From Oscillatoriaceae cyanobacterium M7585_C2015_266 (GTDB lineage Bacteria > Cyanobacteriota > Cyanobacteriia > Cyanobacteriales > Oscillatoriaceae), in NCBI GenBank assembly GCA_015295835.1, contig DVEG01000029.1, positions 1 through 64,000 of the forward strand: a stretch of 64,000 nucleotides of DNA, in the 5' to 3' direction. A model generated the notes under the pieces. It had not been told where the DNA came from, did not search any database, and was given only the letters and a program-made list of their open reading frames with translations. This document shows, piece by piece, positions 1-64,000 of this stretch; the first letter of the stretch is position 1; each line of letters begins with the position of its first letter. A program made the position numbers and the translations under genes.

Positions 1-53
<53 letters not shown>

Positions 54-151
54 CAAGTTCACCTTCCAGGAGAAGCTCCCAAAAGTCGGGAAATCCTCCA
101 AAAAAGGAAGAGTTCGCCTCACCCCCAGCCGCCTCAATTCTTGCTAAAGTT

Positions 152-240
152 AAAGAGAAGAGCGGCAAGGGGACATCAATGTCAGCACAACTGTCTAAAG
201 CGAAAGAAAAGAGCGGCAAGGGGATGCCAATGTCAGCACA
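152..240 (+). repeat. 51-bp-offset direct duplication of a ribosome-binding and start region
   Basis: Bases 152-189 and 203-240 match at 34 of 38 positions. Each copy holds the purine-rich stretch AGAGCGGCAAGGGG followed by an ATG and TCAGCACA. The offset is 51 bp, or 17 codons, so both ATGs (179 and 230) are in the same frame. The duplication gives the downstream response regulator two equivalent translation starts. Confidence 0.85.
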
Positions 241-949
241 TATTTTACTCGTGGATGACGAGCCGGGGCTGCGGGAAGCCGTGCAAGCCTATCTGGAAGA
301 CAGCGGGTTTAAGGTAGATGTTGCAAGCAATGCCGAGCGAGGTTGGGAACTGGTGCAGCAGAAACTTCCCGACTTGGTGATTAGCGATATTATGATGCCT
401 CAGGTGGATGGCTATCAGTTTCTCAAGCGTCTACGGGAAGATCCCCGCTTTAAAGCATTGCCGGTGGTTTTTTTAACCGCTAGGGGTATGACTTGCGATC
501 GCATCTCTGGCTATCAAGCCGGTTGTGATGCCTATATCTCTAAACCTTTCGACCCCGACGAATTAGTGGCCATTGTCAAAAATTTGCTGGAGCGCCGTGC
601 TGCTGCCCGTCAACCTGCTGGCAGCAATGGCGAAAATCCTAATATTGCCGATTTGGCTAATCAGATAGCCGAGATTCGGGATTTGCTCACTGGGCGCAAT
701 GCGATACTCCAGGGAAGTCGCTACGCCAACGCTCAAACCCCCTCTCCTATTAAAGTTGATCTCACCCCCCGCGAACAAAGCGTTTTAGATCTGGTTGCCA
801 AAGGGCTGATGAATAAAGAAATCGCTCGTCACCTTGATACCAGTGTCCGCAATGTCGAAAAGTATGTCAGCCGCCTTTTCAGCAAAACTGGTACTAACAG
901 CCGTACTGAATTAGTTCGCTTTGCCCTAGAACATGGATTAACAAAATAA
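179..949 (+). CDS. NarL/LuxR-type response regulator (Ycf29-like)
   Basis: Two-component response regulator, expected to bind DNA after phosphorylation by an unidentified kinase. Counting from ATG 179, the receiver domain spans residues 20-135, with the acidic pair DD at 26-27, phospho-acceptor Asp70 in the motif VISDIMMP, a Thr in FLTARG and Lys in SKPFDPDE. A linker follows, then a LuxR-type helix-turn-helix from about 196 to 252 (LTPREQSVLDLVAKG and NVEKYVSRLFSKTG). The receiver resembles the cyanobacterial and plastid Ycf29 group; that assignment is from memory of the family. Two in-frame starts (179 and 230) lie in duplicated sequence. The start at 230 (MSAHILLVDDEPG) matches the usual receiver length best, and the extra 17 residues are probably a by-product of the duplication. 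The gene has no visible operon partner. Confidence 0.9.
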   Translation: MSAQLSKAKEKSGKGMPMSAHILLVDDEPGLREAVQAYLEDSGFKVDVASNAERGWELVQQKLPDLVISDIMMPQVDGYQFLKRLREDPRFKALPVVFLTARGMTCDRISGYQAGCDAYISKPFDPDELVAIVKNLLERRAAARQPAGSNGENPNIADLANQIAEIRDLLTGRNAILQGSRYANAQTPSPIKVDLTPREQSVLDLVAKGLMNKEIARHLDTSVRNVEKYVSRLFSKTGTNSRTELVRFALEHGLTK

Positions 950-1172
950 CCTCGGAATTTTGCTTGCTATTTTTCAAATGTATTCATCCGGATTTTTTGT
1001 TTTTTACGCCTTTTTCTAAAATTTTGTAAATTTATAAATTTTCAAAATATAATAGATAATTACTTTAAGCAAATTTACATTTTGTAAATATTGATTAAGA
1101 TTTTACCCGATTTTGAAAAGTTCTGTTAACGTAATAAAAACTTCCTTCTGCAAAAAGGAGAAACGCTAAGAT
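950..1172. other. AT-rich intergenic leader
   Basis: This 223-bp stretch is AT-rich, with several ATTTTGTAAA-like words. It separates the response regulator from the 36-codon ORF at 1173. It probably holds the promoter of that ORF, but I cannot place -35 and -10 boxes with confidence. Confidence 0.4.
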
Positions 1173-1283
1173 ATGAACTTCTTAAAAAATTCTAGCCCGT
1201 TGAGTCAGTCAATTTCCCTAGGAGCCATCCTCGCTGCAATGAGTGCTACGGTTATCGCGCTTGTCGCGACAATCGCACTGTAG
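1173..1283 (+). CDS. Candidate 36-aa single-span membrane peptide
   Basis: A short ORF of 36 codons begins MNFLKNSSPLSQS and continues as one hydrophobic helix rich in Ala, Ile, Val and Leu (about residues 15-36), ending directly in TAG. A good ribosome-binding site, AAAAAGGAG at 1152-1160, lies 12 bases before the ATG. The size and single-helix form recall the small subunits of cyanobacterial photosynthetic complexes, but I do not recognise it as any PsbX, PsbM, PsaI, PsaM, PetM or PetN sequence. The call rests on the ribosome-binding site and the coherent hydrophobic segment. Confidence 0.6.
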   Translation: MNFLKNSSPLSQSISLGAILAAMSATVIALVATIAL

Positions 1284-1516
1284 CGCCGGAGGTTACAGTC
1301 TGTATAATCTTCTATATATTAACTTGTGTTGAGTGGGGAGAGGCTTCGCTCGCGTCTATCCCTAGAAGAATATAAAGACGCGATAGCTCCCCTCTTATCC
1401 GATTTGACAATGACAAAGCTATAACAAGTTTTATCTGAAGGCGAGAGAAAGGAGCAAGGGAATCTCGCTTTACAAAAACATATTAGCCCCCGAATACTCA
1501 TTTAAAACAATTGGTG
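1284..1516. other. Intergenic region, nothing supported
   Basis: This 233-bp gap lies between the end of the 36-codon ORF and the convergent QueD-family gene. A reading frame of 60 codons on the minus strand has no ribosome-binding site and no recognisable composition. I see no clear terminator. Confidence 0.4.
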
Positions 1517-2041
1517 TTATGCCCTGGTAGATTGTAGCTGCTCTATAAAGTTGCCGCTAGCGAGGGCAATTTCGGTACTAGCTAGAGAATTATAATCAAA
1601 TGCAACAACAGCCTTGCCCAAACACTCGACTATATTACTTTCCGTTTCAGCCACTTGCACTTTTTCAACCCAAACCCCAGGCATATCCTCGATAATTTTT
1701 TGAGCTTGGTTGTAGAGCAACTGTGCCAGATTCTCAGCAGTGGGTTCACCAGCCAAATAGTAGATACGGTGGTTAGGTTCGACAGAGAGAATCGCCTTCA
1801 AAAGGGGATCTTTTTCGTGCAATATTAAAACGTGATCGAGATGACTGTCGAGCCAGCTTTTCCAAGCTTGCTTGATTTGTCCAAATTCTACAACCATTCC
1901 GCGTTCATCTAAAACGCTGCCCGCGAGAGTAAGCTCAACAACCCAACGATGCCCATGAATATTTCTGCACTTGGCAGGGCTGTTTGGGTGCAATAGTCGG
2001 TGAGCGGCTTCAATAGTATGCTTGACTGTTATGCGGTACAT
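1517..2041 (-). CDS. 6-carboxytetrahydropterin synthase / PTPS family (QueD-like)
   Basis: Tunnelling-fold enzyme of the 6-pyruvoyl-tetrahydropterin synthase/QueD family. QueD converts dihydroneopterin triphosphate to 6-carboxytetrahydropterin in queuosine synthesis; PTPS members act in pterin synthesis. Visible hallmarks are the zinc ligands His in IEAAHRL and the two His of IHGHRW, the catalytic Cys just before it (AKCRNIHGH), and a Glu near the C-terminus (AETESN). The frame is open 11 codons upstream, but the ATG at 2041 has a strong ribosome-binding site (AAGAGGAG on the minus strand), giving 174 residues and the family-typical start MYRITVKHTIEAAH. At 174 residues it is longer than the roughly 120-residue bacterial QueD, with an extra C-terminal region. 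Which pterin reaction it performs cannot be decided here. No other queuosine genes are adjacent. Confidence 0.88.
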   Translation of the reverse strand: MYRITVKHTIEAAHRLLHPNSPAKCRNIHGHRWVVELTLAGSVLDERGMVVEFGQIKQAWKSWLDSHLDHVLILHEKDPLLKAILSVEPNHRIYYLAGEPTAENLAQLLYNQAQKIIEDMPGVWVEKVQVAETESNIVECLGKAVVAFDYNSLASTEIALASGNFIEQLQSTRA

Positions 2042-2294
2042 ATTTTTATCTCCTCTTATTTGATTATTTCGCATAACTTAATAATTATAACAATTATGTG
2101 ATGTTAAAATTTAACAAAAATAACTAACAAAAATTAATCAGGATTACTATCGGCGATCGCACTACAGGAGTAAGGCAGCCACAATAGTAAAGAATAGTAA
2201 CGACAAAAACTGGCGTTCTCAAACCTTGACATAACTATTTTGCAGGCAGCAGGTGAGACAATAACAACTGAACACATTGGCATAACATAAACAA

Positions 2295-2837
2295 ATGCTC
2301 AAACGAATCACCGCAATACTTCTCGTAGTCTTAAGCCTGAGCTTGGTAGGATGCGCAGCTTCAGCCACTGCCGGATTGAAAAGCTATATCGACACCACCG
2401 ACGGGTATCAATTCCTATATCCCAACGGCTGGGTGCCCGTGAAAGTGAACAATGGTCCCGATGTAGTCTTCCACGACTTGATTGAGGATACCGAAAACGT
2501 CAGCGTCGTCATCAGCCCAGTGTCGAATAACAAAACTCTAACCGATTTGGGTACCCCTGACGAAGTGGGTTACAAATTGTCTAAGAATGCCCTTGCGCCA
2601 GAAGGCTCTAACCGCAAAGCTGAATTAGTCTCAGCCGAGTCGCGAGAAGTGGATGGAAAAACTTATTATATTTTAGAATACGAAGTTACCCTACCCAATC
2701 AAAAACGCCACAATTTAGCAAGCGTAGTTATCAACCGAGACAAACTCTATACTTTGAATATCTCAACCACAGAAAAAAGGTGGCCAAAAATGCAGCAGCA
2801 GTTTAAGCAAATGATTAACTCATTCTCAGTTTATTAA
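2295..2837 (+). CDS. psbP2: CyanoP, PsbP-family photosystem II lipoprotein
   Basis: A 180-residue PsbP-domain protein of the thylakoid lumen. The signal peptide (about residues 1-19) ends in the lipobox LVGC, so it should be a lipoprotein anchored at Cys20. The PsbP domain follows, with the typical opening YIDTTDGYQFLYPNGW and the closing segment FKQMINSFSVY. In cyanobacteria CyanoP assists early photosystem II assembly rather than being a stoichiometric oxygen-evolving subunit. The length is normal. The maf gene begins 120 bp downstream on the same strand, so the two may be co-transcribed. The stop is TAA. Confidence 0.93.
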   Translation: MLKRITAILLVVLSLSLVGCAASATAGLKSYIDTTDGYQFLYPNGWVPVKVNNGPDVVFHDLIEDTENVSVVISPVSNNKTLTDLGTPDEVGYKLSKNALAPEGSNRKAELVSAESREVDGKTYYILEYEVTLPNQKRHNLASVVINRDKLYTLNISTTEKRWPKMQQQFKQMINSFSVY

Positions 2838-2957
2838 ATTTTCCTCTAATAGCTAATCGCTGATAAAAAAGCTTGCCACTCGGCACGCGATTGGCTATTA
2901 GCTTAAGCATTTTCAGTATACTTAATATAATGTTATATAGGCAGAAATACAGAAAAT

Positions 2958-3611
2958 ATGGGAATACCCTATATAATACTTGCCTCCGCTTCTCCAGCCA
3001 GACGGCGATTACTGCAAAGTGCCGGTTTAGAGCCGATAGTCTGCCCCAGCGATATAGACGAGTCGCAAATTCAGAGCAATAACCCTGCTGAATTGGTACA
3101 AACTTTGGCAAAATTGAAAGCAGAAAGCATAGCAGAAAAATTGCTCAGCGGCAATCTCAAAAATAGCGAAGTAGAAAAAATAGCCTCTGCAGCGTGGCTT
3201 GTAATCGGATGCGATTCAGTTTTGCTAGTGAAAGGAGAAATACACGGCAAACCGAATTCGGCAGCAGAAGCGCTCGCTCGCTGGCAAAAAATGAGCGGCT
3301 CATTTGGCGACTTATATACCGGGCACACAATAATTGACACGGCAAAAAATAAAATTATAACGCGAACTAAAGTGACGCGAGTATACTTTGCCAAAGTCAG
3401 CGAGCGCGAAATAGAAGCCTACGTCGCCACCGGCGAACCCCTGCGATGTGCGGGTTGTTTTGCACTCGAAGGCAGAGGAGGTTTATTTGTCGAAAAACTA
3501 GAAGGTTGTCATACTAACGTTATTGGATTAAGCTTACCACTACTGCGGCAGATGCTAGATGAATTGGGATACAATATTGCAGATTTGTGGACATCAAATG
3601 GTAGAAAATGA
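2958..3611 (+). CDS. maf: Maf-family nucleoside triphosphate pyrophosphatase
   Basis: Septum-formation-inhibitor Maf-like protein of 217 residues. These enzymes hydrolyse non-canonical or house-cleaning nucleoside triphosphates such as dTTP, UTP or modified pyrimidines to the monophosphates. The N-terminal signature [17 protein letters not shown] is clear, followed by VIGCDSVL with the conserved Asp, the region YTGHTI, and the C-terminal [17 protein letters not shown]. The protein is complete. A small insertion around residues 50-65 is rich in Lys, Ser and Asn. No strong ribosome-binding site precedes the ATG. The gene lies just downstream of psbP2 on the same strand. Confidence 0.92.
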
Positions 3612-3680
3612 ACCCTCGCCAGCATACTTTCAAGTTATATAAAAATTTGTGAAGTTAGTTGGTAGACAGTAGAAAAAATA

Positions 3681-3702
3681 CCCCTTGCCAAAAGGCAAGG
3701 GG
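3681..3702. terminator. Perfect 9-bp hairpin downstream of maf
   Basis: CCCCTTGCC (3681-3689) and GGCAAGGGG (3694-3702) form a perfect stem with an AAAA loop. The bases after it on the plus strand are not T-rich. On the minus strand the hairpin is followed by TATTTTTTC, so its terminator polarity is opposite to maf. No minus-strand gene ends here, so its role is uncertain. Confidence 0.55.
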
Positions 3703-3894
3703 GAACAGAAAACATCAATCAGGGTGTATTTATTTTATTCATACAGGTAAAAAACTGCTCGGGAAAAAATCTATTGATAGCGCTTGTAACGCATAATCAT
3801 GTAATTAATACACTAAGAGGAGAGGTGGCTGTAAAATATAGAAATGTACTGGTGGAAATAGAAGAAGCGATCGCCTTTTATAATCAAAGCAACC

Positions 3895-4587
3895 ATGCCC
3901 TATACTTACGAGTTTCCCAGACCCTGTTTGACAGTGGATTGCGTTGTTTTTGGTTTAGACGAGCAAGAAAAGCTAAAAGTAATGCTAATCAAAAGAAACT
4001 TGCCCCCTTATAAAGGGGAGTGGGCATTGCCGGGGGGGTTCGTGCGAATGAGTGAATCCTTAGAAGCGGCAGCGAGAAGGGAATTGCAGGAAGAAACGGG
4101 CATAGAAAATTTATTTCTAGAACAACTTTATACATTTGGCGAAGTAGATCGAGATCCACGCGATCGCGTTGTAACAGTAGCGTATTATGCCCTAGTCAAT
4201 TTGTGGGAACACCGGATTTATGCCACAACAGATGCCAGTGACGCTGCATGGTTTCCAGTTTCAGAAATGCCGCCATTAGCATTTGATCACAGCAAGATTG
4301 TACAAATGGCACTGGCACGGTTAAAAGGAAAAGTGCGTTACGAGCCGATAGGATTTGAATTGTTGCCGAAAAAATTCACTCTTTCCCAGTTACAAAAGCT
4401 TTACGAGACAATTTTAGAAAAGAAATTAGACAAGCGAAATTTTCGCAAAAAGATTCTGAGCATGAATCTTTTAATAAAGCTGAATGAAGTACAAACCAAT
4501 GTAGCCCATCGAGCCGCTAGACTCTACCAATTTGACGAGCAAAAGTACCTGCAACTGAAAGAGAAAGGGTTTAATTTTGAGATTTGA
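3895..4587 (+). CDS. Nudix hydrolase with C-terminal winged helix (NrtR-like)
   Basis: A 230-residue protein with an N-terminal Nudix domain (about 1-140) and a C-terminal winged-helix-like part (about 150-230, [14 protein letters not shown] and [11 protein letters not shown]). This is the layout of NrtR-type regulators of NAD metabolism and related ADP-ribose-sensing proteins. The Nudix box is intact: [18 protein letters not shown] followed by QEETGI, with the catalytic REXXEE core. It may therefore still hydrolyse ADP-ribose-like substrates, unlike NrtR members with degenerate boxes. Expected roles are repression of NAD synthesis or salvage genes, or ADP-ribose hydrolysis. No NAD genes are adjacent. 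The ATG at 3895 follows a weak ribosome-binding site; an overlapping upstream frame (from 3774) is spurious. Confidence 0.85.
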
Positions 4588-4819
4588 CCAGGTACATAAG
4601 TGAGATATTTTCACTTAAGGATAAGATGGTAATTTTTATAAACTTTCAATAACAATAACAAGTTACGTAATCTGTTTTTCATTTGCGGGCGCTTGCCAGT
4701 AGAAACCTTTGAAGCCTCTTGTATCCAGTCTTTGTCTTTGCAACTGATATATTTTTTATCCTGACTTGCGATAAACACCCCGTATCAAGTAGTGGAAACT
4801 GCAATACGGGTATTTTACC

Positions 4820-4993
4820 ATGCGCCTTTCAGCCCTGGTTTTTTTATCAAGTCTTTTATTACTTGGCTTAGCGGCGAATTTTTCACAAACAGATCCTCAT
4901 TCTCACCAGCTAGCTATATCCCAATATGCGGGTCACGCATCCCCTGAAAAGAATCCACCGGCTCGCCCCAAACAAGCTCCTCCCAAATATTAA
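4820..4993 (+). CDS. Candidate 57-aa exported peptide
   Basis: A short ORF starting MRLSALVFLSSLLLLGLAA, which reads as a classical signal peptide of about 20-23 residues. A mature part of about 35 residues follows, rich in His, Pro, Gln and Lys (QYAGHASPEKNPPARPKQAP), and ends in TAA. No strong ribosome-binding site is visible before the ATG. I do not recognise the mature part. The call depends on the signal peptide, since the flanking sequence is otherwise low in coding character. Confidence 0.45.
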   Translation: MRLSALVFLSSLLLLGLAANFSQTDPHSHQLAISQYAGHASPEKNPPARPKQAPPKY

Positions 4994-5075
4994 ATGTTAA
5001 ATTTTGATTTTTTTCCCGAATGTCAGAGTCTTTTCTTGAATCAGGAAATTGGTAAATATCTACCCAATTTCTCTG

Positions 5076-5300
5076 ATGGAACAGCGCATCTTTTTATCAA
5101 TTATTATTCCTGTTTTATCAACAGGATTTATTTTCGATTTTTCGCATTTTTTGCCTTCGATAACGACCAACTATATTTCCCAGTCTAATCAGACTGATAA
5201 TCAGACTAATGAGGATGGAAAAAAATCTTCTTGCGGAGAGTTAGAAAAAGGTTGTTCTGGCGAGCGCACGCGAGAATCCATAAGCAGCTATTCCGTGTAA
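5076..5300 (+). CDS. Candidate 74-aa membrane-anchored peptide
   Basis: This ORF begins MEQRIFLSIIIPVLSTGFIF, a hydrophobic N-terminal segment. A polar tail rich in Asn, Thr, Ser and charged residues follows, with two Cys (SSCGELEKGC). It comes shortly after the 57-codon exported-peptide candidate. There is no clear ribosome-binding site and the family is not recognised, so it could be chance. Confidence 0.3.
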   Translation: MEQRIFLSIIIPVLSTGFIFDFSHFLPSITTNYISQSNQTDNQTNEDGKKSSCGELEKGCSGERTRESISSYSV

Positions 5301-5410
5301 TCGAATAAAAATGTCACATTTTTTATATTTTCCCAAATTAGCATTTTTATTTTAATTTAAGGGTGTATATTTGAGCTTACTATTTTGCTGACGAGGGAAA
5401 ATATATAATC

Positions 5411-5450
5411 AACCCGGTTTCTGTGAGATGTATTCTCAAGAAATCGGGTT
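5411..5450. terminator. AACCCGGTTT-family hairpin at the 3' end of the GGDEF-EAL gene
   Basis: AACCCGGTTTCT (5411-5422) pairs with AGAAATCGGGTT (5439-5450), matching at 11 of 12 positions, with a 16-base loop. It lies 13 bp beyond the stop of the minus-strand GGDEF-EAL gene and may act as a terminator. The same core occurs in hairpins at 43441, 58968 and 61557. Confidence 0.6.
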
Positions 5451-5462
5451 TATTTAACCATT

Positions 5463-8400
5463 TCACCACTGCGGTTCAGCGGCTATCAATTCCTCAGCCG
5501 CTTTGCTATCCAAAGGTTTTGAAAAAAAATATCCCTGAGCGTATTCGCACTGCATTGCCCAAAGTTGTACCAGATGCTGCTCCGTTTCCACACCTTCCGC
5601 CACGACATACATACCGAGATTGTGTGCCAGCATCACGATTGCACGGGCAATTTCTGAATTTTCATTATCTCCTCCCATTTCAACTACAAAAGAACGGTCA
5701 ATTTTCAAAGTATTGATAGGAAAACGATGCAAATAACTCAAAGAAGAATAACCGGTGCCGAAATCATCGATACACAAGCCGATATTGCGAGCGCGCAACT
5801 GCTCTAGAAGAGCCACAGCAGCAGCAGCATTATCCATGAGCACACTTTCTGTAATCTCCAGCTTCAGGCAGTAAGCATCAATGCCTGTTTGTTGTAGAAT
5901 AGAGTCGATTTGTGAGAGCAAATCCGGTTGTGAGAGCTGCTTGCCAGAAAGATTAACACTTATCGTCAGCTCGCGAGCGGCGGGAAATTTCTCCTGCCAC
6001 TGGCGCAACTGACGACACGCCTCTAGCAAAACCCAGTTTCCTAAAGGAACAATCAAACCGCTTTCTTCGGCAACAGGGATAAATTCTGAAGGTGAAATCA
6101 AACCACGCTCTGGATGAATCCAGCGCACAAGCGCCTCGAAGCCGGCAATGCGCCCTGTATCCAGTGCCACTATTGGCTGGTAGTAGAGAACAAATGGTGC
6201 AGGGTGAGAGGTTTCTTGCGAAGGGATGCCGCCTTGTAGTAGTACAGGTTTCCCGCTTTCATTGAGAGCGCGTCGTAACTCGTTTTCCATTTGTAAAAGA
6301 GCTACGGCACGCTTGTGCATAGTACTGTCAAAGATGACATAACGGGCTTTACCTTCAGCTTTGGCCCGATACATGGCCAAATCAGCATCCCGCAAAAGCT
6401 CTTCTGGTTGTTCATAGGGGCGGGCGAGGATGTCTTCAATTCCTGGCTTTTGAGAGTAAGCGGCTATAGTAATACCAATACTGGCAGTGGTGAAAACTTC
6501 GTATCCGTTAAGATTAATCGGCAGGCTTAATTCTTTTAAAATGCGTTCGGCAAAGCGGTTGACGACGCTAATGTCGGTGAAACCACATAGCAGGATGGTA
6601 AATTCATCTCCTCCCATTCGGGCAACAACATCGCCTGGGCGTAAGCAGGTTTCTAGTCGCCGCGCGATCGCAATCAAAAACCGATCGCCGAGAACATGTC
6701 CAAGACTATCATTAACGACTTTGAAGCGATCAAGATCGAGAAAGAGTACGGCAAATAAATAAGATGGATTTTTCTTGGCACGTGCGATCGCTGCTTCCAG
6801 GCGGTGTATAAATAATGTCCGGTTTGGCAATCCGGTAAGTCCGTCATGCAAAGCAGCTTGCAGCAATTGTTCTTCTGCCCACTGACGTTCAGTAATATCA
6901 ATACCGTAGAGGTGAACGGTATTCAATTCTGGAACCGGATGATAGCTCCAAGAGAAAACGCGTTGCTCCTGCAATGCCGCTTTGCGAACGGCTACTGTCA
7001 CTTCGATTTGACTTTCTCCCTGTCCACATTCTAAGCAGCGACGTGCGATCGCCGCATGGTTTTCCGGTAAAAAGCCAAGCGGCTCAGAAATACCGATTTT
7101 GCTCAACAACCGTTCCGCCGCTGGATTCATATAAGTAATATTCCCCCATTGATCAGTTGCCAGAACCGGATTAGGGTTATTTATAGGAAAAGCGGCGAGA
7201 CGGAGATTTTTTTCTGATTCCTGCGGAGTCGCTTCGCGAATAGCTTCTTTGCTAGCAGTAATGTCGCAAGTTGTTCCCTCTATGCATATAGCCTTTCCAT
7301 TGCTATCTCGAATCGCCACTCCCCGCGCTCGCATCCACCGATAGCTACCATCTGGTTGAATCACCCGATATTCACTTTGAAAATAGGAAGTCACTCCGGC
7401 AATATGAATAGTAATCTCCGCCTTTACCCGTTCTACGTCGTCGGGATGTATATGCTTAAACCATTCATCGGCATGCGTGCCTTGAGCGCAGTCGACACAT
7501 TTCGTCTGAGTTTGGCAGTTCGACAAACAAAATATACTCCCTTGTTCCAGATTCCATTTCCACAGACATTCCTTAGCATTTCCCCTTTCTTCACCCGCAC
7601 ACACTCCCCGCAATACTTCAAAAGCCCGCTGATTTTGTTGCGCTTGCAAGTCGGCTGTTTTTTCTTCAATTAGCTGCTGTAATTCTTTCGTCTGATTGAG
7701 GCTCTTTTTAGCAATCGGGCGTAGTACGAATATCATGCCGGCGGCGAAAAGCCCGCTCAAAGCAAACATAGCAATACCAATCTCTCTTATTTGAGAGTAA
7801 ACCGACGCGTACAGTTCCTTTGCGTCTACTTTTATTACTAACCCCCAATTACTGCCTTTTATCCGGCTGTACGCTATTACTGCCTCTGAAGCTTTGAAGA
7901 AACTATTTCCAATAGGAAACAAATTTTGCTTTTGGGAACCCTCGTGTAACTTGTCTGTGAGTAAACCTTTATCTTCACGAACTGCTTTTTTTATTGCTCT
8001 ACTCAGTGCTGATTTTTCTGCTATTGATATGTTATATTGAAGATTAATATTAATATTATTATTATTATTATTATTATTATCTTGTTTAAAGTATCCTAAA
8101 GGAAAAAAAGCAATTTTTCCATCCGGGCGGACGCCCCCAAGAATTGTCGTCGCAGTTTTGTTGAAATTGCCGCTATCTTCGAGAAGCCGTTGTAATCGGT
8201 TGGGCTTTAACAAAAAGATATCCGTGCCGACTGGCTTTGCTTGTTGGTTGAGAATGGGTACCCCCAGCACCCAATAAGCAGCACCTTTCAAAAACACTGG
8301 ACCATAAACTTTTGTTGTTTTCGAGTCTGCCGCCAACAGAGGCCAAATTTCTGCTGGCACAGGTAATCCGACTGCGATCGCCAGTTTACCCGCACCATCG

Positions 8401-8840
8401 AGGCGTGTTATCCCAGCAATCTCTTCCGACTGGGAATGGGCATATTCTAGTTTGGGTTGACTGAGTTTCGCCAATGCTTCCCGGCTGAGCTTCCCTTGAT
8501 TATATGCCTCTATTTCTAAAGGCATGGCACTGCGTGCAACAATTTGCCAAGCGAGGCGGTTTACTTGCCAGAGATATTCTTCAACTGCAATGGTTTTAGT
8601 CTCAACAAGCCACAGTAGTGTTTTTTCCTGATCTTGTTTAAGATGTCGGTATAGAGGCAACATGCTCAGCCCAGCAACTAGGGTGCCTGTGGCCACAACT
8701 CCCAGTGCCGAATAAGCAAGAATTAATTTCTGCAACCTTTCTGTCACGACAAAGCCAGATATATTTGATTTCTCACCTTCAGCTACAATTACAGTAGGAA
8801 GTCTATTTTTTATTTTTATTTGAGCAAATTCTGAACACAT
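5463..8840 (-). CDS. Membrane sensor with PAS-PAS-GGDEF-EAL output
   Basis: A 1125-residue c-di-GMP signalling protein. Layout: membrane helix at about 38-62, a periplasmic sensor region at 63-350 (Cache-like, inferred from position), membrane helix at 352-374, a PAS domain at 420-535, a second PAS at 545-655, GGDEF at 664-835 and EAL at 880-1120. The diguanylate cyclase signature GGDEF (743-747) is intact. So are the phosphodiesterase residues: EAL at 902-904, EITES near 996, and the DDFGTGYSSLSYL loop near 1025. It could therefore both make and degrade c-di-GMP, an ordinary arrangement in cyanobacteria controlling motility and biofilm. Eight consecutive Asn (255-262), encoded by an ATT/AAT microsatellite, lie in the periplasmic part. 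Four Cys (438, 442, 448, 451) sit in the first PAS. The gene appears monocistronic. No strong ribosome-binding site precedes ATG 8840. Confidence 0.9.
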   Translation of the reverse strand: MCSEFAQIKIKNRLPTVIVAEGEKSNISGFVVTERLQKLILAYSALGVVATGTLVAGLSMLPLYRHLKQDQEKTLLWLVETKTIAVEEYLWQVNRLAWQIVARSAMPLEIEAYNQGKLSREALAKLSQPKLEYAHSQSEEIAGITRLDGAGKLAIAVGLPVPAEIWPLLAADSKTTKVYGPVFLKGAAYWVLGVPILNQQAKPVGTDIFLLKPNRLQRLLEDSGNFNKTATTILGGVRPDGKIAFFPLGYFKQDNNNNNNNNININLQYNISIAEKSALSRAIKKAVREDKGLLTDKLHEGSQKQNLFPIGNSFFKASEAVIAYSRIKGSNWGLVIKVDAKELYASVYSQIREIGIAMFALSGLFAAGMIFVLRPIAKKSLNQTKELQQLIEEKTADLQAQQNQRAFEVLRGVCAGEERGNAKECLWKWNLEQGSIFCLSNCQTQTKCVDCAQGTHADEWFKHIHPDDVERVKAEITIHIAGVTSYFQSEYRVIQPDGSYRWMRARGVAIRDSNGKAICIEGTTCDITASKEAIREATPQESEKNLRLAAFPINNPNPVLATDQWGNITYMNPAAERLLSKIGISEPLGFLPENHAAIARRCLECGQGESQIEVTVAVRKAALQEQRVFSWSYHPVPELNTVHLYGIDITERQWAEEQLLQAALHDGLTGLPNRTLFIHRLEAAIARAKKNPSYLFAVLFLDLDRFKVVNDSLGHVLGDRFLIAIARRLETCLRPGDVVARMGGDEFTILLCGFTDISVVNRFAERILKELSLPINLNGYEVFTTASIGITIAAYSQKPGIEDILARPYEQPEELLRDADLAMYRAKAEGKARYVIFDSTMHKRAVALLQMENELRRALNESGKPVLLQGGIPSQETSHPAPFVLYYQPIVALDTGRIAGFEALVRWIHPERGLISPSEFIPVAEESGLIVPLGNWVLLEACRQLRQWQEKFPAARELTISVNLSGKQLSQPDLLSQIDSILQQTGIDAYCLKLEITESVLMDNAAAAVALLEQLRARNIGLCIDDFGTGYSSLSYLHRFPINTLKIDRSFVVEMGGDNENSEIARAIVMLAHNLGMYVVAEGVETEQHLVQLWAMQCEYAQGYFFSKPLDSKAAEELIAAEPQW
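8055..8078. repeat. (ATT)8 microsatellite inside the GGDEF-EAL gene
   Basis: Eight uninterrupted ATT units on the plus strand read as eight AAT (Asn) codons on the coding strand. Imperfect ATT/AAT units upstream give the Asn-Ile alternation that follows. The tract keeps the frame with any whole-unit slippage, so length variation would change the protein without breaking it. Confidence 0.9.
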
Positions 8841-9057
8841 TGGTGTAATATACTGGGAACTGCTCCACGAAACCTAAGAGTATGGAGTTCCGGAGGGGGA
8901 GGGGGGATTTTTGTTTTTGCAACTCTAACTTAATATAAAAATTAATTTTCAATAGTGAGGTGAAGCAAGAGTAAAAAATGCAGCAGTATTTATATTCGCT
9001 TTTAAGTTATATTACATAATTTATATAACTTAATACACAAGCGGAACCGCAGCTTCC
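8841..9057. promoter_or_regulatory. Upstream region of the GGDEF-EAL gene with a G-rich run
   Basis: This gap of 217 bp separates the GGDEF-EAL gene from moaB on the same strand. It contains a plus-strand G-rich run at about 8891-8908 (GGAGGGGGAGGGGGGA), directly upstream of the minus-strand start. The rest is AT-rich. I cannot assign promoter boxes. Confidence 0.35.
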
Positions 9058-9567
9058 TCAATAACTTTTCCGCATCTGATTGACTAAATGAACCATTTCT
9101 GGTATAATTAGCTTTTCCATTGCCAGTTTAACTGCCGCCGGAGAGCCGGGAAGGGAAAAGATTAATTTATTTCGATAAATGCCGGCGCACGCCCTAGACG
9201 CCATTGCTCTGGTGCCGATTTCCTGATAGCTCAAGAAACGAAATAATTCTCCAAATCCAGGCAAAGTCTTTTCTAACAAACCTGCGAGCGCATCATAAGT
9301 AGTATCGCGCGGCGCAATTCCCGTGCCACCATTAAAAATCAAAACGTCTATCTCCGTACCCTCACTGTAACCCTGCAACAGCGCCTGAATTGACTCCGGT
9401 TCATCCTTAACAATCGTGTATGCTGTCACACGGTGCCCTGCACTTTCAATGCATTGCTGAATCAACTGCCCACTGCTATCTGTTTCCGGATTACGCGTAT
9501 CGCTTACCGTGACAACCGCGCAGTTTACCGTCATTTCAGCCGGCTTGGGTGATGGTATTTGCCGCAT
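9058..9567 (-). CDS. moaB: MoaB/MogA-family molybdopterin adenylyltransferase
   Basis: A 169-residue protein of the MoaB/Mog family, which adenylates molybdopterin before molybdate insertion in molybdenum cofactor synthesis. Visible signatures are [16 protein letters not shown] at residues 19-34, the MPT-binding motif [11 protein letters not shown] near 78-88, and [13 protein letters not shown] near the C-terminus. The length is typical. Two Met codons (1 and 12) are possible starts, neither with a strong ribosome-binding site. psb28 lies upstream in the same orientation, separated by about 100 bp that contain a hairpin, so the two need not be one operon. No other moa or moe genes are visible. 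Confidence 0.92.
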
Positions 9568-9610
9568 TGCTTGTTATTAATAATTTTACTCACTTTACTC
9601 ACTTTTGTGA

Positions 9611-9642
9611 ACTTTAGCCCTTTTGCAGACTAGGGCTAAAGT
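9611..9642. terminator. Hairpin between psb28 and moaB
   Basis: ACTTTAGCCCT (9611-9621) and AGGGCTAAAGT (9632-9642) form a perfect 11-bp stem with a 10-base loop. It lies downstream of the minus-strand psb28 stop. It has no T-run on either side, so it may be a transcript-end stabiliser or a dispersed repeat rather than an intrinsic terminator. Confidence 0.6.
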
Positions 9643-9667
9643 CTTTACCTAAATAAACAACACAGGC

Positions 9668-10003
9668 TCAAGACTTAGTAAAACTCAAACCATTTTCCTC
9701 TGCATAACGCTCCATAAACCGCATAAAACGATCCCACTGCTCACGAGATTTAATCAAATAAACCGCTTCCAGGGCCTTTGGCTGGCCATTAACAAACTTG
9801 GCTTTGACTTCCCGCGTCGAAAGTTCTCCTTCCTCGTCAATCATGTACATACCGGTGATATCTTCCATGCTGCTGCGGCTGAGAGCATTGGGATTTTCAA
9901 AGTAAAACGTTGCTGTGCCGTTATTGCCATCGCGAGAACGAGTCAGACGTACATTGGGCACTACTTCCTCGACGACACCTCTAGAAAATTGAATTTGGGC
10001 CAT
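9668..10003 (-). CDS. psb28: Photosystem II assembly protein Psb28
   Basis: Psb28 (111 residues) is a small soluble factor that binds the cytoplasmic side of photosystem II assembly intermediates, mainly CP47-containing complexes, during biogenesis and repair. The sequence is the family type throughout: [19 protein letters not shown], then [24 protein letters not shown], and [18 protein letters not shown]-like text at the end (here [18 protein letters not shown]). The length is normal. The ATG at 10003 lacks a strong ribosome-binding site. moaB follows downstream on the same strand. Together with psbP2 near 2.3 kb this makes two photosystem II biogenesis factors in the first 10 kb, not in one operon. 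Confidence 0.96.
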
Positions 10004-10085
10004 AATTTCAGATTGAATAATATAGAACTGTTAAAGGACTATTATCTCATGATAAAACTACAAGCCCAGATTTGGAAAAGGAAAT

Positions 10086-12224
10086 TTAAACAGCGACTAT
10101 GTAAGGCGAGCTAATTTGAGCGCTTGCTCCTACACTTACTCGCTGTTGGTATAACATCGCCGTCACTTCTGCTCGCGTAGCATATTGGTTAGGATTGAGC
10201 CGCCATCGGTTGGGGTAATTCACAACCAGTTTATGTGTAAGTGCCGCTGCTACTGGCTTTTTAGCCCACTCTGGCAGCTGGTTACAGTCTTCCAAAACTT
10301 GCAAGATTTCTGTACTCTCTGTCGTCAATCCTAAACCGTTTACCAGGGAAACAATTACTTGCAATCGAGAAATATTTTCATTTGGACGAAAAGTACCATC
10401 AGGAAAACCTGTCAGGAATTTAGCGCGACAGGCATCTTTAATCGCTTCTGCTGCCCACAAGTTAGCAGGAACGTCAGTAAAATTAACTACTGGCTGTTTT
10501 GCCATCTGTTTTAAGTCAAAACTTCTTGCCAAAAATGCCGCATACTGAGCTCGTGTCATTGTTGTATCTGGCTGAAATGTGCCATCAGAAAAACCACTAA
10601 CAACTCCTTGAATAGCGAGTGCAGTAATAAACTCAGATGCCCAATGATTTTGTATGTCGCTGAAAATCGGTAGTGCACTGCCGGAATTGACTATATAAGG
10701 AGAGGAAATTGCTTCGGCTTTGCCTATTGCTACTAATCCTTGATATACTATCGCTGCGACTTCTGCTCTGGTAATTCCGCGCATCGGATTGAGTCGATTT
10801 ACCTGGGGATAATTGACAACTAGGCGCTTTTCGGTTGCTGTGGCAATTTCATCTATGGCGTAGCTGGGAATTAAGGCGCGATCGCTATAAACAAATAATG
10901 AATTAGGATTTCCTCCCACAAGCCCTAATCCATTCACTAACGATACGAGCGCTTGTACACGTGTTAAATTATCTTTCGGACGAAATGTGCCGTCTGGAAA
11001 CCCGGCAATAAAACCCATCTCTGTAGCTTTACGAATTGCTGCCGCCGCCCAATAATTCTCTGGTATATCTTTAAATGCGATCGCTGCCTTTTTCCGCTCT
11101 ACTTGAAAAGTTTTAGCAACCATTGCCGCATACTCAGCCCTAGTAATACTATATTCCGGTTTATACATTCCATCTGGAAAACCGCTAATCAATCCTTTCT
11201 CAACCATCCTCTGAATAAATACTTGTGCCCAGTGCCCGTTAATATCTTTTAATCCAGCCGGCGGGGCTGGCACTGGTATAGGAATCGGAGATGGTGCAGG
11301 AGTCGGCTTTGGTGGTGGCGGAATCGGTGTAGGCGACGGTGTTGGCTCCCCTGGAATTTCATTGTTTGCAAAATCTACCAACCCTTTTACTCTGGCTGGA
11401 TTTAATAGATTTCCTACTGAAACTAATACATTTGAAGTGGCATTTTGCAAATCATATTGACGATTCTCTCGTATTATATTCCCCCCCGGATCTTGCCGCC
11501 AACCTAAATCTGGTAAAGATTTCATTGTTACTACAATTCCATCTTGCAGATTTTTTTCGATTATATTTTTGCGCAGTACCGGGCGCGATTCCCCATTTAT
11601 TACTATTCCTACCCTATTTTCGCTTATTTGGTTTTCTCTAACTAATGGGGCTGCCTTTTCTCCTATCGCTAAACCGTATCCCGTCTTCTTAAAGATATTG
11701 CCTCGGATTTCACCTTTTGCATTCCGTACTAGGGAAATGCCATTGCCGAGATTTTCTGTAAAAATATTATTTGCAATAATTGGCTGGGCTGTGCCTGTTA
11801 TAAATATGCCTTCGCGCTCGCTCTTTGTAAAGGTGTTATTTGCAATTGTCGGATTTGTCGATTCTACCCACACTGCCGTGCCGCTCGTGGCGCGATTACT
11901 TACTGTTATCCCTCTAAGTTGGCTCTCATTTTCTAGGCGAATTGTGATATTTTGTCGCGAAAATGTAGGGCTTATAAATTCTCCGCTCCCTTCTATAATA
12001 ATATTGCTTCCTTTTTTGGCTTCGTCTCCAATAATGCTGACTCCAGATGGTACGATTAAGGGAAATCTTTCACCGTTGGCTGCACTGTATGTTCCCGCTG
12101 CTAGTTGAATTATAGTTCCAAATTGAGCGCGTTCGAGCGCTTTTGTGATGGTTTTTAATGGGGCTGATTGTGTTCCCGCAGCCTTATCACTTCCAATGGC
12201 AGGATTTACGTATATTATAGGCAT
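10086..12224 (-). CDS. DUF1565 / right-handed beta-helix protein with six SLH modules
   Basis: A 712-residue envelope-type protein. The N-terminal half (about 1-290) has a DUF1565-like opening (IYVNPAIGSDKAAGTQSAPL), then parallel beta-helix repeats rich in Asn, Ile and Gly (NNTFTKSEREGIFITG; NNIFTENLGNGISLV). A Pro-rich linker (about 295-325) follows. Two S-layer homology triplets then run to the C-terminus, with typical GFPDGTFRP and TRAE/TRAQ motifs. Each triplet ends with the shared phrase ISSPYIV. SLH modules normally hold proteins to cell-wall polymers, and beta-helices often bind or cleave polysaccharide; no catalytic residues can be assigned. ATG 12224 (MPIIYVNPAIG) is preferred over an upstream TTG at 12254. 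Neither start gives a recognisable signal peptide, which is odd for a surface protein. Confidence 0.85.
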   Translation of the reverse strand: MPIIYVNPAIGSDKAAGTQSAPLKTITKALERAQFGTIIQLAAGTYSAANGERFPLIVPSGVSIIGDEAKKGSNIIIEGSGEFISPTFSRQNITIRLENESQLRGITVSNRATSGTAVWVESTNPTIANNTFTKSEREGIFITGTAQPIIANNIFTENLGNGISLVRNAKGEIRGNIFKKTGYGLAIGEKAAPLVRENQISENRVGIVINGESRPVLRKNIIEKNLQDGIVVTMKSLPDLGWRQDPGGNIIRENRQYDLQNATSNVLVSVGNLLNPARVKGLVDFANNEIPGEPTPSPTPIPPPPKPTPAPSPIPIPVPAPPAGLKDINGHWAQVFIQRMVEKGLISGFPDGMYKPEYSITRAEYAAMVAKTFQVERKKAAIAFKDIPENYWAAAAIRKATEMGFIAGFPDGTFRPKDNLTRVQALVSLVNGLGLVGGNPNSLFVYSDRALIPSYAIDEIATATEKRLVVNYPQVNRLNPMRGITRAEVAAIVYQGLVAIGKAEAISSPYIVNSGSALPIFSDIQNHWASEFITALAIQGVVSGFSDGTFQPDTTMTRAQYAAFLARSFDLKQMAKQPVVNFTDVPANLWAAEAIKDACRAKFLTGFPDGTFRPNENISRLQVIVSLVNGLGLTTESTEILQVLEDCNQLPEWAKKPVAAALTHKLVVNYPNRWRLNPNQYATRAEVTAMLYQQRVSVGASAQISSPYIVAV

Positions 12225-12381
12225 ATATTTTTTTGGCGCCAGTAATCTTCTCAACTGGATATTTCAAGCTTTTAGGCTGTAAATCAGGAAAATTCTATTT
12301 TTTTAATGCCTATTCGCCAATCATTCTTGACTAAAACTTATCTAGATAAAATCTCCAAAGTCGGTAAATTTAAATTCCCTG

Positions 12382-12999
12382 CTATTTGAGTAATTCGGCT
12401 CCACCGCGTAGCGGTTTTTTCGGATTTACTTCTGGTTGGGGCGGCGGTGTGGGATTAGGATTAGTAGTAGGTATTGTTTCGGCAGTAGGTTCTTCAGATT
12501 TGGGATTGAAAATACTAACTAGGGCATTGACTAGGGCTTCTCTCTGGGCGCGATTAAGACTACTAATGGCGGCGCGATCGCTTTCCATTGGATTATTTTT
12601 GAGAACCTCCCGCCCCGGATATGTTTCTTTTTGTAAAGGCTCGTTGGCTCCTAAATAATCCGCTATAGTCAGCTTCCAATCTAAACGATAAATAGTAGCT
12701 CGCCCTTTAACATACATGTGATACCTTATTAATCTACTCGCTAAAGTATTCTCTGGATCGACTTTCCCCGTCTCCCGATTGATGTAATTATTTTCTTTTG
12801 GAAAATCAGGCAATATTTGGTACAATTGTCTTGCCGCTTCTTGGGGTCTTATTCTCTGGGCTACTGTAGGCAATACTGGTGCTATAATTACAAGGGCAAT
12901 TACTACACTGGCAATTAAAACTATCTGTAGCGGTAGCCCTCGCCACCTTCTCCTTTCAAATCTCTTTCTCCATTGCCTTGATATCGGTATCTCTATCAT
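12382..12999 (-). CDS. Single-span membrane protein, unknown function
   Basis: A 205-residue protein of unknown function. From ATG 12999 it begins MIEIPISRQWRKRFERRRW, a basic N-terminus. One membrane helix follows (about residues 24-45, LQIVLIASVVIALVIIAPVL), then a soluble, presumably periplasmic, region of about 120 residues. The tail is rich in Pro and Thr (TTNPNPTPPPQPEVNP). The open frame reaches back to a TTG at 13089 that would overlap the end of rpoZ by 11 bp; the ATG is preferred because the extra 30 residues look non-coding. It lies just downstream of rpoZ in the same orientation and may be co-transcribed with it. The stop is TAG. I think it is a conserved cyanobacterial protein, but cannot confirm that here. 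Confidence 0.7.
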   Translation of the reverse strand: MIEIPISRQWRKRFERRRWRGLPLQIVLIASVVIALVIIAPVLPTVAQRIRPQEAARQLYQILPDFPKENNYINRETGKVDPENTLASRLIRYHMYVKGRATIYRLDWKLTIADYLGANEPLQKETYPGREVLKNNPMESDRAAISSLNRAQREALVNALVSIFNPKSEEPTAETIPTTNPNPTPPPQPEVNPKKPLRGGAELLK

Positions 13000-13078
13000 A
13001 AAACTATACTTTTTATGTGAATTATGTGGGGACCCTTTCAACCGGAGTCCCCTAGTTACACCTTTATTCAAATTCAAG

Positions 13079-13366
13079 CTAATCCCCAATAATTTCCGGT
13101 TGGCTCAGCTCATCCGACATTTCCATAATTGCTCTAATTACCGGCTTGAGTGTTGATTCATCCCCATTCTCGAAATCTTCATATCGCCTGCGTTTAGCAC
13201 GATTTGCTACTTGCACCGTTATTCGGTAACGATTAGTGGATTTGGCAATCAAATCTTCCGCTCGGCGCATTAAATCATTGTGATCGATACGGGGACGCTT
13301 GTGCATAGAAAATTTCGCTTCCGGCGTTTTTACTATTTTATCTGGTGTTCCAAGGCGATTTTTCAT
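13079..13366 (-). CDS. rpoZ: DNA-directed RNA polymerase omega subunit
   Basis: The small omega subunit of RNA polymerase, which helps fold and hold the beta-prime subunit. The core is the cyanobacterial type: [20 protein letters not shown] followed by [15 protein letters not shown] and the C-terminal LSQPEIIGD. The full open frame is 95 residues from ATG 13366. Family length and alignment suggest that translation may begin at the internal ATG 13306 ([12 protein letters not shown]), giving 75 residues; neither start has a strong ribosome-binding site. It ends in TAG, confirming that TAG is a working stop in this genome. It is divergent from the ABC cluster starting at 13515 and far from rpoB-C1-C2. 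Confidence 0.92.
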
Positions 13367-13514
13367 AGTGGACTTTGAGAAACTATTTCTAGTTGCAGAT
13401 ATGAAATCGTTTTGATGACCAAATAGAGGTCAAAGATGTTAATATAGTTTATCCAAAATGTTTTTAAATTGCAAATGCCAAGAGGCAAGCGGGCAGCAGC
13501 TATTAAAAGTGAAC

Positions 13515-14573
13515 ATGATAGAAGTCGAGCACTTAAGCAAAATCTACGGAGCGACTCCGGCGATACAGGATGTCACCTTTTCTGTAAAAAAAGGGGAAAT
13601 TCTGGGGTTTTTGGGGCCAAACGGAGCCGGAAAAACCACGACAATGCGGATTTTGTCTGGATACTTACCGGCGACGAGTGGCACGGCGCGGATTGCTGGG
13701 CACGAGGTTCATGAAGAGTCAATGGCGGTGAGGCAACGGATTGGTTACTTGCCAGAAAATCCACCCTTATATCCAGAAATGACGGTAGAGGGATTCCTAT
13801 ATTTTGTGGCGAGACTGAAGCGGGTGCCAGCAGGAGAGCGGGCGCGGCAAGTAGAAACTGCCCTCAAGCGCTGCAATTTACTCGAAAAACGAGATGTTTT
13901 AATTCGTAAGCTTTCTAAAGGATTCAAGCAGCGGGTAGGAATTGCTCAAGCGATTGTCCATAACCCGCCGGTAATAATTTTAGACGAACCAACTATTGGA
14001 CTCGATCCGCGTCAAATTATTGAGGTGCGTAATTTAATCAAAAGCTTGGCGGGAGAGCATACAATTATTCTTTCTACTCATATCCTACCGGAAGTGAGTA
14101 TGACTTGTAATCGGGTGGCGATTATCAATCGCGGGCGAATCGTAGCTACAGATACGCCAGAGGGGTTGATGAATCAGTTAGCGAGCGGATCGGGTTGCGA
14201 ATTGGAGCTGGAAAGTCGCCCCGAAGAACAAACGGCGGTTATGGAGTTTTTGCGAGAATTGCCTGGGGTTAGCTCTGTTGAATTAATTCGGGCTGTTAAT
14301 CTGCCGGAAAATCGCTTTCGCCTGCGGGTGCTGTTTCCGGCTGGGGTGGAATCGGCACCAGCGATCGCTTTTGCTTTAGCTCAAAGAGGCATTAACTTGT
14401 ACGAAATGCGACGTACACGAGCTAGCCTAGAAGATGTATTTTTACAAGTCACTACGGAGGAAAAGTCAGCAGAAAGCGAAGAAACTACCCCTGCCTCAGA
14501 AGAACAGGGGAATACTAGCGAACTCGTGGAAGTAAATAATAATAGCTCTGAAAAAATAAAAAAAGATGAATAA
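13515..14573 (+). CDS. ABC transporter ATPase (GldA-like)
   Basis: The ATP-binding subunit of an ABC-2-type transporter, 352 residues from ATG 13515 (MIEVEHLSKIYGATPA). Visible motifs are Walker A GPNGAGKTT, the signature LSKGFKQRVGIAQ, Walker B VIILDEPTIGLDP, and the switch His in STHILPEV. A C-terminal extension after about residue 220 matches the regulatory tail seen in GldA/CcmA-type ATPases and ends in a Glu/Ser-rich segment. An upstream in-frame ATG at 13458 would add 19 residues lacking family similarity. The gene opens a four-gene run with the permease (42-bp gap), GldG-like and DUF4340 genes. In Bacteroidetes GldAFG is a gliding-motility ABC system. In cyanobacteria the substrate and role are not established. 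Confidence 0.9.
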   Translation: MIEVEHLSKIYGATPAIQDVTFSVKKGEILGFLGPNGAGKTTTMRILSGYLPATSGTARIAGHEVHEESMAVRQRIGYLPENPPLYPEMTVEGFLYFVARLKRVPAGERARQVETALKRCNLLEKRDVLIRKLSKGFKQRVGIAQAIVHNPPVIILDEPTIGLDPRQIIEVRNLIKSLAGEHTIILSTHILPEVSMTCNRVAIINRGRIVATDTPEGLMNQLASGSGCELELESRPEEQTAVMEFLRELPGVSSVELIRAVNLPENRFRLRVLFPAGVESAPAIAFALAQRGINLYEMRRTRASLEDVFLQVTTEEKSAESEETTPASEEQGNTSELVEVNNNSSEKIKKDE

Positions 14574-14615
14574 ATTTTTCCAGAGTCGTTTCTAATAGGA
14601 GGAGCGGCCTTGTAA

Positions 14616-15428
14616 ATGAAAATCGTTATGGGAAATATAATGGCTATTTATCGCAAGGAATTACAGGGTTATTTTCAATCGCCTTTAGCCTATGCGATCG
14701 CTGGTGTATTTTGGTTAATCGCTGGGTTGTTTTTTACGACAATTCTTTTGGGACCAGAAGGAGTAATTGCTCAAGCAGCCGCTTTGGAGTTGCAAGGAAA
14801 ACAAATAGGAATGACGATTCCACCGCTGGATGTACCCTATGAATTTCTCAAACTATTTTTGGGAGTTCTAGGTCAACTTTCTCTCTTTATTTTGCCAATG
14901 CTGTCGATGGGGCTATACTCCGAAGAACGTAAGCTCGGTACTTTGGAATTGCTTGCTACTTCACCAATTACTAACTGGGCAGTCGCCGTCGGTAAATTGC
15001 TCGGTGTTGTTACCTTTTATATCACAATGTTACTGCCACTGATAGCCTGTGAGGCGATCGCTCTCAGCGCTTCCAATCCGCCTTTACCCCTCACCATTCC
15101 GCTGCTTGGACATCTGGGACTGATTTTAATGTCTGCTGGAGTTTTATCATTGGGGATGTTTATTTCTTCCCTGACTGATAGTACAATTCTGTCTGCAATT
15201 ATTACCTTTGTCCTGGTAGTAATTCTGTCAATTATTGACTTAGTAGCTAACAATATAGGCGGGCCTATAGGAGCAATTATGGGACATTTATCACTTCTAA
15301 AACATTACACAAATATGATACGCGGAGTCTTAGATAGCAGCAGTTTAATTCTTTTTGCTACCTATATTATATTCGGCGTATTTCTAACAGCTCAAACTAT
15401 AGAAACGCTGCGATTCCAGCGAGCGTAA
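14616..15428 (+). CDS. ABC-2 type permease (GldF-like)
   Basis: The membrane subunit of the Gld-like ABC transporter, 270 residues with about six membrane helices. Among them are YAIAGVFWLIAGLFFTTILL near the N-terminus, then a helix near 88-100 and a group from 120 to 220, with a last helix near 245-262. The phrase YSEERKLGTLELLATSPI after the second helix is typical of ABC-2 permeases. The ATG at 14616 has a ribosome-binding site (AGGAGGAG at 14597-14604), though Met5 and Met9 are also possible. It lies 42 bp after the ATPase and 33 bp before the GldG-like gene on the same strand, so it is very likely in one operon. Confidence 0.88.
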   Translation: MKIVMGNIMAIYRKELQGYFQSPLAYAIAGVFWLIAGLFFTTILLGPEGVIAQAAALELQGKQIGMTIPPLDVPYEFLKLFLGVLGQLSLFILPMLSMGLYSEERKLGTLELLATSPITNWAVAVGKLLGVVTFYITMLLPLIACEAIALSASNPPLPLTIPLLGHLGLILMSAGVLSLGMFISSLTDSTILSAIITFVLVVILSIIDLVANNIGGPIGAIMGHLSLLKHYTNMIRGVLDSSSLILFATYIIFGVFLTAQTIETLRFQRA

Positions 15429-15461
15429 GCAAAAAGTCAGAATAAGGCATGACACTAAGCG

Positions 15462-17171
15462 ATGAAAACAATCAAGAAAAATAACAAGTGGAAAATAAAA
15501 TATTGGAAATATTTGCTGTGGTTAAGTCCAGTACTAATAGTCATGGGCTTATCCGCGGGGGTAGTAGCCGGCAGTTGGGAACCAGTGCCGTTAATACTAA
15601 TTATTGCGGGGAGCGGATGTTTGGGATTGTGGCTAGTATTGGAAACAGCTTCGGGAGAAGGTTTCTGGGGGAAACGCTCAACCCAAGCAAGTACCAATGC
15701 TTTAACAGCAACCCTGTCAGTGTTAATTATTTTAGGATTGATTAACTTTCTGGCTACTCGCTACTTGGTACGGGTAGATTTGACAGAAAATCAACAGTAT
15801 ACATTGGCACCACAAACGCAACAAATTGTCCGTAATCTCAGAAAACCAGTAAAAGTTTGGGTGTTTGAACGCGGGGTGAATAATGCGGATAAAGAATTAC
15901 TAGAGAGTTATAGGCGTATTAGCGGTAATAAGTTCAGTTATGAATTTGTAGATCCACAAGAAAAACCAGCACTGGCTGGGCAGTTTGAAGTGAAAAACTT
16001 CGGAGATGTTTTTTTAGAGTCGGGCGAGCGCAGACAATTTTTAATTAATGTCAGCCCTCAAACGCGCCTACGAGAAGTAACTCTAACAAATGGGATCGCC
16101 AAAATCCAGAGCGAGCGTCAAGCAAAAGTTTATTTCTTGCAAGGTCACGGAGAACACAGTATTACCCCCGGAGAAGGAGGTCTCTCCCAGGCAGTAAAAG
16201 CTCTGGAGAATAAAAATTTTATCTCCGAACCCTTAAATTTAGCTGAAAAATCGGCAGTTCCGCCAGATGCAGATGTAGTAGTAATAGCAGGTCCAAAACG
16301 AGCATTATTTGAAGGTGAAGTTAACGCCTTAAAAAAATATTTGAATGAAGGCGGTAGCTTGCTGGTAATGATCGATCCTAAAACTGATCCAAAATTAGAT
16401 AGTCTCCTGAATGAATGGGGAGTAACTGTCGAAAATCGCTTGGTAATCGATGCTTCCGGAACGGGACAATTAGTGGGACTAGGGCCAGCAGTTCCCCTGA
16501 TTAGCGAGTACGGAGATCATCCGATTACCAAGGATTTTGATAAAGGTTATTCTTACTATCCAGGAGCGCGATCACTGATAACTAAGCCCGTCGAGGGAAT
16601 TAAAGAAACGCCTCTGCTTATCACTAATGAGCGTAGCTGGGCAGAATCTTCTCCTGATAAGCCACCATTAAAATTTGATAAAAATAGCGATCGCCAAGGG
16701 CCATTACTTCTGGGCGTGGCCCTCAGCCGGAATATAACATCAGACACCGCCAAACAATCAGAGGCAAAGCCTACTCCGACTGTGACACCTACTCAAAAAG
16801 CAGACAATCCCACACCAACACCAACTGTCTCAGAAACTACAAAACCAGAAGCAACAGCAACCCCAACAACACCACCACAAAAGAAACCTGATCAAAAAAC
16901 TCTCGAAGCTCGCATGGTGGTGATTGGCAATTCAACATTTGCCACAGATGGCTTATTTGACCAACAATTAAATGGAGATGTTTTCCTCAATTCTATCAGT
17001 TGGTTAAGCAGACAAGATGATACAGCTATTTCTATTCGACCTAAAGAACCTACTAACCGACGCATTAATATTTCAACAGAACAAGCTCGGTTAGTCGGCT
17101 GGTTGTCTATAGGAATTCTGCCTTTAATTGGTTTGGGAACGGCAGGAATTTTGTGGTGGATACGACGCTAA
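15462..17171 (+). CDS. GldG-family ABC-type uncharacterised transport protein
   Basis: A 569-residue GldG-like protein, the auxiliary periplasmic/membrane component of GldAFG-type ABC systems. Two N-terminal membrane helices (about 18-37 and 41-60) and a third (about 80-98) are followed by a large extracytoplasmic part. That part opens YLVRVDLTENQQYTLAPQT, a hallmark of this family, and contains a GATase/IFT52-like fold region (VYFLQGHGEHS; VVVIAGPKRALFEGEVNALK). One membrane helix closes the protein (about 546-566). A Pro/Thr-rich stretch of about 50 residues (near 440-490) interrupts the domain and looks like a flexible insertion. The gene is third in the operon. Known Gld systems export or scaffold surface components; the substrate here is unknown. 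Confidence 0.85.
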   Translation: MKTIKKNNKWKIKYWKYLLWLSPVLIVMGLSAGVVAGSWEPVPLILIIAGSGCLGLWLVLETASGEGFWGKRSTQASTNALTATLSVLIILGLINFLATRYLVRVDLTENQQYTLAPQTQQIVRNLRKPVKVWVFERGVNNADKELLESYRRISGNKFSYEFVDPQEKPALAGQFEVKNFGDVFLESGERRQFLINVSPQTRLREVTLTNGIAKIQSERQAKVYFLQGHGEHSITPGEGGLSQAVKALENKNFISEPLNLAEKSAVPPDADVVVIAGPKRALFEGEVNALKKYLNEGGSLLVMIDPKTDPKLDSLLNEWGVTVENRLVIDASGTGQLVGLGPAVPLISEYGDHPITKDFDKGYSYYPGARSLITKPVEGIKETPLLITNERSWAESSPDKPPLKFDKNSDRQGPLLLGVALSRNITSDTAKQSEAKPTPTVTPTQKADNPTPTPTVSETTKPEATATPTTPPQKKPDQKTLEARMVVIGNSTFATDGLFDQQLNGDVFLNSISWLSRQDDTAISIRPKEPTNRRINISTEQARLVGWLSIGILPLIGLGTAGILWWIRR

Positions 17172-17269
17172 GTTAGCGATAATAAATAATCGGTTATGAG
17201 CAGTATATATAATTACTCATTGCCGATTATACCAAACCTTATTTTTAATTAACTATTACAGCTAAAACT

Positions 17270-18076
17270 ATGAAATTTCAACGCTCTACTTTAATTCTTT
17301 TGCTTTCAGCATTGCTGTTGGGTGGATTTGTTTACGTCTATGAAATACAAGGAGCACCGCAACGGGAAGCCGCCAAGTCAAGACAGCAGCAAATTTTTTC
17401 TTTTCCCGCCGCTGATGTGCAATCTTTAACCGTTACTACTAAAACGCAGACGTTGATGTTTGAGCGAAATAACCCGCCAAAAACTAATCAATCTAAGTGG
17501 TTAATGAAAGTTATCGCAGTGCGACAGGAAACTCAACAGACAACTTGCCCGGCTAAACCTGCTGATGCAACGTCAAATGAAACTTCAAATGAAACTTCTG
17601 AAACTTCAACGCCTGCTAACTGTGCGACACCATCTCCCGCAGCAACTAAAGTTCAGGAAAATAAACCAATTCCGGCGCAAGATAATTATGTAGATTATTT
17701 ATTAAATCTTCTCACGACTGGAAAAAGCGAGCACAAAATTTTAATGAGCGATCCCGTCAAACAACGCCGAGAATTTGGTTTAGAAGCCCCCCAGGCTACT
17801 GTAGAATTAAAACTAAAAAATCAGGAAACTCACCGCTTTATTTTGGGCAATCCTAATTTTAATAATAGTGCTTATTATGCTCAAATTCAATCCCCTAATA
17901 GCAAGACGGAAAATCTGGAGGTGCTTTTAGTTTCAACGGATTTACAAAATGCCGTAGCTCGCCCTTTGTCTGATTGGAAAAAAGAAGATAGTCAGCAGCA
18001 GGATAAAAATTCCAAAGAAAAACCATCTGCTAATACTCCAAAACCAAAACCAACTCCAAAAGAAGATTCTCAATAG
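17270..18076 (+). CDS. DUF4340-domain protein
   Basis: A 268-residue protein with one N-terminal membrane helix (STLILLLSALLLGGFVYVYE) and an extracytoplasmic DUF4340 domain. DUF4340 proteins regularly accompany GldG-type genes, and here the gene is last in the ATPase-permease-GldG run, after a 98-bp gap. A low-complexity stretch between about residues 90 and 140 contains short repeats (TSNETSNETSET) and two Cys. The C-terminus is rich in Lys, Pro and Gln. The function is unknown; a structural partner of the GldG-like protein is the simplest inference. The stop is TAG. Confidence 0.8.
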   Translation: MKFQRSTLILLLSALLLGGFVYVYEIQGAPQREAAKSRQQQIFSFPAADVQSLTVTTKTQTLMFERNNPPKTNQSKWLMKVIAVRQETQQTTCPAKPADATSNETSNETSETSTPANCATPSPAATKVQENKPIPAQDNYVDYLLNLLTTGKSEHKILMSDPVKQRREFGLEAPQATVELKLKNQETHRFILGNPNFNNSAYYAQIQSPNSKTENLEVLLVSTDLQNAVARPLSDWKKEDSQQQDKNSKEKPSANTPKPKPTPKEDSQ

Positions 18077-18084
18077 CCGAATAT

Positions 18085-18120
18085 AGCGATCGCTCCCTAT
18101 TCTTGAAAGCGATCGCTTTC
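18085..18120. terminator. HIP1-containing hairpin after the Gld-like cluster
   Basis: AGCGATCGCT at 18085-18094 and the perfect 16-bp palindrome GAAAGCGATCGCTTTC at 18105-18120 can pair with each other. They lie within 45 bp of the DUF4340 stop and between that gene and a convergent minus-strand ORF. There is no clear T-run, so a terminator role is plausible but unproven. Confidence 0.5.
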
Positions 18121-18133
18121 AACAGCTGGTGTG

Positions 18134-18244
18134 TTATTGCTTCAAAACCTGAATTGCTTGCCATCCCAACCACAAAAAACCCACAGTCGCCACCAGAGTA
18201 ATTCCCAATTCAATTAAATCACTTGTCCCCAATTCGCCCATCAT
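18134..18244 (-). CDS. Candidate 36-aa membrane peptide
   Basis: A 36-codon ORF begins MMGELGTSDLIELG and continues as one hydrophobic helix (ITLVATVGFLWLGWQAI), ending VLKQ. A ribosome-binding-like CAGGTG lies 8-13 bases before the first ATG. It is divergent from the 83-residue gene at 18356. The size and layout (acidic N-terminus, one helix, short basic tail) match the small subunits of thylakoid complexes, but I cannot equate it with PetM, PetN, NdhP, NdhQ or any Psb subunit. Confidence 0.6.
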   Translation of the reverse strand: MMGELGTSDLIELGITLVATVGFLWLGWQAIQVLKQ

Positions 18245-18355
18245 AATCTACACCTGTTTACCAGTCTCTATTTGTGCTACAATAAACATTTGCGGTCGGG
18301 AAATGAACCCGCTTAACTTTCTTTATTCGCTAGGCGCGTTTTCAGGAGTACCACC

Positions 18356-18607
18356 ATGACAAAACCTTCTACTGCTACTTTTATCTCCCCTGTCATCTCT
18401 CCTGTAGTTTCACAGGATAACCAGCTCCAATCTACAGCGGACCTAGCGAAACTCCAGAAACAGATGCTAGCTGCTGAAACCTACAATCAAATGTTAGCAC
18501 TGATTGTAGATTATTCTCACCAAGAAATGCAACTAGCTTACAGCCTACTCTCACCGGCACAGCAGAGTCGCATTGAAGCAATCCGCGCTCGCGATAGTCT
18601 AATTTAA
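18356..18607 (+). CDS. Small soluble protein, unknown function
   Basis: An 83-residue protein with a Ser/Thr/Val-rich N-terminus and a helical remainder (LAKLQKQMLAAETYNQMLAL; LAYSLLSPAQQSRIEAIRA). The ATG follows the ribosome-binding site CAGGAG at a good distance. It has no signal peptide or membrane helix, and I do not recognise the family. A possible -10 box TACAAT sits at 18278-18283. The gene faces the CheA-like gene convergently, with 20 bp between the stops. Confidence 0.65.
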   Translation: MTKPSTATFISPVISPVVSQDNQLQSTADLAKLQKQMLAAETYNQMLALIVDYSHQEMQLAYSLLSPAQQSRIEAIRARDSLI

Positions 18608-18627
18608 CAAAAACAGGTGAGCACTAT

Positions 18628-21288
18628 TCACCCATTTGAGTCTTGGGCGTTTAATCGCGGTGCCGATAAAAGTACAGAGATAGTTGCGAGCAAACTTTCG
18701 GGGGCTATAGGTTTTTTCAAATAAGCCGTAGCTCCCAAATTGAGCGCCAGCTGTTCGCTTGTCTTATTTTCGCGGGCAGTCAATATAATAACCGGTAGAT
18801 GGCTAGTGCTGGAATTGGCGCGAATTTCTTTAAGTAAACTTAATCCATCCAAACGGGGCATATCAAGATCCGAAATCACTAAATCAATTCTCTCGTGTTG
18901 TAATTCTGCCAACGCTTCCTTGCCATCGCGACATTTTATTACCTGATAACCAGCCTGAGTCAATAACATTTCAAGCGCTCGCCGCACCGCCAACGAATCA
19001 TCCACAACTAAAATTGAACCCTTATTTTCCAAGCTTGCTAAATTATTTCCCGTCTGCGCTCTAGTATTTTTATATCGCTCAATTAATTCACCAAATTGAT
19101 TCGGCGAAAGCACCGGCACAACCTCTCCACTCCCCAATACCGTACAACCCGCTACAAATGCTGGCACATTCACAGTATTATCAAAGGATTTAATAACTAA
19201 TTCTCGCTCCCCCAAAAGCGAATCAACCGTAACCGCCACTGGTGAGCCGCTGACATCTAAAATAATTGCAACAGAAGGATTTAAAACTGGTACTATTGTA
19301 TCTAATCGAGGGTAAGGTAATAGATGCAGAAGTGGAAATAAAGGCAATTCGCGATCACGCCATGTAATCGTGCGCAATGTTGAAGAATGTGCCTCCGCAA
19401 TCTCAATAATTTCCAACACACTCACCGAAGGAATTGCCAGAGTTTGCTGACAGCATTTACACAGCAACAAAGGCAAAATTCCCAACCTCATAGGAAGAGA
19501 AATAGTAAACTTTGTTCCCTTTCCCAAAATAGTTTCTACTTGCACTGCTCCCCCTAGACGCCCTACTTGCAGCCTTACAATATCCAACCCCACCCCCCGC
19601 CCAGACAAATCGCTCACTGCTGCTGCCGTTGAAAATCCAGGAGCAAAAATAAACTCTAAAATTTCACTATTATTTAATTCCCCTTGTGCAGAAAGCCCCT
19701 CTTCAATCAATCCCATTTCAACAGCTCTTCTGTAAACTTTTTGTAAATCAATGCCACGCCCATCATCTGCGATCGCAACTACAAGTTTATTCTCCTTTAC
19801 CTCAGCAGACAACACAATTTTTGCCGGAATTTGCTTTCCCTTTGCCCGTCTTTCTTTCGGCATTTCTATACCGTGATCAAAAGCATTCCGAAATAAATGC
19901 ATCAGAGGAGCTTGCAATTGTTCTAAAATTGCCCTATCAACCAGAGTATCTTTCCCCTCAACAATTAACTCTACTGACTTACCATATTGCTGCGTCAGAG
20001 ATAACAACGAAGCTTCAAACCGCTCCGATATTAGCCCAAAAGGCACCAAACGCGACGCCCTCAAATCTGCGTGTATACATTCTACCTGAGAGCGCAAAAA
20101 TTCTATACTCTCCTCCAATTCATCCGCAATCATTTTTACATCCGCCCTGCTTTCATTAAAAATCACCATTAATTCTTGAAACCGCAGCAGCATCGAATTC
20201 TTTTTATTATTACAAATAAACTGGAATTGCTGGCGGATATTCTCAAACTTTTGATGGCATATTTTCAAATTGCGAATAACATTAACAAGATGTCTTTGAT
20301 ATAAAAATAAACGCTCACAATTAATCAACAACTCCCCGATAGTATTATTTATTAGTTCTAACTGCGCCACTGGCACTCGCACATTAAGCGCCGGCTTGAC
20401 ATCAGTATCAGTAGAGCATACAATATATTTTAGAAATCTTTCTGGAATTGGCGGCGAGGAGATCTCTTTTATTTCGCCTTCCTCTTCCTTTGGTTGGAAA
20501 CTGAAAATTTCAAAAAGATCTTTAACAATAGGGAATGCAGGCTCCTCTGATATTTGCTTTGATTTAGATTCTCCCAAATAGCTAGCACGCAGAGCACGCA
20601 AATTGGAAATTGTCTCAACAGCAACAGCTTTAAGAGAGCGCCCATTTTGTTGCTGAGAAGAGCGCAATTTATCTACAGCTTCAATCAACCACGGCAAAGA
20701 AAGCACTTGCCCCAACAGAGTACATTCTTCCACAAAAGAAGCGAGCGCTTCTTGTAGAGAAGCCCCATTTATTTGATTATCAAATTGCGCCTCCAACCGA
20801 GTAATACAATCTTCCAAATCGTATAAAAGAGCCTTCTTAACAAAATCACTCACCGTTAAATCATCTTGACTTTCTCCATCCCCTACTTCTTTTGTTTTAT
20901 CCTCTTGCAAAAAAGCATCAATTTCTCCTATAATAGACCAATCATAAATTTCAATCTCATTATTAGCAAACTCGATAGATTCGCGAATCTTTTCTACACA
21001 GCGCCGCACCAAATTAACAGCAGCCTCATATTTGCTGACATGCCCATTTTGTAATGCCAGCAACAAATCTTCCAGCTTATGCGCAAGCTGAGAAAGTTCA
21101 GACATTTGCGCCATACCCGCGCCACCTTTAAGAGAGTGAGCAGCGCGAATCAAATTTGTACTATTTTCTTGTAATTTTTCAATTCCCTGCTCTAAAATAG
21201 CCAAATACTCTGGGGCTTCTTCCTGTAGAAATAAAACCCTGGTTTGGGCTGCGATCGCTTCTAATTCTTCAGGTTTAAATTCTTCCAT
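18628..21288 (-). CDS. CheA-type hybrid histidine kinase with C-terminal receiver
   Basis: The kinase of a chemotaxis-like system, 886 residues. Layout: an Hpt domain (about 1-110) with phospho-His51 in RAAHSLKGGAGMA; a linker; a CheA dimerisation/phosphoacceptor-like helical region (about 300-430); an HATPase domain (about 440-600) with N-box HLFRNAFDHGIEMP, ADDGRGID and SGRGVGLDIVR; a CheW-like domain (600-740); and a receiver (758-875) with VVDDS and phospho-Asp807 in ISDLDMP. This is the CheA-REC form used in cyanobacterial Pix/Tax/Hmp/Pil systems. It is last in the operon, starting 3 bp after the MCP stop. It lacks an obvious CheY-binding P2 domain. The fused receiver may act as phosphate sink or output, which matters because no separate CheY is present. 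Confidence 0.93.
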   Translation of the reverse strand: MEEFKPEELEAIAAQTRVLFLQEEAPEYLAILEQGIEKLQENSTNLIRAAHSLKGGAGMAQMSELSQLAHKLEDLLLALQNGHVSKYEAAVNLVRRCVEKIRESIEFANNEIEIYDWSIIGEIDAFLQEDKTKEVGDGESQDDLTVSDFVKKALLYDLEDCITRLEAQFDNQINGASLQEALASFVEECTLLGQVLSLPWLIEAVDKLRSSQQQNGRSLKAVAVETISNLRALRASYLGESKSKQISEEPAFPIVKDLFEIFSFQPKEEEGEIKEISSPPIPERFLKYIVCSTDTDVKPALNVRVPVAQLELINNTIGELLINCERLFLYQRHLVNVIRNLKICHQKFENIRQQFQFICNNKKNSMLLRFQELMVIFNESRADVKMIADELEESIEFLRSQVECIHADLRASRLVPFGLISERFEASLLSLTQQYGKSVELIVEGKDTLVDRAILEQLQAPLMHLFRNAFDHGIEMPKERRAKGKQIPAKIVLSAEVKENKLVVAIADDGRGIDLQKVYRRAVEMGLIEEGLSAQGELNNSEILEFIFAPGFSTAAAVSDLSGRGVGLDIVRLQVGRLGGAVQVETILGKGTKFTISLPMRLGILPLLLCKCCQQTLAIPSVSVLEIIEIAEAHSSTLRTITWRDRELPLFPLLHLLPYPRLDTIVPVLNPSVAIILDVSGSPVAVTVDSLLGERELVIKSFDNTVNVPAFVAGCTVLGSGEVVPVLSPNQFGELIERYKNTRAQTGNNLASLENKGSILVVDDSLAVRRALEMLLTQAGYQVIKCRDGKEALAELQHERIDLVISDLDMPRLDGLSLLKEIRANSSTSHLPVIILTARENKTSEQLALNLGATAYLKKPIAPESLLATISVLLSAPRLNAQDSNG

Positions 21289-21291
21289 ATT

Positions 21292-23385
21292 TTACAATAT
21301 TTTCCTAGTTATTGTTTTATCAACTCGGAAGCGAGAAACAGAAGCCTGTAAATTTTCCGCAATTTCAACCAACTCTTCAAAAGCGCCGACAGCAGTTGTA
21401 GATTCAGTAGCAGTCGTGCGAGCGCTCGCAGCCGCCGTTTGCATTGTTTGATTAATTTGTTGCGAAGCCTGTGCCTGAGAAACCGTACTAGCAGAAATCG
21501 ATTGCAACAATTGATTAATATTCTGAATAATCTCTACCAGTTTTCGCAAAGTTTGCTGCGTTGTAGCCACCAACTGCGTACCATTTTCCAATTGTTGCAC
21601 ATTTCCCTGCATCATTTCTCGAACTTCCGCAACCCCTCTTTGAATACTATCAACAACTTGCTCAATTTCTCTAGCAGAATCCTTCACCCTTTCTGCTAAA
21701 TTTCGTACCTCCGTTGCCACCATACGAAAAGCTTGACCCTGTTCGCCAAAACGAGCGGCAGCAATAGAAGCATTAAAAGATAAAATAGCAGTCTTATCAG
21801 AAACTACAGCAATAAAACTGACAATTTTAGAAATTTCTTGACACCCCTCAGCAAGACGGTTAACCTTCTCACAAACATCTACCGTAGCAAATCGGATTTG
21901 CTCTATACTATCAGCAGTTTGTTGAGTAAATTTGCAGCCATTCTTAGCAGCCGCCACCCCTTGACGAGCCATAACAGCAGCCTGTAGAGTAGTACTAGCA
22001 ATAGATTGCATAGACTTACCCATATCCCCAGCTGCTTCTAAAGCAGTAGCGATCGCTTTTACTTGATTATTAGCCTCCAGAGCCAACTTATCCATTTCCC
22101 AACTGCGGTGACGAGCTTGCTCACAAATCTGATTAGCAGCAATTTGCACCGCAGTAATAACTTGCTGCAGACTTTCAATAATATCATTAAAAGATACAGC
22201 TAACCCCCTCAGAGGCTCTGATAACTTTTCCACATCCACCTGCATCCTAACAGTAAGATCCCCCTGTTTAACACTCGTAATTACTGCCTGCAGCAACTGG
22301 AGAGCCTGCAAAAGTCGCTCCTTTTCTCTAACTTCAAAATTGATTTCTGCAATATATTGACGGTTTTTTTCCTCCATCGCCGCAGCAGAAGCACCCAGAT
22401 GCTCAGCAAGCTCATTAAAGCTCGTCAACAGCAAGCCAAAATTGCCATCAGCAACAACCGGCACCCTGACACTAAAATCACCATTAATAAGTTTTTGCGT
22501 CGCTTCCTGCAAACGCTTAACTGGCTCAGTCAGCACACCAACCAAAAGCCCCACCACCAACAACTCTATTACTAGCAATACCGCGCCCACACCCACCAGT
22601 GTTACCACCATCTCACCTAAGCGCTGAGATATCTGGTTTTCCGGCATACTGATTGCCACAATCGGTATCTGAGATATCTTTTTTTCCTGTAGCGCTTGCG
22701 CCGCTATTACATAAAAGCGCGCTCCCAACTTCACTCTCCCCGTAACCATACTACCCGGATTAGCCACAGCTTTAAGCAGCAAATCTGCCTCCGCCGCCGA
22801 AATACTTGCCTCAGTAGACTGTTTCCTTGATTCTGCTGGCGCAATTTGTTTCAATTCCCCCAAAGAATTTTGCAGGTAAACTTTAAACCCTGTAGGATAC
22901 AATAGTAATATTTTTTCTAAAACATTCTTATCTCCTGAAATTATCTTATCTAAACTTTTTTTTACCCCTGCATCATTCAAATACATTGCCAACCGCTCTG
23001 AAGCACTCTCTAGCTGTTGCCGCTGCCACGCGCCCGTAAATACCCAAACTCCCGTTACTCCCAACACCAACACCCCCATAAGCTTAGAAGCCAGCAATAT
23101 TAGCAGCAATTGACGGCGAATAGGTAAATTAAAAAACCGCCCCCAAAAGGGAGAGGGGGAAGATGTTTTCTGTGCTACCTTATTGGCTGTAAACAATCCA
23201 TTAGGAGCGGCAGCAATTACTTCTTGATAAAGCGCTTTTGCCTCATCGTTTCTGCCCTGTTGTTCTAAAATTTCAGCTAAGCGCATTTTGGCTACCCAAT
23301 CCTTTGGGTTCGCTTTTACTTGGCTGTAAAGCGTTTCTATCTCTGGGGCGCACTCAGTATGCTCACCTTTCTGGCTGGCTGTCAT
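21292..23385 (-). CDS. Methyl-accepting chemotaxis protein with N-terminal TPR-like unit
   Basis: A 697-residue chemoreceptor. An unusual cytoplasmic N-terminus (about 14-62) contains a tetratricopeptide-like unit (WVAKMRLAEILEQQGRNDEA). Next come membrane helix 1 (91-118), a periplasmic sensor region of about 140 residues, and membrane helix 2 (256-285). HAMP-like segments lie near 285-336 and 360-412, and the signalling coiled coil spans 420-690. The hairpin tip reads DKTAILSFNASIAAARFGEQ, compared with the usual Gln-Thr-Asn-Leu-Leu-Ala-Leu-Asn-Ala-Ala-Ile-Glu core. The Glu after Ile is Ala, and Phe replaces Ala/Ser before GEQG. The second gene downstream of the PatA-like regulator encodes CheW; this receptor follows 38 bp later. 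It resembles PixJ/HmpD-type receptors, without a bilin-binding GAF domain, so its stimulus is unknown. Confidence 0.9.
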   Translation of the reverse strand: MTASQKGEHTECAPEIETLYSQVKANPKDWVAKMRLAEILEQQGRNDEAKALYQEVIAAAPNGLFTANKVAQKTSSPSPFWGRFFNLPIRRQLLLILLASKLMGVLVLGVTGVWVFTGAWQRQQLESASERLAMYLNDAGVKKSLDKIISGDKNVLEKILLLYPTGFKVYLQNSLGELKQIAPAESRKQSTEASISAAEADLLLKAVANPGSMVTGRVKLGARFYVIAAQALQEKKISQIPIVAISMPENQISQRLGEMVVTLVGVGAVLLVIELLVVGLLVGVLTEPVKRLQEATQKLINGDFSVRVPVVADGNFGLLLTSFNELAEHLGASAAAMEEKNRQYIAEINFEVREKERLLQALQLLQAVITSVKQGDLTVRMQVDVEKLSEPLRGLAVSFNDIIESLQQVITAVQIAANQICEQARHRSWEMDKLALEANNQVKAIATALEAAGDMGKSMQSIASTTLQAAVMARQGVAAAKNGCKFTQQTADSIEQIRFATVDVCEKVNRLAEGCQEISKIVSFIAVVSDKTAILSFNASIAAARFGEQGQAFRMVATEVRNLAERVKDSAREIEQVVDSIQRGVAEVREMMQGNVQQLENGTQLVATTQQTLRKLVEIIQNINQLLQSISASTVSQAQASQQINQTMQTAAASARTTATESTTAVGAFEELVEIAENLQASVSRFRVDKTITRKIL

Positions 23386-23423
23386 ATTTTTTAATTTTAT
23401 TATATTTTAATCTTTTAATCTTG

Positions 23424-23921
23424 TCATGGTGTGAGAATACGCAGGGTGGCAAAGATTGCAGGCACATTCAGTAGTGCTACTGGCAAATTCTTAATTACCG
23501 CCACACCAGATAAAAACGAGTTAAAAGATGGTGTCAAGTTGGTGGGTATGGGTTTAATATTATCCGTATCCAGAGAAACTACGCCTTTAAGCTCTGAAAC
23601 AACGCAGGCAATTTGCCGGGAGTCTTCACTTGGCATCTGCTCGACGGGATTAAGAGTGATAGTCAGCAATTTCAGGCGCTCGCCTACTCTATATCTTATT
23701 GGTGAGGGAGTTAACCCCAGCAATTGGCTTAGCAAATCTCCTAACTCTAACACCCATAATAGTCGCCCTCGCTGATTCACAACCCCTAGCAAGGCAGCAG
23801 CTACCCCTGGAATCGGATAGATTTTCTCCCAATTTAAGGTTATCACATCTATAACATTTTCTAGAGGCAGCGCTAATTGTACTGATTGCCGCACTTGGAT
23901 ACAAAAATAGTCTTTGATCAT
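23424..23921 (-). CDS. CheW-like coupling protein
   Basis: A 165-residue CheW-domain protein that should link the receptor to the CheA-type kinase. Typical elements are the beta-strand start YFCIQVRQSVQLALPLENVI, PIPGVAAALLGVVNQRG, and LLWVLELGDLL. It ends with the fold-closing strand VALLNVPAIFA. The length is normal for the PixI/HmpC group. It lies 75 bp downstream of the PatA-like gene and 38 bp upstream of the MCP gene, all on the minus strand. In related operons a CheY gene normally sits between the PatA-like and CheW-like genes; here that space is only 75 bp. Confidence 0.9.
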   Translation of the reverse strand: MIKDYFCIQVRQSVQLALPLENVIDVITLNWEKIYPIPGVAAALLGVVNQRGRLLWVLELGDLLSQLLGLTPSPIRYRVGERLKLLTITLNPVEQMPSEDSRQIACVVSELKGVVSLDTDNIKPIPTNLTPSFNSFLSGVAVIKNLPVALLNVPAIFATLRILTP

Positions 23922-23996
23922 AAAATAGTAATCACGGGCTTCCTTCTAATCTGGAAAACCCATGCAAGATATCTCTATTTTACTTTTTAATATATA

Positions 23997-25151
23997 TTAT
24001 GCGGAGGTATTTGCCGTTAACTTTTTCTCTTCTGCATGTAAATTCTCACGAATGGCGCTCAGAAGTTGCTGTGGTTTAAAGGGTTTTGTTATATAATCGC
24101 TTGCTCCTACCATACGAGCTCGCAATTTGTCAACAATTCCATCTCTCCCTGTGAGCATTACTATCGGAATGTCTTTTAGTAGTGTTGACTGCCGTAACAT
24201 TTTGCACAGCTCGTAGCCATTGATTTCTGGCATGTTAATATCCATTAAAATTAATGCAGGTTTATGTCGCGCCAGGGTGGTTAAAGCTCTAGTGGCGTCT
24301 GGTATCGCTAAAACTTTATATCCGGATGCCTCTAATACCATTTTAACGTTTCTCTGAGTTGTTTTACTATCGTCAATACAAGCAATTACTACTCTGCGAT
24401 CACTTTGAGTAACCATATAATAATTCATCCCCACCGCCCCTGATTTCACCAGCGTTTGCAATAAACTTGCCAACCCTAATGTATCGGTTTTCAAATGATA
24501 CGCCGCCTCATAAATATTAAGATTCTGATTGAGAACTTGAATCAACGATTTAATAAAACCAATATCTTGAACTTGCTGCCTAGCCAGTTTTGACAACTGC
24601 TCTAAATCTTTGATAAAAGGGCGCTGAAAAGGAGAATTTATTTCTGGGCGCAACCTTATCCACTGATTTACAAAAGCTCGCACCGGTAAAACTAATTCTT
24701 TGAGCGACACCGATAGCACTAGCGGATCGAGCCATAGTGTTTTTTCAAATTGCACTGTACCTTGTGGCAACGCCAACACCTGCACTAGCGCTTCCTGGGA
24801 TAGCCAAAATAAAAGTTTTCTAACTTGCGGCAAAGATATCTTACCTGCTTGCCAGCAATCGCAAATTACTTCATAATCAGATTGGAAAGAACCCGATGTC
24901 GCGGATATCAGCTCTGGATAATACCATTGAATAAAATAACGCAACCTTTCTTGCTGCCCAATTGTACTTGTCGCAAAATGTACTTGCCCATTTCCAAAAT
25001 AAACTCTCCAAAAAACCGAGCTATCACTGGGATCGCCTATCGTTAATCGCCCTGAAAGTTTTTTAGTAACAATGTTTTGTATGATTTTGGCTGGCGATGC
25101 CACAACTTTGACTGATGACTGGATTTTCGTTTCTGCAGTAGTGTGACTCAT
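23997..25151 (-). CDS. PatA-like response regulator (DUF4388 + receiver)
   Basis: A PatA/PixG/HmpA-type regulator, about 384 residues from ATG 25151. An N-terminal DUF4388/PatA domain (about 20-230; KKLSGRLTIGD, VYFGNGQVHFA) and a helical middle are followed by a C-terminal receiver (about 258-375). The receiver has the acidic pair in CIDDSK, phospho-Asp in ILMDINMP, Thr in MLTGRD and Lys in TKPFKP. Such proteins head cyanobacterial chemotaxis-like operons controlling pilus-dependent motility or cell pattern. A second ATG at 25178 would add nine residues; neither start is clearly favoured. The gene is first in the operon. The 600-bp AT-rich upstream region probably contains the promoter. Confidence 0.9.
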   Translation of the reverse strand: MSHTTAETKIQSSVKVVASPAKIIQNIVTKKLSGRLTIGDPSDSSVFWRVYFGNGQVHFATSTIGQQERLRYFIQWYYPELISATSGSFQSDYEVICDCWQAGKISLPQVRKLLFWLSQEALVQVLALPQGTVQFEKTLWLDPLVLSVSLKELVLPVRAFVNQWIRLRPEINSPFQRPFIKDLEQLSKLARQQVQDIGFIKSLIQVLNQNLNIYEAAYHLKTDTLGLASLLQTLVKSGAVGMNYYMVTQSDRRVVIACIDDSKTTQRNVKMVLEASGYKVLAIPDATRALTTLARHKPALILMDINMPEINGYELCKMLRQSTLLKDIPIVMLTGRDGIVDKLRARMVGASDYITKPFKPQQLLSAIRENLHAEEKKLTANTSA

Positions 25152-25178
25152 GGTTTCTTTAAATTGAATATTTTTCAT

Positions 25179-25749
25179 GTATGATTGTTTACTGGTTTTT
25201 TAAGTTCCTTTACTAGTTGTAGCCTACGTCCACTTTTTATTTTTTTATATTTTATTTTTTTTTTACATTTAAATAACCTGCGATTATAGATGTAGCAGCC
25301 AAAAATAACTGCTTAGCTTTAAGAATAACATAAGCAAACATTACTGTCTACATCCGTAACCTACGTAACATAATTTTTTATATTTATTTTAAATGCCTGT
25401 TAAACTTTTTTAAAGCTATGCCAATACTTCATTTTGTTTTATTTAGTATATCAGAAAGTTACCTCCCATATTTTGCTTTTCTATTAAGGATAGTAAATTT
25501 TTGCCGAAAATAATACAATCGCAGAAATAACAAATTTTTTATAATTGGAAACAGTGTTTATACTTACTTAAATTTCCGTATTTGTACGGATAGGTGGAAA
25601 AAACAGAGGGGTTTGTGTTAATAAATATATTATAATAATTTTTTAAGATTTTGCGAAAAGAGAGTATGGTACAATGTACATAAGACGATACTGGAAGGGC
25701 TGGAATTAATAAAAAGCAATCAATGTTTAATGGTAAAGGGAAGTCAACT
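25179..25749. promoter_or_regulatory. AT-rich divergent intergenic region
   Basis: A 571-bp non-coding stretch separates the chemotaxis-like operon from glutathione reductase, which is divergent, so both promoters should lie here. It is strongly AT-rich, with T-runs around 25236-25265. A TACAAT at 25670-25675 could be the -10 box for the reductase gene, but no -35 box at the right spacing is clear. I see no coding sequence. Confidence 0.45.
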
Positions 25750-27093
25750 ATGAGTTACGATTATGATTTGTTTGTGATAGGTGCGGGCTCGGGAGGGGTG
25801 TCAGCATCCCGAAGAGCAGCTTCTTATGGGGCAAAAGTAGCGATCGCAGAAAACGACTTAGTAGGGGGCACCTGTGTAATTCGCGGTTGCGTGCCCAAAA
25901 AACTAATGGTGTATGCCTCTAGCTTTTCCCATCTTTACCAAGATGCCCTGGGCTACGGCTGGGGGAAAGTAGAACCCAGCTTCGAGTGGCAAAAAATGAT
26001 AGAGGCAGTCAATAAAGAAGTACGGCGACTGTCACAAGTCTATATTGACATGCTGGAAAAATCAGGGGTTGAACTGATTCACGGTAAAGCAGTATTTTTA
26101 GATGCTCATACCGTGCAAGTGGGAGAGCGTAAAATCACTGCCGATAAAATTTTAATTGCTGTGGGCGGGGAAGCAGTAAAGCTAGATATTCCAGGTATAG
26201 AATATAGTATTACTTCGCGGGAAATGTTCCACCTCAAGGAGCAACCGAAGCGTTTTGCTGTAATAGGCGGCGGCTATATTGCGGTGGAGTTTGCGTGTAT
26301 TATGCACGGCTTGGGTTCTGAGGTGACGCAAATAATCCGTAGAGATTTGATTTTGCGAGGGTTTGATGATGATATCCGTAAGGATGTTCAGGAGGGAATG
26401 ATTAAGCACGGCGTGAAGTTTCTTACAGAGACTAGGGTGGAAAAAATAGAAAAGAAAGAGGATGGGTTGGAATTGACTTTAGCTGGAAAAGGGGCAGGGA
26501 AAATAACAGTAGATGCTGTATTGTGTGCAACCGGGCGGCAACCGAATATAAAAGAATTGGGTTTGGAAAATGCAGGGGTGGAAGTGGTAAATGGAGCGAT
26601 TGCAGTTAAGCCAGATAGTTGTACTAGTCAACCTAATATTTATGCAGTGGGAGATTGTACTAATCGTGTTAATTTGACACCAGTTGCGATCGCTCAAGGG
26701 CGAGCTTTTGCTGATACTGTATTTGGGCATATCCCGCGCTATATCACTCATAAAAATATTCCATCGGCAGTGTTTGCCCAGCCAGAGGCAGCAACCGTAG
26801 GTATGAGTGAAGCTGAAGCAAGGGAAAAATTGGGTGACAATGTAATTGTGTATCGTACTAAATTCCGCCCCATGTTTCACAGTCTCACCGGTGCAGATGA
26901 GAAAGTTATGATTAAATTGGTGGTGGATAGAGTTACTGAGCGTGTGTTAGGGGCGCATATGGTGGGGAAAGATGCGGCAGAAATTATTCAGGGAATTGCG
27001 ATCGCTATAAATATGGGAGCAACTAAGAAAGATTTTGACAATACTATAGCCCTGCATCCATCTTCTGCTGAAGAATTTGTGTTATTGCGCTGA
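25750..27093 (+). CDS. gor: Glutathione-disulfide reductase
   Basis: An FAD-dependent pyridine nucleotide-disulfide oxidoreductase of the glutathione reductase type, 447 residues from ATG 25750. It reduces oxidised glutathione with NAD(P)H. Visible features are the FAD-binding start DLFVIGAGSGGVSASRRAA, the redox-active disulfide in GGTCVIRGCVPKKL, the second nucleotide-binding loop FAVIGGGYIAVEFA, IYAVGDCT for FAD, and the C-terminal catalytic His in ALHPSSAEEFVLLR. The dinucleotide-binding loop GGGYIA follows the cyanobacterial form. A nine-residue longer start at ATG 25723 is possible, but the ribosome-binding site AAAGGGAAG at 25735-25743 sits correctly for 25750. The gene appears monocistronic and converges on the kinase gene with 16 bp between stops. 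Confidence 0.93.
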   Translation: MSYDYDLFVIGAGSGGVSASRRAASYGAKVAIAENDLVGGTCVIRGCVPKKLMVYASSFSHLYQDALGYGWGKVEPSFEWQKMIEAVNKEVRRLSQVYIDMLEKSGVELIHGKAVFLDAHTVQVGERKITADKILIAVGGEAVKLDIPGIEYSITSREMFHLKEQPKRFAVIGGGYIAVEFACIMHGLGSEVTQIIRRDLILRGFDDDIRKDVQEGMIKHGVKFLTETRVEKIEKKEDGLELTLAGKGAGKITVDAVLCATGRQPNIKELGLENAGVEVVNGAIAVKPDSCTSQPNIYAVGDCTNRVNLTPVAIAQGRAFADTVFGHIPRYITHKNIPSAVFAQPEAATVGMSEAEAREKLGDNVIVYRTKFRPMFHSLTGADEKVMIKLVVDRVTERVLGAHMVGKDAAEIIQGIAIAINMGATKKDFDNTIALHPSSAEEFVLLR

Positions 27094-27109
27094 CAGGTGA
27101 AGCCAGCTA

Positions 27110-28696
27110 TTATTCTACATCTTCCTTAATGTACAAAAATGGTAATGCTATAAATAAAATAGCCAAAAATATGCCAAAAGCATCGTTGAAAAGAATCTGG
27201 ATGTTTAAGAAATTTATCAACAAAGTTAATAATCCCAGTTCTTTAAATAGCTGAACATCCTTGAGCTTTTTATTATTTTGCGCCAGGTACTTTTTGACCA
27301 CTATAAAACCACCAGCTATTAACAGAGAATTTGCAGCTTTGAAAACGATAATTTTGTTGAAAATAAAAAAAATCATAAAAAACATTAAAGTATCCAGCCA
27401 AAAATATTTATTTAAAAATATATTCTTATCTTCTGGCAAGTTTAATTTATTATTGGCTGGTGGGGTGACTTTAAATAATTGTTGCCACTCAGGAATATTC
27501 TCTCTTTTAACTCTTCCGAATGCTTTAATTTTATCAATCTGTGTAAGTTGTAAAGCAGTTAGTTCTTTGGAGATAATTTTTGATATTGTTTTGTAATTTA
27601 CAGGCGTATATTTATTGCGGTTGAGAACTAGCGTTAGCTTATTATCTTTAGATAAATTAACTTGAACTTTGAGCTGATAATTACTGAGAGCATTTTGCAA
27701 TATTTGCTGAATTTTAGCACATTGATTTTGAATATTTTCCTGAGTAGAAAAAGCAGGTATTATTTGGGTATTTGTTTCTTTTTCAGCAGAAGTTAGTCGA
27801 GCGTTCGGGCTCTGTTTTTGGGGAATATTTAAAGCTTTAATTACTTGTGCAGCCGATAAATAGCGGCGGTTGACAGCAGTTTGTATCATTTTATCTAACA
27901 CGCGAGCCAGCTCAGCACTTATCGGCTGTTTAACAAAATCCCGCCAAGCCCAAGTTCCCTCACCGTTATCGAATAAATCAAACGGGGGTATTTCTGTTAG
28001 CAAATGGATACAGGTAACTCCTAGACTATATAAATCACTGGCAAAAACAGCTTTGCCCATCATTTGTTCGGGAGCTGCATAAGCGGCAGAGCCAATAGCA
28101 GTATCAGTTTTTTGTAAGATGGTATGGTTGACTAATTTTGCCGCCCCGAAATCGACTAAAACCAGTTTTTTATCGGAAGTGCGACGAATAATATTTTCCG
28201 GTTTAATATCGCGGTGAATAACTTTGTGGCTATGGATGAAATCTAGCACTGGCAGCAAATCTTGTAGCAACTGGCGAATCTGAAACTCATTAAAAGCTCC
28301 AGACTCAGCCAATTCAACGGCAAGATTGCGCCCATCGATGAATTCTTGTATTAAGTACTGCTGTTGCCCTTTTTCAAAATGAGCTAGCAATTCAGGAATT
28401 TGGGGGTGTTTTCCCAAAACTTCCAAGCGAGAGGCTTCGGCGCGGAATAATTCAGCCGCTTTTATCGTATCGATGAAGCCTTGATTTTGAGGGAAAAACT
28501 GTTTGATGACGCAGCGAGGGTGAGACGGTTTCCCTTCGTCTTCTGCCTCAAAAGTTCTCCCAAAGCCCCCAGCGCCTATAGGTTTGATGGCTCGGTAGCG
28601 CTCGCCCAACAGTAAAGGTGAGCCACAATTCTTACAGAATTTGGCATCCCTGGTATTGTGGGGCTTTTGGCAATCTGGATTGAGGCAATAGCTCAT
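27110..28696 (-). CDS. Ser/Thr protein kinase with zinc ribbon and membrane tail
   Basis: A 528-residue Hanks-type kinase. An N-terminal zinc ribbon (Cys4, Cys9, Cys21, Cys24) precedes the kinase domain (about 33-290). Kinase motifs are complete: Gly loop GAGGFGRTFEAED, Lys65 in CVIKQFF, catalytic HRDIKPEN (161-168), DFG 182-184, and APE at 208-210. A linker (290-320) leads to a region of about 85 residues (325-410; LKVQVNLSKDNKLTLVLN) of a type found in other cyanobacterial proteins but without a known function. The C-terminal 100 residues hold about four hydrophobic helices, which should anchor the protein in a membrane. It is predicted to be active. It is monocistronic, with a 380-bp upstream gap. 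Confidence 0.92.
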   Translation of the reverse strand: MSYCLNPDCQKPHNTRDAKFCKNCGSPLLLGERYRAIKPIGAGGFGRTFEAEDEGKPSHPRCVIKQFFPQNQGFIDTIKAAELFRAEASRLEVLGKHPQIPELLAHFEKGQQQYLIQEFIDGRNLAVELAESGAFNEFQIRQLLQDLLPVLDFIHSHKVIHRDIKPENIIRRTSDKKLVLVDFGAAKLVNHTILQKTDTAIGSAAYAAPEQMMGKAVFASDLYSLGVTCIHLLTEIPPFDLFDNGEGTWAWRDFVKQPISAELARVLDKMIQTAVNRRYLSAAQVIKALNIPQKQSPNARLTSAEKETNTQIIPAFSTQENIQNQCAKIQQILQNALSNYQLKVQVNLSKDNKLTLVLNRNKYTPVNYKTISKIISKELTALQLTQIDKIKAFGRVKRENIPEWQQLFKVTPPANNKLNLPEDKNIFLNKYFWLDTLMFFMIFFIFNKIIVFKAANSLLIAGGFIVVKKYLAQNNKKLKDVQLFKELGLLTLLINFLNIQILFNDAFGIFLAILFIALPFLYIKEDVE

Positions 28697-29076
28697 ATCG
28701 GCTTGCGATTTTCTAGATATATTTTTCTATGTTAATTAATTTGTTTTTTTAAGTGCAAGCTCAGGTTCAGCGTTTAAACTACGGTTTGTCTATCGGGAAA
28801 CCTTGTTTTTCGGTGTCTGTTAGAATTTCAGGCGTAAATAAATAAAATTGTAAGCAGTTGATGAACCCCAAACCTGGATATATCCAAAACCTCTGGAAAT
28901 ACGGTTTTATCTAGGTAAAAATACTCATAAATAGGTAATAGGGGCAGCCATTCTCAAATGGATATTTAATATTCAAAGATATTGACTGTGGTTGGCATCT
29001 ATTTTAGACGAATTAGAATAAAGCAAAGCAGCCAAAATTTATTACAAAAAATGAAATTTGAGAGAGAATAAAAAAA
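28697..29076. other. Intergenic region, nothing supported
   Basis: A 380-bp stretch between the kinase gene and the upstream UDG-family gene, both on the minus strand. It is AT-rich, and only chance ORFs of under 20 codons are visible. It presumably carries the kinase promoter. Confidence 0.4.
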
Positions 29077-29766
29077 TTAGATGAACTCAGTTGCTTGTGG
29101 TAAAATTTCAGCTAGACGCTGTTGAAACATTTGCGGGAATTGCTGGTAATATTGTTGATTTAAAGGGGAAGGGTGAGGCAGAGGGTAAAGTGTGACTGTT
29201 TTGGAATATAAGTTCCAATGCTCGTCTTTAGCAGTAAGGGTGACTTGAATGGAGCGGTTGTAGCGATCGCTCCTATCGAAAAATTCCTTCAGATTCCCTG
29301 CATAAGGGCTAAACCAATTAAATGCTTCATTTCCCAGAGTGATAATTTTATCTCCTTTCCAATGCCAGACTAAAAGTTTTTCTAAAAAAGGACGAAAGCG
29401 TTTTTTAACAGTTTCTGTATAAGCTTTGTTACCGGGGGGCTTGTAGGGAACTGTATTTGTTAGTAAGACGCGCCCAAGTACGATACTTAAATCAGTGTTT
29501 TTGCTGGGTTCATAACCATACATAGCGCGATAAAGCCCCTGACGCACTAGCCTACCAGCAGCCCCGTAAAGTGGTTGACGTGCAAAAACTTCCTCTTTTC
29601 CTAAATCGCGGGCAAAAATACAGAGTTGACTTTCTAGGTTGCCAGCATAAAGAATTGGCTGGGTAGGAGATAAACCGGCTTCCTGATAAACCGGTATGTC
29701 GATAGGAAATTCCGCTCTTTCGGCTTCTTGTTTAATTTCAGCAATTAGTTGTTCAATGTTTGACAT
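29077..29766 (-). CDS. Uracil-DNA glycosylase superfamily protein
   Basis: A 229-residue protein of the uracil-DNA glycosylase superfamily. The N-terminal half contains ILYAGNLESQLCIFARDLG and AGRLVRQGLY, resembling the water-activating loop region. The middle holds LLTNTVPYKPPGNKAYT. The C-terminal LPHPSPLNQQY matches the DNA-intercalation loop HPSPLN. I expect removal of uracil or a related lesion from DNA, although this branch lacks characterised members known to me. It does not show the iron-sulfur Cys set of family 4 enzymes. A small amber-interrupted gene lies just upstream (28-bp gap) in the same orientation. Confidence 0.8.
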   Translation of the reverse strand: MSNIEQLIAEIKQEAERAEFPIDIPVYQEAGLSPTQPILYAGNLESQLCIFARDLGKEEVFARQPLYGAAGRLVRQGLYRAMYGYEPSKNTDLSIVLGRVLLTNTVPYKPPGNKAYTETVKKRFRPFLEKLLVWHWKGDKIITLGNEAFNWFSPYAGNLKEFFDRSDRYNRSIQVTLTAKDEHWNLYSKTVTLYPLPHPSPLNQQYYQQFPQMFQQRLAEILPQATEFI

Positions 29767-29794
29767 AGAATTAGGAATTTAGAAATAGATTTTG

Positions 29795-30091
29795 TCAGTG
29801 GGGATTGCCGCCGTAGAAAAAGGCAATTTCTTTTTCACTGAGAGGGGCAAAGTCGGCGTTTGTCAGCATCTGGTTAAGGGTTTCTGGGGAGTAATGCTAA
29901 GCTCCAATCCGCACCGCGATCGCATGGTATTGCTGCGCTGGCGGCCATTCAAGGGCCATTACTTGTCGGTAAAGTTCTAATTTGGCAGCAGGAATGGGGC
30001 TGCCGTCAAAATCAATTCCTTGAGCGCTCACTGCGTCAACTGCATCAGCGCCAGTGGTATTATTAGAAGCAAAATTGGTTTCAGAAGACAT
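29795..30091 (-). pseudogene. Small gene interrupted by one in-frame TAG
   Basis: The frame from ATG 30091 encodes 64 residues, ending AQQYHAIAVRIGA. It then meets TAG at 29897-29899 and continues in the same frame for 33 residues (HYSPETLNQMLTNADF, LSEKEIAFFYGG) to a TGA at 29795. The downstream part keeps normal amino-acid composition. The simplest reading is a 98-residue protein inactivated by a CAG-to-TAG change; a sequencing error is the main alternative. I do not recognise the family. It lies 28 bp upstream of the UDG-family gene and may share its transcript. TAG ends several intact genes in the window (rpoZ, rpoC1), so recoding is unlikely. Confidence 0.6.
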
Positions 30092-30210
30092 GGCAGTTTT
30101 TCAGGCTACGGCAGCATTTTACCAGCGCTGATACTCTCGTTTTCTCGCAGTTAGTTTTTTATGGCTTTTTGTTTAAAACTTTTTATTTTTTTATTTAGTT
30201 TAGTACTAAT

Positions 30211-31515
30211 CTACATCTGCCTTGTTTGAGTGCGCAGCTGCACTGAGTCAATCCTACCAGGAAAGCCTTCAGTATTGGCCAAAACTTGAAGAGCATGGGC
30301 TGCTTTTTGCAGGGCTAAGGGGGAGTATTCGATTAAGTTAGAGTGTTTCATAAAAGTTTCCACGCTAACCGGGGAGGAATAACGAGCTGCACCATTTGCA
30401 GGCAGTGAATAGTTGATGCCAGTGAGAGAGTCTCCCACCGCTTGTGGCGTTGCCCCTCCTAAGAAAATGGTGCCGGCGTGGTGAATTTGTTTCAGCAACT
30501 CCCAAGGTTCGGCTACCTGTAATTCTAAGTTTTGTGGCCCGAATTGATTGCAGAGTTCTGCTGCTCCGGCGAGGGAATCAACGACGACAACTAAGCCGTA
30601 ATGGGCGATCGCTTTCTCCGTGGGGGTGCGGCGTGGGTGAGTCTCTAAATGTCGTTCCACTTCTAAGACTGTTTTTCTTGCTAGTACAGAATCTGGTGTT
30701 AGTAGAATTGCAGCCGCCATTGGGTCTTTTTCCGCTTGAGCTATCATATCAGCGGCTACGTGCAGGGGATTAGCCGATTTGTCGGCGATAATTAACAGTT
30801 CTGATGGCCAGCCCAAGCCATCGAGGGCTACAGTGCCGTAGACTTGTTTTTTTGCTAGGGTGACATAGATATTACCGTGGCCTGCGATCACGTCTACTTT
30901 TGGGATTGTTTCTGTGCCGTAAGCCAGGGCTGCGATCGCCTGTGCCCCTCCCACCCGATAAATTTCTTGCACTCCTGCTTCCTGTGCCGCTACTAGGACT
31001 GCTGGGTGAATTGTTTTTTCTTTTCCCGGCGGTGTTACTATTATGATCCGGGGCACTCCTGCTACTTTAGCAGGAATAGCATTCATTAGTACCGCCGTTG
31101 GATAAGCCACTCTTCCCCCTGCAATGTAGAGCCCAGCTCGTTCTACTGGTGTGTAGCGTTTGCCAATGACGATCTCATTTTCTTCAAATTTTACCCAAGA
31201 TTTGGGGATGCGCTGACGGTGAAACGCTTCAATTTTTTCCGCTACTTCCCGAATTGCATCTAGTAATTCTTTGGGCACTTGTTGATAGGCGGCGTCTAGT
31301 TCCGAACCGCTGACTCGCAGTTCTTCCCGGCTGAGAGCATATTGATCGAATTCTTCTGTATAATGCAAAAGTGCTCGATCACCTTGACGTTTCACCGCTT
31401 GCAGCACCTCTCGGACTGTTGCCTCTTTGTGAAATACCTGCTCGTCTTGGGTGCGCTCGCCAATTCGCCGCAGTTCTGCCTCTGCCTCAGCTCGCTGAGT
31501 AATGATTCGCAGCAT
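30211..31515 (-). CDS. hisD: Histidinol dehydrogenase
   Basis: The enzyme of the last two steps of histidine synthesis, oxidising L-histidinol to L-histidine with two NAD molecules and a zinc ion. The 434-residue sequence is full length. Key features are the N-terminal ATVREVLQAVKRQGDRALL, the central YIAGGRVAYPTAVLMNAIPA, the signature VGGAQAIAALAYGT followed by VDVIAGHGNIYVTLAKK, and the zinc/active-site region SADMIAQAEKDPMA-like (here AADMIAQAEKDPMAAAIL). The C-terminus has FMKHSNLIEYS. The gene appears monocistronic, with no other his genes nearby, as is common in cyanobacteria. Confidence 0.95.
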   Translation of the reverse strand: MLRIITQRAEAEAELRRIGERTQDEQVFHKEATVREVLQAVKRQGDRALLHYTEEFDQYALSREELRVSGSELDAAYQQVPKELLDAIREVAEKIEAFHRQRIPKSWVKFEENEIVIGKRYTPVERAGLYIAGGRVAYPTAVLMNAIPAKVAGVPRIIIVTPPGKEKTIHPAVLVAAQEAGVQEIYRVGGAQAIAALAYGTETIPKVDVIAGHGNIYVTLAKKQVYGTVALDGLGWPSELLIIADKSANPLHVAADMIAQAEKDPMAAAILLTPDSVLARKTVLEVERHLETHPRRTPTEKAIAHYGLVVVVDSLAGAAELCNQFGPQNLELQVAEPWELLKQIHHAGTIFLGGATPQAVGDSLTGINYSLPANGAARYSSPVSVETFMKHSNLIEYSPLALQKAAHALQVLANTEGFPGRIDSVQLRTQTRQM

Positions 31516-31822
31516 GGAATAGGAATGCCAATCTAGGACTTACCCGCAACGAGAACGTCTTGGACAACATCTCGAACAAACTGCCAGCGATCGCTTTCTA
31601 AAATATGAAGCTTAGTGCTGACTTTTCACGATTTACTATCTGGGGCCTATGGCTGACAGCAAACCGCTATAGAGATGTTAGTCTTATCCGTACTCGTTGT
31701 TTATATAAGCTTAACGCGGATTTCCCGTGCTTATCCCCCTTTTCACTGCTTGGCAAATGCTATAGTATAATTTTCAATAGTCTGATTATTTTTGCCCTCA
31801 AACAGTTTCTTTAGGACATACT
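31516..31822. promoter_or_regulatory. Divergent hisD-rpsT intergenic region
   Basis: This 307-bp gap must hold the promoters of both hisD (minus) and rpsT (plus). A TATAAT at 31766-31771 is a fair -10 candidate for rpsT, but no convincing -35 lies 16-18 bp before it. AGGA at 31813-31816 is the rpsT ribosome-binding site. A HIP1 octamer lies near 31588. Confidence 0.5.
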
Positions 31823-32137
31823 GTGGCCAATATCAAATCCGCTATTAAACGCGCCCAAATCAGCGAACGCAACCGTTTGCGCAACAAAGCCTACAAATCA
31901 GCCATTAAGACGCTGATGAAAAAATATTTTGCTGCCGTGGAACAGTATGCCACTAATCCCACCCCAGAGATGATGGCACAAGTGCAAACTCGCATGGCAG
32001 AAGCTTTCAGCAAAATTGACAAAGCCGTGAAAAGAGGTGTCTTGCACCGCAACAACGGTGCCCGTAAAAAATCACGCCTTACTAGAGCACTGAAAGCTTA
32101 CACCTCAGCATCTGCCAATGCAGCAGCAACTACTTAA
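31823..32137 (+). CDS. rpsT: 30S ribosomal protein S20
   Basis: Ribosomal protein bS20, 104 residues, which binds 16S rRNA early in 30S assembly. The sequence is diagnostic: [20 protein letters not shown], then ALKTLMKKY-like text (here [10 protein letters not shown]) and the rRNA-binding [15 protein letters not shown] near the C-terminus. It starts with GTG at 31823, positioned by AGGA at 31813-31816 and by the conserved second residue Ala. The C-terminal tail is slightly extended and Ala/Thr-rich. It is followed on the same strand by tatD and rpoB, the usual cyanobacterial order. Confidence 0.96.
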
Positions 32138-32454
32138 AGCAGCAAGCTATTCGTGAACGGCAATTCTTCTTTTCCTACTTGCGCTACCAACAGCAGCTTG
32201 AGGAAAAGTCTACTCTGCAGCCTTTTGTACCCCCCGTTTTATGGATGGGGTAGCAAAGAGCTGCATTTGTGCTACCATTTGAGGGTATAAACGCAGACTT
32301 TGGCCCAACAGTAATACCATCGGAGAGACAACAAAACAAAACTAGCCTCACAAACAGTTTTTAATTTAAACAGACAAGATTACTAAGCCACCCGCACCAG
32401 CCAAATACCAGTTAGGGATTGAAAAAAAACAACAAACCTAGGAATTGAAATCAA
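32138..32454. other. rpsT-tatD intergenic region
   Basis: A 317-bp gap with no coding sequence. A short palindrome-like CCCCCCGTTTTATGGATGGGG lies near 32229-32250. I see no clear promoter or terminator. tatD may be read from its own promoter here or from rpsT. Confidence 0.35.
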
Positions 32455-33222
32455 ATGATAGATACGCACGTACACATCAACTTTGACATGTTCGTGCCAG
32501 ATATAAATGCCGTAGCTGAACGGTGGAGAAAAGCGGGGGTAGTAAGGTTAGTCCATTCCTGTTGTCATCCCCAAGAATTTGCCAGCATTAAAGAACTGGC
32601 AGAGCGCTTTTCAGAATTGTCATTTGCAGTAGGGCTTCATCCCCTAGAAGCTGACAAATGGACATCTTCGTTGCAGCTGCAAATTCGAGATTTAGCCAGC
32701 TCTGATTCCCGGGTAGTGGCCATAGGGGAGACAGGTCTGGACTTTTATAAAGCTGACAATAAGGAAATGCAAAAAGCAGCATTTATTTCGCAACTAGAAA
32801 TTGCCCAAATGCTAGACTTGCCAGTTATTATACACTGTCGAGATGCGGCGGCAACAATGGCAGAAATACTGAGGGATTTCTGGGCAAGAAAAGGCCCCGT
32901 GCGCGGAGTAATGCACTGTTGGGGAGGAACCCCAGAAGAAATGGAATGGTTTTTAGAATTGGGTTTATATATTAGTTTCAGCGGTATTGTCACTTTCAAA
33001 AATGCCAACCAGATTCAGGAATCCGCTCGCCGAGTCAGGAGCGATCGCCTCCTGATTGAGACAGATTGTCCATTTCTTGCGCCAGTTCCCAAAAGAGGAA
33101 AGCGTAACGAACCAGCTTATGTGCGATACGTGGCTGAAAAAATAGCAGCCCTAAGAGAAGTATCTTTGGAAACCATAGTTACACAAACTACAGAAAATGC
33201 CTGTCAGCTTTTCCGTTTTTGA
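32455..33222 (+). CDS. tatD: TatD-family metal-dependent DNase
   Basis: A 255-residue TIM-barrel hydrolase of the TatD family, with reported 3'-5' exonuclease activity on DNA and RNA. Metal-ligand motifs are all present: HVH at residues 4-6, GETGLDF for the Glu, [17 protein letters not shown], and [20 protein letters not shown] near the C-terminus with the final Asp. The length is typical. It lies between rpsT and rpoB on the same strand, 100 bp before rpoB, but rpoB has its own strong promoter in that gap. Confidence 0.94.
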
Positions 33223-33255
33223 TCCCGATTTCTTAAATTTCTAATTATATAATAA

Positions 33256-33284
33256 TTGACATACCAGTTTAAAAACAGTATAAT
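33256..33284 (+). promoter_or_regulatory. Consensus sigma-70-type promoter for rpoB
   Basis: TTGACA at 33256-33261 and TATAAT at 33279-33284 are separated by exactly 17 bp. This is a perfect match to the housekeeping consensus in both boxes and spacing. It lies 40 bp upstream of the rpoB start and after the tatD stop, so it should drive rpoB and perhaps rpoC1-rpoC2. A HIP1 octamer GCGATCGC follows at about 33294. Confidence 0.85.
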
Positions 33285-33323
33285 ATAGAATTTGCGATCG
33301 CGCCAACCCGTTTGAGGAGACGC

Positions 33324-36300
33324 ATGACTAATCAGAGCTTCTTGGCACCCTCCTTCACCTTGCCAGACCTTGTAGAAATCCAGAGAGCCAGCTTTCGTTG
33401 GTTTCTAGAAGAGGGACTGATTGAAGAACTCAATAGTTTCTCACCAATATGCGACTACACAGGCAAGCTAGAATTGCATTTTATAGGAAAAGACTACAAA
33501 CTCAAACGCCCAAAATACGACGTTGACGAAGCCAAACGGCGAGACAGCACCTACGCCGTCCAGATGTACGTGCCCACGAGATTGATAAACAAAGAAACAG
33601 GCGAAATCAAAGAGCAAGAAGTTTTCATCGGCGATTTGCCACTAATGACTGAGCGCGGCACATTCATCATCAACGGCGCAGAAAGAGTGATCGTCAACCA
33701 AATCGTACGGTCGCCAGGAGTATACTACAAATCCGAAACCGACAAAAACGGTCGCCGCACATACAACGCCTCCCTGATACCCAACCGAGGAGCATGGCTA
33801 AAATTTGAAACCGACAAAAACGACCTAGTTTGGGTGCGAATAGACAAAACCCGCAAACTATCTGCCCAAGTACTGCTAAAAGCATTAGGGCTTAGCGACA
33901 GCGAAATATTCGACGCCCTACGCCACCCAGAATACTTCCAAAAAACCATAGAAAAAGAAGGCCAATTCAGCGAAGAAGAAGCTCTAATGGAACTGTACCG
34001 CAAACTGCGGCCAGGAGAACCCCCCACCGTATCCGGCGGACAGCAGCTACTAGATTCCCGCTTTTTCGATCCCAAACGCTACGATCTGGGGCGCGTAGGT
34101 CGCTACAAACTAAACAAAAAACTGAGACTAAACGTACCGGAAACTACCCGTGTGCTGACGCCACAAGACATATTGGCAGCAGTAGACTATCTAATAAATT
34201 TAGAATTTGATATCGGCACAACCGACGATATCGACCACTTGGGTAATCGACGGGTGCGCAGCGTCGGCGAACTACTACAAAACCAAGTACGCGTAGGGCT
34301 AAACCGTCTTGAGCGGATTATTCGAGAGCGGATGACAGTTTCCGATGCCGAAACACTCACACCAGCTAGCTTAGTAAACCCAAAACCCCTAGTAGCAGCA
34401 ATTAAAGAGTTTTTCGGGTCGTCGCAGCTCTCCCAATTTATGGATCAAACTAACCCCCTTGCAGAACTAACCCACAAACGACGACTGTCTGCATTGGGAC
34501 CAGGAGGGCTGACACGAGAAAGAGCCGGCTTCGCTGTGCGAGATATCCACCCATCCCACTACGGGCGCATCTGTCCAATAGAAACTCCAGAAGGTCCGAA
34601 TGCAGGGTTGATCGGGTCTTTGGCAACTCACGCCCGCGTAAATGAATATGGGTTTATCGAAACGCCTTTTTATCCAGTAGAAAATGGCAGGGTATTGCGC
34701 GATCGCCCCCCAGTATTTATGACAGCAGACGAAGAAGACGATCTGCGCGTCGCTCCCGGAGATATTTCCGTTGACGAACAAGGATACATCCAGGGCGAAA
34801 CAGTCCCAGTACGCTACCGCCAAGAATTTACCACCACCACCCCAGACCAGGTGGACTACATAGCAATTTCCCCCGTACAGATTATCTCAGTCGCCACCTC
34901 CCTGATACCCTTCCTCGAACACGACGACGCCAACCGCGCCCTCATGGGGTCCAACATGCAGCGGCAAGCAGTTCCCCTGCTCAAGCCAGAACGCCCTCTA
35001 GTCGGCACAGGATTAGAAGCCCAAGCAGCACGAGACTCAGGGATGGTTATTGTCTCCCGCACCGACGGAGAAGTCGTTTATGTCTCTGCTGAACGCATCA
35101 TCGTAAAATCCCGTGCAGCCAACACCCAAACCCAAGAAAACCACCCCGAAGAAAATTTCAACATCCGCGAATACGACGACTTAAAAGAGAAAAACTACTC
35201 GGCATTCAAAGCCAAATTCAGCAACTACATCGAATACCAACTCCAAAAATATCAGCGTTCCAACCAAGATACCTGCCTCAACCAGCGCCCCCTCGTATTT
35301 GAAGGCGATGAAGTCCTCGCCGGTCAAATCCTCGCAGATGGCTCGGCTACAGAAGGCGGCGAACTCGCCCTCGGACAAAATATCCTCGTCGCCTATATGC
35401 CCTGGGAAGGCTACAACTACGAAGACGCTATCCTGATAAGCGAACGTCTCGTTTACGATGACGTCTACACTTCTATTCACATAGAAAAATACGAAATTGA
35501 AGCCCGGCAAACAAAACTAGGACCAGAAGAAATTACACGGGAAATTCCTAATGTCGGTGAAGATGCCCTGCGTCAATTGGATGAAAACGGTATCATCCGC
35601 ATCGGAGCATGGGTAGAGTCCGGAGATATCCTCGTGGGTAAAGTAACTCCTAAAGGAGAATCTGACCAACCCCCAGAAGAAAAATTGCTGCGGGCAATTT
35701 TCGGCGAAAAAGCTCGTGATGTGCGCGACAACTCTCTACGTGTTCCTAACGGCGAAAAAGGTCGCGTCGTCGATGTGCGCGTGTTTACCCGTGAACAAGG
35801 TGATGAACTGCCACCAGGCGCAAATATGGTTGTGCGCGTTTATGTGGCTCAAAAACGCAAAATTCAAGTAGGAGACAAAATGGCAGGTCGCCACGGAAAT
35901 AAAGGGATTATTTCTCGTATCCTGCCAATTGAAGATATGCCTTACCTGCCCGACGGCACCCCAGTCGATATAGTCCTCAATCCTCTGGGAGTGCCTTCGC
36001 GAATGAACGTGGGCCAAATTTTTGAATGCTTGCTAGGATGGGCCGCACACTACCTCGATGTCCGTTTCAAAATCGTTCCGTTTGACGAAATGCACGGAGC
36101 TGAAAAATCACGGGAAACAGTACACGCTAAGTTGAGGCAGGCTCGTGAGAAAACTGGTTATGACTGGCTTTTTAATGAAGACGAGCCAGGGAAAATTACA
36201 GTGATCGATGGACGAACTGGTGAACCTTTTGATCGCCCAGTGACGGTGGGCAAGGCTTATATGCTTAAGCTAGTTCATTTAGTTGACGATAAAATTCACG

Positions 36301-36725
36301 CTCGTTCAACTGGACCTTATTCTCTGGTGACGCAACAACCTCTGGGAGGTAAGGCGCAACAAGGTGGTCAGCGTTTCGGAGAAATGGAAGTGTGGGCACT
36401 GGAGGCTTTTGGCGCAGCATATACTCTGCAAGAATTGCTGACAGTAAAGTCGGATGATATGCAGGGGCGCAATGAGGCTCTTAATGCGATCGTTAAAGGT
36501 AAAACTATCCCTCGTCCAGGAACCCCCGAATCCTTTAAAGTGTTGATGCGCGAATTACAGTCTCTTTGCTTGGATATCGCCGTTCACAAGGTAGAAACTA
36601 AAGAAGATGGCACCTCCCGTGACGTAGAAGTTGACCTCATGGCTGACGTGACTTCTCGTCGCACACCTTCGCGACCTACTTATGAAGCCGTGTCGAGGGA
36701 ATCCCTTGAAGAAGGCGACGATTAA
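33324..36725 (+). CDS. rpoB: RNA polymerase beta subunit
   Basis: The catalytic beta subunit of RNA polymerase, 1133 residues. It begins [20 protein letters not shown] at ATG 33324, positioned by GAGGAG at 33315-33320; a TTG four codons earlier is not needed. Conserved regions include the rifampicin region ([20 protein letters not shown] then GPGGL), [43 protein letters not shown], and the C-terminal [20 protein letters not shown]. The length is that of cyanobacterial beta, without the large insertions of proteobacteria. Codon use changes from C-rich third positions in the first two thirds to a more T/A-rich end. rpoC1 follows after 272 bp. Confidence 0.98.
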
Positions 36726-36746
36726 TTTTTGCTAATACCTATGAAG

Positions 36747-36763
36747 GGCGGGCTTGGCCCGCC
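36747..36763. terminator. GC-rich hairpin after rpoB
   Basis: GGCGGGC (36747-36753) and GCCCGCC (36757-36763) form a perfect 7-bp GC stem with a three-base loop, 22 bp after the rpoB stop. No T-run follows directly, so it may be a pause or processing element rather than a full terminator. Confidence 0.55.
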
Positions 36764-36816
36764 TCTGATTTCCCTCAATTTTGTAAGTAATTAATTCTAT
36801 GGGGGATGTAAAAAAT

Positions 36817-36874
36817 AAAGGCGATTCAGCTTTACTGACGCGAGCGCGCCTTTTACGCTCTAGCCGCCTTTTTT
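36817..36874 (+). terminator. Possible terminator or attenuator between rpoB and rpoC1
   Basis: AAAGGCG (36817-36823) can pair with CGCCTTT (36865-36871), which runs into a T6 tract (36869-36874). An inner hairpin GAGCG (36842-36846) / CGCTC (36856-36860) lies between the arms. The arms are short, so this is a weak call, but the arrangement resembles an intrinsic terminator before rpoC1. Confidence 0.35.
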
Positions 36875-36997
36875 AAAGCCATAAGCATTATCTGCAACAT
36901 CCAAAAAAAACAGTCACTTAGAAGCCAGACTCTTTTTTTTAAAAATCCTAGAAAAACTGGTAAGTAGAATACCTACGCAGCAACGGAGATAAAATAC

Positions 36998-38869
36998 ATG
37001 CCAAAACTTGAGCAAAGGTTCGATTATGTAAAAATAGGATTGGCAAGTCCTGAACGAATTCGCCAATGGGGAGAACGCACTCTTCCTAATGGCCAAGTAG
37101 TAGGCGAGGTCACGAAACCAGAAACTATTAATTACAGAACTTTAAAACCAGAAATGGATGGTTTGTTCTGTGAACGAATCTTCGGACCGGCTAAAGATTG
37201 GGAATGTCATTGTGGTAAATATAAACGAGTGCGGCACCGAGGAATTGTATGTGAAAGATGCGGAGTAGAAGTAACCGAATCTCGGGTGCGCCGACACCGG
37301 ATGGGATATATAAAACTTGCAGCACCTGTCGCCCACGTTTGGTATCTCAAAGGTATTCCCAGCTACATGTCAATTCTTCTCGACATGCCCCTGCGAGATG
37401 TAGAGCAAATTGTATACTTCAATGCTTATGTCGTCCTCAACCCCGGTAATCACGAGAGCTTGCAATACAAGCAACTGCTCACCGAAGATCAGTGGATGGA
37501 AATTGAAGATCAGCTTTACAGCGAAGATTCTCAACTCAGCGGTATTGAAGTAGGTATCGGAGCCGAAGCTCTACAACGTCTGCTGCAAGATATTGACTTA
37601 CAAGCCGAAGCCGACTCCCTGCGCGAAGAAATTGCTAACGCTAAAGGACAAAAACGAGCTAAATTAATTAAACGTCTGCGCGTAATCGATAACTTTATCG
37701 CCACCGGCGCTAAACCAGAATGGATGGTGCTGTCGGTAATTCCAGTCATCCCACCAGATTTGCGCCCAATGGTACAGCTCGACGGAGGTCGTTTTGCAAC
37801 TTCTGATTTGAATGATTTGTATCGGCGGGTGATTAATCGCAATAATCGTCTGGCTCGATTGCAGGAAATTTTGGCTCCGGAAATTATTATCCGCAATGAA
37901 AAGCGAATGCTGCAAGAAGCTGTCGATGCTCTCATTGATAATGGGCGTCGGGGTCGAACAGTGGTAGGAGCTAATAACCGCCCGCTAAAATCCCTCTCAG
38001 ATATTATCGAGGGTAAACAGGGAAGGTTCCGTCAAAATTTACTCGGTAAACGGGTGGATTATTCCGGACGTTCTGTTATTGTGGTGGGACCGAAATTAAA
38101 GATTCACCAGTGCGGTTTGCCACGAGAAATGGCGATCGAATTATTCCAACCGTTTGTTATTCACCGCCTCATCCGTCATGGTTTAGTTAATAATATTAAG
38201 GCGGCTAAAAAGTTAATTCAACGCAATGATCCTAGTGTTTGGGATGTTCTAGAAGAGGTAATTGAAGGACATCCCGTACTGCTAAATCGCGCGCCTACGC
38301 TCCACCGTTTGGGAATTCAAGCTTTTGAACCTATCTTGGTTGAAGGGCGAGCAATTCAGCTACATCCCTTGGTTTGTCCGGCTTTTAATGCTGACTTCGA
38401 TGGCGATCAGATGGCTGTACATGTTCCTTTGTCTTTAGAAGCTCAGGCAGAAGCTCGGTTGTTAATGCTGGCATCAAATAATATTATGTCGCCAGCAACA
38501 GGTCGTCCGATTATAACGCCGTCGCAAGATATGGTTCTTGGCTGTTATTATTTAACTGCTGAAAATCCGCGTCCGCAAAAAGGTGAAGGTCGTTATTTTG
38601 CTAATCTCGATGATGCAATTATAGCTTATGAGCAAAAGCAGATAGACTTACACGCTTTTATTTGGGTGCGCTTTGACGGAGAGGTGGAGACGGATGAAAA
38701 AGATGAGGAGCCGATTTCTGTAGAAAGATTAGCAAATGGTCAAGTTACTAAACTGTATAAGTTCCGTAAAGTTCGTGAGGATGCTGAGGGCAATCTGATT
38801 TCCCAATATATCCGGACAACTCCTGGCAGAATTATTTTCAATAAGACTATTGCGGAGGCTTTGGCTTAG
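36998..38869 (+). CDS. rpoC1: RNA polymerase gamma subunit (beta-prime N-terminal part)
   Basis: The N-terminal part of beta-prime, a separate gene in cyanobacteria and plastids, 623 residues. The zinc-binding region is complete ([20 protein letters not shown], near 70-90). The active-site loop [12 protein letters not shown] that binds the catalytic magnesium lies near 468-480. The clamp and lid motifs ([37 protein letters not shown]) are intact. The ATG 36998 has GGAGA at 36986-36990. It ends in TAG. It lies 272 bp after rpoB and 317 bp before rpoC2; both gaps contain hairpins, so read-through or separate promoters are needed for equal supply. Confidence 0.98.
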
Positions 38870-38879
38870 AGCAAATGTA

Positions 38880-39011
38880 AGGCAAGTTAATTGCTGCAAG
38901 GGATGAAAAAGTAGGTAATATTAAACGTCTTGTGGTAGTAAACATAACTGTAACTTCTTAATGTTTTTTGCCGGCCCTACATGCATCCCCTTGCCTAATT
39001 AATTTTTTTTT
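38880..39011 (+). promoter_or_regulatory. Competing stem-loops and T9 tract between rpoC1 and rpoC2
   Basis: One right arm (38984-38996, CATCCCCTTGCCT) can pair with either of two left arms. AGGCAAG (38880-38886) gives 7 perfect pairs. GCAAGGGATG (38896-38905) gives 10 pairs with one bulged C. A run of nine T (39003-39011) follows. The layout resembles an attenuator or leaky terminator in the rpoC1-rpoC2 gap. Loops are about 80-100 bases, so folding is uncertain. Confidence 0.35.
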
Positions 39012-39186
39012 ATTTTCTTAAAGTTGAATGTTTAGATAGGAGAAATTTATAAAGAATAACAAGGAGGGGCGGAAAAGAGATAGGTTACATCATTTTTTGG
39101 AGAAAAATAAAACAAAAACAAAACCGGGCTGTAAAGAAACATAGCGGGCGTAATAAGGAAAAAGTTTAGTGCTCAAGGAGTAACAA

Positions 39187-42100
39187 ATGTCAGAGGAAAA
39201 GATGATATTTCGCAATCGAACCATCGATAAGGGGCAGCTGAAAAAGCTGATCTCCTGGGCATTCACGAAATACGGCACGGCGCGCACAGCTCAAATCGCC
39301 GACTCCCTGAAAGATTTGGGATTCCGCTACGCTACAAAAGCCGGAGTATCTATATCTGTAGAAGATTTGAAAGTGCCGCCTACAAAGCGAAACCTCCTCG
39401 ACAAAGCCGAGCGAGAAATCCGCAAAACCGAAACCCGCTACAGCCGTGGCGAAATCACCGAAGTTGAACGCTTCCAAAAGGTAATCGACACTTGGAATAG
39501 CACCAGTGAAGAACTCAAAGACGAAGTAGTTCGTTATTTCCGCGCCACAGATCCCCTGAATTCTGTTTACATGATGGCTTTTTCTGGTGCTCGCGGCAAC
39601 ATTTCCCAAGTACGTCAACTTGTTGGCATGCGGGGATTAATGGCGGATCCGCAAGGAGAAATAATCGATTTGCCGATTAAAACTAACTTCCGGGAAGGGC
39701 TGACAGTAACTGAGTATATCATTTCCTCCTACGGAGCTCGCAAGGGTTTGGTAGACACCGCCCTCCGAACTGCTGACTCTGGCTACCTGACACGGCGGTT
39801 GGTAGATGTTTCCCAAGACGTAATCGTGAGGGAAAGCGACTGCGGCACAACCAGGGGCATTGTATTGCGGAGCATGACAGACGGCGAGCGCGTACTCATA
39901 CCCCTGAAAGAAAGACTGATAGGCCGCGTATTAGCCGCCGATGTTCGCCATCCCAAAACAGGTCAAGTACTAGCCACCCGCAACACAGCAATATCAGCAG
40001 AAATCAGTGAAGAAATTGTAGCAGCAGGCATAGAAGAAGTATTAGTGCGCTCGCCCCTCACCTGCGCGCTACAACGTTCAGTCTGCCAGCGTTGCTACGG
40101 CTGGTCACTTGCCCACGCCCAACTGGTAGACTTAGGCGAAGCCATAGGCATCATTGCCGCCCAATCCATAGGCGAACCAGGAACCCAGCTCACCATGCGC
40201 ACATTCCACACCGGCGGCGTATTCACAGGCGAAGTAGCCCGTCAGATAAAAGCCCCCTTCAGCGGCACAATTCGCTATTCCCAAAACCTACGCGTACGCC
40301 CCTTCCGTACCCGTCACGGAGAAGAAGCCTTTATAGTAGAAAATGCCAACGCCGAAATCATCTTAGAAACCCCAGAAAAGCGGGAAAAATTTCCAATACT
40401 CCAGGGTTCTACCCTACTTGTAGAAGATGGAGCCGAAGTCCAAGCCGAGGAAATACTCGCAGAAGTGCCGATAACCGGCAGCCGTGCCCGCAAAACCACA
40501 GAAAAGGCGACCAAAGACGTAGCATCCGACCTAGCAGGCGAAGTCAAATTTGCTGACCTAATCCCAGAAGAAAAAACAGACCGTCAGGGGAATACCACAC
40601 GTATCGCCCAACGAGGCGGATTAATCTGGATATTATCAGGAGAAGTATATAACCTGCCCCCCGGCGCAGAACCGATCGTTAAAAACGGCGAGCGGGTAGA
40701 AACAAACAGCGTCCTAGCCGAAACCAAACTGATCAGCGAACACGGCGGAGTCGTTCGCCTGCCTTCCAGTCTGCAAGGGCATACCGGAGAACTCACCCAA
40801 ATCGACCATCCCAGGGAAGTAGAAATCATCACAGCCTCCGTAATGCTCGACCAAGCCGTAGTCCGCATCGAAAGCTACCAAGGACGGGAACACTACGTCA
40901 TACATACTAGCAACGGACAGCGCTTTTCCCTGAAAGCAACCCCCGGCACTAAAGTGCAAAACAACCAAGTAGTCGCCGAACTCATGGATGGGCGCTACCA
41001 CACCCAAACCGGAGGCATCATCAAATACGCCGGAGTCGAAGTGCAAAAACGGGGCAAAGCCAAACAGGGCTATGAAGTAATAAAAGGCGGCACCCTACTG
41101 TGGATACCGGAAGAGTGCCACGAAGTAAACAAAGACCTCTCCCTACTGCTAGTAGAAGACGGCCAATATGTAGAAGCAGGAACCGAAATCGTCAAAGATA
41201 TTTTCTGCCAGAATAGCGGCGTCGTAGAAGTCACCCAGAAAAATGAAATCTTGCGCGAAGTAGTCATTAAGCCGGGAGACCTCTACATGGTAGACGATCC
41301 CGACGAAGTCATAGCCAAAGATAAAACCTTCGCTAATCCTGGGCAAGAGATAATGCCTGGACTGGTTTTGGAAGACATGCGCTATATCGAATACGTGGAA
41401 ACTCCAGAAGGTCCTGCATTGTTGCTGCGTCCGGTAACGGAATTTCACGTTCCCGACGAGCCTCCCGTGCCTTCCCAGGAATCGCGCAATGAATCAGGGT
41501 CAGCGATCGCCCTACGAGCCGTACAACGCCTGCCCTACAAAGACGGGGAACGGGTCAAATCAGTAGAAGGACTCGAACTGCTGCGCACACAATTAGTCCT
41601 CGAAATTGGTAAAGATGCCATCGAATTAGCTGCCGATATTGAACTCGTCCCCATCCAAGAAGAAGAAGCCCGACAGATGGGAATAGCAAACCTTTCTGAT
41701 CAACAGGGAGGCGAATATGGACCATTAATGCGCCTACAGCTCGTAATCCTAGAGACCCTAGTAATTCGCCGTGACATGCAAGCAGACGCAATATCTGGCA
41801 GCACCCACACCCGCTTGCTAGTAGAAGACGGTGAAATAATTCAACCGGGCGCAGTCGTTGCTCGCACAGAAATTCAGTGCAAAGAAGCAGGGGAAGTGCG
41901 CGGCATACGCGAAGGAGCAGAAGCAATCCGCCGCATCTTAGTCGTGCGCGATGCTGATATCGCCACAATACTGGTGCGAGGAAAGAAGCCACTTGTCAAA
42001 AAAGGCGATATGCTCGTAGGCGGGCTGGATCGGGTAGCAGAAGGGCAAATCTCAGAAATATCTGGACAAGTAATAGCTGTTGAACGTCTTGACGGCAGCC

Positions 42101-43335
42101 AGATACAATCTTTAGCTCAAAAAGCTCTCCCTACATCAGCAACCGAATTACCCGCCCCAGTTGATACTACAGAAGAAGTCTACAAAATACAAATACGCAT
42201 CGCCCGCCCTTATCGCGTCTCATCCGGAGCCGTGCTTCACGTCGAAGACGGTTCCCTGGTACAGCGGGGCGACAATTTAGTGCTGCTAGTGTTTGAGCGA
42301 GCAAAAACAGGCGACATCATACAAGGATTGCCCCGGATTGAAGAACTTCTGGAAGCCCGCAAGCCAAAGGAAGCTTGTGTGTTGGCAAAACGCCCAGGAC
42401 GAGCGCAGGTGAATTACAGCGACGACGATACAGTCGAAGTGAAAATTATAGAAGCCGATGGAGTGATAACAGATTACCCAATAGGCCCCGGTCAAACAGT
42501 GATCGTTTCCGATGGTCAAGAGGTAGAGGCGGCGGAACCACTCACGGACGGGCCTGCTAATCCCCACGAAATTCTAGAGATATTCTTTGATTATTACATG
42601 GAACAGATGGGGAGATTCGAGGCGGCTCAGAAGGCTTTCGAGAAGGTGCAGACAATGGTCTTAAATGAAGTGCAGTCGGTGTATCAGTCTCAAGGAATTG
42701 ATATTTCCGACAAGCATATAGAAGTGATTGTCCGCCAAATGACCTCGAAAGTGCGCATAGATGACGGCGGCGATACTACTATGTTGCCGGGCGAGTTGGT
42801 GGAATTACGCCAAGTCGAGCAAGTGAATGAAGCAATGAGTATTACTGGCGGTGCTCCGGCTCAGTATACGCCTGTGTTATTGGGGATTACAAAGGCGTCA
42901 CTGAATACAGATAGCTTTATCTCGGCGGCGAGTTTCCAAGAAACAACGCGGGTGCTAACAGAGGCGGCGATCGAAGGTAAGTCCGACTGGCTACGGGGCC
43001 TCAAGGAAAATGTGATCATTGGCCGTCTTATACCCGCTGGCACTGGGTTTAATGCCTATGAGGATAGCAGCAATAGTGAGCAGGATATGAGCGCCTACGG
43101 AGATATGGCCGTCGACGAGGAAGAAGAAATACAGGATGTGCTGGTGGACGATCCACTCGCCCGTCGCATGGGCAGCTCGACGCTCCTTGGCTCTAATGAC
43201 AGGCGGCGTCGTTCCAGTAAGACTTTCGATTTGAGCAACGCTGATTTTCCGTCGGCTGACAGTGATGATTTAGTCGATGAGGATGATGATGATGAGGATG
43301 ATGATGAGGATGATGATGAGGATGAGGATTTTTGA
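39187..43335 (+). CDS. rpoC2: RNA polymerase beta-prime subunit (C-terminal part)
   Basis: The C-terminal part of beta-prime, 1382 residues, including the large cyanobacterial insertion (SI3-type sandwich-barrel repeats, about 340-1000) inside the trigger-loop region. Diagnostic segments are the start [19 protein letters not shown], the bridge/trigger area [40 protein letters not shown], and [16 protein letters not shown] near the C-terminus. The ATG 39187 has AAGGAG at 39175-39180. The last 25 residues are almost entirely Asp and Glu, encoded by GAT/GAG repeats (about 43261-43330). Such acidic ends occur in some cyanobacterial rpoC2 but vary. Proper length otherwise. Confidence 0.98.
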
Positions 43336-43440
43336 AAAAATCTTGTTCTTGATAATTAGGTATTAGGCGCGGAGTTTTCGGCTTTACAATTGCTGATTCT
43401 GGCGTCTGAAATTATTTCTGCAAATGGCCCAACTCCGTCT

Positions 43441-43465
43441 AAACCCGGTTGGAAAAACCGGGTTT
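43441..43465. terminator. AAACCCGGTT hairpin after rpoC2
   Basis: AAACCCGGTT (43441-43450) and AACCGGGTTT (43456-43465) form a perfect 10-bp stem with a five-base loop, about 105 bp after the rpoC2 stop. A second copy of the left arm, AAACCCGGTT at 43531-43540, begins an imperfect hairpin. They belong to the dispersed hairpin family also found at 5411, 58968 and 61557. Confidence 0.7.
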
Positions 43466-43578
43466 CCGTGCTATCCTATCACCAAGAACAAGAAAAAGTT
43501 AAAAATTATCACTAGCAACTGAATACCTATAAACCCGGTTTTTTAAAAACCACTCACATTTCTCACAAGCGCTTTGAA

Positions 43579-43998
43579 ATGACCCCATCTGACTCATTAA
43601 ATAATCACTCTACGCCTGTTTCACAACCGTGGGAAAAACAAGATCATTCCCACATTGACGAAATAGACGATGAAGTGCAAATGCCATACCCCGCACACTC
43701 TCTTGGGCTTGCTCACAGCCATCTGCACGTTCACAGCGAAGAATCTCTGCGACGCCTCGTGAATCGACTCTCTCGCATTGAAGGGCACATCCGAGGTATC
43801 AAAAGCATGGTGCAAGAAAGCAAAGCTTGCCCTGATATCCTCATTCAGATTGCTGCCGTTCGAGGTGCTCTTGATCGAGTCGCTCGCATGATTTTAGACG
43901 AGCATTTAACAGAGTGTGTGGTTCGAGCGGCTAAACAAGGTAATATCGAAGATGAAATTCAACAGCTCAAGTCTGCCCTCGATCGCTTTTTGCCCTAG
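43579..43998 (+). CDS. CsoR/RcnR-family metal sensor, InrS-like
   Basis: A 139-residue metal-responsive repressor of the CsoR/RcnR family. The C-terminal helical core starts at LRRLVNRLSRIEGHIRGIK. Metal-binding residues Cys84, His109 and Cys113 are spaced 25 and 4 apart, as in CsoR and InrS. His52 lies 32 residues before Cys84, which is the spacing of His21 to Cys53 in the nickel sensor InrS of Synechocystis. The N-terminus is His-rich (about eight His in the first 52 residues). This supports a nickel (InrS-like) sensor over a copper CsoR, but metal preference cannot be settled from sequence. No exporter gene is adjacent. The stop is TAG. Confidence 0.88.
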   Translation: MTPSDSLNNHSTPVSQPWEKQDHSHIDEIDDEVQMPYPAHSLGLAHSHLHVHSEESLRRLVNRLSRIEGHIRGIKSMVQESKACPDILIQIAAVRGALDRVARMILDEHLTECVVRAAKQGNIEDEIQQLKSALDRFLP

Positions 43999-44179
43999 CC
44001 TGATATTCCCGACATTATTTGGGAGATTATTGCCTTTTTAATTTCCCAACTGCTAAAGGCTTTTTTCAAGTTGCTCTTATTCTTTATAACCTTTATAACC
44101 TTATTGTGGGGATTTTTCACTGCTGTTTGTTGCTGGGATTTGGAGATTGGGGGATTGTTTTTATGCCTGTGTCTAGTTT

Positions 44180-44842
44180 CTAAACTTTATCTGACACTGG
44201 ATGTTGCCCGTAAAATGGCAAAGCTTCTGCCCAAGTCGGTTGCAACCCTTTCTGCCAATCCAGATAAGCGAGTTGCAAAAGAGCTGAAACTGATGCCCCA
44301 AGCTCATTGCTTACCCGAATTAAATGGTAAGGATTTGGCCATTTTTGTAGGGTTTCCTGCCACGCTTCCGGTGTTAGTGCCGCATCTGGCAACAAGACAG
44401 TAATTTGGGTAGAAAGTTTGTAAATAGCGGCAAATATTTGCCCCCTCTGTGCTGGCATCTCTACTGCAATATCGGTGTCGTCAGAAATGGAGCTTGTGCG
44501 CTGTTTTTCAAATTGCGCTGCTGCTGCTAGAGTAGAAATGGCAAACACGGGAATTTTTAACTGCTGGGCAATTGCTCGCGCGGTAACAACGCCGATACGA
44601 GTGCCGGTAAAGCTGCCTGGGCCTTTGGCCACTGCTACAAATGCTAAATCTTCCCAATTCTGAGGTTTGATAAATTCAGCTAAAATTGCGTGTAAGTCAG
44701 TAGAAAGCGCTCGCCCTAAGTTCCAGGTTTGGCAGCGTTCGTCTCCTGCAAAGTTACTTATAGCTAACCCCAGTTCTGGGCTGGTGGCGTGTATAGCAAG
44801 TGCATATTTTTTGCCGTCCAAAAAAAATGGTTGAGGGTTCAA
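44180..44842 (-). CDS. tsaB: tRNA threonylcarbamoyladenosine synthesis protein TsaB
   Basis: TsaB (YeaZ), 220 residues, a non-catalytic ASKHA-fold partner of TsaD in making the t6A modification at position 37 of ANN-decoding tRNAs. The diagnostic phosphate-type segment GPGSFTGTRIGVVTARAIAQ is intact, after AIHATSPELGLAISN near the start and before STLAAAAQ. The C-terminal half is less conserved, as usual. The ATG at 44842 is accepted without a strong ribosome-binding site. It lies just upstream of nothing on its strand; the six-PAS kinase gene ends 39 bp away on the same strand and reads into it, so the kinase and tsaB may share a transcript. Confidence 0.92.
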   Translation of the reverse strand: MNPQPFFLDGKKYALAIHATSPELGLAISNFAGDERCQTWNLGRALSTDLHAILAEFIKPQNWEDLAFVAVAKGPGSFTGTRIGVVTARAIAQQLKIPVFAISTLAAAAQFEKQRTSSISDDTDIAVEMPAQRGQIFAAIYKLSTQITVLLPDAALTPEAWQETLQKWPNPYHLIRVSNELGASVSALLQLAYLDWQKGLQPTWAEALPFYGQHPVSDKV

Positions 44843-44881
44843 GGTCTTGTTTTTTTATTTATTTATAGGTTATATTTTTAT

Positions 44882-47800
44882 TTAATAACTCTTTTTATTC
44901 CCTGATTGCAATTTAATAGATTCTCTTTGGCGAATCGGAATTTCAATCCAGAATTCTGCCCCTTTTCCTGGTTCAGAAAAGCATTTTAATGTACCCTTGT
45001 GCTTGCTAACCACTATTTGATAGCATATGGAAAGACCTAAACCTGTGCCTTTACCCACGGGTTTAGTAGTAAAGAAAGGGTCAAATAACCGTTCTTTTAC
45101 TGCCTTGTTCATGCCTGGGCCATTATCTGCAATCCGAATCACTACTGATTCTGGCTTGGGTGGTGAAGAGGGCTCTCCTGTTTGGGTAATTGGCTCTTGT
45201 AACTCAGAACTCAAAGATGTACGGATGGTAATGATTCCGGGTTTATTTTGGGTTTCTAAAGCATCGATCGCATTGCTGATTATATTCAGAAAAACTTGAT
45301 TCAATTGTCCAGCGTAGCATTCTACCTGCGGCAGTGAGCCATATTCTTTGATGATTTTGATGCCGGGATGCGAACTATTTGGTTTCAAGCGGTTCTGCAA
45401 AATTAATAAAGTATTGTCTATGCCTTCGTGCAAGTCTACCATTTTCATCTCAGCTTCGTCAAGTCGAGAGAAATTTCGCAGAGATACGACAATCTGACGA
45501 ATGCGATCTGCTCCTACTTGCATAGAAGACATTATTTTCGGTAAGTCTTCGATAATAAAATCAAGGTCGATCGCCTGGATTTTATTTCTTATTCTCTCGC
45601 TGGGTTCGGGAACTTCTTCTTTGTAAACTTCTATCAAGTCTAACAAGTCGCGGGCGTAGTTGCGAGCATAACTTAGATTAGCGTAAATAAAATTAACTGG
45701 ATTGTTGATTTCGTGTGCTACCCCGGCAACCAATTGCCCTAGGGAAGACATTTTTTCTGTCTGAATTAACTGAGCTTGAGTTTGTTGCAATTCAAGTAAC
45801 GCTTGTTCTAGTTGTTTGGCTTTAGCTTGAGCTACGGCTGCTGCATTTACAGATTGTGAGTATAATTCTGCTTGGTCGATCGCGATCGCTAGCTGATCTC
45901 TTACAGCTTGTAACAATTCTACTTCACTTTCATTCCAGGCTCTATCTTTTTGATAGTGAACACAGCCGACTATTCCGATCGCACCTGTTCGCGTCTGAAT
46001 TGGAAGTGCCAGTATTGAAGTTAATCCTACAGAGCGAGCAAATTTGTGCAATATCGGATCGGCAAGTATTTTTGCCTTATCTGCACAGATAATTTCTTCT
46101 TTCAATAATTTTTCGACAATTGCCGTGCTATTTTTTGCCTTATAGCGTCCTACCAAACTTTTTAAATTGGGTTCTTTTGCCTCAGTAACAACTTGTAAAT
46201 ATGGTCTTTTCTTTTCTGGATGATACCAAATAAACAAGCACCTGTCAACCTGTAAAAGACTACGAATTTCGCGAACTGCTGTTTCCAAAATTGTGTTCAA
46301 TTCTAGAGAATTGCGAATTTGGTTAGCTAAATGAAAAAGCAGTGCTTCCCGACGTGAGAGTAGTTCTTCTCTGGCGAGGAGGCGATCGATCGCTACTGCC
46401 AAGGCATTGGCCACCCAAATTAATGTGCTGCGATCTGCTTCGCTGAAAGGTCTTTGACTCACCAGCACCATCACGCCCATTAACTTATCTTGAACAATCA
46501 AAGGATAACCAGCTAAGGCAGTAGCCTCTTGGGAAGAGCGAGGATTAAAAAATTCGGGATACATAATTTGTTCTTCGCCAAAAATCCCTCCGCCGGCATC
46601 TTTTGTAATATAGGGTTGACGGTTTTGAGCAATAAATCCGATTACAGAAAAACCTAAAGGAATGCGATCTTGAAATTCAGCTGTAGCGGGTTGTTCACCA
46701 GCATAAGCGGCTAACTCTAGCAGGTGAGTGGCTGGGTTGAACTTCCAAATTCCGGCAAAATTCAAATTCAAACATAGCTCCATTGCTTCAGCGCAGCGGT
46801 GGAGAATTTCTGGCAGAGAGCTGCTTTGTACAAGAGCAACGCCTACTTCAGCAGCTAAGGTAGAAAGCCGAGAGCGGGAGCGGAGGATTTCTTCAACTCG
46901 TTTGCGATCGCTTATATCATAAAATGCAGCCAATATTGCCGATTCGCCGTTAAAAGTCAGCTGCTCTAAAGATAAGGTAATCCAAAACGGTTTGCCGTCT
47001 GCCTTTTTGACACAGAGTTCACAGTTACGCACTCGCCCTTCTTTTTGCAAGCGCTCCATTACCTTTTCTAGCTCTGTAGGATTGTAGTAAAAATCGCTCA
47101 GCTTCGCTGCAGCAATTTCCTCAGCAGACAAACCAAAAGCTGTTTCTAGTGCTGGATTAGCGTATAAAATTGCACCGTCTTCTTGACGAGCAATGGAAAT
47201 GGGAATAGGGGTAGCAGATGCGATCGCTCTAAATCTTTCTTCACTTTCCTTTAGTGCTTCTTCTGCTAGTAATCGTTCGGTAATATCCTCGATTGCCCCG
47301 GCGAAATATTTTGGCTCTCCTGAAGATTCTCTTACCAGAGAAAGTGTCAAATTCACCCACACCTGCGAGCCATTTTTACGCAGGTAGCGTTTTTGACGGG
47401 CTCCTGCCTGTACCTGCCCCATCACCATTGCTTGCATCCATTCTGTATCTGAAAGCCTGTCGTCGGGGGGGGCAATTTCTAAAAATCCCAGCGCTAAAAG
47501 TTCAGTTTCTGTGTAACCTAAAATTTCACAAAAGCGTTGGTTAACCCGTAGAAATCGTCCGTCTAGTGCTATTAAAGCAAAGCCCACGGCTGCCTGCTCG
47601 AAAGTAGCGCGAAACCGCTGTTCACTTTCTCTGAGTTCTTCTTCTGCGCGCTTGCGAGCGGTAATATCTTGGACGAGGGAAGCTACTCCGACAGCGTGGC
47701 CTCTTGCATCTACTAAGAGCGTATTATACCACTCACATATAATAATTCTACCATCTTTAGTAATATTTTCATTAGTGCTGCGTGTGCCGCCCCGATTGGC

Positions 47801-49579
47801 TAGTAAATCTTTCCACATCGTGTAAGCTGACTCTACAGCTGTTTCCGGCACAATCAAGTTGAAGGCGTGTCTTCCTAGGGCTTCGCTACGGGTATATCCA
47901 AAAATTCTTTCTGCAGCCGGATTCCATTCTGTGACTTCAAATGTCAGACTCCAGGAGATAACTCCTAAAGGTGTTTGTTGGAAGTGGAGAGCGAGTTGTT
48001 GCTGGGATTTTTTCAATGCTTCTTCGGCTTGCTTACGGGCGGTGATGTCTATGAGCAAGCCATTCCATAAAACATCTCCGTTTGCTTGCACTTCTGGAGT
48101 GGCGACGCTTTTAAACCATTTGATATCTCCTCCGGAGACAATCAGTCGCCCTTCCCATCTCCAGGGTTGTAAGGTAACGGAAGCTATTGCTAGAGATGAT
48201 TCCCACTGTGCTTTATCATCGGGATGGAGCAAGTCGATGAAAGTGTTAGGATCGGCTTGGATTTCTTCTGGGGAGATTTCACACAAGTCTCTACAGACAG
48301 CGCTGACATAGGGGAAAGATAGGGAGCCATCTGCGCCAAGCAAACACTGGTAGACGACGCCGGCATGATTGGCGAGCTGTTGCAGGCGCGATTCATTTTT
48401 TTGCAGGAGGGCAAAAGCGCGGTGAAAGGATTCCTGTGCTAGTTTGCGCTCGCTAATATCAATGGCACTGCCTTGGTAGTAAAGTAAGACGCCATCGTCA
48501 TCGCGCACAGCGCGGGCATTTTCCGAAATCCAGATAATGCTGCCGTCTGAGCGATAAATTTCTGACTCGAAATTAATTACAAAATCTTCCTGCTGCAGTC
48601 GCTGCCTGAAATTAGCTCTGGCAAGGGGATCAGCATAGAGCATTTGCGGTGCTTCAGCGAAGGCTGCTAGCAGTTCTTCTTTAGACTGGCAACCGAACAG
48701 GCGCACGTAGGCGGGATTGACATCAATATAACTTCCGTCCGGTGCCATTTCATACATTCCTTCTAAAGCGTTTTCAAATAAACTCCTGTATCGTAGTGCT
48801 GCTGACTGGCAGGCTTGCTTTTGTTGTTGGCGCTCGCTAATATCAATGCAAGTGCAAATCACGTTTGTTACGCATCCATCTGCATCGATTTGGGGATTGG
48901 CGCTGACGAGTAACCACTTAAGGGGGGTAGGGGTAGAGTTCTCTTCTACTGCTGTAAACCTGGTTTCTGGTTTCTTTTGGATGCCGACAACGACTTTATT
49001 GACGCTAGAGCAAGTGGCGAGCGCTCTTTTGACTGGTGTGGCATCTACTGCCAAGGGTGTGCCGTCTTCTTGAATTACTTCCCAATTGCTTCCGAAAGCG
49101 ATTTTTCCCAACAATTCTGCCTCTGTGAATCCCAGTATTTCCTGTGCTGCTGGGTTGCTGCTGAGAATTTCCCCTTCTTTTCCGGTTACTAAAACTCCGA
49201 CATCTATCTGCTCGACGATTCCTGCTTTTTTGGTTGTCTTTTTATATGTTTTATCTGCTTTTAGTTTGGCCAAAAGCCACCCTAGCACTAGGACAAAAGC
49301 AGTCGCTATGGCCATCCCGATGGCGGAGGTAAGAGTTTCATGGAAATACAGCAGGGGATATAAGGCGTATAGCATGGAGTCGGGCAAGAGTGAAGGAGTT
49401 ATTATTTCGGAGTTTGCCTGTGTTGAAAAATTCCTCCAAGAGATAAATGTTTCCCGTTCCTGACTGCTCTTGAGAAGGCGATTCCAGAAGCAAACAAGGA
49501 GGCGCCTGTCAGCAGTAGCCAAGACTGCGCTCGCTGCGCGAGCTATATATATCAGACTGACATATATTTTACTGCTCAT
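44882..49579 (-). CDS. Membrane-anchored histidine kinase with six PAS and two GAF domains
   Basis: A very large orthodox histidine kinase, up to 1565 residues. One membrane helix (about 85-104, AIGMAIATAFVLVLGWLLA) is followed by six PAS domains (about 117-249, 262-377, 393-515, 524-641, 653-768, 780-891). Two GAF domains (910-1068, 1090-1238) follow, then a coiled coil, a HisKA domain with phospho-His1289 in VAHEINNPVNF, and HATPase (1425-1548; NAIDALETQ, DNGPGM, GTGLGLS). No receiver is attached, so an unlinked response regulator is expected. No bilin-binding Cys-His is visible in the GAF domains. The first 68 residues look non-coding and ATG 49375 (MLYALYPLLYFHETL) is a better start, giving 1497 residues. 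tsaB lies immediately downstream. Confidence 0.9.
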   Translation of the reverse strand: MSSKIYVSLIYIARAASAVLATADRRLLVCFWNRLLKSSQERETFISWRNFSTQANSEIITPSLLPDSMLYALYPLLYFHETLTSAIGMAIATAFVLVLGWLLAKLKADKTYKKTTKKAGIVEQIDVGVLVTGKEGEILSSNPAAQEILGFTEAELLGKIAFGSNWEVIQEDGTPLAVDATPVKRALATCSSVNKVVVGIQKKPETRFTAVEENSTPTPLKWLLVSANPQIDADGCVTNVICTCIDISERQQQKQACQSAALRYRSLFENALEGMYEMAPDGSYIDVNPAYVRLFGCQSKEELLAAFAEAPQMLYADPLARANFRQRLQQEDFVINFESEIYRSDGSIIWISENARAVRDDDGVLLYYQGSAIDISERKLAQESFHRAFALLQKNESRLQQLANHAGVVYQCLLGADGSLSFPYVSAVCRDLCEISPEEIQADPNTFIDLLHPDDKAQWESSLAIASVTLQPWRWEGRLIVSGGDIKWFKSVATPEVQANGDVLWNGLLIDITARKQAEEALKKSQQQLALHFQQTPLGVISWSLTFEVTEWNPAAERIFGYTRSEALGRHAFNLIVPETAVESAYTMWKDLLANRGGTRSTNENITKDGRIIICEWYNTLLVDARGHAVGVASLVQDITARKRAEEELRESEQRFRATFEQAAVGFALIALDGRFLRVNQRFCEILGYTETELLALGFLEIAPPDDRLSDTEWMQAMVMGQVQAGARQKRYLRKNGSQVWVNLTLSLVRESSGEPKYFAGAIEDITERLLAEEALKESEERFRAIASATPIPISIARQEDGAILYANPALETAFGLSAEEIAAAKLSDFYYNPTELEKVMERLQKEGRVRNCELCVKKADGKPFWITLSLEQLTFNGESAILAAFYDISDRKRVEEILRSRSRLSTLAAEVGVALVQSSSLPEILHRCAEAMELCLNLNFAGIWKFNPATHLLELAAYAGEQPATAEFQDRIPLGFSVIGFIAQNRQPYITKDAGGGIFGEEQIMYPEFFNPRSSQEATALAGYPLIVQDKLMGVMVLVSQRPFSEADRSTLIWVANALAVAIDRLLAREELLSRREALLFHLANQIRNSLELNTILETAVREIRSLLQVDRCLFIWYHPEKKRPYLQVVTEAKEPNLKSLVGRYKAKNSTAIVEKLLKEEIICADKAKILADPILHKFARSVGLTSILALPIQTRTGAIGIVGCVHYQKDRAWNESEVELLQAVRDQLAIAIDQAELYSQSVNAAAVAQAKAKQLEQALLELQQTQAQLIQTEKMSSLGQLVAGVAHEINNPVNFIYANLSYARNYARDLLDLIEVYKEEVPEPSERIRNKIQAIDLDFIIEDLPKIMSSMQVGADRIRQIVVSLRNFSRLDEAEMKMVDLHEGIDNTLLILQNRLKPNSSHPGIKIIKEYGSLPQVECYAGQLNQVFLNIISNAIDALETQNKPGIITIRTSLSSELQEPITQTGEPSSPPKPESVVIRIADNGPGMNKAVKERLFDPFFTTKPVGKGTGLGLSICYQIVVSKHKGTLKCFSEPGKGAEFWIEIPIRQRESIKLQSGNKKSY

Positions 49580-49892
49580 CGCCTACTTTATCTCATCAAA
49601 GCAGACTCCTGCCGCGTTTAAGCATTCCTACTGTCAATTTTTCTTTGGTTTGGTGCCGATATTTAAGATTTTTGAATCTACAAGCTTGAATTTCTTTACC
49701 AATTATGCAAAATTTTTAATTTTGAGTTTTCTCTTTACATTCCCACCTCCCACAGCCATGGAAACGCCTGTATTTCTTTTTCTGTTTTTATTAATTTTTT
49801 ATTAAACGGATAAAAAATCTTATAAATAAAAAAAAAGTGATTGGATAAGTGAGAAAAGAGACACTTCTCCCTTATCCCGCTTGCCTTAACTA
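49580..49892. other. Intergenic region between sbcC and the six-PAS kinase
   Basis: A 313-bp AT-rich gap between two minus-strand genes. It should contain the kinase promoter, but I cannot place boxes. A GC-rich palindrome-like stretch (GCGCTCGCTGCGCGAGC at about 49528-49544) lies just inside the longer kinase reading frame, supporting the later start. Confidence 0.35.
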
Positions 49893-52800
49893 TCAAACTG
49901 AAAGACGGAGCTGAGAACCTTTTGCCGTTTTAAAAACCTCAATTCGGGCTTGAAAAGCTTCTTTAAATTGAGGCATATGGGTAACAATGAGAATGCAGGC
50001 AAAATCAGAAGCGATAGCATTAATAGCGGCAATTAGGCGCTCGCAGCCATCCGCATCTTGGGTACCAAATCCCTCATCTACAATCAGCATTTGCAGAGCC
50101 GTTCCCGAACGGTTGGCCAGCAAACGGGCCAAAGCCAGACGGAGAGCGAAATTAATCCGAAACCCCTCTCCACCAGAATAAGTTTCATAAGGGCGAGTTC
50201 CCTTAGAGTCAGCTATAAAGATATCCAGAGTATCAATCAACTTAGAAGACGCCCGCTTGCTCTTGCCAGTACGCTGAGTTACAAACTGCACATGCAATTG
50301 ATTGCAACTTAAACGGGCGAGAATCTGATTTGTTTCCGCCTCCAGTTGAGGCAGTACATTTTCAATTGTCAGAGCTTGGATGCCATTTTTGCCAAAAGCA
50401 TTAGCCAATTCCTGGTAAACCCGCTGTTGTTTGAGAGCCAAAGAGCGAGCTTCTCGCGTCTGTTGTAATTGTACTTGCAAAGCCTGCTGATGCTGTTGCT
50501 GCTGTTGCAGACTACCAAGACGCGCTAGTTCTTGATCAAGCTGCGCTCGCCGCGACAAAATTTGCCTTTCCAAAGTTTTAATCTCCTCAGTCGCGTCGGG
50601 GTTAAGCAATAATTGCTGCTTAAGACTTTCCATCTGCGCACAGATGCGAGAGCGCTCCTGAGAGCATTCCATAAGCCGCTCTCCCAGTTTTCTAGAACGC
50701 TCCTGCAATTGTGGATATTGCTCACGAGCCGAGAGTAATTCCTGATAGCGCGCAAGCCAACTTTCTGCCTGACGAAGAGCGCTTCTTATTTGATCATGAC
50801 GAGTGCGCTCATAGCCAATTTCTGCCAATTGTTGGTCTATGGCAGCAATTTTTCTAGAAAAATCCGAAACTTCCTGCTTCAGTTCCTGTTCGATTTCGGC
50901 AATTTGCCTTACTAGCAAAGGCTTGCGAGCCTCGATTGCCGAAAGCCTACGTTTGGCATCTTTAATTTGTGCATGCTTGATTTCTGCCCAGCGCCACTGC
51001 TCTACCAGCCCACGCGCCAGGGCGTGATCTTTTTCGTCGTAATTCGATTGCGTCAACAGTTGCTCAAGGTGTAACAATTCCGCATGAGAGTCACTCGCAT
51101 AAGTGCCAAAAGCCAAATTTTGTTCGATTTGTTCTTTTTCTTTGATAATATGTTGCAACCGCTTCTGATTAGATGCAAGCGCATCTAGTTGTGCTTGCAA
51201 GCTTCCCTGGCGTTGGAGCAAAGGGTTGTAGTCTGCTAGGTCTTTGTTCAATTGCGCGTATTCTTCTCGCAATACTTGAATTTCCCGCTCGCAGGTGGCC
51301 AACTGTTCACGTATAATCCACAATTGCTCGAGGATTTCTTGTTGTTCGATTGTGTGTTTTTGTTTGACTAACTGCCAGTGGTGTTCGTCGAGGGGGCGAG
51401 CGCATAGTGGACAGATGGCGTTGGGCACCTGCAACATTTCTATTTTCTGCTGCATTTGCGCTAGTCTTGATTCATACTCCCGCTGCTGAGCTTGCAAGCG
51501 TTCCATGAAACTGCGCCGCTCTAATCCCTTTTGTCGTACTCTCTCCTGATAAACGCGTTTATTCTCCATTTTTTCCAGTTGCGAGCTGATTTCCGTTACT
51601 GCTTGCTGCAACTGTGGGTAGTTTTGCTGCTCTTCTTGCATCTGGTAGATGTGTTTATCAAGTTCTTCCAGACGGGCGCTTAGGCGAGCACGCTCTTTCT
51701 CAATTTCTGTCTGTAACTGCGCACGCCGATTCGCTATCGGTACGACTTTGGCTTGCAGCTGCTCTAGGTATTCAAGGCGAGCACGCGCTTGCTGCAATTG
51801 CAACAGCCCTGCCTCTACCTCTGAGGCTTGACTAAGACATTGCTGGATTTCTTCCTCTTGTTGCTGTAGAGCTTCTAACTGTGCTTTTTCTGAGGAAAGT
51901 TTGCTCTCTAGGGTAAATTTCTTCTGTCTAAATTCTTCTTGCAACTGGTTGCGGCGCTGCTGGCAGTCTTGATATGCTTGAAATTTGGATGCTTCTATTT
52001 CTTCCTGAGCAGATAATTGCTGAAATTGAGCGTAGTCAGCTGAAATTTCTCGCTCCTGCTGCATGAGCGCTTCTAATTCCTGCTGCCGCTGCTGGTTAGT
52101 CAAGATTTCTTGCTGTAAACGCTCGCACTCTTTTGTTAATTGTTCTTCTTGCTTGCTGTGCCAGCTGATTTGTTGCTGCCAGGATTGTCGCAATTGCTGT
52201 CTCTCCTGTAGTTTTTGCAATGAGGAGCGATCGCTTTCTTGTTCTGCTTGTAGTTTGGCAATGACTGCTTTTGTTGCCTCTATCTCAGCGGTGAGGTTTT
52301 CTTGTGTTCGTAGTTGAGCCTGTATTGATTCAATACTCTGCTCTAACAGCTCTACCTGCCCTTTATATTGACGGCTTTTATCTTTTGCCTTTTCTGATAG
52401 TTCCTCATAAATATTCAGTTTTAGCAGTTCTGCTAAAATCTCTTTGCGCTCGCTTGGGCGCTTGAGCATGAATTCATCTGCTCGCCCCTGCCGCAGATAC
52501 GCAGAATTGATGAATGTTTCGTAATCTAATTTCAGGTACTGAATAATTTTTTCTTGCGTTGCCCGCACGCCACGCTCGGTAATACTGCGAAATCTTTCAC
52601 CTGTGTAAATTTGAAATTCTAGGGATGATGTCTGCCCCCGCTGGCGTGAACGAATGGTGCGGTAAATTTGTCCATTGATTTCAAAGGTAAAATCGACGCG
52701 GGCTTCTTTTTCTCCTATGTGGATGATGTCGTCTTCAGTGGCTGCACGACTTTCACCCCATATCGCCCAGGCGAGCGCTTCTAACAAGGAAGATTTCCCC

Positions 52801-52904
52801 GCCCCGTTTGGTCCGCATATGCAGGCGGTATGTAGTCCACGAAATTCTAACGTTGCTTCGCGGTAACTGAGAAAATTTTTCAGACTTAGTTTATGGGGAA
52901 TCAT
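49893..52904 (-). CDS. sbcC: SbcC exonuclease subunit (Rad50-like ATPase)
   Basis: A 1003-residue SMC-like ATPase, the SbcC/Rad50 partner of the SbcD nuclease in trimming hairpins and blocked DNA ends. Walker A CGPNGAGKSS is at 30-39. Long Gln/Glu-rich coiled coils run from about 170 to 860, broken by the zinc hook CPLC (Cys498, Cys501). The C-terminal lobe has the signature ETYSGGEGFRINFALRLAL and Walker B LQMLIVDEGFGTQD. The length is typical. No sbcD is visible on either side, so the partner must be encoded elsewhere. Confidence 0.94.
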   Translation of the reverse strand: MIPHKLSLKNFLSYREATLEFRGLHTACICGPNGAGKSSLLEALAWAIWGESRAATEDDIIHIGEKEARVDFTFEINGQIYRTIRSRQRGQTSSLEFQIYTGERFRSITERGVRATQEKIIQYLKLDYETFINSAYLRQGRADEFMLKRPSERKEILAELLKLNIYEELSEKAKDKSRQYKGQVELLEQSIESIQAQLRTQENLTAEIEATKAVIAKLQAEQESDRSSLQKLQERQQLRQSWQQQISWHSKQEEQLTKECERLQQEILTNQQRQQELEALMQQEREISADYAQFQQLSAQEEIEASKFQAYQDCQQRRNQLQEEFRQKKFTLESKLSSEKAQLEALQQQEEEIQQCLSQASEVEAGLLQLQQARARLEYLEQLQAKVVPIANRRAQLQTEIEKERARLSARLEELDKHIYQMQEEQQNYPQLQQAVTEISSQLEKMENKRVYQERVRQKGLERRSFMERLQAQQREYESRLAQMQQKIEMLQVPNAICPLCARPLDEHHWQLVKQKHTIEQQEILEQLWIIREQLATCEREIQVLREEYAQLNKDLADYNPLLQRQGSLQAQLDALASNQKRLQHIIKEKEQIEQNLAFGTYASDSHAELLHLEQLLTQSNYDEKDHALARGLVEQWRWAEIKHAQIKDAKRRLSAIEARKPLLVRQIAEIEQELKQEVSDFSRKIAAIDQQLAEIGYERTRHDQIRSALRQAESWLARYQELLSAREQYPQLQERSRKLGERLMECSQERSRICAQMESLKQQLLLNPDATEEIKTLERQILSRRAQLDQELARLGSLQQQQQHQQALQVQLQQTREARSLALKQQRVYQELANAFGKNGIQALTIENVLPQLEAETNQILARLSCNQLHVQFVTQRTGKSKRASSKLIDTLDIFIADSKGTRPYETYSGGEGFRINFALRLALARLLANRSGTALQMLIVDEGFGTQDADGCERLIAAINAIASDFACILIVTHMPQFKEAFQARIEVFKTAKGSQLRLSV

Positions 52905-53385
52905 AATTTACTTTCAATTTTCCAGGCAGGTGTCGCTTCCTTCTGTTGATTTTCCTCTCTTCTGGAGAGGTTATGGGTGGTTTTTTCTTCCATACTCTCT
53001 CACTTTAGCTATTCCGAATAATATTATTTTTTGGCTGTCTGCGCAATTACTACAGACTTCTTTTTTAATTTTTACAATTATTTACATTTTTTCAGATAAA
53101 GGCAGCCACCTACAAATCGAGAGCAATTTACTGTTTTTAAAGAAAGGTAGTTCAGAGCCACGGAGGAAGGATGAGGATGAGTTGAGTCGTGAGTAAAACA
53201 CCATTATAGCTTCCAGAGTAATTCCGAAACATGTTAGAGGAATTATTACTTTCGGGCTGAATTTACAGAATTTTTTAAATCTGGTTATATACAAACGTAA
53301 CTAGAATCTAGTAATTTTAATTTTAGGTAGAGCTTCTGAAATCAGCATCAGGAGATAAGTAAAAGTACACGGTAGCGACAATGAT
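52905..53385. other. Divergent intergenic region, nothing firmly supported
   Basis: A 481-bp gap between sbcC (minus) and the cyclic-nucleotide-binding-domain gene (plus), so it contains both promoters. An 88-codon plus-strand frame from a GTG at 52930 is hydrophobic but has no ribosome-binding site or recognisable features. I do not call it. Confidence 0.4.
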
Positions 53386-53946
53386 ATGTCAATTCTGATG
53401 GAGAAACCTTATAAGAGAAAAGTTTTATTTATACTAGGGGAGTTGAGCGAGCGCGACTTCGACTGGATGATTGCCACCGGCTATAAAAAAGAAGTCCCTG
53501 TCGGCACAGTACTAATCCAGGAAGGAATCCCCAACGAAGCACTCTATATTGTGCTTAAAGGTACCTTATCCGTATGCATGGCAGGTTTAGGAAATCGGGA
53601 AATCTCGCAGGTTGGTTGTGGAGAAGTGTTGGGAGAGATGTCGTTTGTAGACAATCGCCCCCCATCTGCTACCGTCAGGGCAAGCGAAGATTCCGTGGTG
53701 TTGGCTATTCCCAGACAACCGCTGATGGAAAAACTACAAAAAGACGTGTTGTTTGCCCTCCGGTTTTATCGGGCAATTAGTAAATTCCTCTCAACTCGTC
53801 TGCGCGGTGTCGTGAATTGGTTCAATGATGACAAAGATTTATATTTATCGTCAGAGGTTGGCGCCCAGCAAACAGAAGCCCCAACCTTTGATGAAATGGC
53901 GATTGCCGCCGCCAGATTTGAACAACTTCTCAAACGCTTGCAATAG
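53386..53946 (+). CDS. Cyclic-nucleotide-binding-domain protein
   Basis: A 186-residue protein with a single cNMP-binding fold (about 15-140). Features are VPVGTVLIQEGIPNEALYIV, the phosphate-binding-cassette-like stretch GCGEVLGEMSFVDNRPPSAT (GEMS then the Arg-Pro-Pro-Ser-Ala set), and SVVLAIPRQPL. The Arg that binds cyclic-nucleotide phosphate has the form RPPSATV, compatible with binding. The C-terminal helices (LRFYRAISKFLSTRLRGV) lack a DNA-binding winged helix, so this is not a full CRP-type regulator. Function is probably regulatory; the partner is unknown. The stop is TAG. Confidence 0.85.
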   Translation: MSILMEKPYKRKVLFILGELSERDFDWMIATGYKKEVPVGTVLIQEGIPNEALYIVLKGTLSVCMAGLGNREISQVGCGEVLGEMSFVDNRPPSATVRASEDSVVLAIPRQPLMEKLQKDVLFALRFYRAISKFLSTRLRGVVNWFNDDKDLYLSSEVGAQQTEAPTFDEMAIAAARFEQLLKRLQ

Positions 53947-54239
53947 TTGTCAATCCCTTCTCTATTTCCGGAGCAGCCTAGATACTAGTAGAATATCAAC
54001 CGAATAGGAGCGCTGGTAGGCGCTGGTTTCAGAAAAATTCCTCCGGGGGAACTTTTGGCACTTGTTACTTCATCGTTCCCTATAATTGCCTCTATTTTAG
54101 AAGTAGAGAGGTTCTATCCATGCTAGCCGAAAAATTTTAGATAGACTTTGGAACACTTCAGTAATTTTTCGGTCTAATTTTTAAAGGCCAAGTAAATTTT
54201 CAATACAAGCACATCAATATCTTATTAGGGGAAAGCGCG
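53947..54239. other. Intergenic region upstream of the envelope protein pair
   Basis: A 293-bp non-coding stretch. It includes a near-palindrome GGAGCGCTGGTAGGCGCTGG at about 54008 and a GGGGAAAG ribosome-binding site for the next gene. I see no clear promoter boxes. Confidence 0.35.
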
Positions 54240-54908
54240 ATGTTTATAACTAGTCAATGGCAATCTAAAACCGCTTTATTAATGGCTTTGGTCGTCAGTA
54301 CTGCTGCTGGTGTTCCAATAGCCTCAGCATCTACAAAAGAGCCGCTTTTCTCTAGTCAAACTACCCCACAGTTACTGCAACCACGCAATCAGGTTGTCAT
54401 TCCTTCGGGAACAATTATACCTGTCCGATACAATAAGGCAGAAAAAATATTGGTGACGCCTGAAGAAACTGTTCCTCTTACGCTGCAAGTAGCTTCTAAT
54501 ATTACTTCTTCGAGGGGTACAATTTTAATTCCAGCGGGCAGTGAAGTGGTAGGTGAATTGAAGCCTGCGAGTGGAGGTTCTCAATTTTTTGCAAAGGAAC
54601 TGATAATGCGCCGCCATACTCGAATACCGCTGAATGCTCGCTCTCAAGTAGTGACAAGAACAGAACGAATTGATAAAGGAGTTGATGTTAGAAAAGTGCT
54701 AAGAGGTGCGGCAGTTGGTGCGGCAGCAGCTGCAGTTATTTCGGCGATTACGGGGGATCGGGCGATCGCTACAGAAGAAGTTTTGGGCGGAGCTGGTGTG
54801 GGAGCTTTAGGCGGGCTGATTTTTGGGCGCAAGAGAGCTACTGTTATTTCCATCGATCCTAACAATGATTTAGATTTAACCTTGCGCTCTCAATTGGCGC
54901 TTCGTTAA
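54240..54908 (+). CDS. Exported protein, paralogue of the SLH protein's C-terminal domain
   Basis: A 222-residue protein with a signal peptide (about 1-30, ending near ASAS). Residues about 50-222 form one domain: VVIPSGTIIPVRYNKAEKIL, ILIPAGSEVVGELK, GGSQFFAKELIM, and a Gly/Ala-rich helix (RGAAVGAAAAAVISAITGD) followed by AIATEEVL. The same domain, at clearly visible identity, ends the SLH protein starting at 55210. The shape (stable beta-rich part, Ala/Gly-rich hydrophobic segment, short C-terminus) resembles TrbI/DotG-type or envelope scaffold domains, but I would not name a family. The ATG 54240 has GGGGAAAG nearby. A terminator follows at 54972, so the pair are probably separate transcripts. 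Confidence 0.75.
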   Translation: MFITSQWQSKTALLMALVVSTAAGVPIASASTKEPLFSSQTTPQLLQPRNQVVIPSGTIIPVRYNKAEKILVTPEETVPLTLQVASNITSSRGTILIPAGSEVVGELKPASGGSQFFAKELIMRRHTRIPLNARSQVVTRTERIDKGVDVRKVLRGAAVGAAAAAVISAITGDRAIATEEVLGGAGVGALGGLIFGRKRATVISIDPNNDLDLTLRSQLALR

Positions 54909-54971
54909 AGGAAAAGTTAGCAGAATACAGGTTTTTACATCTTTCTTACTAACTGAAAAATTATTTCATTT

Positions 54972-54997
54972 AAGGGCCCGTTCAGGGTCTTTTTTTA
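54972..54997 (+). terminator. Intrinsic terminator after the exported protein gene
   Basis: AAGGGCCC (54972-54979) pairs with GGGTCTTT (54985-54992), with two wobble pairs and a five-base loop, and the right arm runs into a T-run (TTTTTTTATTTT). It lies about 65 bp after the stop of the 54240 gene. Confidence 0.75.
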
Positions 54998-55209
54998 TTT
55001 TTTTTAGCTTTGACAGCTATAACCAGTTTAAACTATAATATTTTTACCTAAATATAGGATAAAAAAATATAAATTGCTGAAAAAAATTCCGGTATATTAA
55101 TAAAATATGAGGAACACTAGAGTGAATCTGATGTCTAGAGAATCAGGAATATAAAAGACAACAGATAAAGCTCGGAATAATTTTCAAGTTCTGGAAAAAA
55201 AGAGGAAAT

Positions 55210-56448
55210 ATGAGTAGGAATCATTGGCAAGCCGGAACAGCCGTTTTAGTGGCTCTGGGAATGATATCGGGGGCAGCAGCTCCCATCGTGATACCTGCGC
55301 CTGCTTTTGCTCAAGTAAGTTTCTATGACGTGCCATCAAACCACTGGGCAAAAGGATTTATTGAAGCGCTAGCAGCCAGAGGTATTATTAAAGGTTTTCC
55401 CGATGGCAGTTTCCGCCCGAATGAGCCGGTAACGCGGGCGCAATTTGCTGCAATGGTGCGTCAGGCATTTAATATGCCGAAAATTCGTTCAGCGATCGCT
55501 TTCAGAGATGTGCCATCAAATTTTTGGGCATATAGAGCAATCGCAGATGCTTACGAAATGGGATTTATGAGCGGTTATCCCGGCAATATATTCAGCCCTA
55601 ACGAAAATATTCCGCGCGTGCAAGTGCTAGTTTCCTTAGCAAATGGGCTGCAATATACTGCGACTCGCCCCACGTCTACCTTATCGCAGGTTTACAACGA
55701 TGCCGCTGCGATTCCCAGCTATGCGTTGAATAGTATTCAGGCGGCGACTGAGAAAGGAATTGTAGTAAATTATCCTAACGTAAAATTTCTCAATCCCAAT
55801 CAAATTGCGACGCGGGCGGATGTAGCGGCATTTATTTATCAAGCGTTAGTGAATGCCGGGCAAGTGGCGGCGATTTCTTCACCGTATATTGTCTCGCTGG
55901 CAGCGCCAGATAATCGCATTGTTTTGAAAGCGGGAACGTTAATTCCGGTAGAGTACGAAAAAGCTGAGAAAATTCTCCTGGCTCAAAACGAACCAAAACC
56001 GGTTCCTTTAACGCTAACGGTAGCGAGAGATATTGCGGTAGACAATACGGTAGTGATTCCGGCAGACAGCAAGATTGTAGGGGAGTTGCGAGTAGCTAAT
56101 AATGGGGCGCAATTCTTTGCGAAAGAGTTGGTGTATGCTGATGGAAGGCGGATTCCGATTAATGCGGATTCGAGGGTAGTAACGAAAACTGAGCGGATTA
56201 CTAAGGGAATTAATATTGGTAAAGTGCTGAAAAATGCGGTGTTGGGTGCGGCGGCAGCGGCAGCGATCGCAGCAGTTACAGGAGATAGGGCGATCGCTAC
56301 TGAAGAAGTGTTGCTTGGTGCTGGGTTGGGTACGGTGCTGACGCTTATTGGCGTGTTTCAAGGGCGAGATCAAGTTGATTTGATTTCTGTCGATCCGAAT
56401 ACGGATTTGAATCTGACACTGCGATCGGATTTAGTGTTCACCCGCTAA
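55210..56448 (+). CDS. SLH-domain envelope protein with shared C-terminal domain
   Basis: A 412-residue protein with a signal peptide (about 1-34, ending PAPAFAQ). Three SLH modules follow (about 35-230; DVPSNHWAKGFIEALAARG, FPDGSFRPNEPVTRAQFA, GFMSGYPGNIFSPNENI), ending with the ISSPYIV phrase also found in the beta-helix SLH protein at 10086. Residues about 237-412 carry the same domain as the neighbouring 54240 protein (VPLTLTVARDIAVDN, AQFFAKELVY, ITGDRAIATEEVL-like). SLH modules should tie it to the peptidoglycan or its polymers. The gene has a GAGGAAAT ribosome-binding site and a clear terminator downstream. Confidence 0.85.
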   Translation: MSRNHWQAGTAVLVALGMISGAAAPIVIPAPAFAQVSFYDVPSNHWAKGFIEALAARGIIKGFPDGSFRPNEPVTRAQFAAMVRQAFNMPKIRSAIAFRDVPSNFWAYRAIADAYEMGFMSGYPGNIFSPNENIPRVQVLVSLANGLQYTATRPTSTLSQVYNDAAAIPSYALNSIQAATEKGIVVNYPNVKFLNPNQIATRADVAAFIYQALVNAGQVAAISSPYIVSLAAPDNRIVLKAGTLIPVEYEKAEKILLAQNEPKPVPLTLTVARDIAVDNTVVIPADSKIVGELRVANNGAQFFAKELVYADGRRIPINADSRVVTKTERITKGINIGKVLKNAVLGAAAAAAIAAVTGDRAIATEEVLLGAGLGTVLTLIGVFQGRDQVDLISVDPNTDLNLTLRSDLVFTR

Positions 56449-56475
56449 TTATAGTCGGTTGTCTTAATGGGGTAG

Positions 56476-56510
56476 GGGCGGTAATTTTCTTCACCGCCCT
56501 TATTTTTTTG
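56476..56510 (+). terminator. Intrinsic terminator after the SLH protein gene
   Basis: GGGCGGT (56476-56482) and ACCGCCC (56493-56499) form a perfect 7-bp GC-rich stem with a 10-base loop, followed by TTATTTTTTT. It lies between convergent genes (SLH protein and the Hik2-like kinase stop at 56536). Confidence 0.85.
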
Positions 56511-56535
56511 CTTTTGTAACATGTGGCAGGGGGGT

Positions 56536-57927
56536 TTATTCTACTAATAGCCAAACGACAAAACTTGTTCCCGGCGCTTCACTTGTAGGCTGTAAGGCGC
56601 CGGCAGGCAACCAACGCTGTTGCCGTGGGCTGAAAACTTGTATTTCTGCTTGCATTTGTGTGAGTAACTCGCGGGCGATTGCCAGCCCCAAACCTGAACC
56701 GGGGATATTGGTATTAGCTTGTACGCCGCGATAGTGCCGCTGGAAGAGGTGTTGCAAATCTTGTTGGGGAATACCAGGACCGGTATCGCTGACTGCGATC
56801 GCTAGTTGTTCTCTTTCTGCTATTTGACGGCGATCGCCTGCTTTAATATATATTTCCCCGCCTGCTGGCGTGTATTTTAATGCATTATCTATTAGATTGC
56901 TCAATACTTCTCGCAGTGCTTTGGGATTAGCGAGTACGGGTGGCAAATCTTGTGGAATTTCTGCAATGCATTTGAGTAGGCGCTCTGCTGCAATCATTTT
57001 ACTGGAAAGCAGCAAAGGTTCTAATACCTCTGCTACCGAACATGCTTCTACTGTAAAAGCGGGCAGTAGCGGTAGTGTTTGAGATTCTCCTGCATAATCA
57101 TCCCACTCGTTGGCAACGCTTGCGGGGGAATGAAGTGATAGACAACTCTGGGTAGTTGCCAAGTCTTCTATTTCAGCATCGATCGCCTGATCCATTTGTT
57201 GCAGTAATTCCTGCAGGCGATCGCTTTCTCGCACTATGCTGCTTGCTATTTCACGGTTGTTGTCACTTGGCAGTAGTCGCCGTAGTAGCAGTTTGCCAAA
57301 TGTGCGCAGTGCGGTGAGGGGGTTGCGCAGTTGGTGCAGCAGGTTGTCGAGAATATCCCGCTGCTGTTGATAAAATTGCTTTTGCTTGTGCAGGGTTGTA
57401 TTTAGCCACTGAGCTCGCTGATCTAGTATTCTTGCGATCGCGATAGTATGGGCAATTCGTTCGATTTGACTTACTTCGCGTTCATTCCATGGTTTATCTT
57501 CCCGCCCCGTCACCAGCAATCCTACTACAACTCCTTCGTGCATCAGCGGCATAACGAGCTGCTGCTGTCGCACCAGTGATTTTTCCTGCTCATTTCCTCG
57601 CCCTTGCCATCGCCTTTTCGGATACGTTTTATTTTTCGATGGCTTTTCCCTTTCCTGCCGCTGTAGGGTTCCTGTTTCTCCCAGCTCTAACCCGGGCAAA
57701 GCCAGGGTTCCATCTTGCCGATTTGGCAACAAGTCCACTGTTGGATTTGTTTCCCACATCACTGCCGTTTCTGGGTATGCCAGTATCGGCACTAATTTTG
57801 CCTCTGCCTGTTCGACAATTTCTTCTGTCAGATACACCACGCACAGAGAGGCTTTCAGTGCCTGAGTTAACAGCGCCACTTGCGCTTGGCATAGTGCCAT
57901 AAATTCTGAACTGGCTGGCATCAACAT
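56536..57927 (-). CDS. Soluble GAF-domain histidine kinase (Hik2/CSK-like)
   Basis: A 463-residue soluble histidine kinase. An N-terminal GAF-like domain (about 8-170) is interrupted by a charged, low-conservation loop (about 85-120, KPSKNKTYPKRRWQGRG). The HisKA helix carries phospho-His198 in the unusual form LLHQLRNPLTALRTFGKLLL. HATPase (about 320-460) has NLIDNALKYTPAG, SDTGPGIPQQDL and GSGLGLAIAREL. The His-Gln-Leu-Arg-Asn-Pro motif and ALRTFGKLL are what I recall of the cyanobacterial Hik2 group, related to chloroplast sensor kinase, for which redox sensing through the GAF region is reported. Cys13 and Cys29 near the start are candidates for such sensing. No response regulator is adjacent. 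Confidence 0.85.
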   Translation of the reverse strand: MLMPASSEFMALCQAQVALLTQALKASLCVVYLTEEIVEQAEAKLVPILAYPETAVMWETNPTVDLLPNRQDGTLALPGLELGETGTLQRQEREKPSKNKTYPKRRWQGRGNEQEKSLVRQQQLVMPLMHEGVVVGLLVTGREDKPWNEREVSQIERIAHTIAIARILDQRAQWLNTTLHKQKQFYQQQRDILDNLLHQLRNPLTALRTFGKLLLRRLLPSDNNREIASSIVRESDRLQELLQQMDQAIDAEIEDLATTQSCLSLHSPASVANEWDDYAGESQTLPLLPAFTVEACSVAEVLEPLLLSSKMIAAERLLKCIAEIPQDLPPVLANPKALREVLSNLIDNALKYTPAGGEIYIKAGDRRQIAEREQLAIAVSDTGPGIPQQDLQHLFQRHYRGVQANTNIPGSGLGLAIARELLTQMQAEIQVFSPRQQRWLPAGALQPTSEAPGTSFVVWLLVE

Positions 57928-58527
57928 GCAGTAGGAAATTTAATTTGCTTAAAGGCGGCACTGAACTTCTTTGGGGATTTTGTCTTAGTTTATAATACTA
58001 CTTTTTGGCTGAGTTTAGCGTTTGTTTTTTTATTTCTGCTTGATTTGGTAAGGTTGCCGGCGTTTCTATTATATAAGGCATTTCCTCTGGGTTTGCTCTC
58101 TCTTGCGATAGATATTTATACTTTCCCCCCTTCCAAGGGTTCTTTTTTTGGCCACTCATCCCGCTGCCTTATATAGCCAAGTGATCGCTTTAATTATCAT
58201 CACATACTTTTTATATTATATTTACCGTCTATACTATTTCAAGTATACAATCAAAATTCAGTCTCGCAGTCTTCTCGCCCTTTTACTTCAAAGCAGCACA
58301 CAGATATTTTGTTACATTTTATTATTTTTTATATAGTTTTATTACAATTATTAGGAGAGTGCGCAAATTGCCCCTAGAGCAATCACTCGCAGCCAGACAG
58401 GGAGAGGGATTCCTGATTTTGTGTATAAATGTTAAAAGAAGTTGAATTTTTGTACGAAACTAGATATACTGACGACGGATTTTGTAACTATAACTACACC
58501 CGTCGGCTGAAAGAGGAGGTAAAGAGG
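57928..58527. other. 600-bp divergent intergenic region
   Basis: This AT-rich gap separates the Hik2-like kinase from the DUF3155 gene and should hold both promoters. A hydrophobic 62-codon plus-strand frame (58148, TTG start) is judged to be chance because it is AT-driven and has no ribosome-binding site. Another 33 in-frame codons before the DUF3155 TTG start (from ATG 58429) are probably untranslated. Confidence 0.4.
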
Positions 58528-58845
58528 TTGGCCAGGAGACGCAAGCGTAAAAGCCGTCGTCGCCTAGAGGGGCGTCGAATTTTGGAGCATGTGCCTCAAT
58601 ATAGTATCGAAAGCGGCGAAGATAAACCAGTGACAGCGGCGCGTAAATTTATTCACGCCGAAGGTATCTCGCCGCCTGCATTATTGCTAGTCAAGCGGAA
58701 TGAACACACCACTGATCGGTACTTCTGGGCGGAGAAAGGTCTGTTTGGGGCACAATACGTAGAAGAAAATCACTTTCTGTTTCCCAGCTTGAAAATGCTA
58801 GAGAACAAAATCAACAAAGCACCCGTAACAACTAATAACCGCTAA
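58528..58845 (+). CDS. DUF3155 protein
   Basis: A conserved cyanobacterial protein of unknown function, 105 residues from a TTG start. It begins with a very basic stretch (ARRRKRKSRRRLEGRRIL), followed by the conserved EHVPQYSIESGEDKPVTAAR, ALLLVKRNEHTTDRYFWAE and GLFGAQYVEENHFLFPSL. The frame is open to an ATG at 58429, but TTG 58528 is chosen because a near-perfect ribosome-binding site, AGAGGAGGT (58512-58520), sits seven bases before it, and because the family normally begins at this ARRRKRK segment. The basic N-terminus suggests nucleic-acid or ribosome contact, but that is inference. Confidence 0.85.
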   Translation: MARRRKRKSRRRLEGRRILEHVPQYSIESGEDKPVTAARKFIHAEGISPPALLLVKRNEHTTDRYFWAEKGLFGAQYVEENHFLFPSLKMLENKINKAPVTTNNR

Positions 58846-59371
58846 ATCACTAATCTATCAAAGAATCCGCTGCGGGTACTGCCACTGTACGAGGTAGGTG
58901 GTATGGGGAAGTTGTAATGCTTGAATCTTTTTGTCAAAGTAAGTAAAATCATAATACTTAAGCTTAAGAAACCCGGTTTCTTAAAGAAACTGGGTTTCTG
59001 GAAAAACTCGTTCCGTGAGGGCGAGAAACGTCTGCTTTACCCGCTCTAGTCAGCGTGGGGCTATATCACTTTGATCTGTACTTAGTTCTGTACTTAGTGC
59101 AGGTGAGATGTCCTAAATTTATTTCATACCTTGAAATAGCGCTCTTGTCAATAATGTGAGAGCGCTATTCAAGTTTGCTTTTTGTACGTAGATAGAACAG
59201 TAGTTTGGTATTTTATTGTGACAATTAGAGAGGATTTATTATTCTAAAAAAAAGATAAATTTTAATTTTTTAAAATCCCAGCAAAAAATCAATAATTAAT
59301 AAAATTACTGGGAATTTTTGCTGTCTTATAGAAAAGACAGAAGCAGGCAAAAAGAAATCGGAGGGTGCAAC
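58846..59371. other. 526-bp intergenic region with a dispersed hairpin
   Basis: No coding sequence is supported. The hairpin at 58968-58999 is described separately. The last 130 bp before the GUN4 gene are very AT-rich, and a strong ribosome-binding site (GGAGG, about 59360) precedes that gene. Confidence 0.45.
58968..58999. repeat. AGAAACCCGGTTTCT tandem inverted hairpin
   Basis: AGAAACCCGGTTTCT (58968-58982) and AGAAACTGGGTTTCT (58985-58999) pair at 14 of 15 positions. Each arm is itself nearly palindromic, so cruciform or alternative folding is possible. It is a member of the family also at 5411, 43441 and 61557, here about 120 bp downstream of the DUF3155 stop. Confidence 0.75.
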
Positions 59372-59839
59372 ATGTTAAAGCAAGACGAACTAATATCAGC
59401 AGTGGGCATGGATTACAGCCTGTTAAAGGAATTATTAGCAGCAGGAAAATGGAAAGAAGCCGATCTCGAAACAACAGCCGTAATTCTAAAAGCAGCCGGA
59501 AGAGAGCGCGAAGGCTGGATAACGCAGGAGTCGCTTGCAAACTTTCCTTGTCAAGATTTGCGGACAATAGACAATTTATGGGTAAAATATAGTCAAGGAC
59601 GTTTTGGTTTCAGCATCCAAAAAAGCATCTATTTTGAAGTAAAAAAAGATTTCGAGAGATTTGCCGAGCGCGTAGGATGGCGAGTGCTAAATAACTGGTT
59701 GAAATACTCCGAACTTAATTTCTCCCTGAACGCCCCCGTAGGGCACTTACCATCGGGAGGGGTTGGCTACAAACGCTGGACGAGGTTAATAGAAGTAGGC
59801 TACGCAGCTCTGGCAAGCAGAGTTGATGAATGTCTTTAA
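59372..59839 (+). CDS. GUN4-domain protein
   Basis: A 155-residue GUN4-domain protein. GUN4 binds porphyrins and, in its full form, stimulates magnesium chelatase in chlorophyll synthesis. The typical phrases are present: YSLLKELLAAGKWKEADLET, FPCQDLRTIDNLWVKYSQG and RFGFSIQKSIY. It lacks the N-terminal helical bundle of full-length cyanobacterial Gun4 (about 230 residues), so it is probably one of the additional GUN4 paralogues with an undefined role. The ATG 59372 is supported by GGAGG just before it; an upstream in-frame Met at 59318 is not. Confidence 0.88.
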   Translation: MLKQDELISAVGMDYSLLKELLAAGKWKEADLETTAVILKAAGREREGWITQESLANFPCQDLRTIDNLWVKYSQGRFGFSIQKSIYFEVKKDFERFAERVGWRVLNNWLKYSELNFSLNAPVGHLPSGGVGYKRWTRLIEVGYAALASRVDECL

Positions 59840-59970
59840 TCACTAAATTGCTGTTCACAACCGCTATATATTATGAGCATATTATGAGCGCTCGCCATCA
59901 GTAACCTTTACTATTTGTAACAACTTTGGCTATAATAGATAAGATTTATTGCGTGAAAGAAGGGGGAGCA

Positions 59971-60426
59971 ATGAAAAAAAAATATCCTGCGATCGCAACA
60001 ATAGCATTACTGCTGAGCATAACAATCTCAGTATCTGCTTCTGCCAAAGCACGCTAGGAATTAGAGCAAACCGTATTCGCCAAACTAGAAGCCGCTAAAG
60101 AAGCTTTAAAACAGGAAGGGGGCTTAAAGCTAGTATTTCCACCCACTGTAGGAAAATTAACCCAAGGAGCCTCAGCACCCTACACCATGCAGCTCAATGC
60201 CGGAACTGAGTATACAATTGTAGCGCTTTGCGATGAAGATTGTTCGTATATCAACTTAAAGATCACAGATATGTATGGCAATGAAATAGCCGCTGACATG
60301 AAAGATGACAACTATCCCCTGATTACCCTGACACCTACTTGGACGGGAAAGTTTCAGGCGAATGCGATCATACAAAACTGCTCTGCAGATTTTTGTTATT
60401 TCGGTTTAGGAGTTTTCAGCAAATAG
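59971..60426 (+). pseudogene. Exported-protein gene interrupted by one in-frame TAG
   Basis: From ATG 59971 (with AGGGGGAG just before it) the frame encodes a signal peptide of 28 residues (KKKYPAIATIALLLSITISV, then SASAKAR) and meets TAG at 60055-60057. It continues in the same frame for 122 residues without further stops (ELEQTVFAKLEAAKEALKQ; LNAGTEYTIVALCDEDCSYI; CSADFCYFGLGVFSK). The four Cys in the second half fit a secreted disulfide-containing domain similar in style to pre-peptidase C-terminal domains. The best explanation is a recent nonsense mutation; sequencing error is the alternative. TAG is a normal stop in this genome, so recoding is unlikely. An internal restart at ATG 60187 would lack the signal peptide. 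Confidence 0.65.
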
Positions 60427-60448
60427 AGTGCTGGATTAAAAAGTTTTC

Positions 60449-60480
60449 GGGGCTAGCATTAAATGCACCCCTTCTTTTTA
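60449..60480 (+). terminator. Probable terminator after the interrupted gene
   Basis: GGGG (60449-60452) with inner GCAT (60456-60459) pairs with ATGC (60463-60466) and CCCC (60468-60471), with a small bulge. TTCTTTTTA follows. It lies 23 bp after the stop. Confidence 0.55.
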
Positions 60481-60565
60481 TCTAATAGAAAACGGAGGGA
60501 GTGTAAGGGTAAAAGTAGAGAAGAGAGTTTTTTAACTTAACTATATTTTTTTGAAAGGGATATCC

Positions 60566-61549
60566 ATGAAAAAACTATTAAGCCTAAGTTCGATTTTTCT
60601 TCTGCTCACAGGATACGGAATCGCTCATGGGCGTATAGCCGCAAGCTTACACCCGCCCGCCAATGTAAAACAATTATCTGATGATGCAACAAAAGCTTCC
60701 TCTGCCGCCCAACCAAAAATAGAATTATTGCAAGCTGGAGCTGAGCCGAGACGGGTGTTGCGCTTTCAACCAGCAGTAAACGCGAGGCAAACTACTACCA
60801 TGAAAATGAAAATGAATATAGAAATGGCTATTGACAACCAGCCTTTGCCTCAAATGACGCTGCCTACTACCGTAACAACTATCGAAACAACAGTCACTCG
60901 CGTGGATGCCAACGGGGATATTCACTATCAATTTCATTATCCAAATATTGATGTAATTAACGATGAAAGCGCCCCACCAGAATCATTGCAGATAATGCGA
61001 TATTCTATTAAAAACATGCTCGCAGGTTTGCGCGGAGAGGGCATAATAGATAGCCGAGGCTATAATAAAGGGGCAAAAATAATCCCTCCTGAAGGCAGTA
61101 AAATGCCAAAAGAATTATTAGAGGGAATATCAAATTATATAGGACAAATATCTTTTCCATTGCCAGATGAACCGATTGGAATAGGTGCTCAGTGGAGCGT
61201 TTCTGACGAGCTAAATGTGAATGGCATAAATGTAAACCAAATAGCCAAATATGAACTGATGAATTTAGAAAATAATGCCGCGACACTCAAGGTTAACATT
61301 CAACAACAAGCCTCTCCCCAACAACAAAAATTAAATGCAGGGTTGCCTGACGGAGTAGAAACAACTTTAAAATCTTACAGTGGGCAGGGTGAGGGAGAAG
61401 CAAAGATACGTCTGGATGAATTGATGCCGATTTTCTCCACCGTAGCCATGCGTTCTGCTTTGGAAGTGACTACAAAATATTCTGGTAGTTTGCAAGTAGT
61501 GCCGATGAGTGTGAATTATTTAATGGAAGTGAATTTAGAATCGAAGTAA
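60566..61549 (+). CDS. Exported protein, possibly DUF6263-like
   Basis: A 327-residue protein with a signal peptide (about 1-22, KKLLSLSSIFLLLTGYGIAH). The mature part is beta-rich. It begins IELLQAGAEPRRVLRFQP and contains alternating Thr/Met strands (TTTMKMKMNIEMAID), a Gly-Pro-rich middle, and LPDEPIGIGAQWSVSDEL. The pattern (dequalifying intact enzymes, no catalytic motif) resembles the DUF6263 secreted family, but I am not certain. ATG 60566 has GAAAGGGA at 60553-60560; an earlier TTG at 60551 is not a likely start. It converges on the ABC exporter gene, with a hairpin between the stops. Confidence 0.75.
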   Translation: MKKLLSLSSIFLLLTGYGIAHGRIAASLHPPANVKQLSDDATKASSAAQPKIELLQAGAEPRRVLRFQPAVNARQTTTMKMKMNIEMAIDNQPLPQMTLPTTVTTIETTVTRVDANGDIHYQFHYPNIDVINDESAPPESLQIMRYSIKNMLAGLRGEGIIDSRGYNKGAKIIPPEGSKMPKELLEGISNYIGQISFPLPDEPIGIGAQWSVSDELNVNGINVNQIAKYELMNLENNAATLKVNIQQQASPQQQKLNAGLPDGVETTLKSYSGQGEGEAKIRLDELMPIFSTVAMRSALEVTTKYSGSLQVVPMSVNYLMEVNLESK

Positions 61550-61556
61550 TATTTTA

Positions 61557-61594
61557 AAAGCCGGTTTTCTTCGCAGCTGAAAAAAACCGGGTTT
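61557..61594. terminator. AACCGG-family hairpin between convergent genes
   Basis: AAAGCCGGTTTTCTTC (61557-61572) pairs with GAAAAAAACCGGGTTT (61579-61594) at 14 of 16 positions, with a six-base loop. It lies between the stops of the exported-protein gene (61549) and the ABC exporter gene (61615), and has T-rich arms in both directions, so it could end both transcripts. Confidence 0.7.
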
Positions 61595-61614
61595 ATTAAT
61601 ATGAGCGCAGCTAA

Positions 61615-63414
61615 TTATTGTAGCAACGCTTCTAATTTTTGCTGTTCCCAAAGGGTTTTGTAAAGACCTTCTTGCTGAATTAATTCGGCGTGGGTGCCCA
61701 TTTGGACAATACGCCCTTTATCCATAACAAAAATACGATCAGCTGTAGCAGCGGCTGACAGGTGGTGGGTGATAAATATTATGGTTTTGCGTTTGGTGCT
61801 GGTAGAGAGATTTTTCAAGATTTCTGTTGCTGTTTGATTGTCTACGCTAGAGAGGGCGTCATCTAATACCAGCACTGGTGCATCAATGAGCAAGGCGCGA
61901 GCGAGGGCAGAACGTTGCCGTTGTCCCCCAGAAAGGGTGATACCCCGCTCTCCTACTAGAGTTTCGTACTGCTGCGGGAAATTGAGAATTTCTGAGTGAA
62001 TTTGCGCTTGTTTGGCGACGTATTCTACCTCAGAGCGCTCGCAGAAAGGCTTACCGTAGCGGAGGTTATTTTCGATGGTGGTGCTGAAGAGGAAACTGTC
62101 TTGGGGAACACAGGCAATCGCTGCTCTTAACTCATGCAATTTCAACTCCGTAATATCGTATCCATCCAAAAACAACTGCCCCGGTTTAATATCCAGCAGT
62201 CTTGGTATAGCGCTTGCGAGAGTGGACTTTCCCGAACCAATTGGCCCTACAATGGCCACTGTTTCTCCGGGCAAAATTTCAAAGCTAATCCCATCGAGGG
62301 CAGGTTTGTCTGCACCGGGATAAGTATAAGTGAGCGAGCGCGCCGTCAGGCAACCCGCTACTGGCGCAGAAAACTGCACAGCACCGATACTATCCCGAAT
62401 TTTTGGCTTTACGGAAAGAATCGACTCAATGCGAGCAATACTCACTTCTCCCCGCTGATAAGCCGTAATCGTAAAACCCAACAGCGCTGTTGGAAATACC
62501 AACCTTTCTACATAAAGAATCAGGGCGATAAAATTACCCACTGTTAGTTCGCCTGTCTGAATCGCTCTCGCACCGAAAGTCAGCAAAACCAGCAAACTAA
62601 CGCTTGCCAATCCTGCCAGAATCGGAAATAAAAGCGTGCGGGTTCTGGCTAAATTTAAATTCGCAGCTAGCAATTGCTCATTTGCTTCTCGGAAAGCGCG
62701 GCGTTCGTTTTCTTCTTGGGCATAAATTTTAATCAGCGCAATGCCGCTCATGTCTTCCTGAATCAGCTCGCTGATTTCTGAGAGTTCTTGCTGCACACGC
62801 ATCTGTTGATTGCGCAGGCTATCGGCAAAAAGCTGCACTAAAATTAGCATCAGCGGATAAACTGAAATCGCCAGCAAACTAAGCCGCAGGTGAATCGTCA
62901 TCATTACCGGCAGCGTCAGCCCATAGGCAAATATTGTATTTGTTAAACTCAGTACAGCAAATCCGAGCAGCCGACGGATATTATCCACGTCGCTAGTGGC
63001 GCGGTTGATTAAATCACCTGTGGTTTTTTCAGAAAAATAAGATGGTTCTAGAGTTAGTATATGCTGGAAAATTTTCTGTTTGAGATCGAATTCCACTTGA
63101 CGCCCGACGCCAAACAGTAACATACGTGACGCTACCCGGATTGCCCACATGATGGTTGTCAGCACTAAAACCAGCAGTACATAGGGTAATATGGGTTGTA
63201 GGGAATCAACGGAGTGCGACTCTACTGTAAATTTGAGTTTGTCGATCGCATTGCGAATCAATAGGGGAATATAAATCCCCAATCCATTGACTATTAGCAA
63301 GGCAAGGATGCCCAAACTAGCTTTTTGCCAATAGGGGCGTAGGTAAGCAGCTAATTTTTGCAGTCGAGAGTGAGCCATCTGTGAGAATTGAGGGGTAGAG
63401 TTAAAAAGCGGCAC
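61615..63414 (-). CDS. ABC exporter, fused permease and ATPase (MsbA-like)
   Basis: A 599-residue half-transporter that should act as a homodimer or heterodimer. The N-terminal part (about 30-320) has six membrane helices, with the coupling phrase YFSEKTTGDLINRATSDVDN. The ATPase domain (about 345-590) has Walker A VGPIGSGKST, signature LSGGQRQRSALARAL, Walker B VLVLDDALSSVD and switch His in ITHHLSAA. All catalytic residues are present. The family exports lipids, peptides or drugs; nothing here fixes the substrate. ATG 63414 has a modest ribosome-binding site (AAGG). No second half-transporter is adjacent. Confidence 0.92.
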   Translation of the reverse strand: MPLFNSTPQFSQMAHSRLQKLAAYLRPYWQKASLGILALLIVNGLGIYIPLLIRNAIDKLKFTVESHSVDSLQPILPYVLLVLVLTTIMWAIRVASRMLLFGVGRQVEFDLKQKIFQHILTLEPSYFSEKTTGDLINRATSDVDNIRRLLGFAVLSLTNTIFAYGLTLPVMMTIHLRLSLLAISVYPLMLILVQLFADSLRNQQMRVQQELSEISELIQEDMSGIALIKIYAQEENERRAFREANEQLLAANLNLARTRTLLFPILAGLASVSLLVLLTFGARAIQTGELTVGNFIALILYVERLVFPTALLGFTITAYQRGEVSIARIESILSVKPKIRDSIGAVQFSAPVAGCLTARSLTYTYPGADKPALDGISFEILPGETVAIVGPIGSGKSTLASAIPRLLDIKPGQLFLDGYDITELKLHELRAAIACVPQDSFLFSTTIENNLRYGKPFCERSEVEYVAKQAQIHSEILNFPQQYETLVGERGITLSGGQRQRSALARALLIDAPVLVLDDALSSVDNQTATEILKNLSTSTKRKTIIFITHHLSAAATADRIFVMDKGRIVQMGTHAELIQQEGLYKTLWEQQKLEALLQ

Positions 63415-63482
63415 ATAGCCTTATGGTAAACTGATTCAGAAACAGTGGCTAGATGTTATTATTAATTTTGTGATTTTTAGAG

Positions 63483-64000
63483 TTAATTGCGATCGCTTAT
63501 GTTTGTTTCTGATGGTTTTGGGCAAATCGTAAACGGATAGTAAAGTAGCGGCAAGCTTTTTTCTAAAACGCGACTTGTTGCATAAAGCCCTCTAGAACTT
63601 GGCACATAATCTACAATTCCTTGTCTCCCAGTTACGTTCACTGTTTGACCGATTTTTCCCCCCAGCCATTCAGCCGATGCCGGCATACTAGAAATCAGTA
63701 AAATCAGCAGGGCAGTGATTAGATTTTTTTTGATTTTTTTTCGCGATTCTTGGGCTTTTTTACCCTGCGGATCATCTTCTATTTTTCTATTTGCCTCTAA
63801 AAAACCTACGAGCAAAATTACAAGACATAATCCTAGTGGTTGGAGAGGAAATGTTAATACATTCCAAATCGATACTATGATTATGCAACCTGTATATTCT
63901 GGTAATCTTACTAAGAAAAAAACAACAACTGTAGCCAGAAATGCAATTATCAAATAGGTGCCGTAGTTTTTTTCAAAAAATTCTTTTAAAATCTGCCAAA
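63483..64000 (-). CDS. Membrane protein, partial (cut by the window end)
   Basis: A minus-strand frame ending at 63483 stays open through 64000, so the 5' end lies outside the window. A TTG at 63953 could start a 156-residue version, but the frame continues upstream (WQILKEFFEKNYGTY), so this is more likely an internal position. Visible features are hydrophobic helices near the start (IIAFLATVVVFFLVRLPEY; VLTFPLQPLGLCLVILLVGF), a basic charged loop and another hydrophobic stretch ending ASA. A soluble C-terminal part follows (VNVTGRQGIVDYVPSSRGLY). I do not recognise the family. A HIP1 octamer lies at the stop. Confidence 0.7.
   Translation of the reverse strand, partial: WQILKEFFEKNYGTYLIIAFLATVVVFFLVRLPEYTGCIIIVSIWNVLTFPLQPLGLCLVILLVGFLEANRKIEDDPQGKKAQESRKKIKKNLITALLILLISSMPASAEWLGGKIGQTVNVTGRQGIVDYVPSSRGLYATSRVLEKSLPLLYYPFTICPKPSETNISDRN

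Follow-up and report, generated by a model that had tools for sequence, protein, structure and literature searches.

A gene for a putative exported protein of PPC-like fold is interrupted by one amber codon after its signal peptide in an Oscillatoriaceae cyanobacterium

Introduction

The stretch of DNA analysed here (64,000 nucleotides, referred to below as the window) contains, at positions 59971 to 60426, a reading frame that starts in the manner of an exported protein, meets an amber codon, and then continues without interruption for the length of a small domain. What is the status of this locus? It may be a gene that has lost its function by mutation, an intact gene misread in a draft assembly, a gene whose amber codon is decoded as an amino acid, or two neighbouring genes that have been mistaken for one.

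Results

One frame, parted by a single codon

All of the elements of the locus lie on the forward strand. A G-rich ribosome-binding site, GGGGGAG (59962 to 59968), precedes an ATG at 59971, which opens 28 codons (59971 to 60054) for a signal peptide and the first mature residues; this segment aligns with the N-termini of related proteins. Codon 29 is the in-frame amber, TAG (60055 to 60057). The 122 codons of the mature protein follow (60058 to 60423) and end in the natural terminator, which is again TAG (60424 to 60426). The translation of 59971 to 60426 in this one shared frame is MKKKYPAIATIALLLSITISVSASAKAR, stop, 122 residues, stop. The sequence-only reading had proposed that a ribosome-binding site, a signal peptide and a 122-codon continuation are parted only by the TAG at 60055-60057, with no second stop or frameshift in the gene, and the sequence and its translation bear this out. 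It had also placed the TAG exactly at the start of the mature protein, which is approximately correct. The signal peptide has a Lys-rich start, a hydrophobic core and an ASA/AKA cleavage motif, and the likely AxA cleavage sites, assigned by eye, end at residue 25 (ASA) or 27 (AKA), whereas the amber is codon 29.

Coding character was evaluated with a hexamer score whose training set was the contig's long ORFs. After the amber this score is +0.59 in the frame of the gene, whereas the two alternative forward frames score -0.45 and -0.41. It is +0.28 for the signal-peptide part and, with a larger training set, just 0.01 for the final 25 codons ahead of the amber. The stretch after the amber is real coding sequence, beyond what would arise by chance.

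The predicted protein and its fold

An AlphaFold2 model of the 122 residues (mean pLDDT 95.3, pTM 0.87) consists of an N-terminal helix (residues 2-21) and a beta-sandwich (residues 30-121) like that of the pre-peptidase C-terminal (PPC) domain. When the model was compared with the PDB using Foldseek, the best matches were to the subtilases Tk-SP, SubHal and KP-43, in what we take to be their C-terminal beta domain. Next came p24 GOLD domains and, among others, a PPC domain from a collagenase, with other unrelated beta-sandwiches lower in the list. The E-value was 1.2e-05 for a subtilase and 5.9e-04 for the collagenase PPC domain, with TM-scores of about 0.6. At the level of sequence, Pfam PF04151 is matched at E 0.01 or better by 7 of the 25 members of the alignment, the lowest E-value being 8.7e-06. 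The amber gene's own protein gives no match to this family at E 0.01 or at E 1; its sole Pfam line is DUF2436, below the cut-off at E 0.04. NCBIfam has no family for the protein, and no solved structure was found in a search by sequence.

On the strength of the model, the product would be a small exported or secreted protein with a PPC-like beta-sandwich. Like the PPC domain (PF04151), this would be a small beta-sandwich on an exported protein. Unlike the PPC domain, it is the only domain of its protein, preceded by a signal peptide and a short helix and joined to no peptidase, and its family has two invariant pairs of cysteines. These four cysteines, at residues 58, 62, 108 and 113 of the 122, are kept in the amber gene, as are all of the other family-invariant columns of the alignment.

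The relatives are uninterrupted

The protein encoded after the amber has matches in 17 of the 100 genomes searched when its own is included, and in 16 of the 99 others. The matches in these other genomes are 24-41% identical to it, and the relatives compared overall 22-41%. The 20 other matches in this search are all free of internal stops and lie in open frames of 150-190 aa. A closer profile applied to the GTDB species set identified 38 loci, four of them from genomes also present in the 100-genome search. Twenty are cyanobacterial by record title and the remainder come mostly from proteobacterial, gemmatimonad and bacteroidete bins; all 38 are open through the match. Among plasmid records there is a single relative, in Stanieria cyanosphaera PCC 7437 (33.3% identical), and single-protein scans of genome and viral contigs confirmed none. 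Roseofilum, Planktothricoides, Stanieria and Arthrospira are among the sources of the GTDB and plasmid matches taken together. Three of the relatives (L072, L076 and L099) carry at least two copies of the PPC-like domain in one frame.

Common to the relatives are a hydrophobic start, either a signal peptide or a stretch resembling one, a short helix and the beta-sandwich with its four invariant cysteines. A strongly hydrophobic stretch, defined as a 10-residue mean hydropathy of 1.7 or more, lies upstream of the domain in 36 of the 38 GTDB loci. The two exceptions are a locus whose frame runs into the contig edge (L065) and one in a tandem array (L075). In three others (L074, L086 and L090) the hydrophobic stretch is followed by a long linker and resembles a membrane anchor more.

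This layout bears on the notion that two genes lie here one after the other, the first a short ORF resembling a signal peptide and the second a gene whose product would begin at 60187. That position is the first possible restart, since no in-frame ATG, GTG or TTG occurs between the amber and 60187. A protein begun there would lack the helix and the earliest strands of the modelled fold, and the relatives read in one frame from the upstream hydrophobic segment through the region before 60187. The sequence-only reading had named homologues that start only at 60187 as the finding that would count against it, and the relatives instead begin upstream, at the signal peptide or hydrophobic stretch. 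We therefore rejected the downstream start, and regard the two-gene explanation as extremely improbable.

The amber gene is accessory, with no match by protein or by DNA in any of the 7 other genomes of its family. Its own genome (98.48% complete) gave one match at E 0.001 in a profile search, and this match has one TAG inside; a second, intact copy was not detected by that search.

Which residue, if any, does the amber replace? The sequence-only reading had suggested that an alignment with intact homologues would tell. The column was obtained, but it is variable and mostly polar, and names no single residue with confidence. Of 48 aligned rows, 46 have a residue at this position (N 20, S 6, T 6, D 4, G 4, E 2, Q 2, R 1 and K 1) and two have a gap. 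These rows include at least five repeats of one protein, from overlapping searches, and leave out the gene's own row, two L019 rows that repeat L007, and 10 of the 38 GTDB loci, which have tandem copies, long linkers or unclear starts. Thus the amber sits in a poorly conserved, variable linker between the signal peptide and the helix, and therefore its position at the start of the mature protein looks incidental. As judged from the alignment, its location would require no functional reading.

TAG is an ordinary terminator in this genome

It is conceivable that the amber is suppressed, or is a site of programmed readthrough, so that a fraction of the ribosomes decode UAG as an amino acid and complete the exported protein, with the codon acting as a throttle. 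Such an arrangement would accord with the intact open frame and conserved residues past the amber, with a variable linker that tolerates many residues, and with the presence in the same genome of a second amber-interrupted gene of exported type. The genome-wide data point the other way. In a 931 kb sample, TAG ends 150 of 596 mechanically called ORFs of at least 150 aa, compared with 297 for TAA and 149 for TGA, and the amber gene itself terminates in TAG. Release factor 1 is intact, with the prfA model scoring 534.7 bits against a cut-off of 423.25. ARAGORN assigns the anticodon CTA to none of the 37 tRNAs found, in a set that is incomplete (150 of 231 candidates scored) and has no Ile or Asn tRNAs. 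Among relatives, internal stops are absent from both the 20 other matches and the 38 GTDB loci. As in cases of stop-codon reassignment or amber suppression, an amber lies within a frame that is otherwise conserved; unlike in those cases, TAG is here a common and normal terminator, the genome encodes release factor 1, and a CTA tRNA was not found in the incomplete tRNA set. The suggestion in the sequence-only reading that the stop is suppressed is thus not upheld, and general amber suppression was rejected because of terminator use, release factor 1 and the tRNAs of that set. We consider readthrough at this codon very unlikely. If it did occur, a cyanobacterium would here be using a stop codon to throttle a secreted protein, which would be unusual.

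Other genes with single stops

Two scans for in-frame stops place the amber in a wider setting. The first and stricter, over 531 kb, returned 18 stops, and missed the amber at 60055 because the signal-peptide side scores low. The second covered 931 kb, used looser score limits and required the first start codon to lie at least 12 codons downstream. It yielded 20 candidates, of which three are supported by relatives and three lie inside other ORFs; the remaining 14 looked, on inspection by eye, like the ends or starts of genes or were unclear. The three supported stops are a lower bound for the 931 kb, in a count that covers in-frame stops.

One of the three is the amber at 60055; the other two were also among the stops from the first scan. 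The gene at C20:60028-60342 (L119:10028-10342) is of exported type and has a TAG at C20:60178 (L119:10178). Of 39 relatives, 34 have a match to it. The 7 other genomes of the family all encode an uninterrupted version, 71-79% identical, in which Leu occupies the position of the stop. The gene at C33:106666-108144 (L063:2666-4144) is TPR-methyltransferase-like and has a TGA at C33:107881, where 7 of 7 aligned relatives have Arg; it is matched in 16 of the 39 relatives. Both labels derive from reading the sequences and not from a family search. In addition, an in-frame TAG between coding-like stretches at C20:50940 (L119:940) was seen in the first scan only, and was excluded from the second by the start rule. 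Such lesions occur among relatives too: a GUN4-like match in the relative genome G004 holds one TAA.

These findings add to the case against readthrough. The relatives' residues differ between the two ambers, being variable and mostly polar at 60055 and invariably Leu at C20:60178, and a like lesion at C33:107881 involves TGA. The different stops and the different replaced residues therefore argue against a special decoding rule. Judging by these sequences, the lesion at 60055 would not be unusual for its genome, in which at least two more genes have one in-frame stop and intact relatives. Either nonsense pseudogenes are scattered in this strain or base errors are scattered in its draft.

Discussion

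Mutation or base-call error

The second of these possibilities, applied to our locus, is that the gene is intact in the strain and that the TAG exists only in the draft, through a base-call or assembly error. The assembly is in 35 contigs, the rest of the gene is intact with its conserved residues kept, and the TAG at C20:60178, in a gene so widely matched and everywhere else uninterrupted in the family, could be an error as well. Against this, confirmed stops are few, three in 931 kb, and are of two kinds (TAG and TGA), and the assembly has a completeness of 98.48% and a contamination of 0.29%. We regard such an error as possible, although rather unlikely.

We think it probable that a single nonsense substitution after the signal peptide has inactivated the gene in this strain. 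Translation would then initiate normally and halt at codon 29, and the outcome would be a signal-peptide fragment without the folded domain. A restart inside the gene would give at most 79 residues, lacking a signal peptide. The frame, the stop, the family, the uninterrupted relatives and the lack of a second detected copy are observed; that the strain truly has the TAG, and that it makes no full-length protein, is our inference. In having one premature stop in an otherwise open gene, uninterrupted relatives, an accessory distribution and a single detected copy, the amber gene is like ordinary nonsense pseudogenes of bacteria. It differs from them in showing no other decay, and this leaves room for a base-call error.

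The sequence-only reading had offered a mutation or a sequencing error, and both fit; it had also called the event recent, and this part is harder to sustain. We calculated the effect of neutral drift on 150 sense codons, allowing substitutions only and giving each transition double the probability of each transversion. The chance that no second stop has yet arisen would be 50% at about 0.035 neutral substitutions per site, falling to 5% at about 0.15. Since a second stop is often absent even after drift, a single stop is weak evidence that the event is recent. The kept invariant cysteines also point, weakly, toward a recent event. Taken together, the intact invariant columns and the absence of a second stop or frameshift are as compatible with a very recent event, or with an error, as with a loss of greater age.

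A further variant is that the amber is a leaky or reversible switch, with low-level readthrough or frequent reversion in the population, such that a few cells secrete the domain. We find this highly improbable. If it were true, the strain would have another such case in the amber-interrupted gene of exported type at C20:60178.

On balance this appears to be an ordinary interrupted gene, for which a nonsense allele is the most likely explanation, a sequencing error is possible and a suppressed codon is very unlikely. The significance is small outside annotation. There, the proper entry for the locus is an interrupted gene from a recognisable family of exported PPC-fold proteins, and to annotate it as a 79-residue gene starting at 60187 would be to give it the wrong label.

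Genome setting

A promoter scan gave two promoter-like sites, compared with 2.0 in shuffled sequences, and a terminator-like site was not found. The next gene downstream (60569-61549) encodes a DUF6263-like protein (E 1.2e-07). None of the 7 other genomes of the family has a match to it, and together with the amber gene it may form a strain-specific stretch. At the loci of the GUN4-like neighbour gene in six relatives (L163-L168), relatives of the amber gene and of the DUF6263 gene were not seen within flanks of about 1.5 kb. The genome itself is a draft of 3.98 Mb at 98.48% completeness, much smaller than the 6.4-8.6 Mb of the six other genomes of the family with a completeness of at least 95%, and its small size may accompany gene loss.
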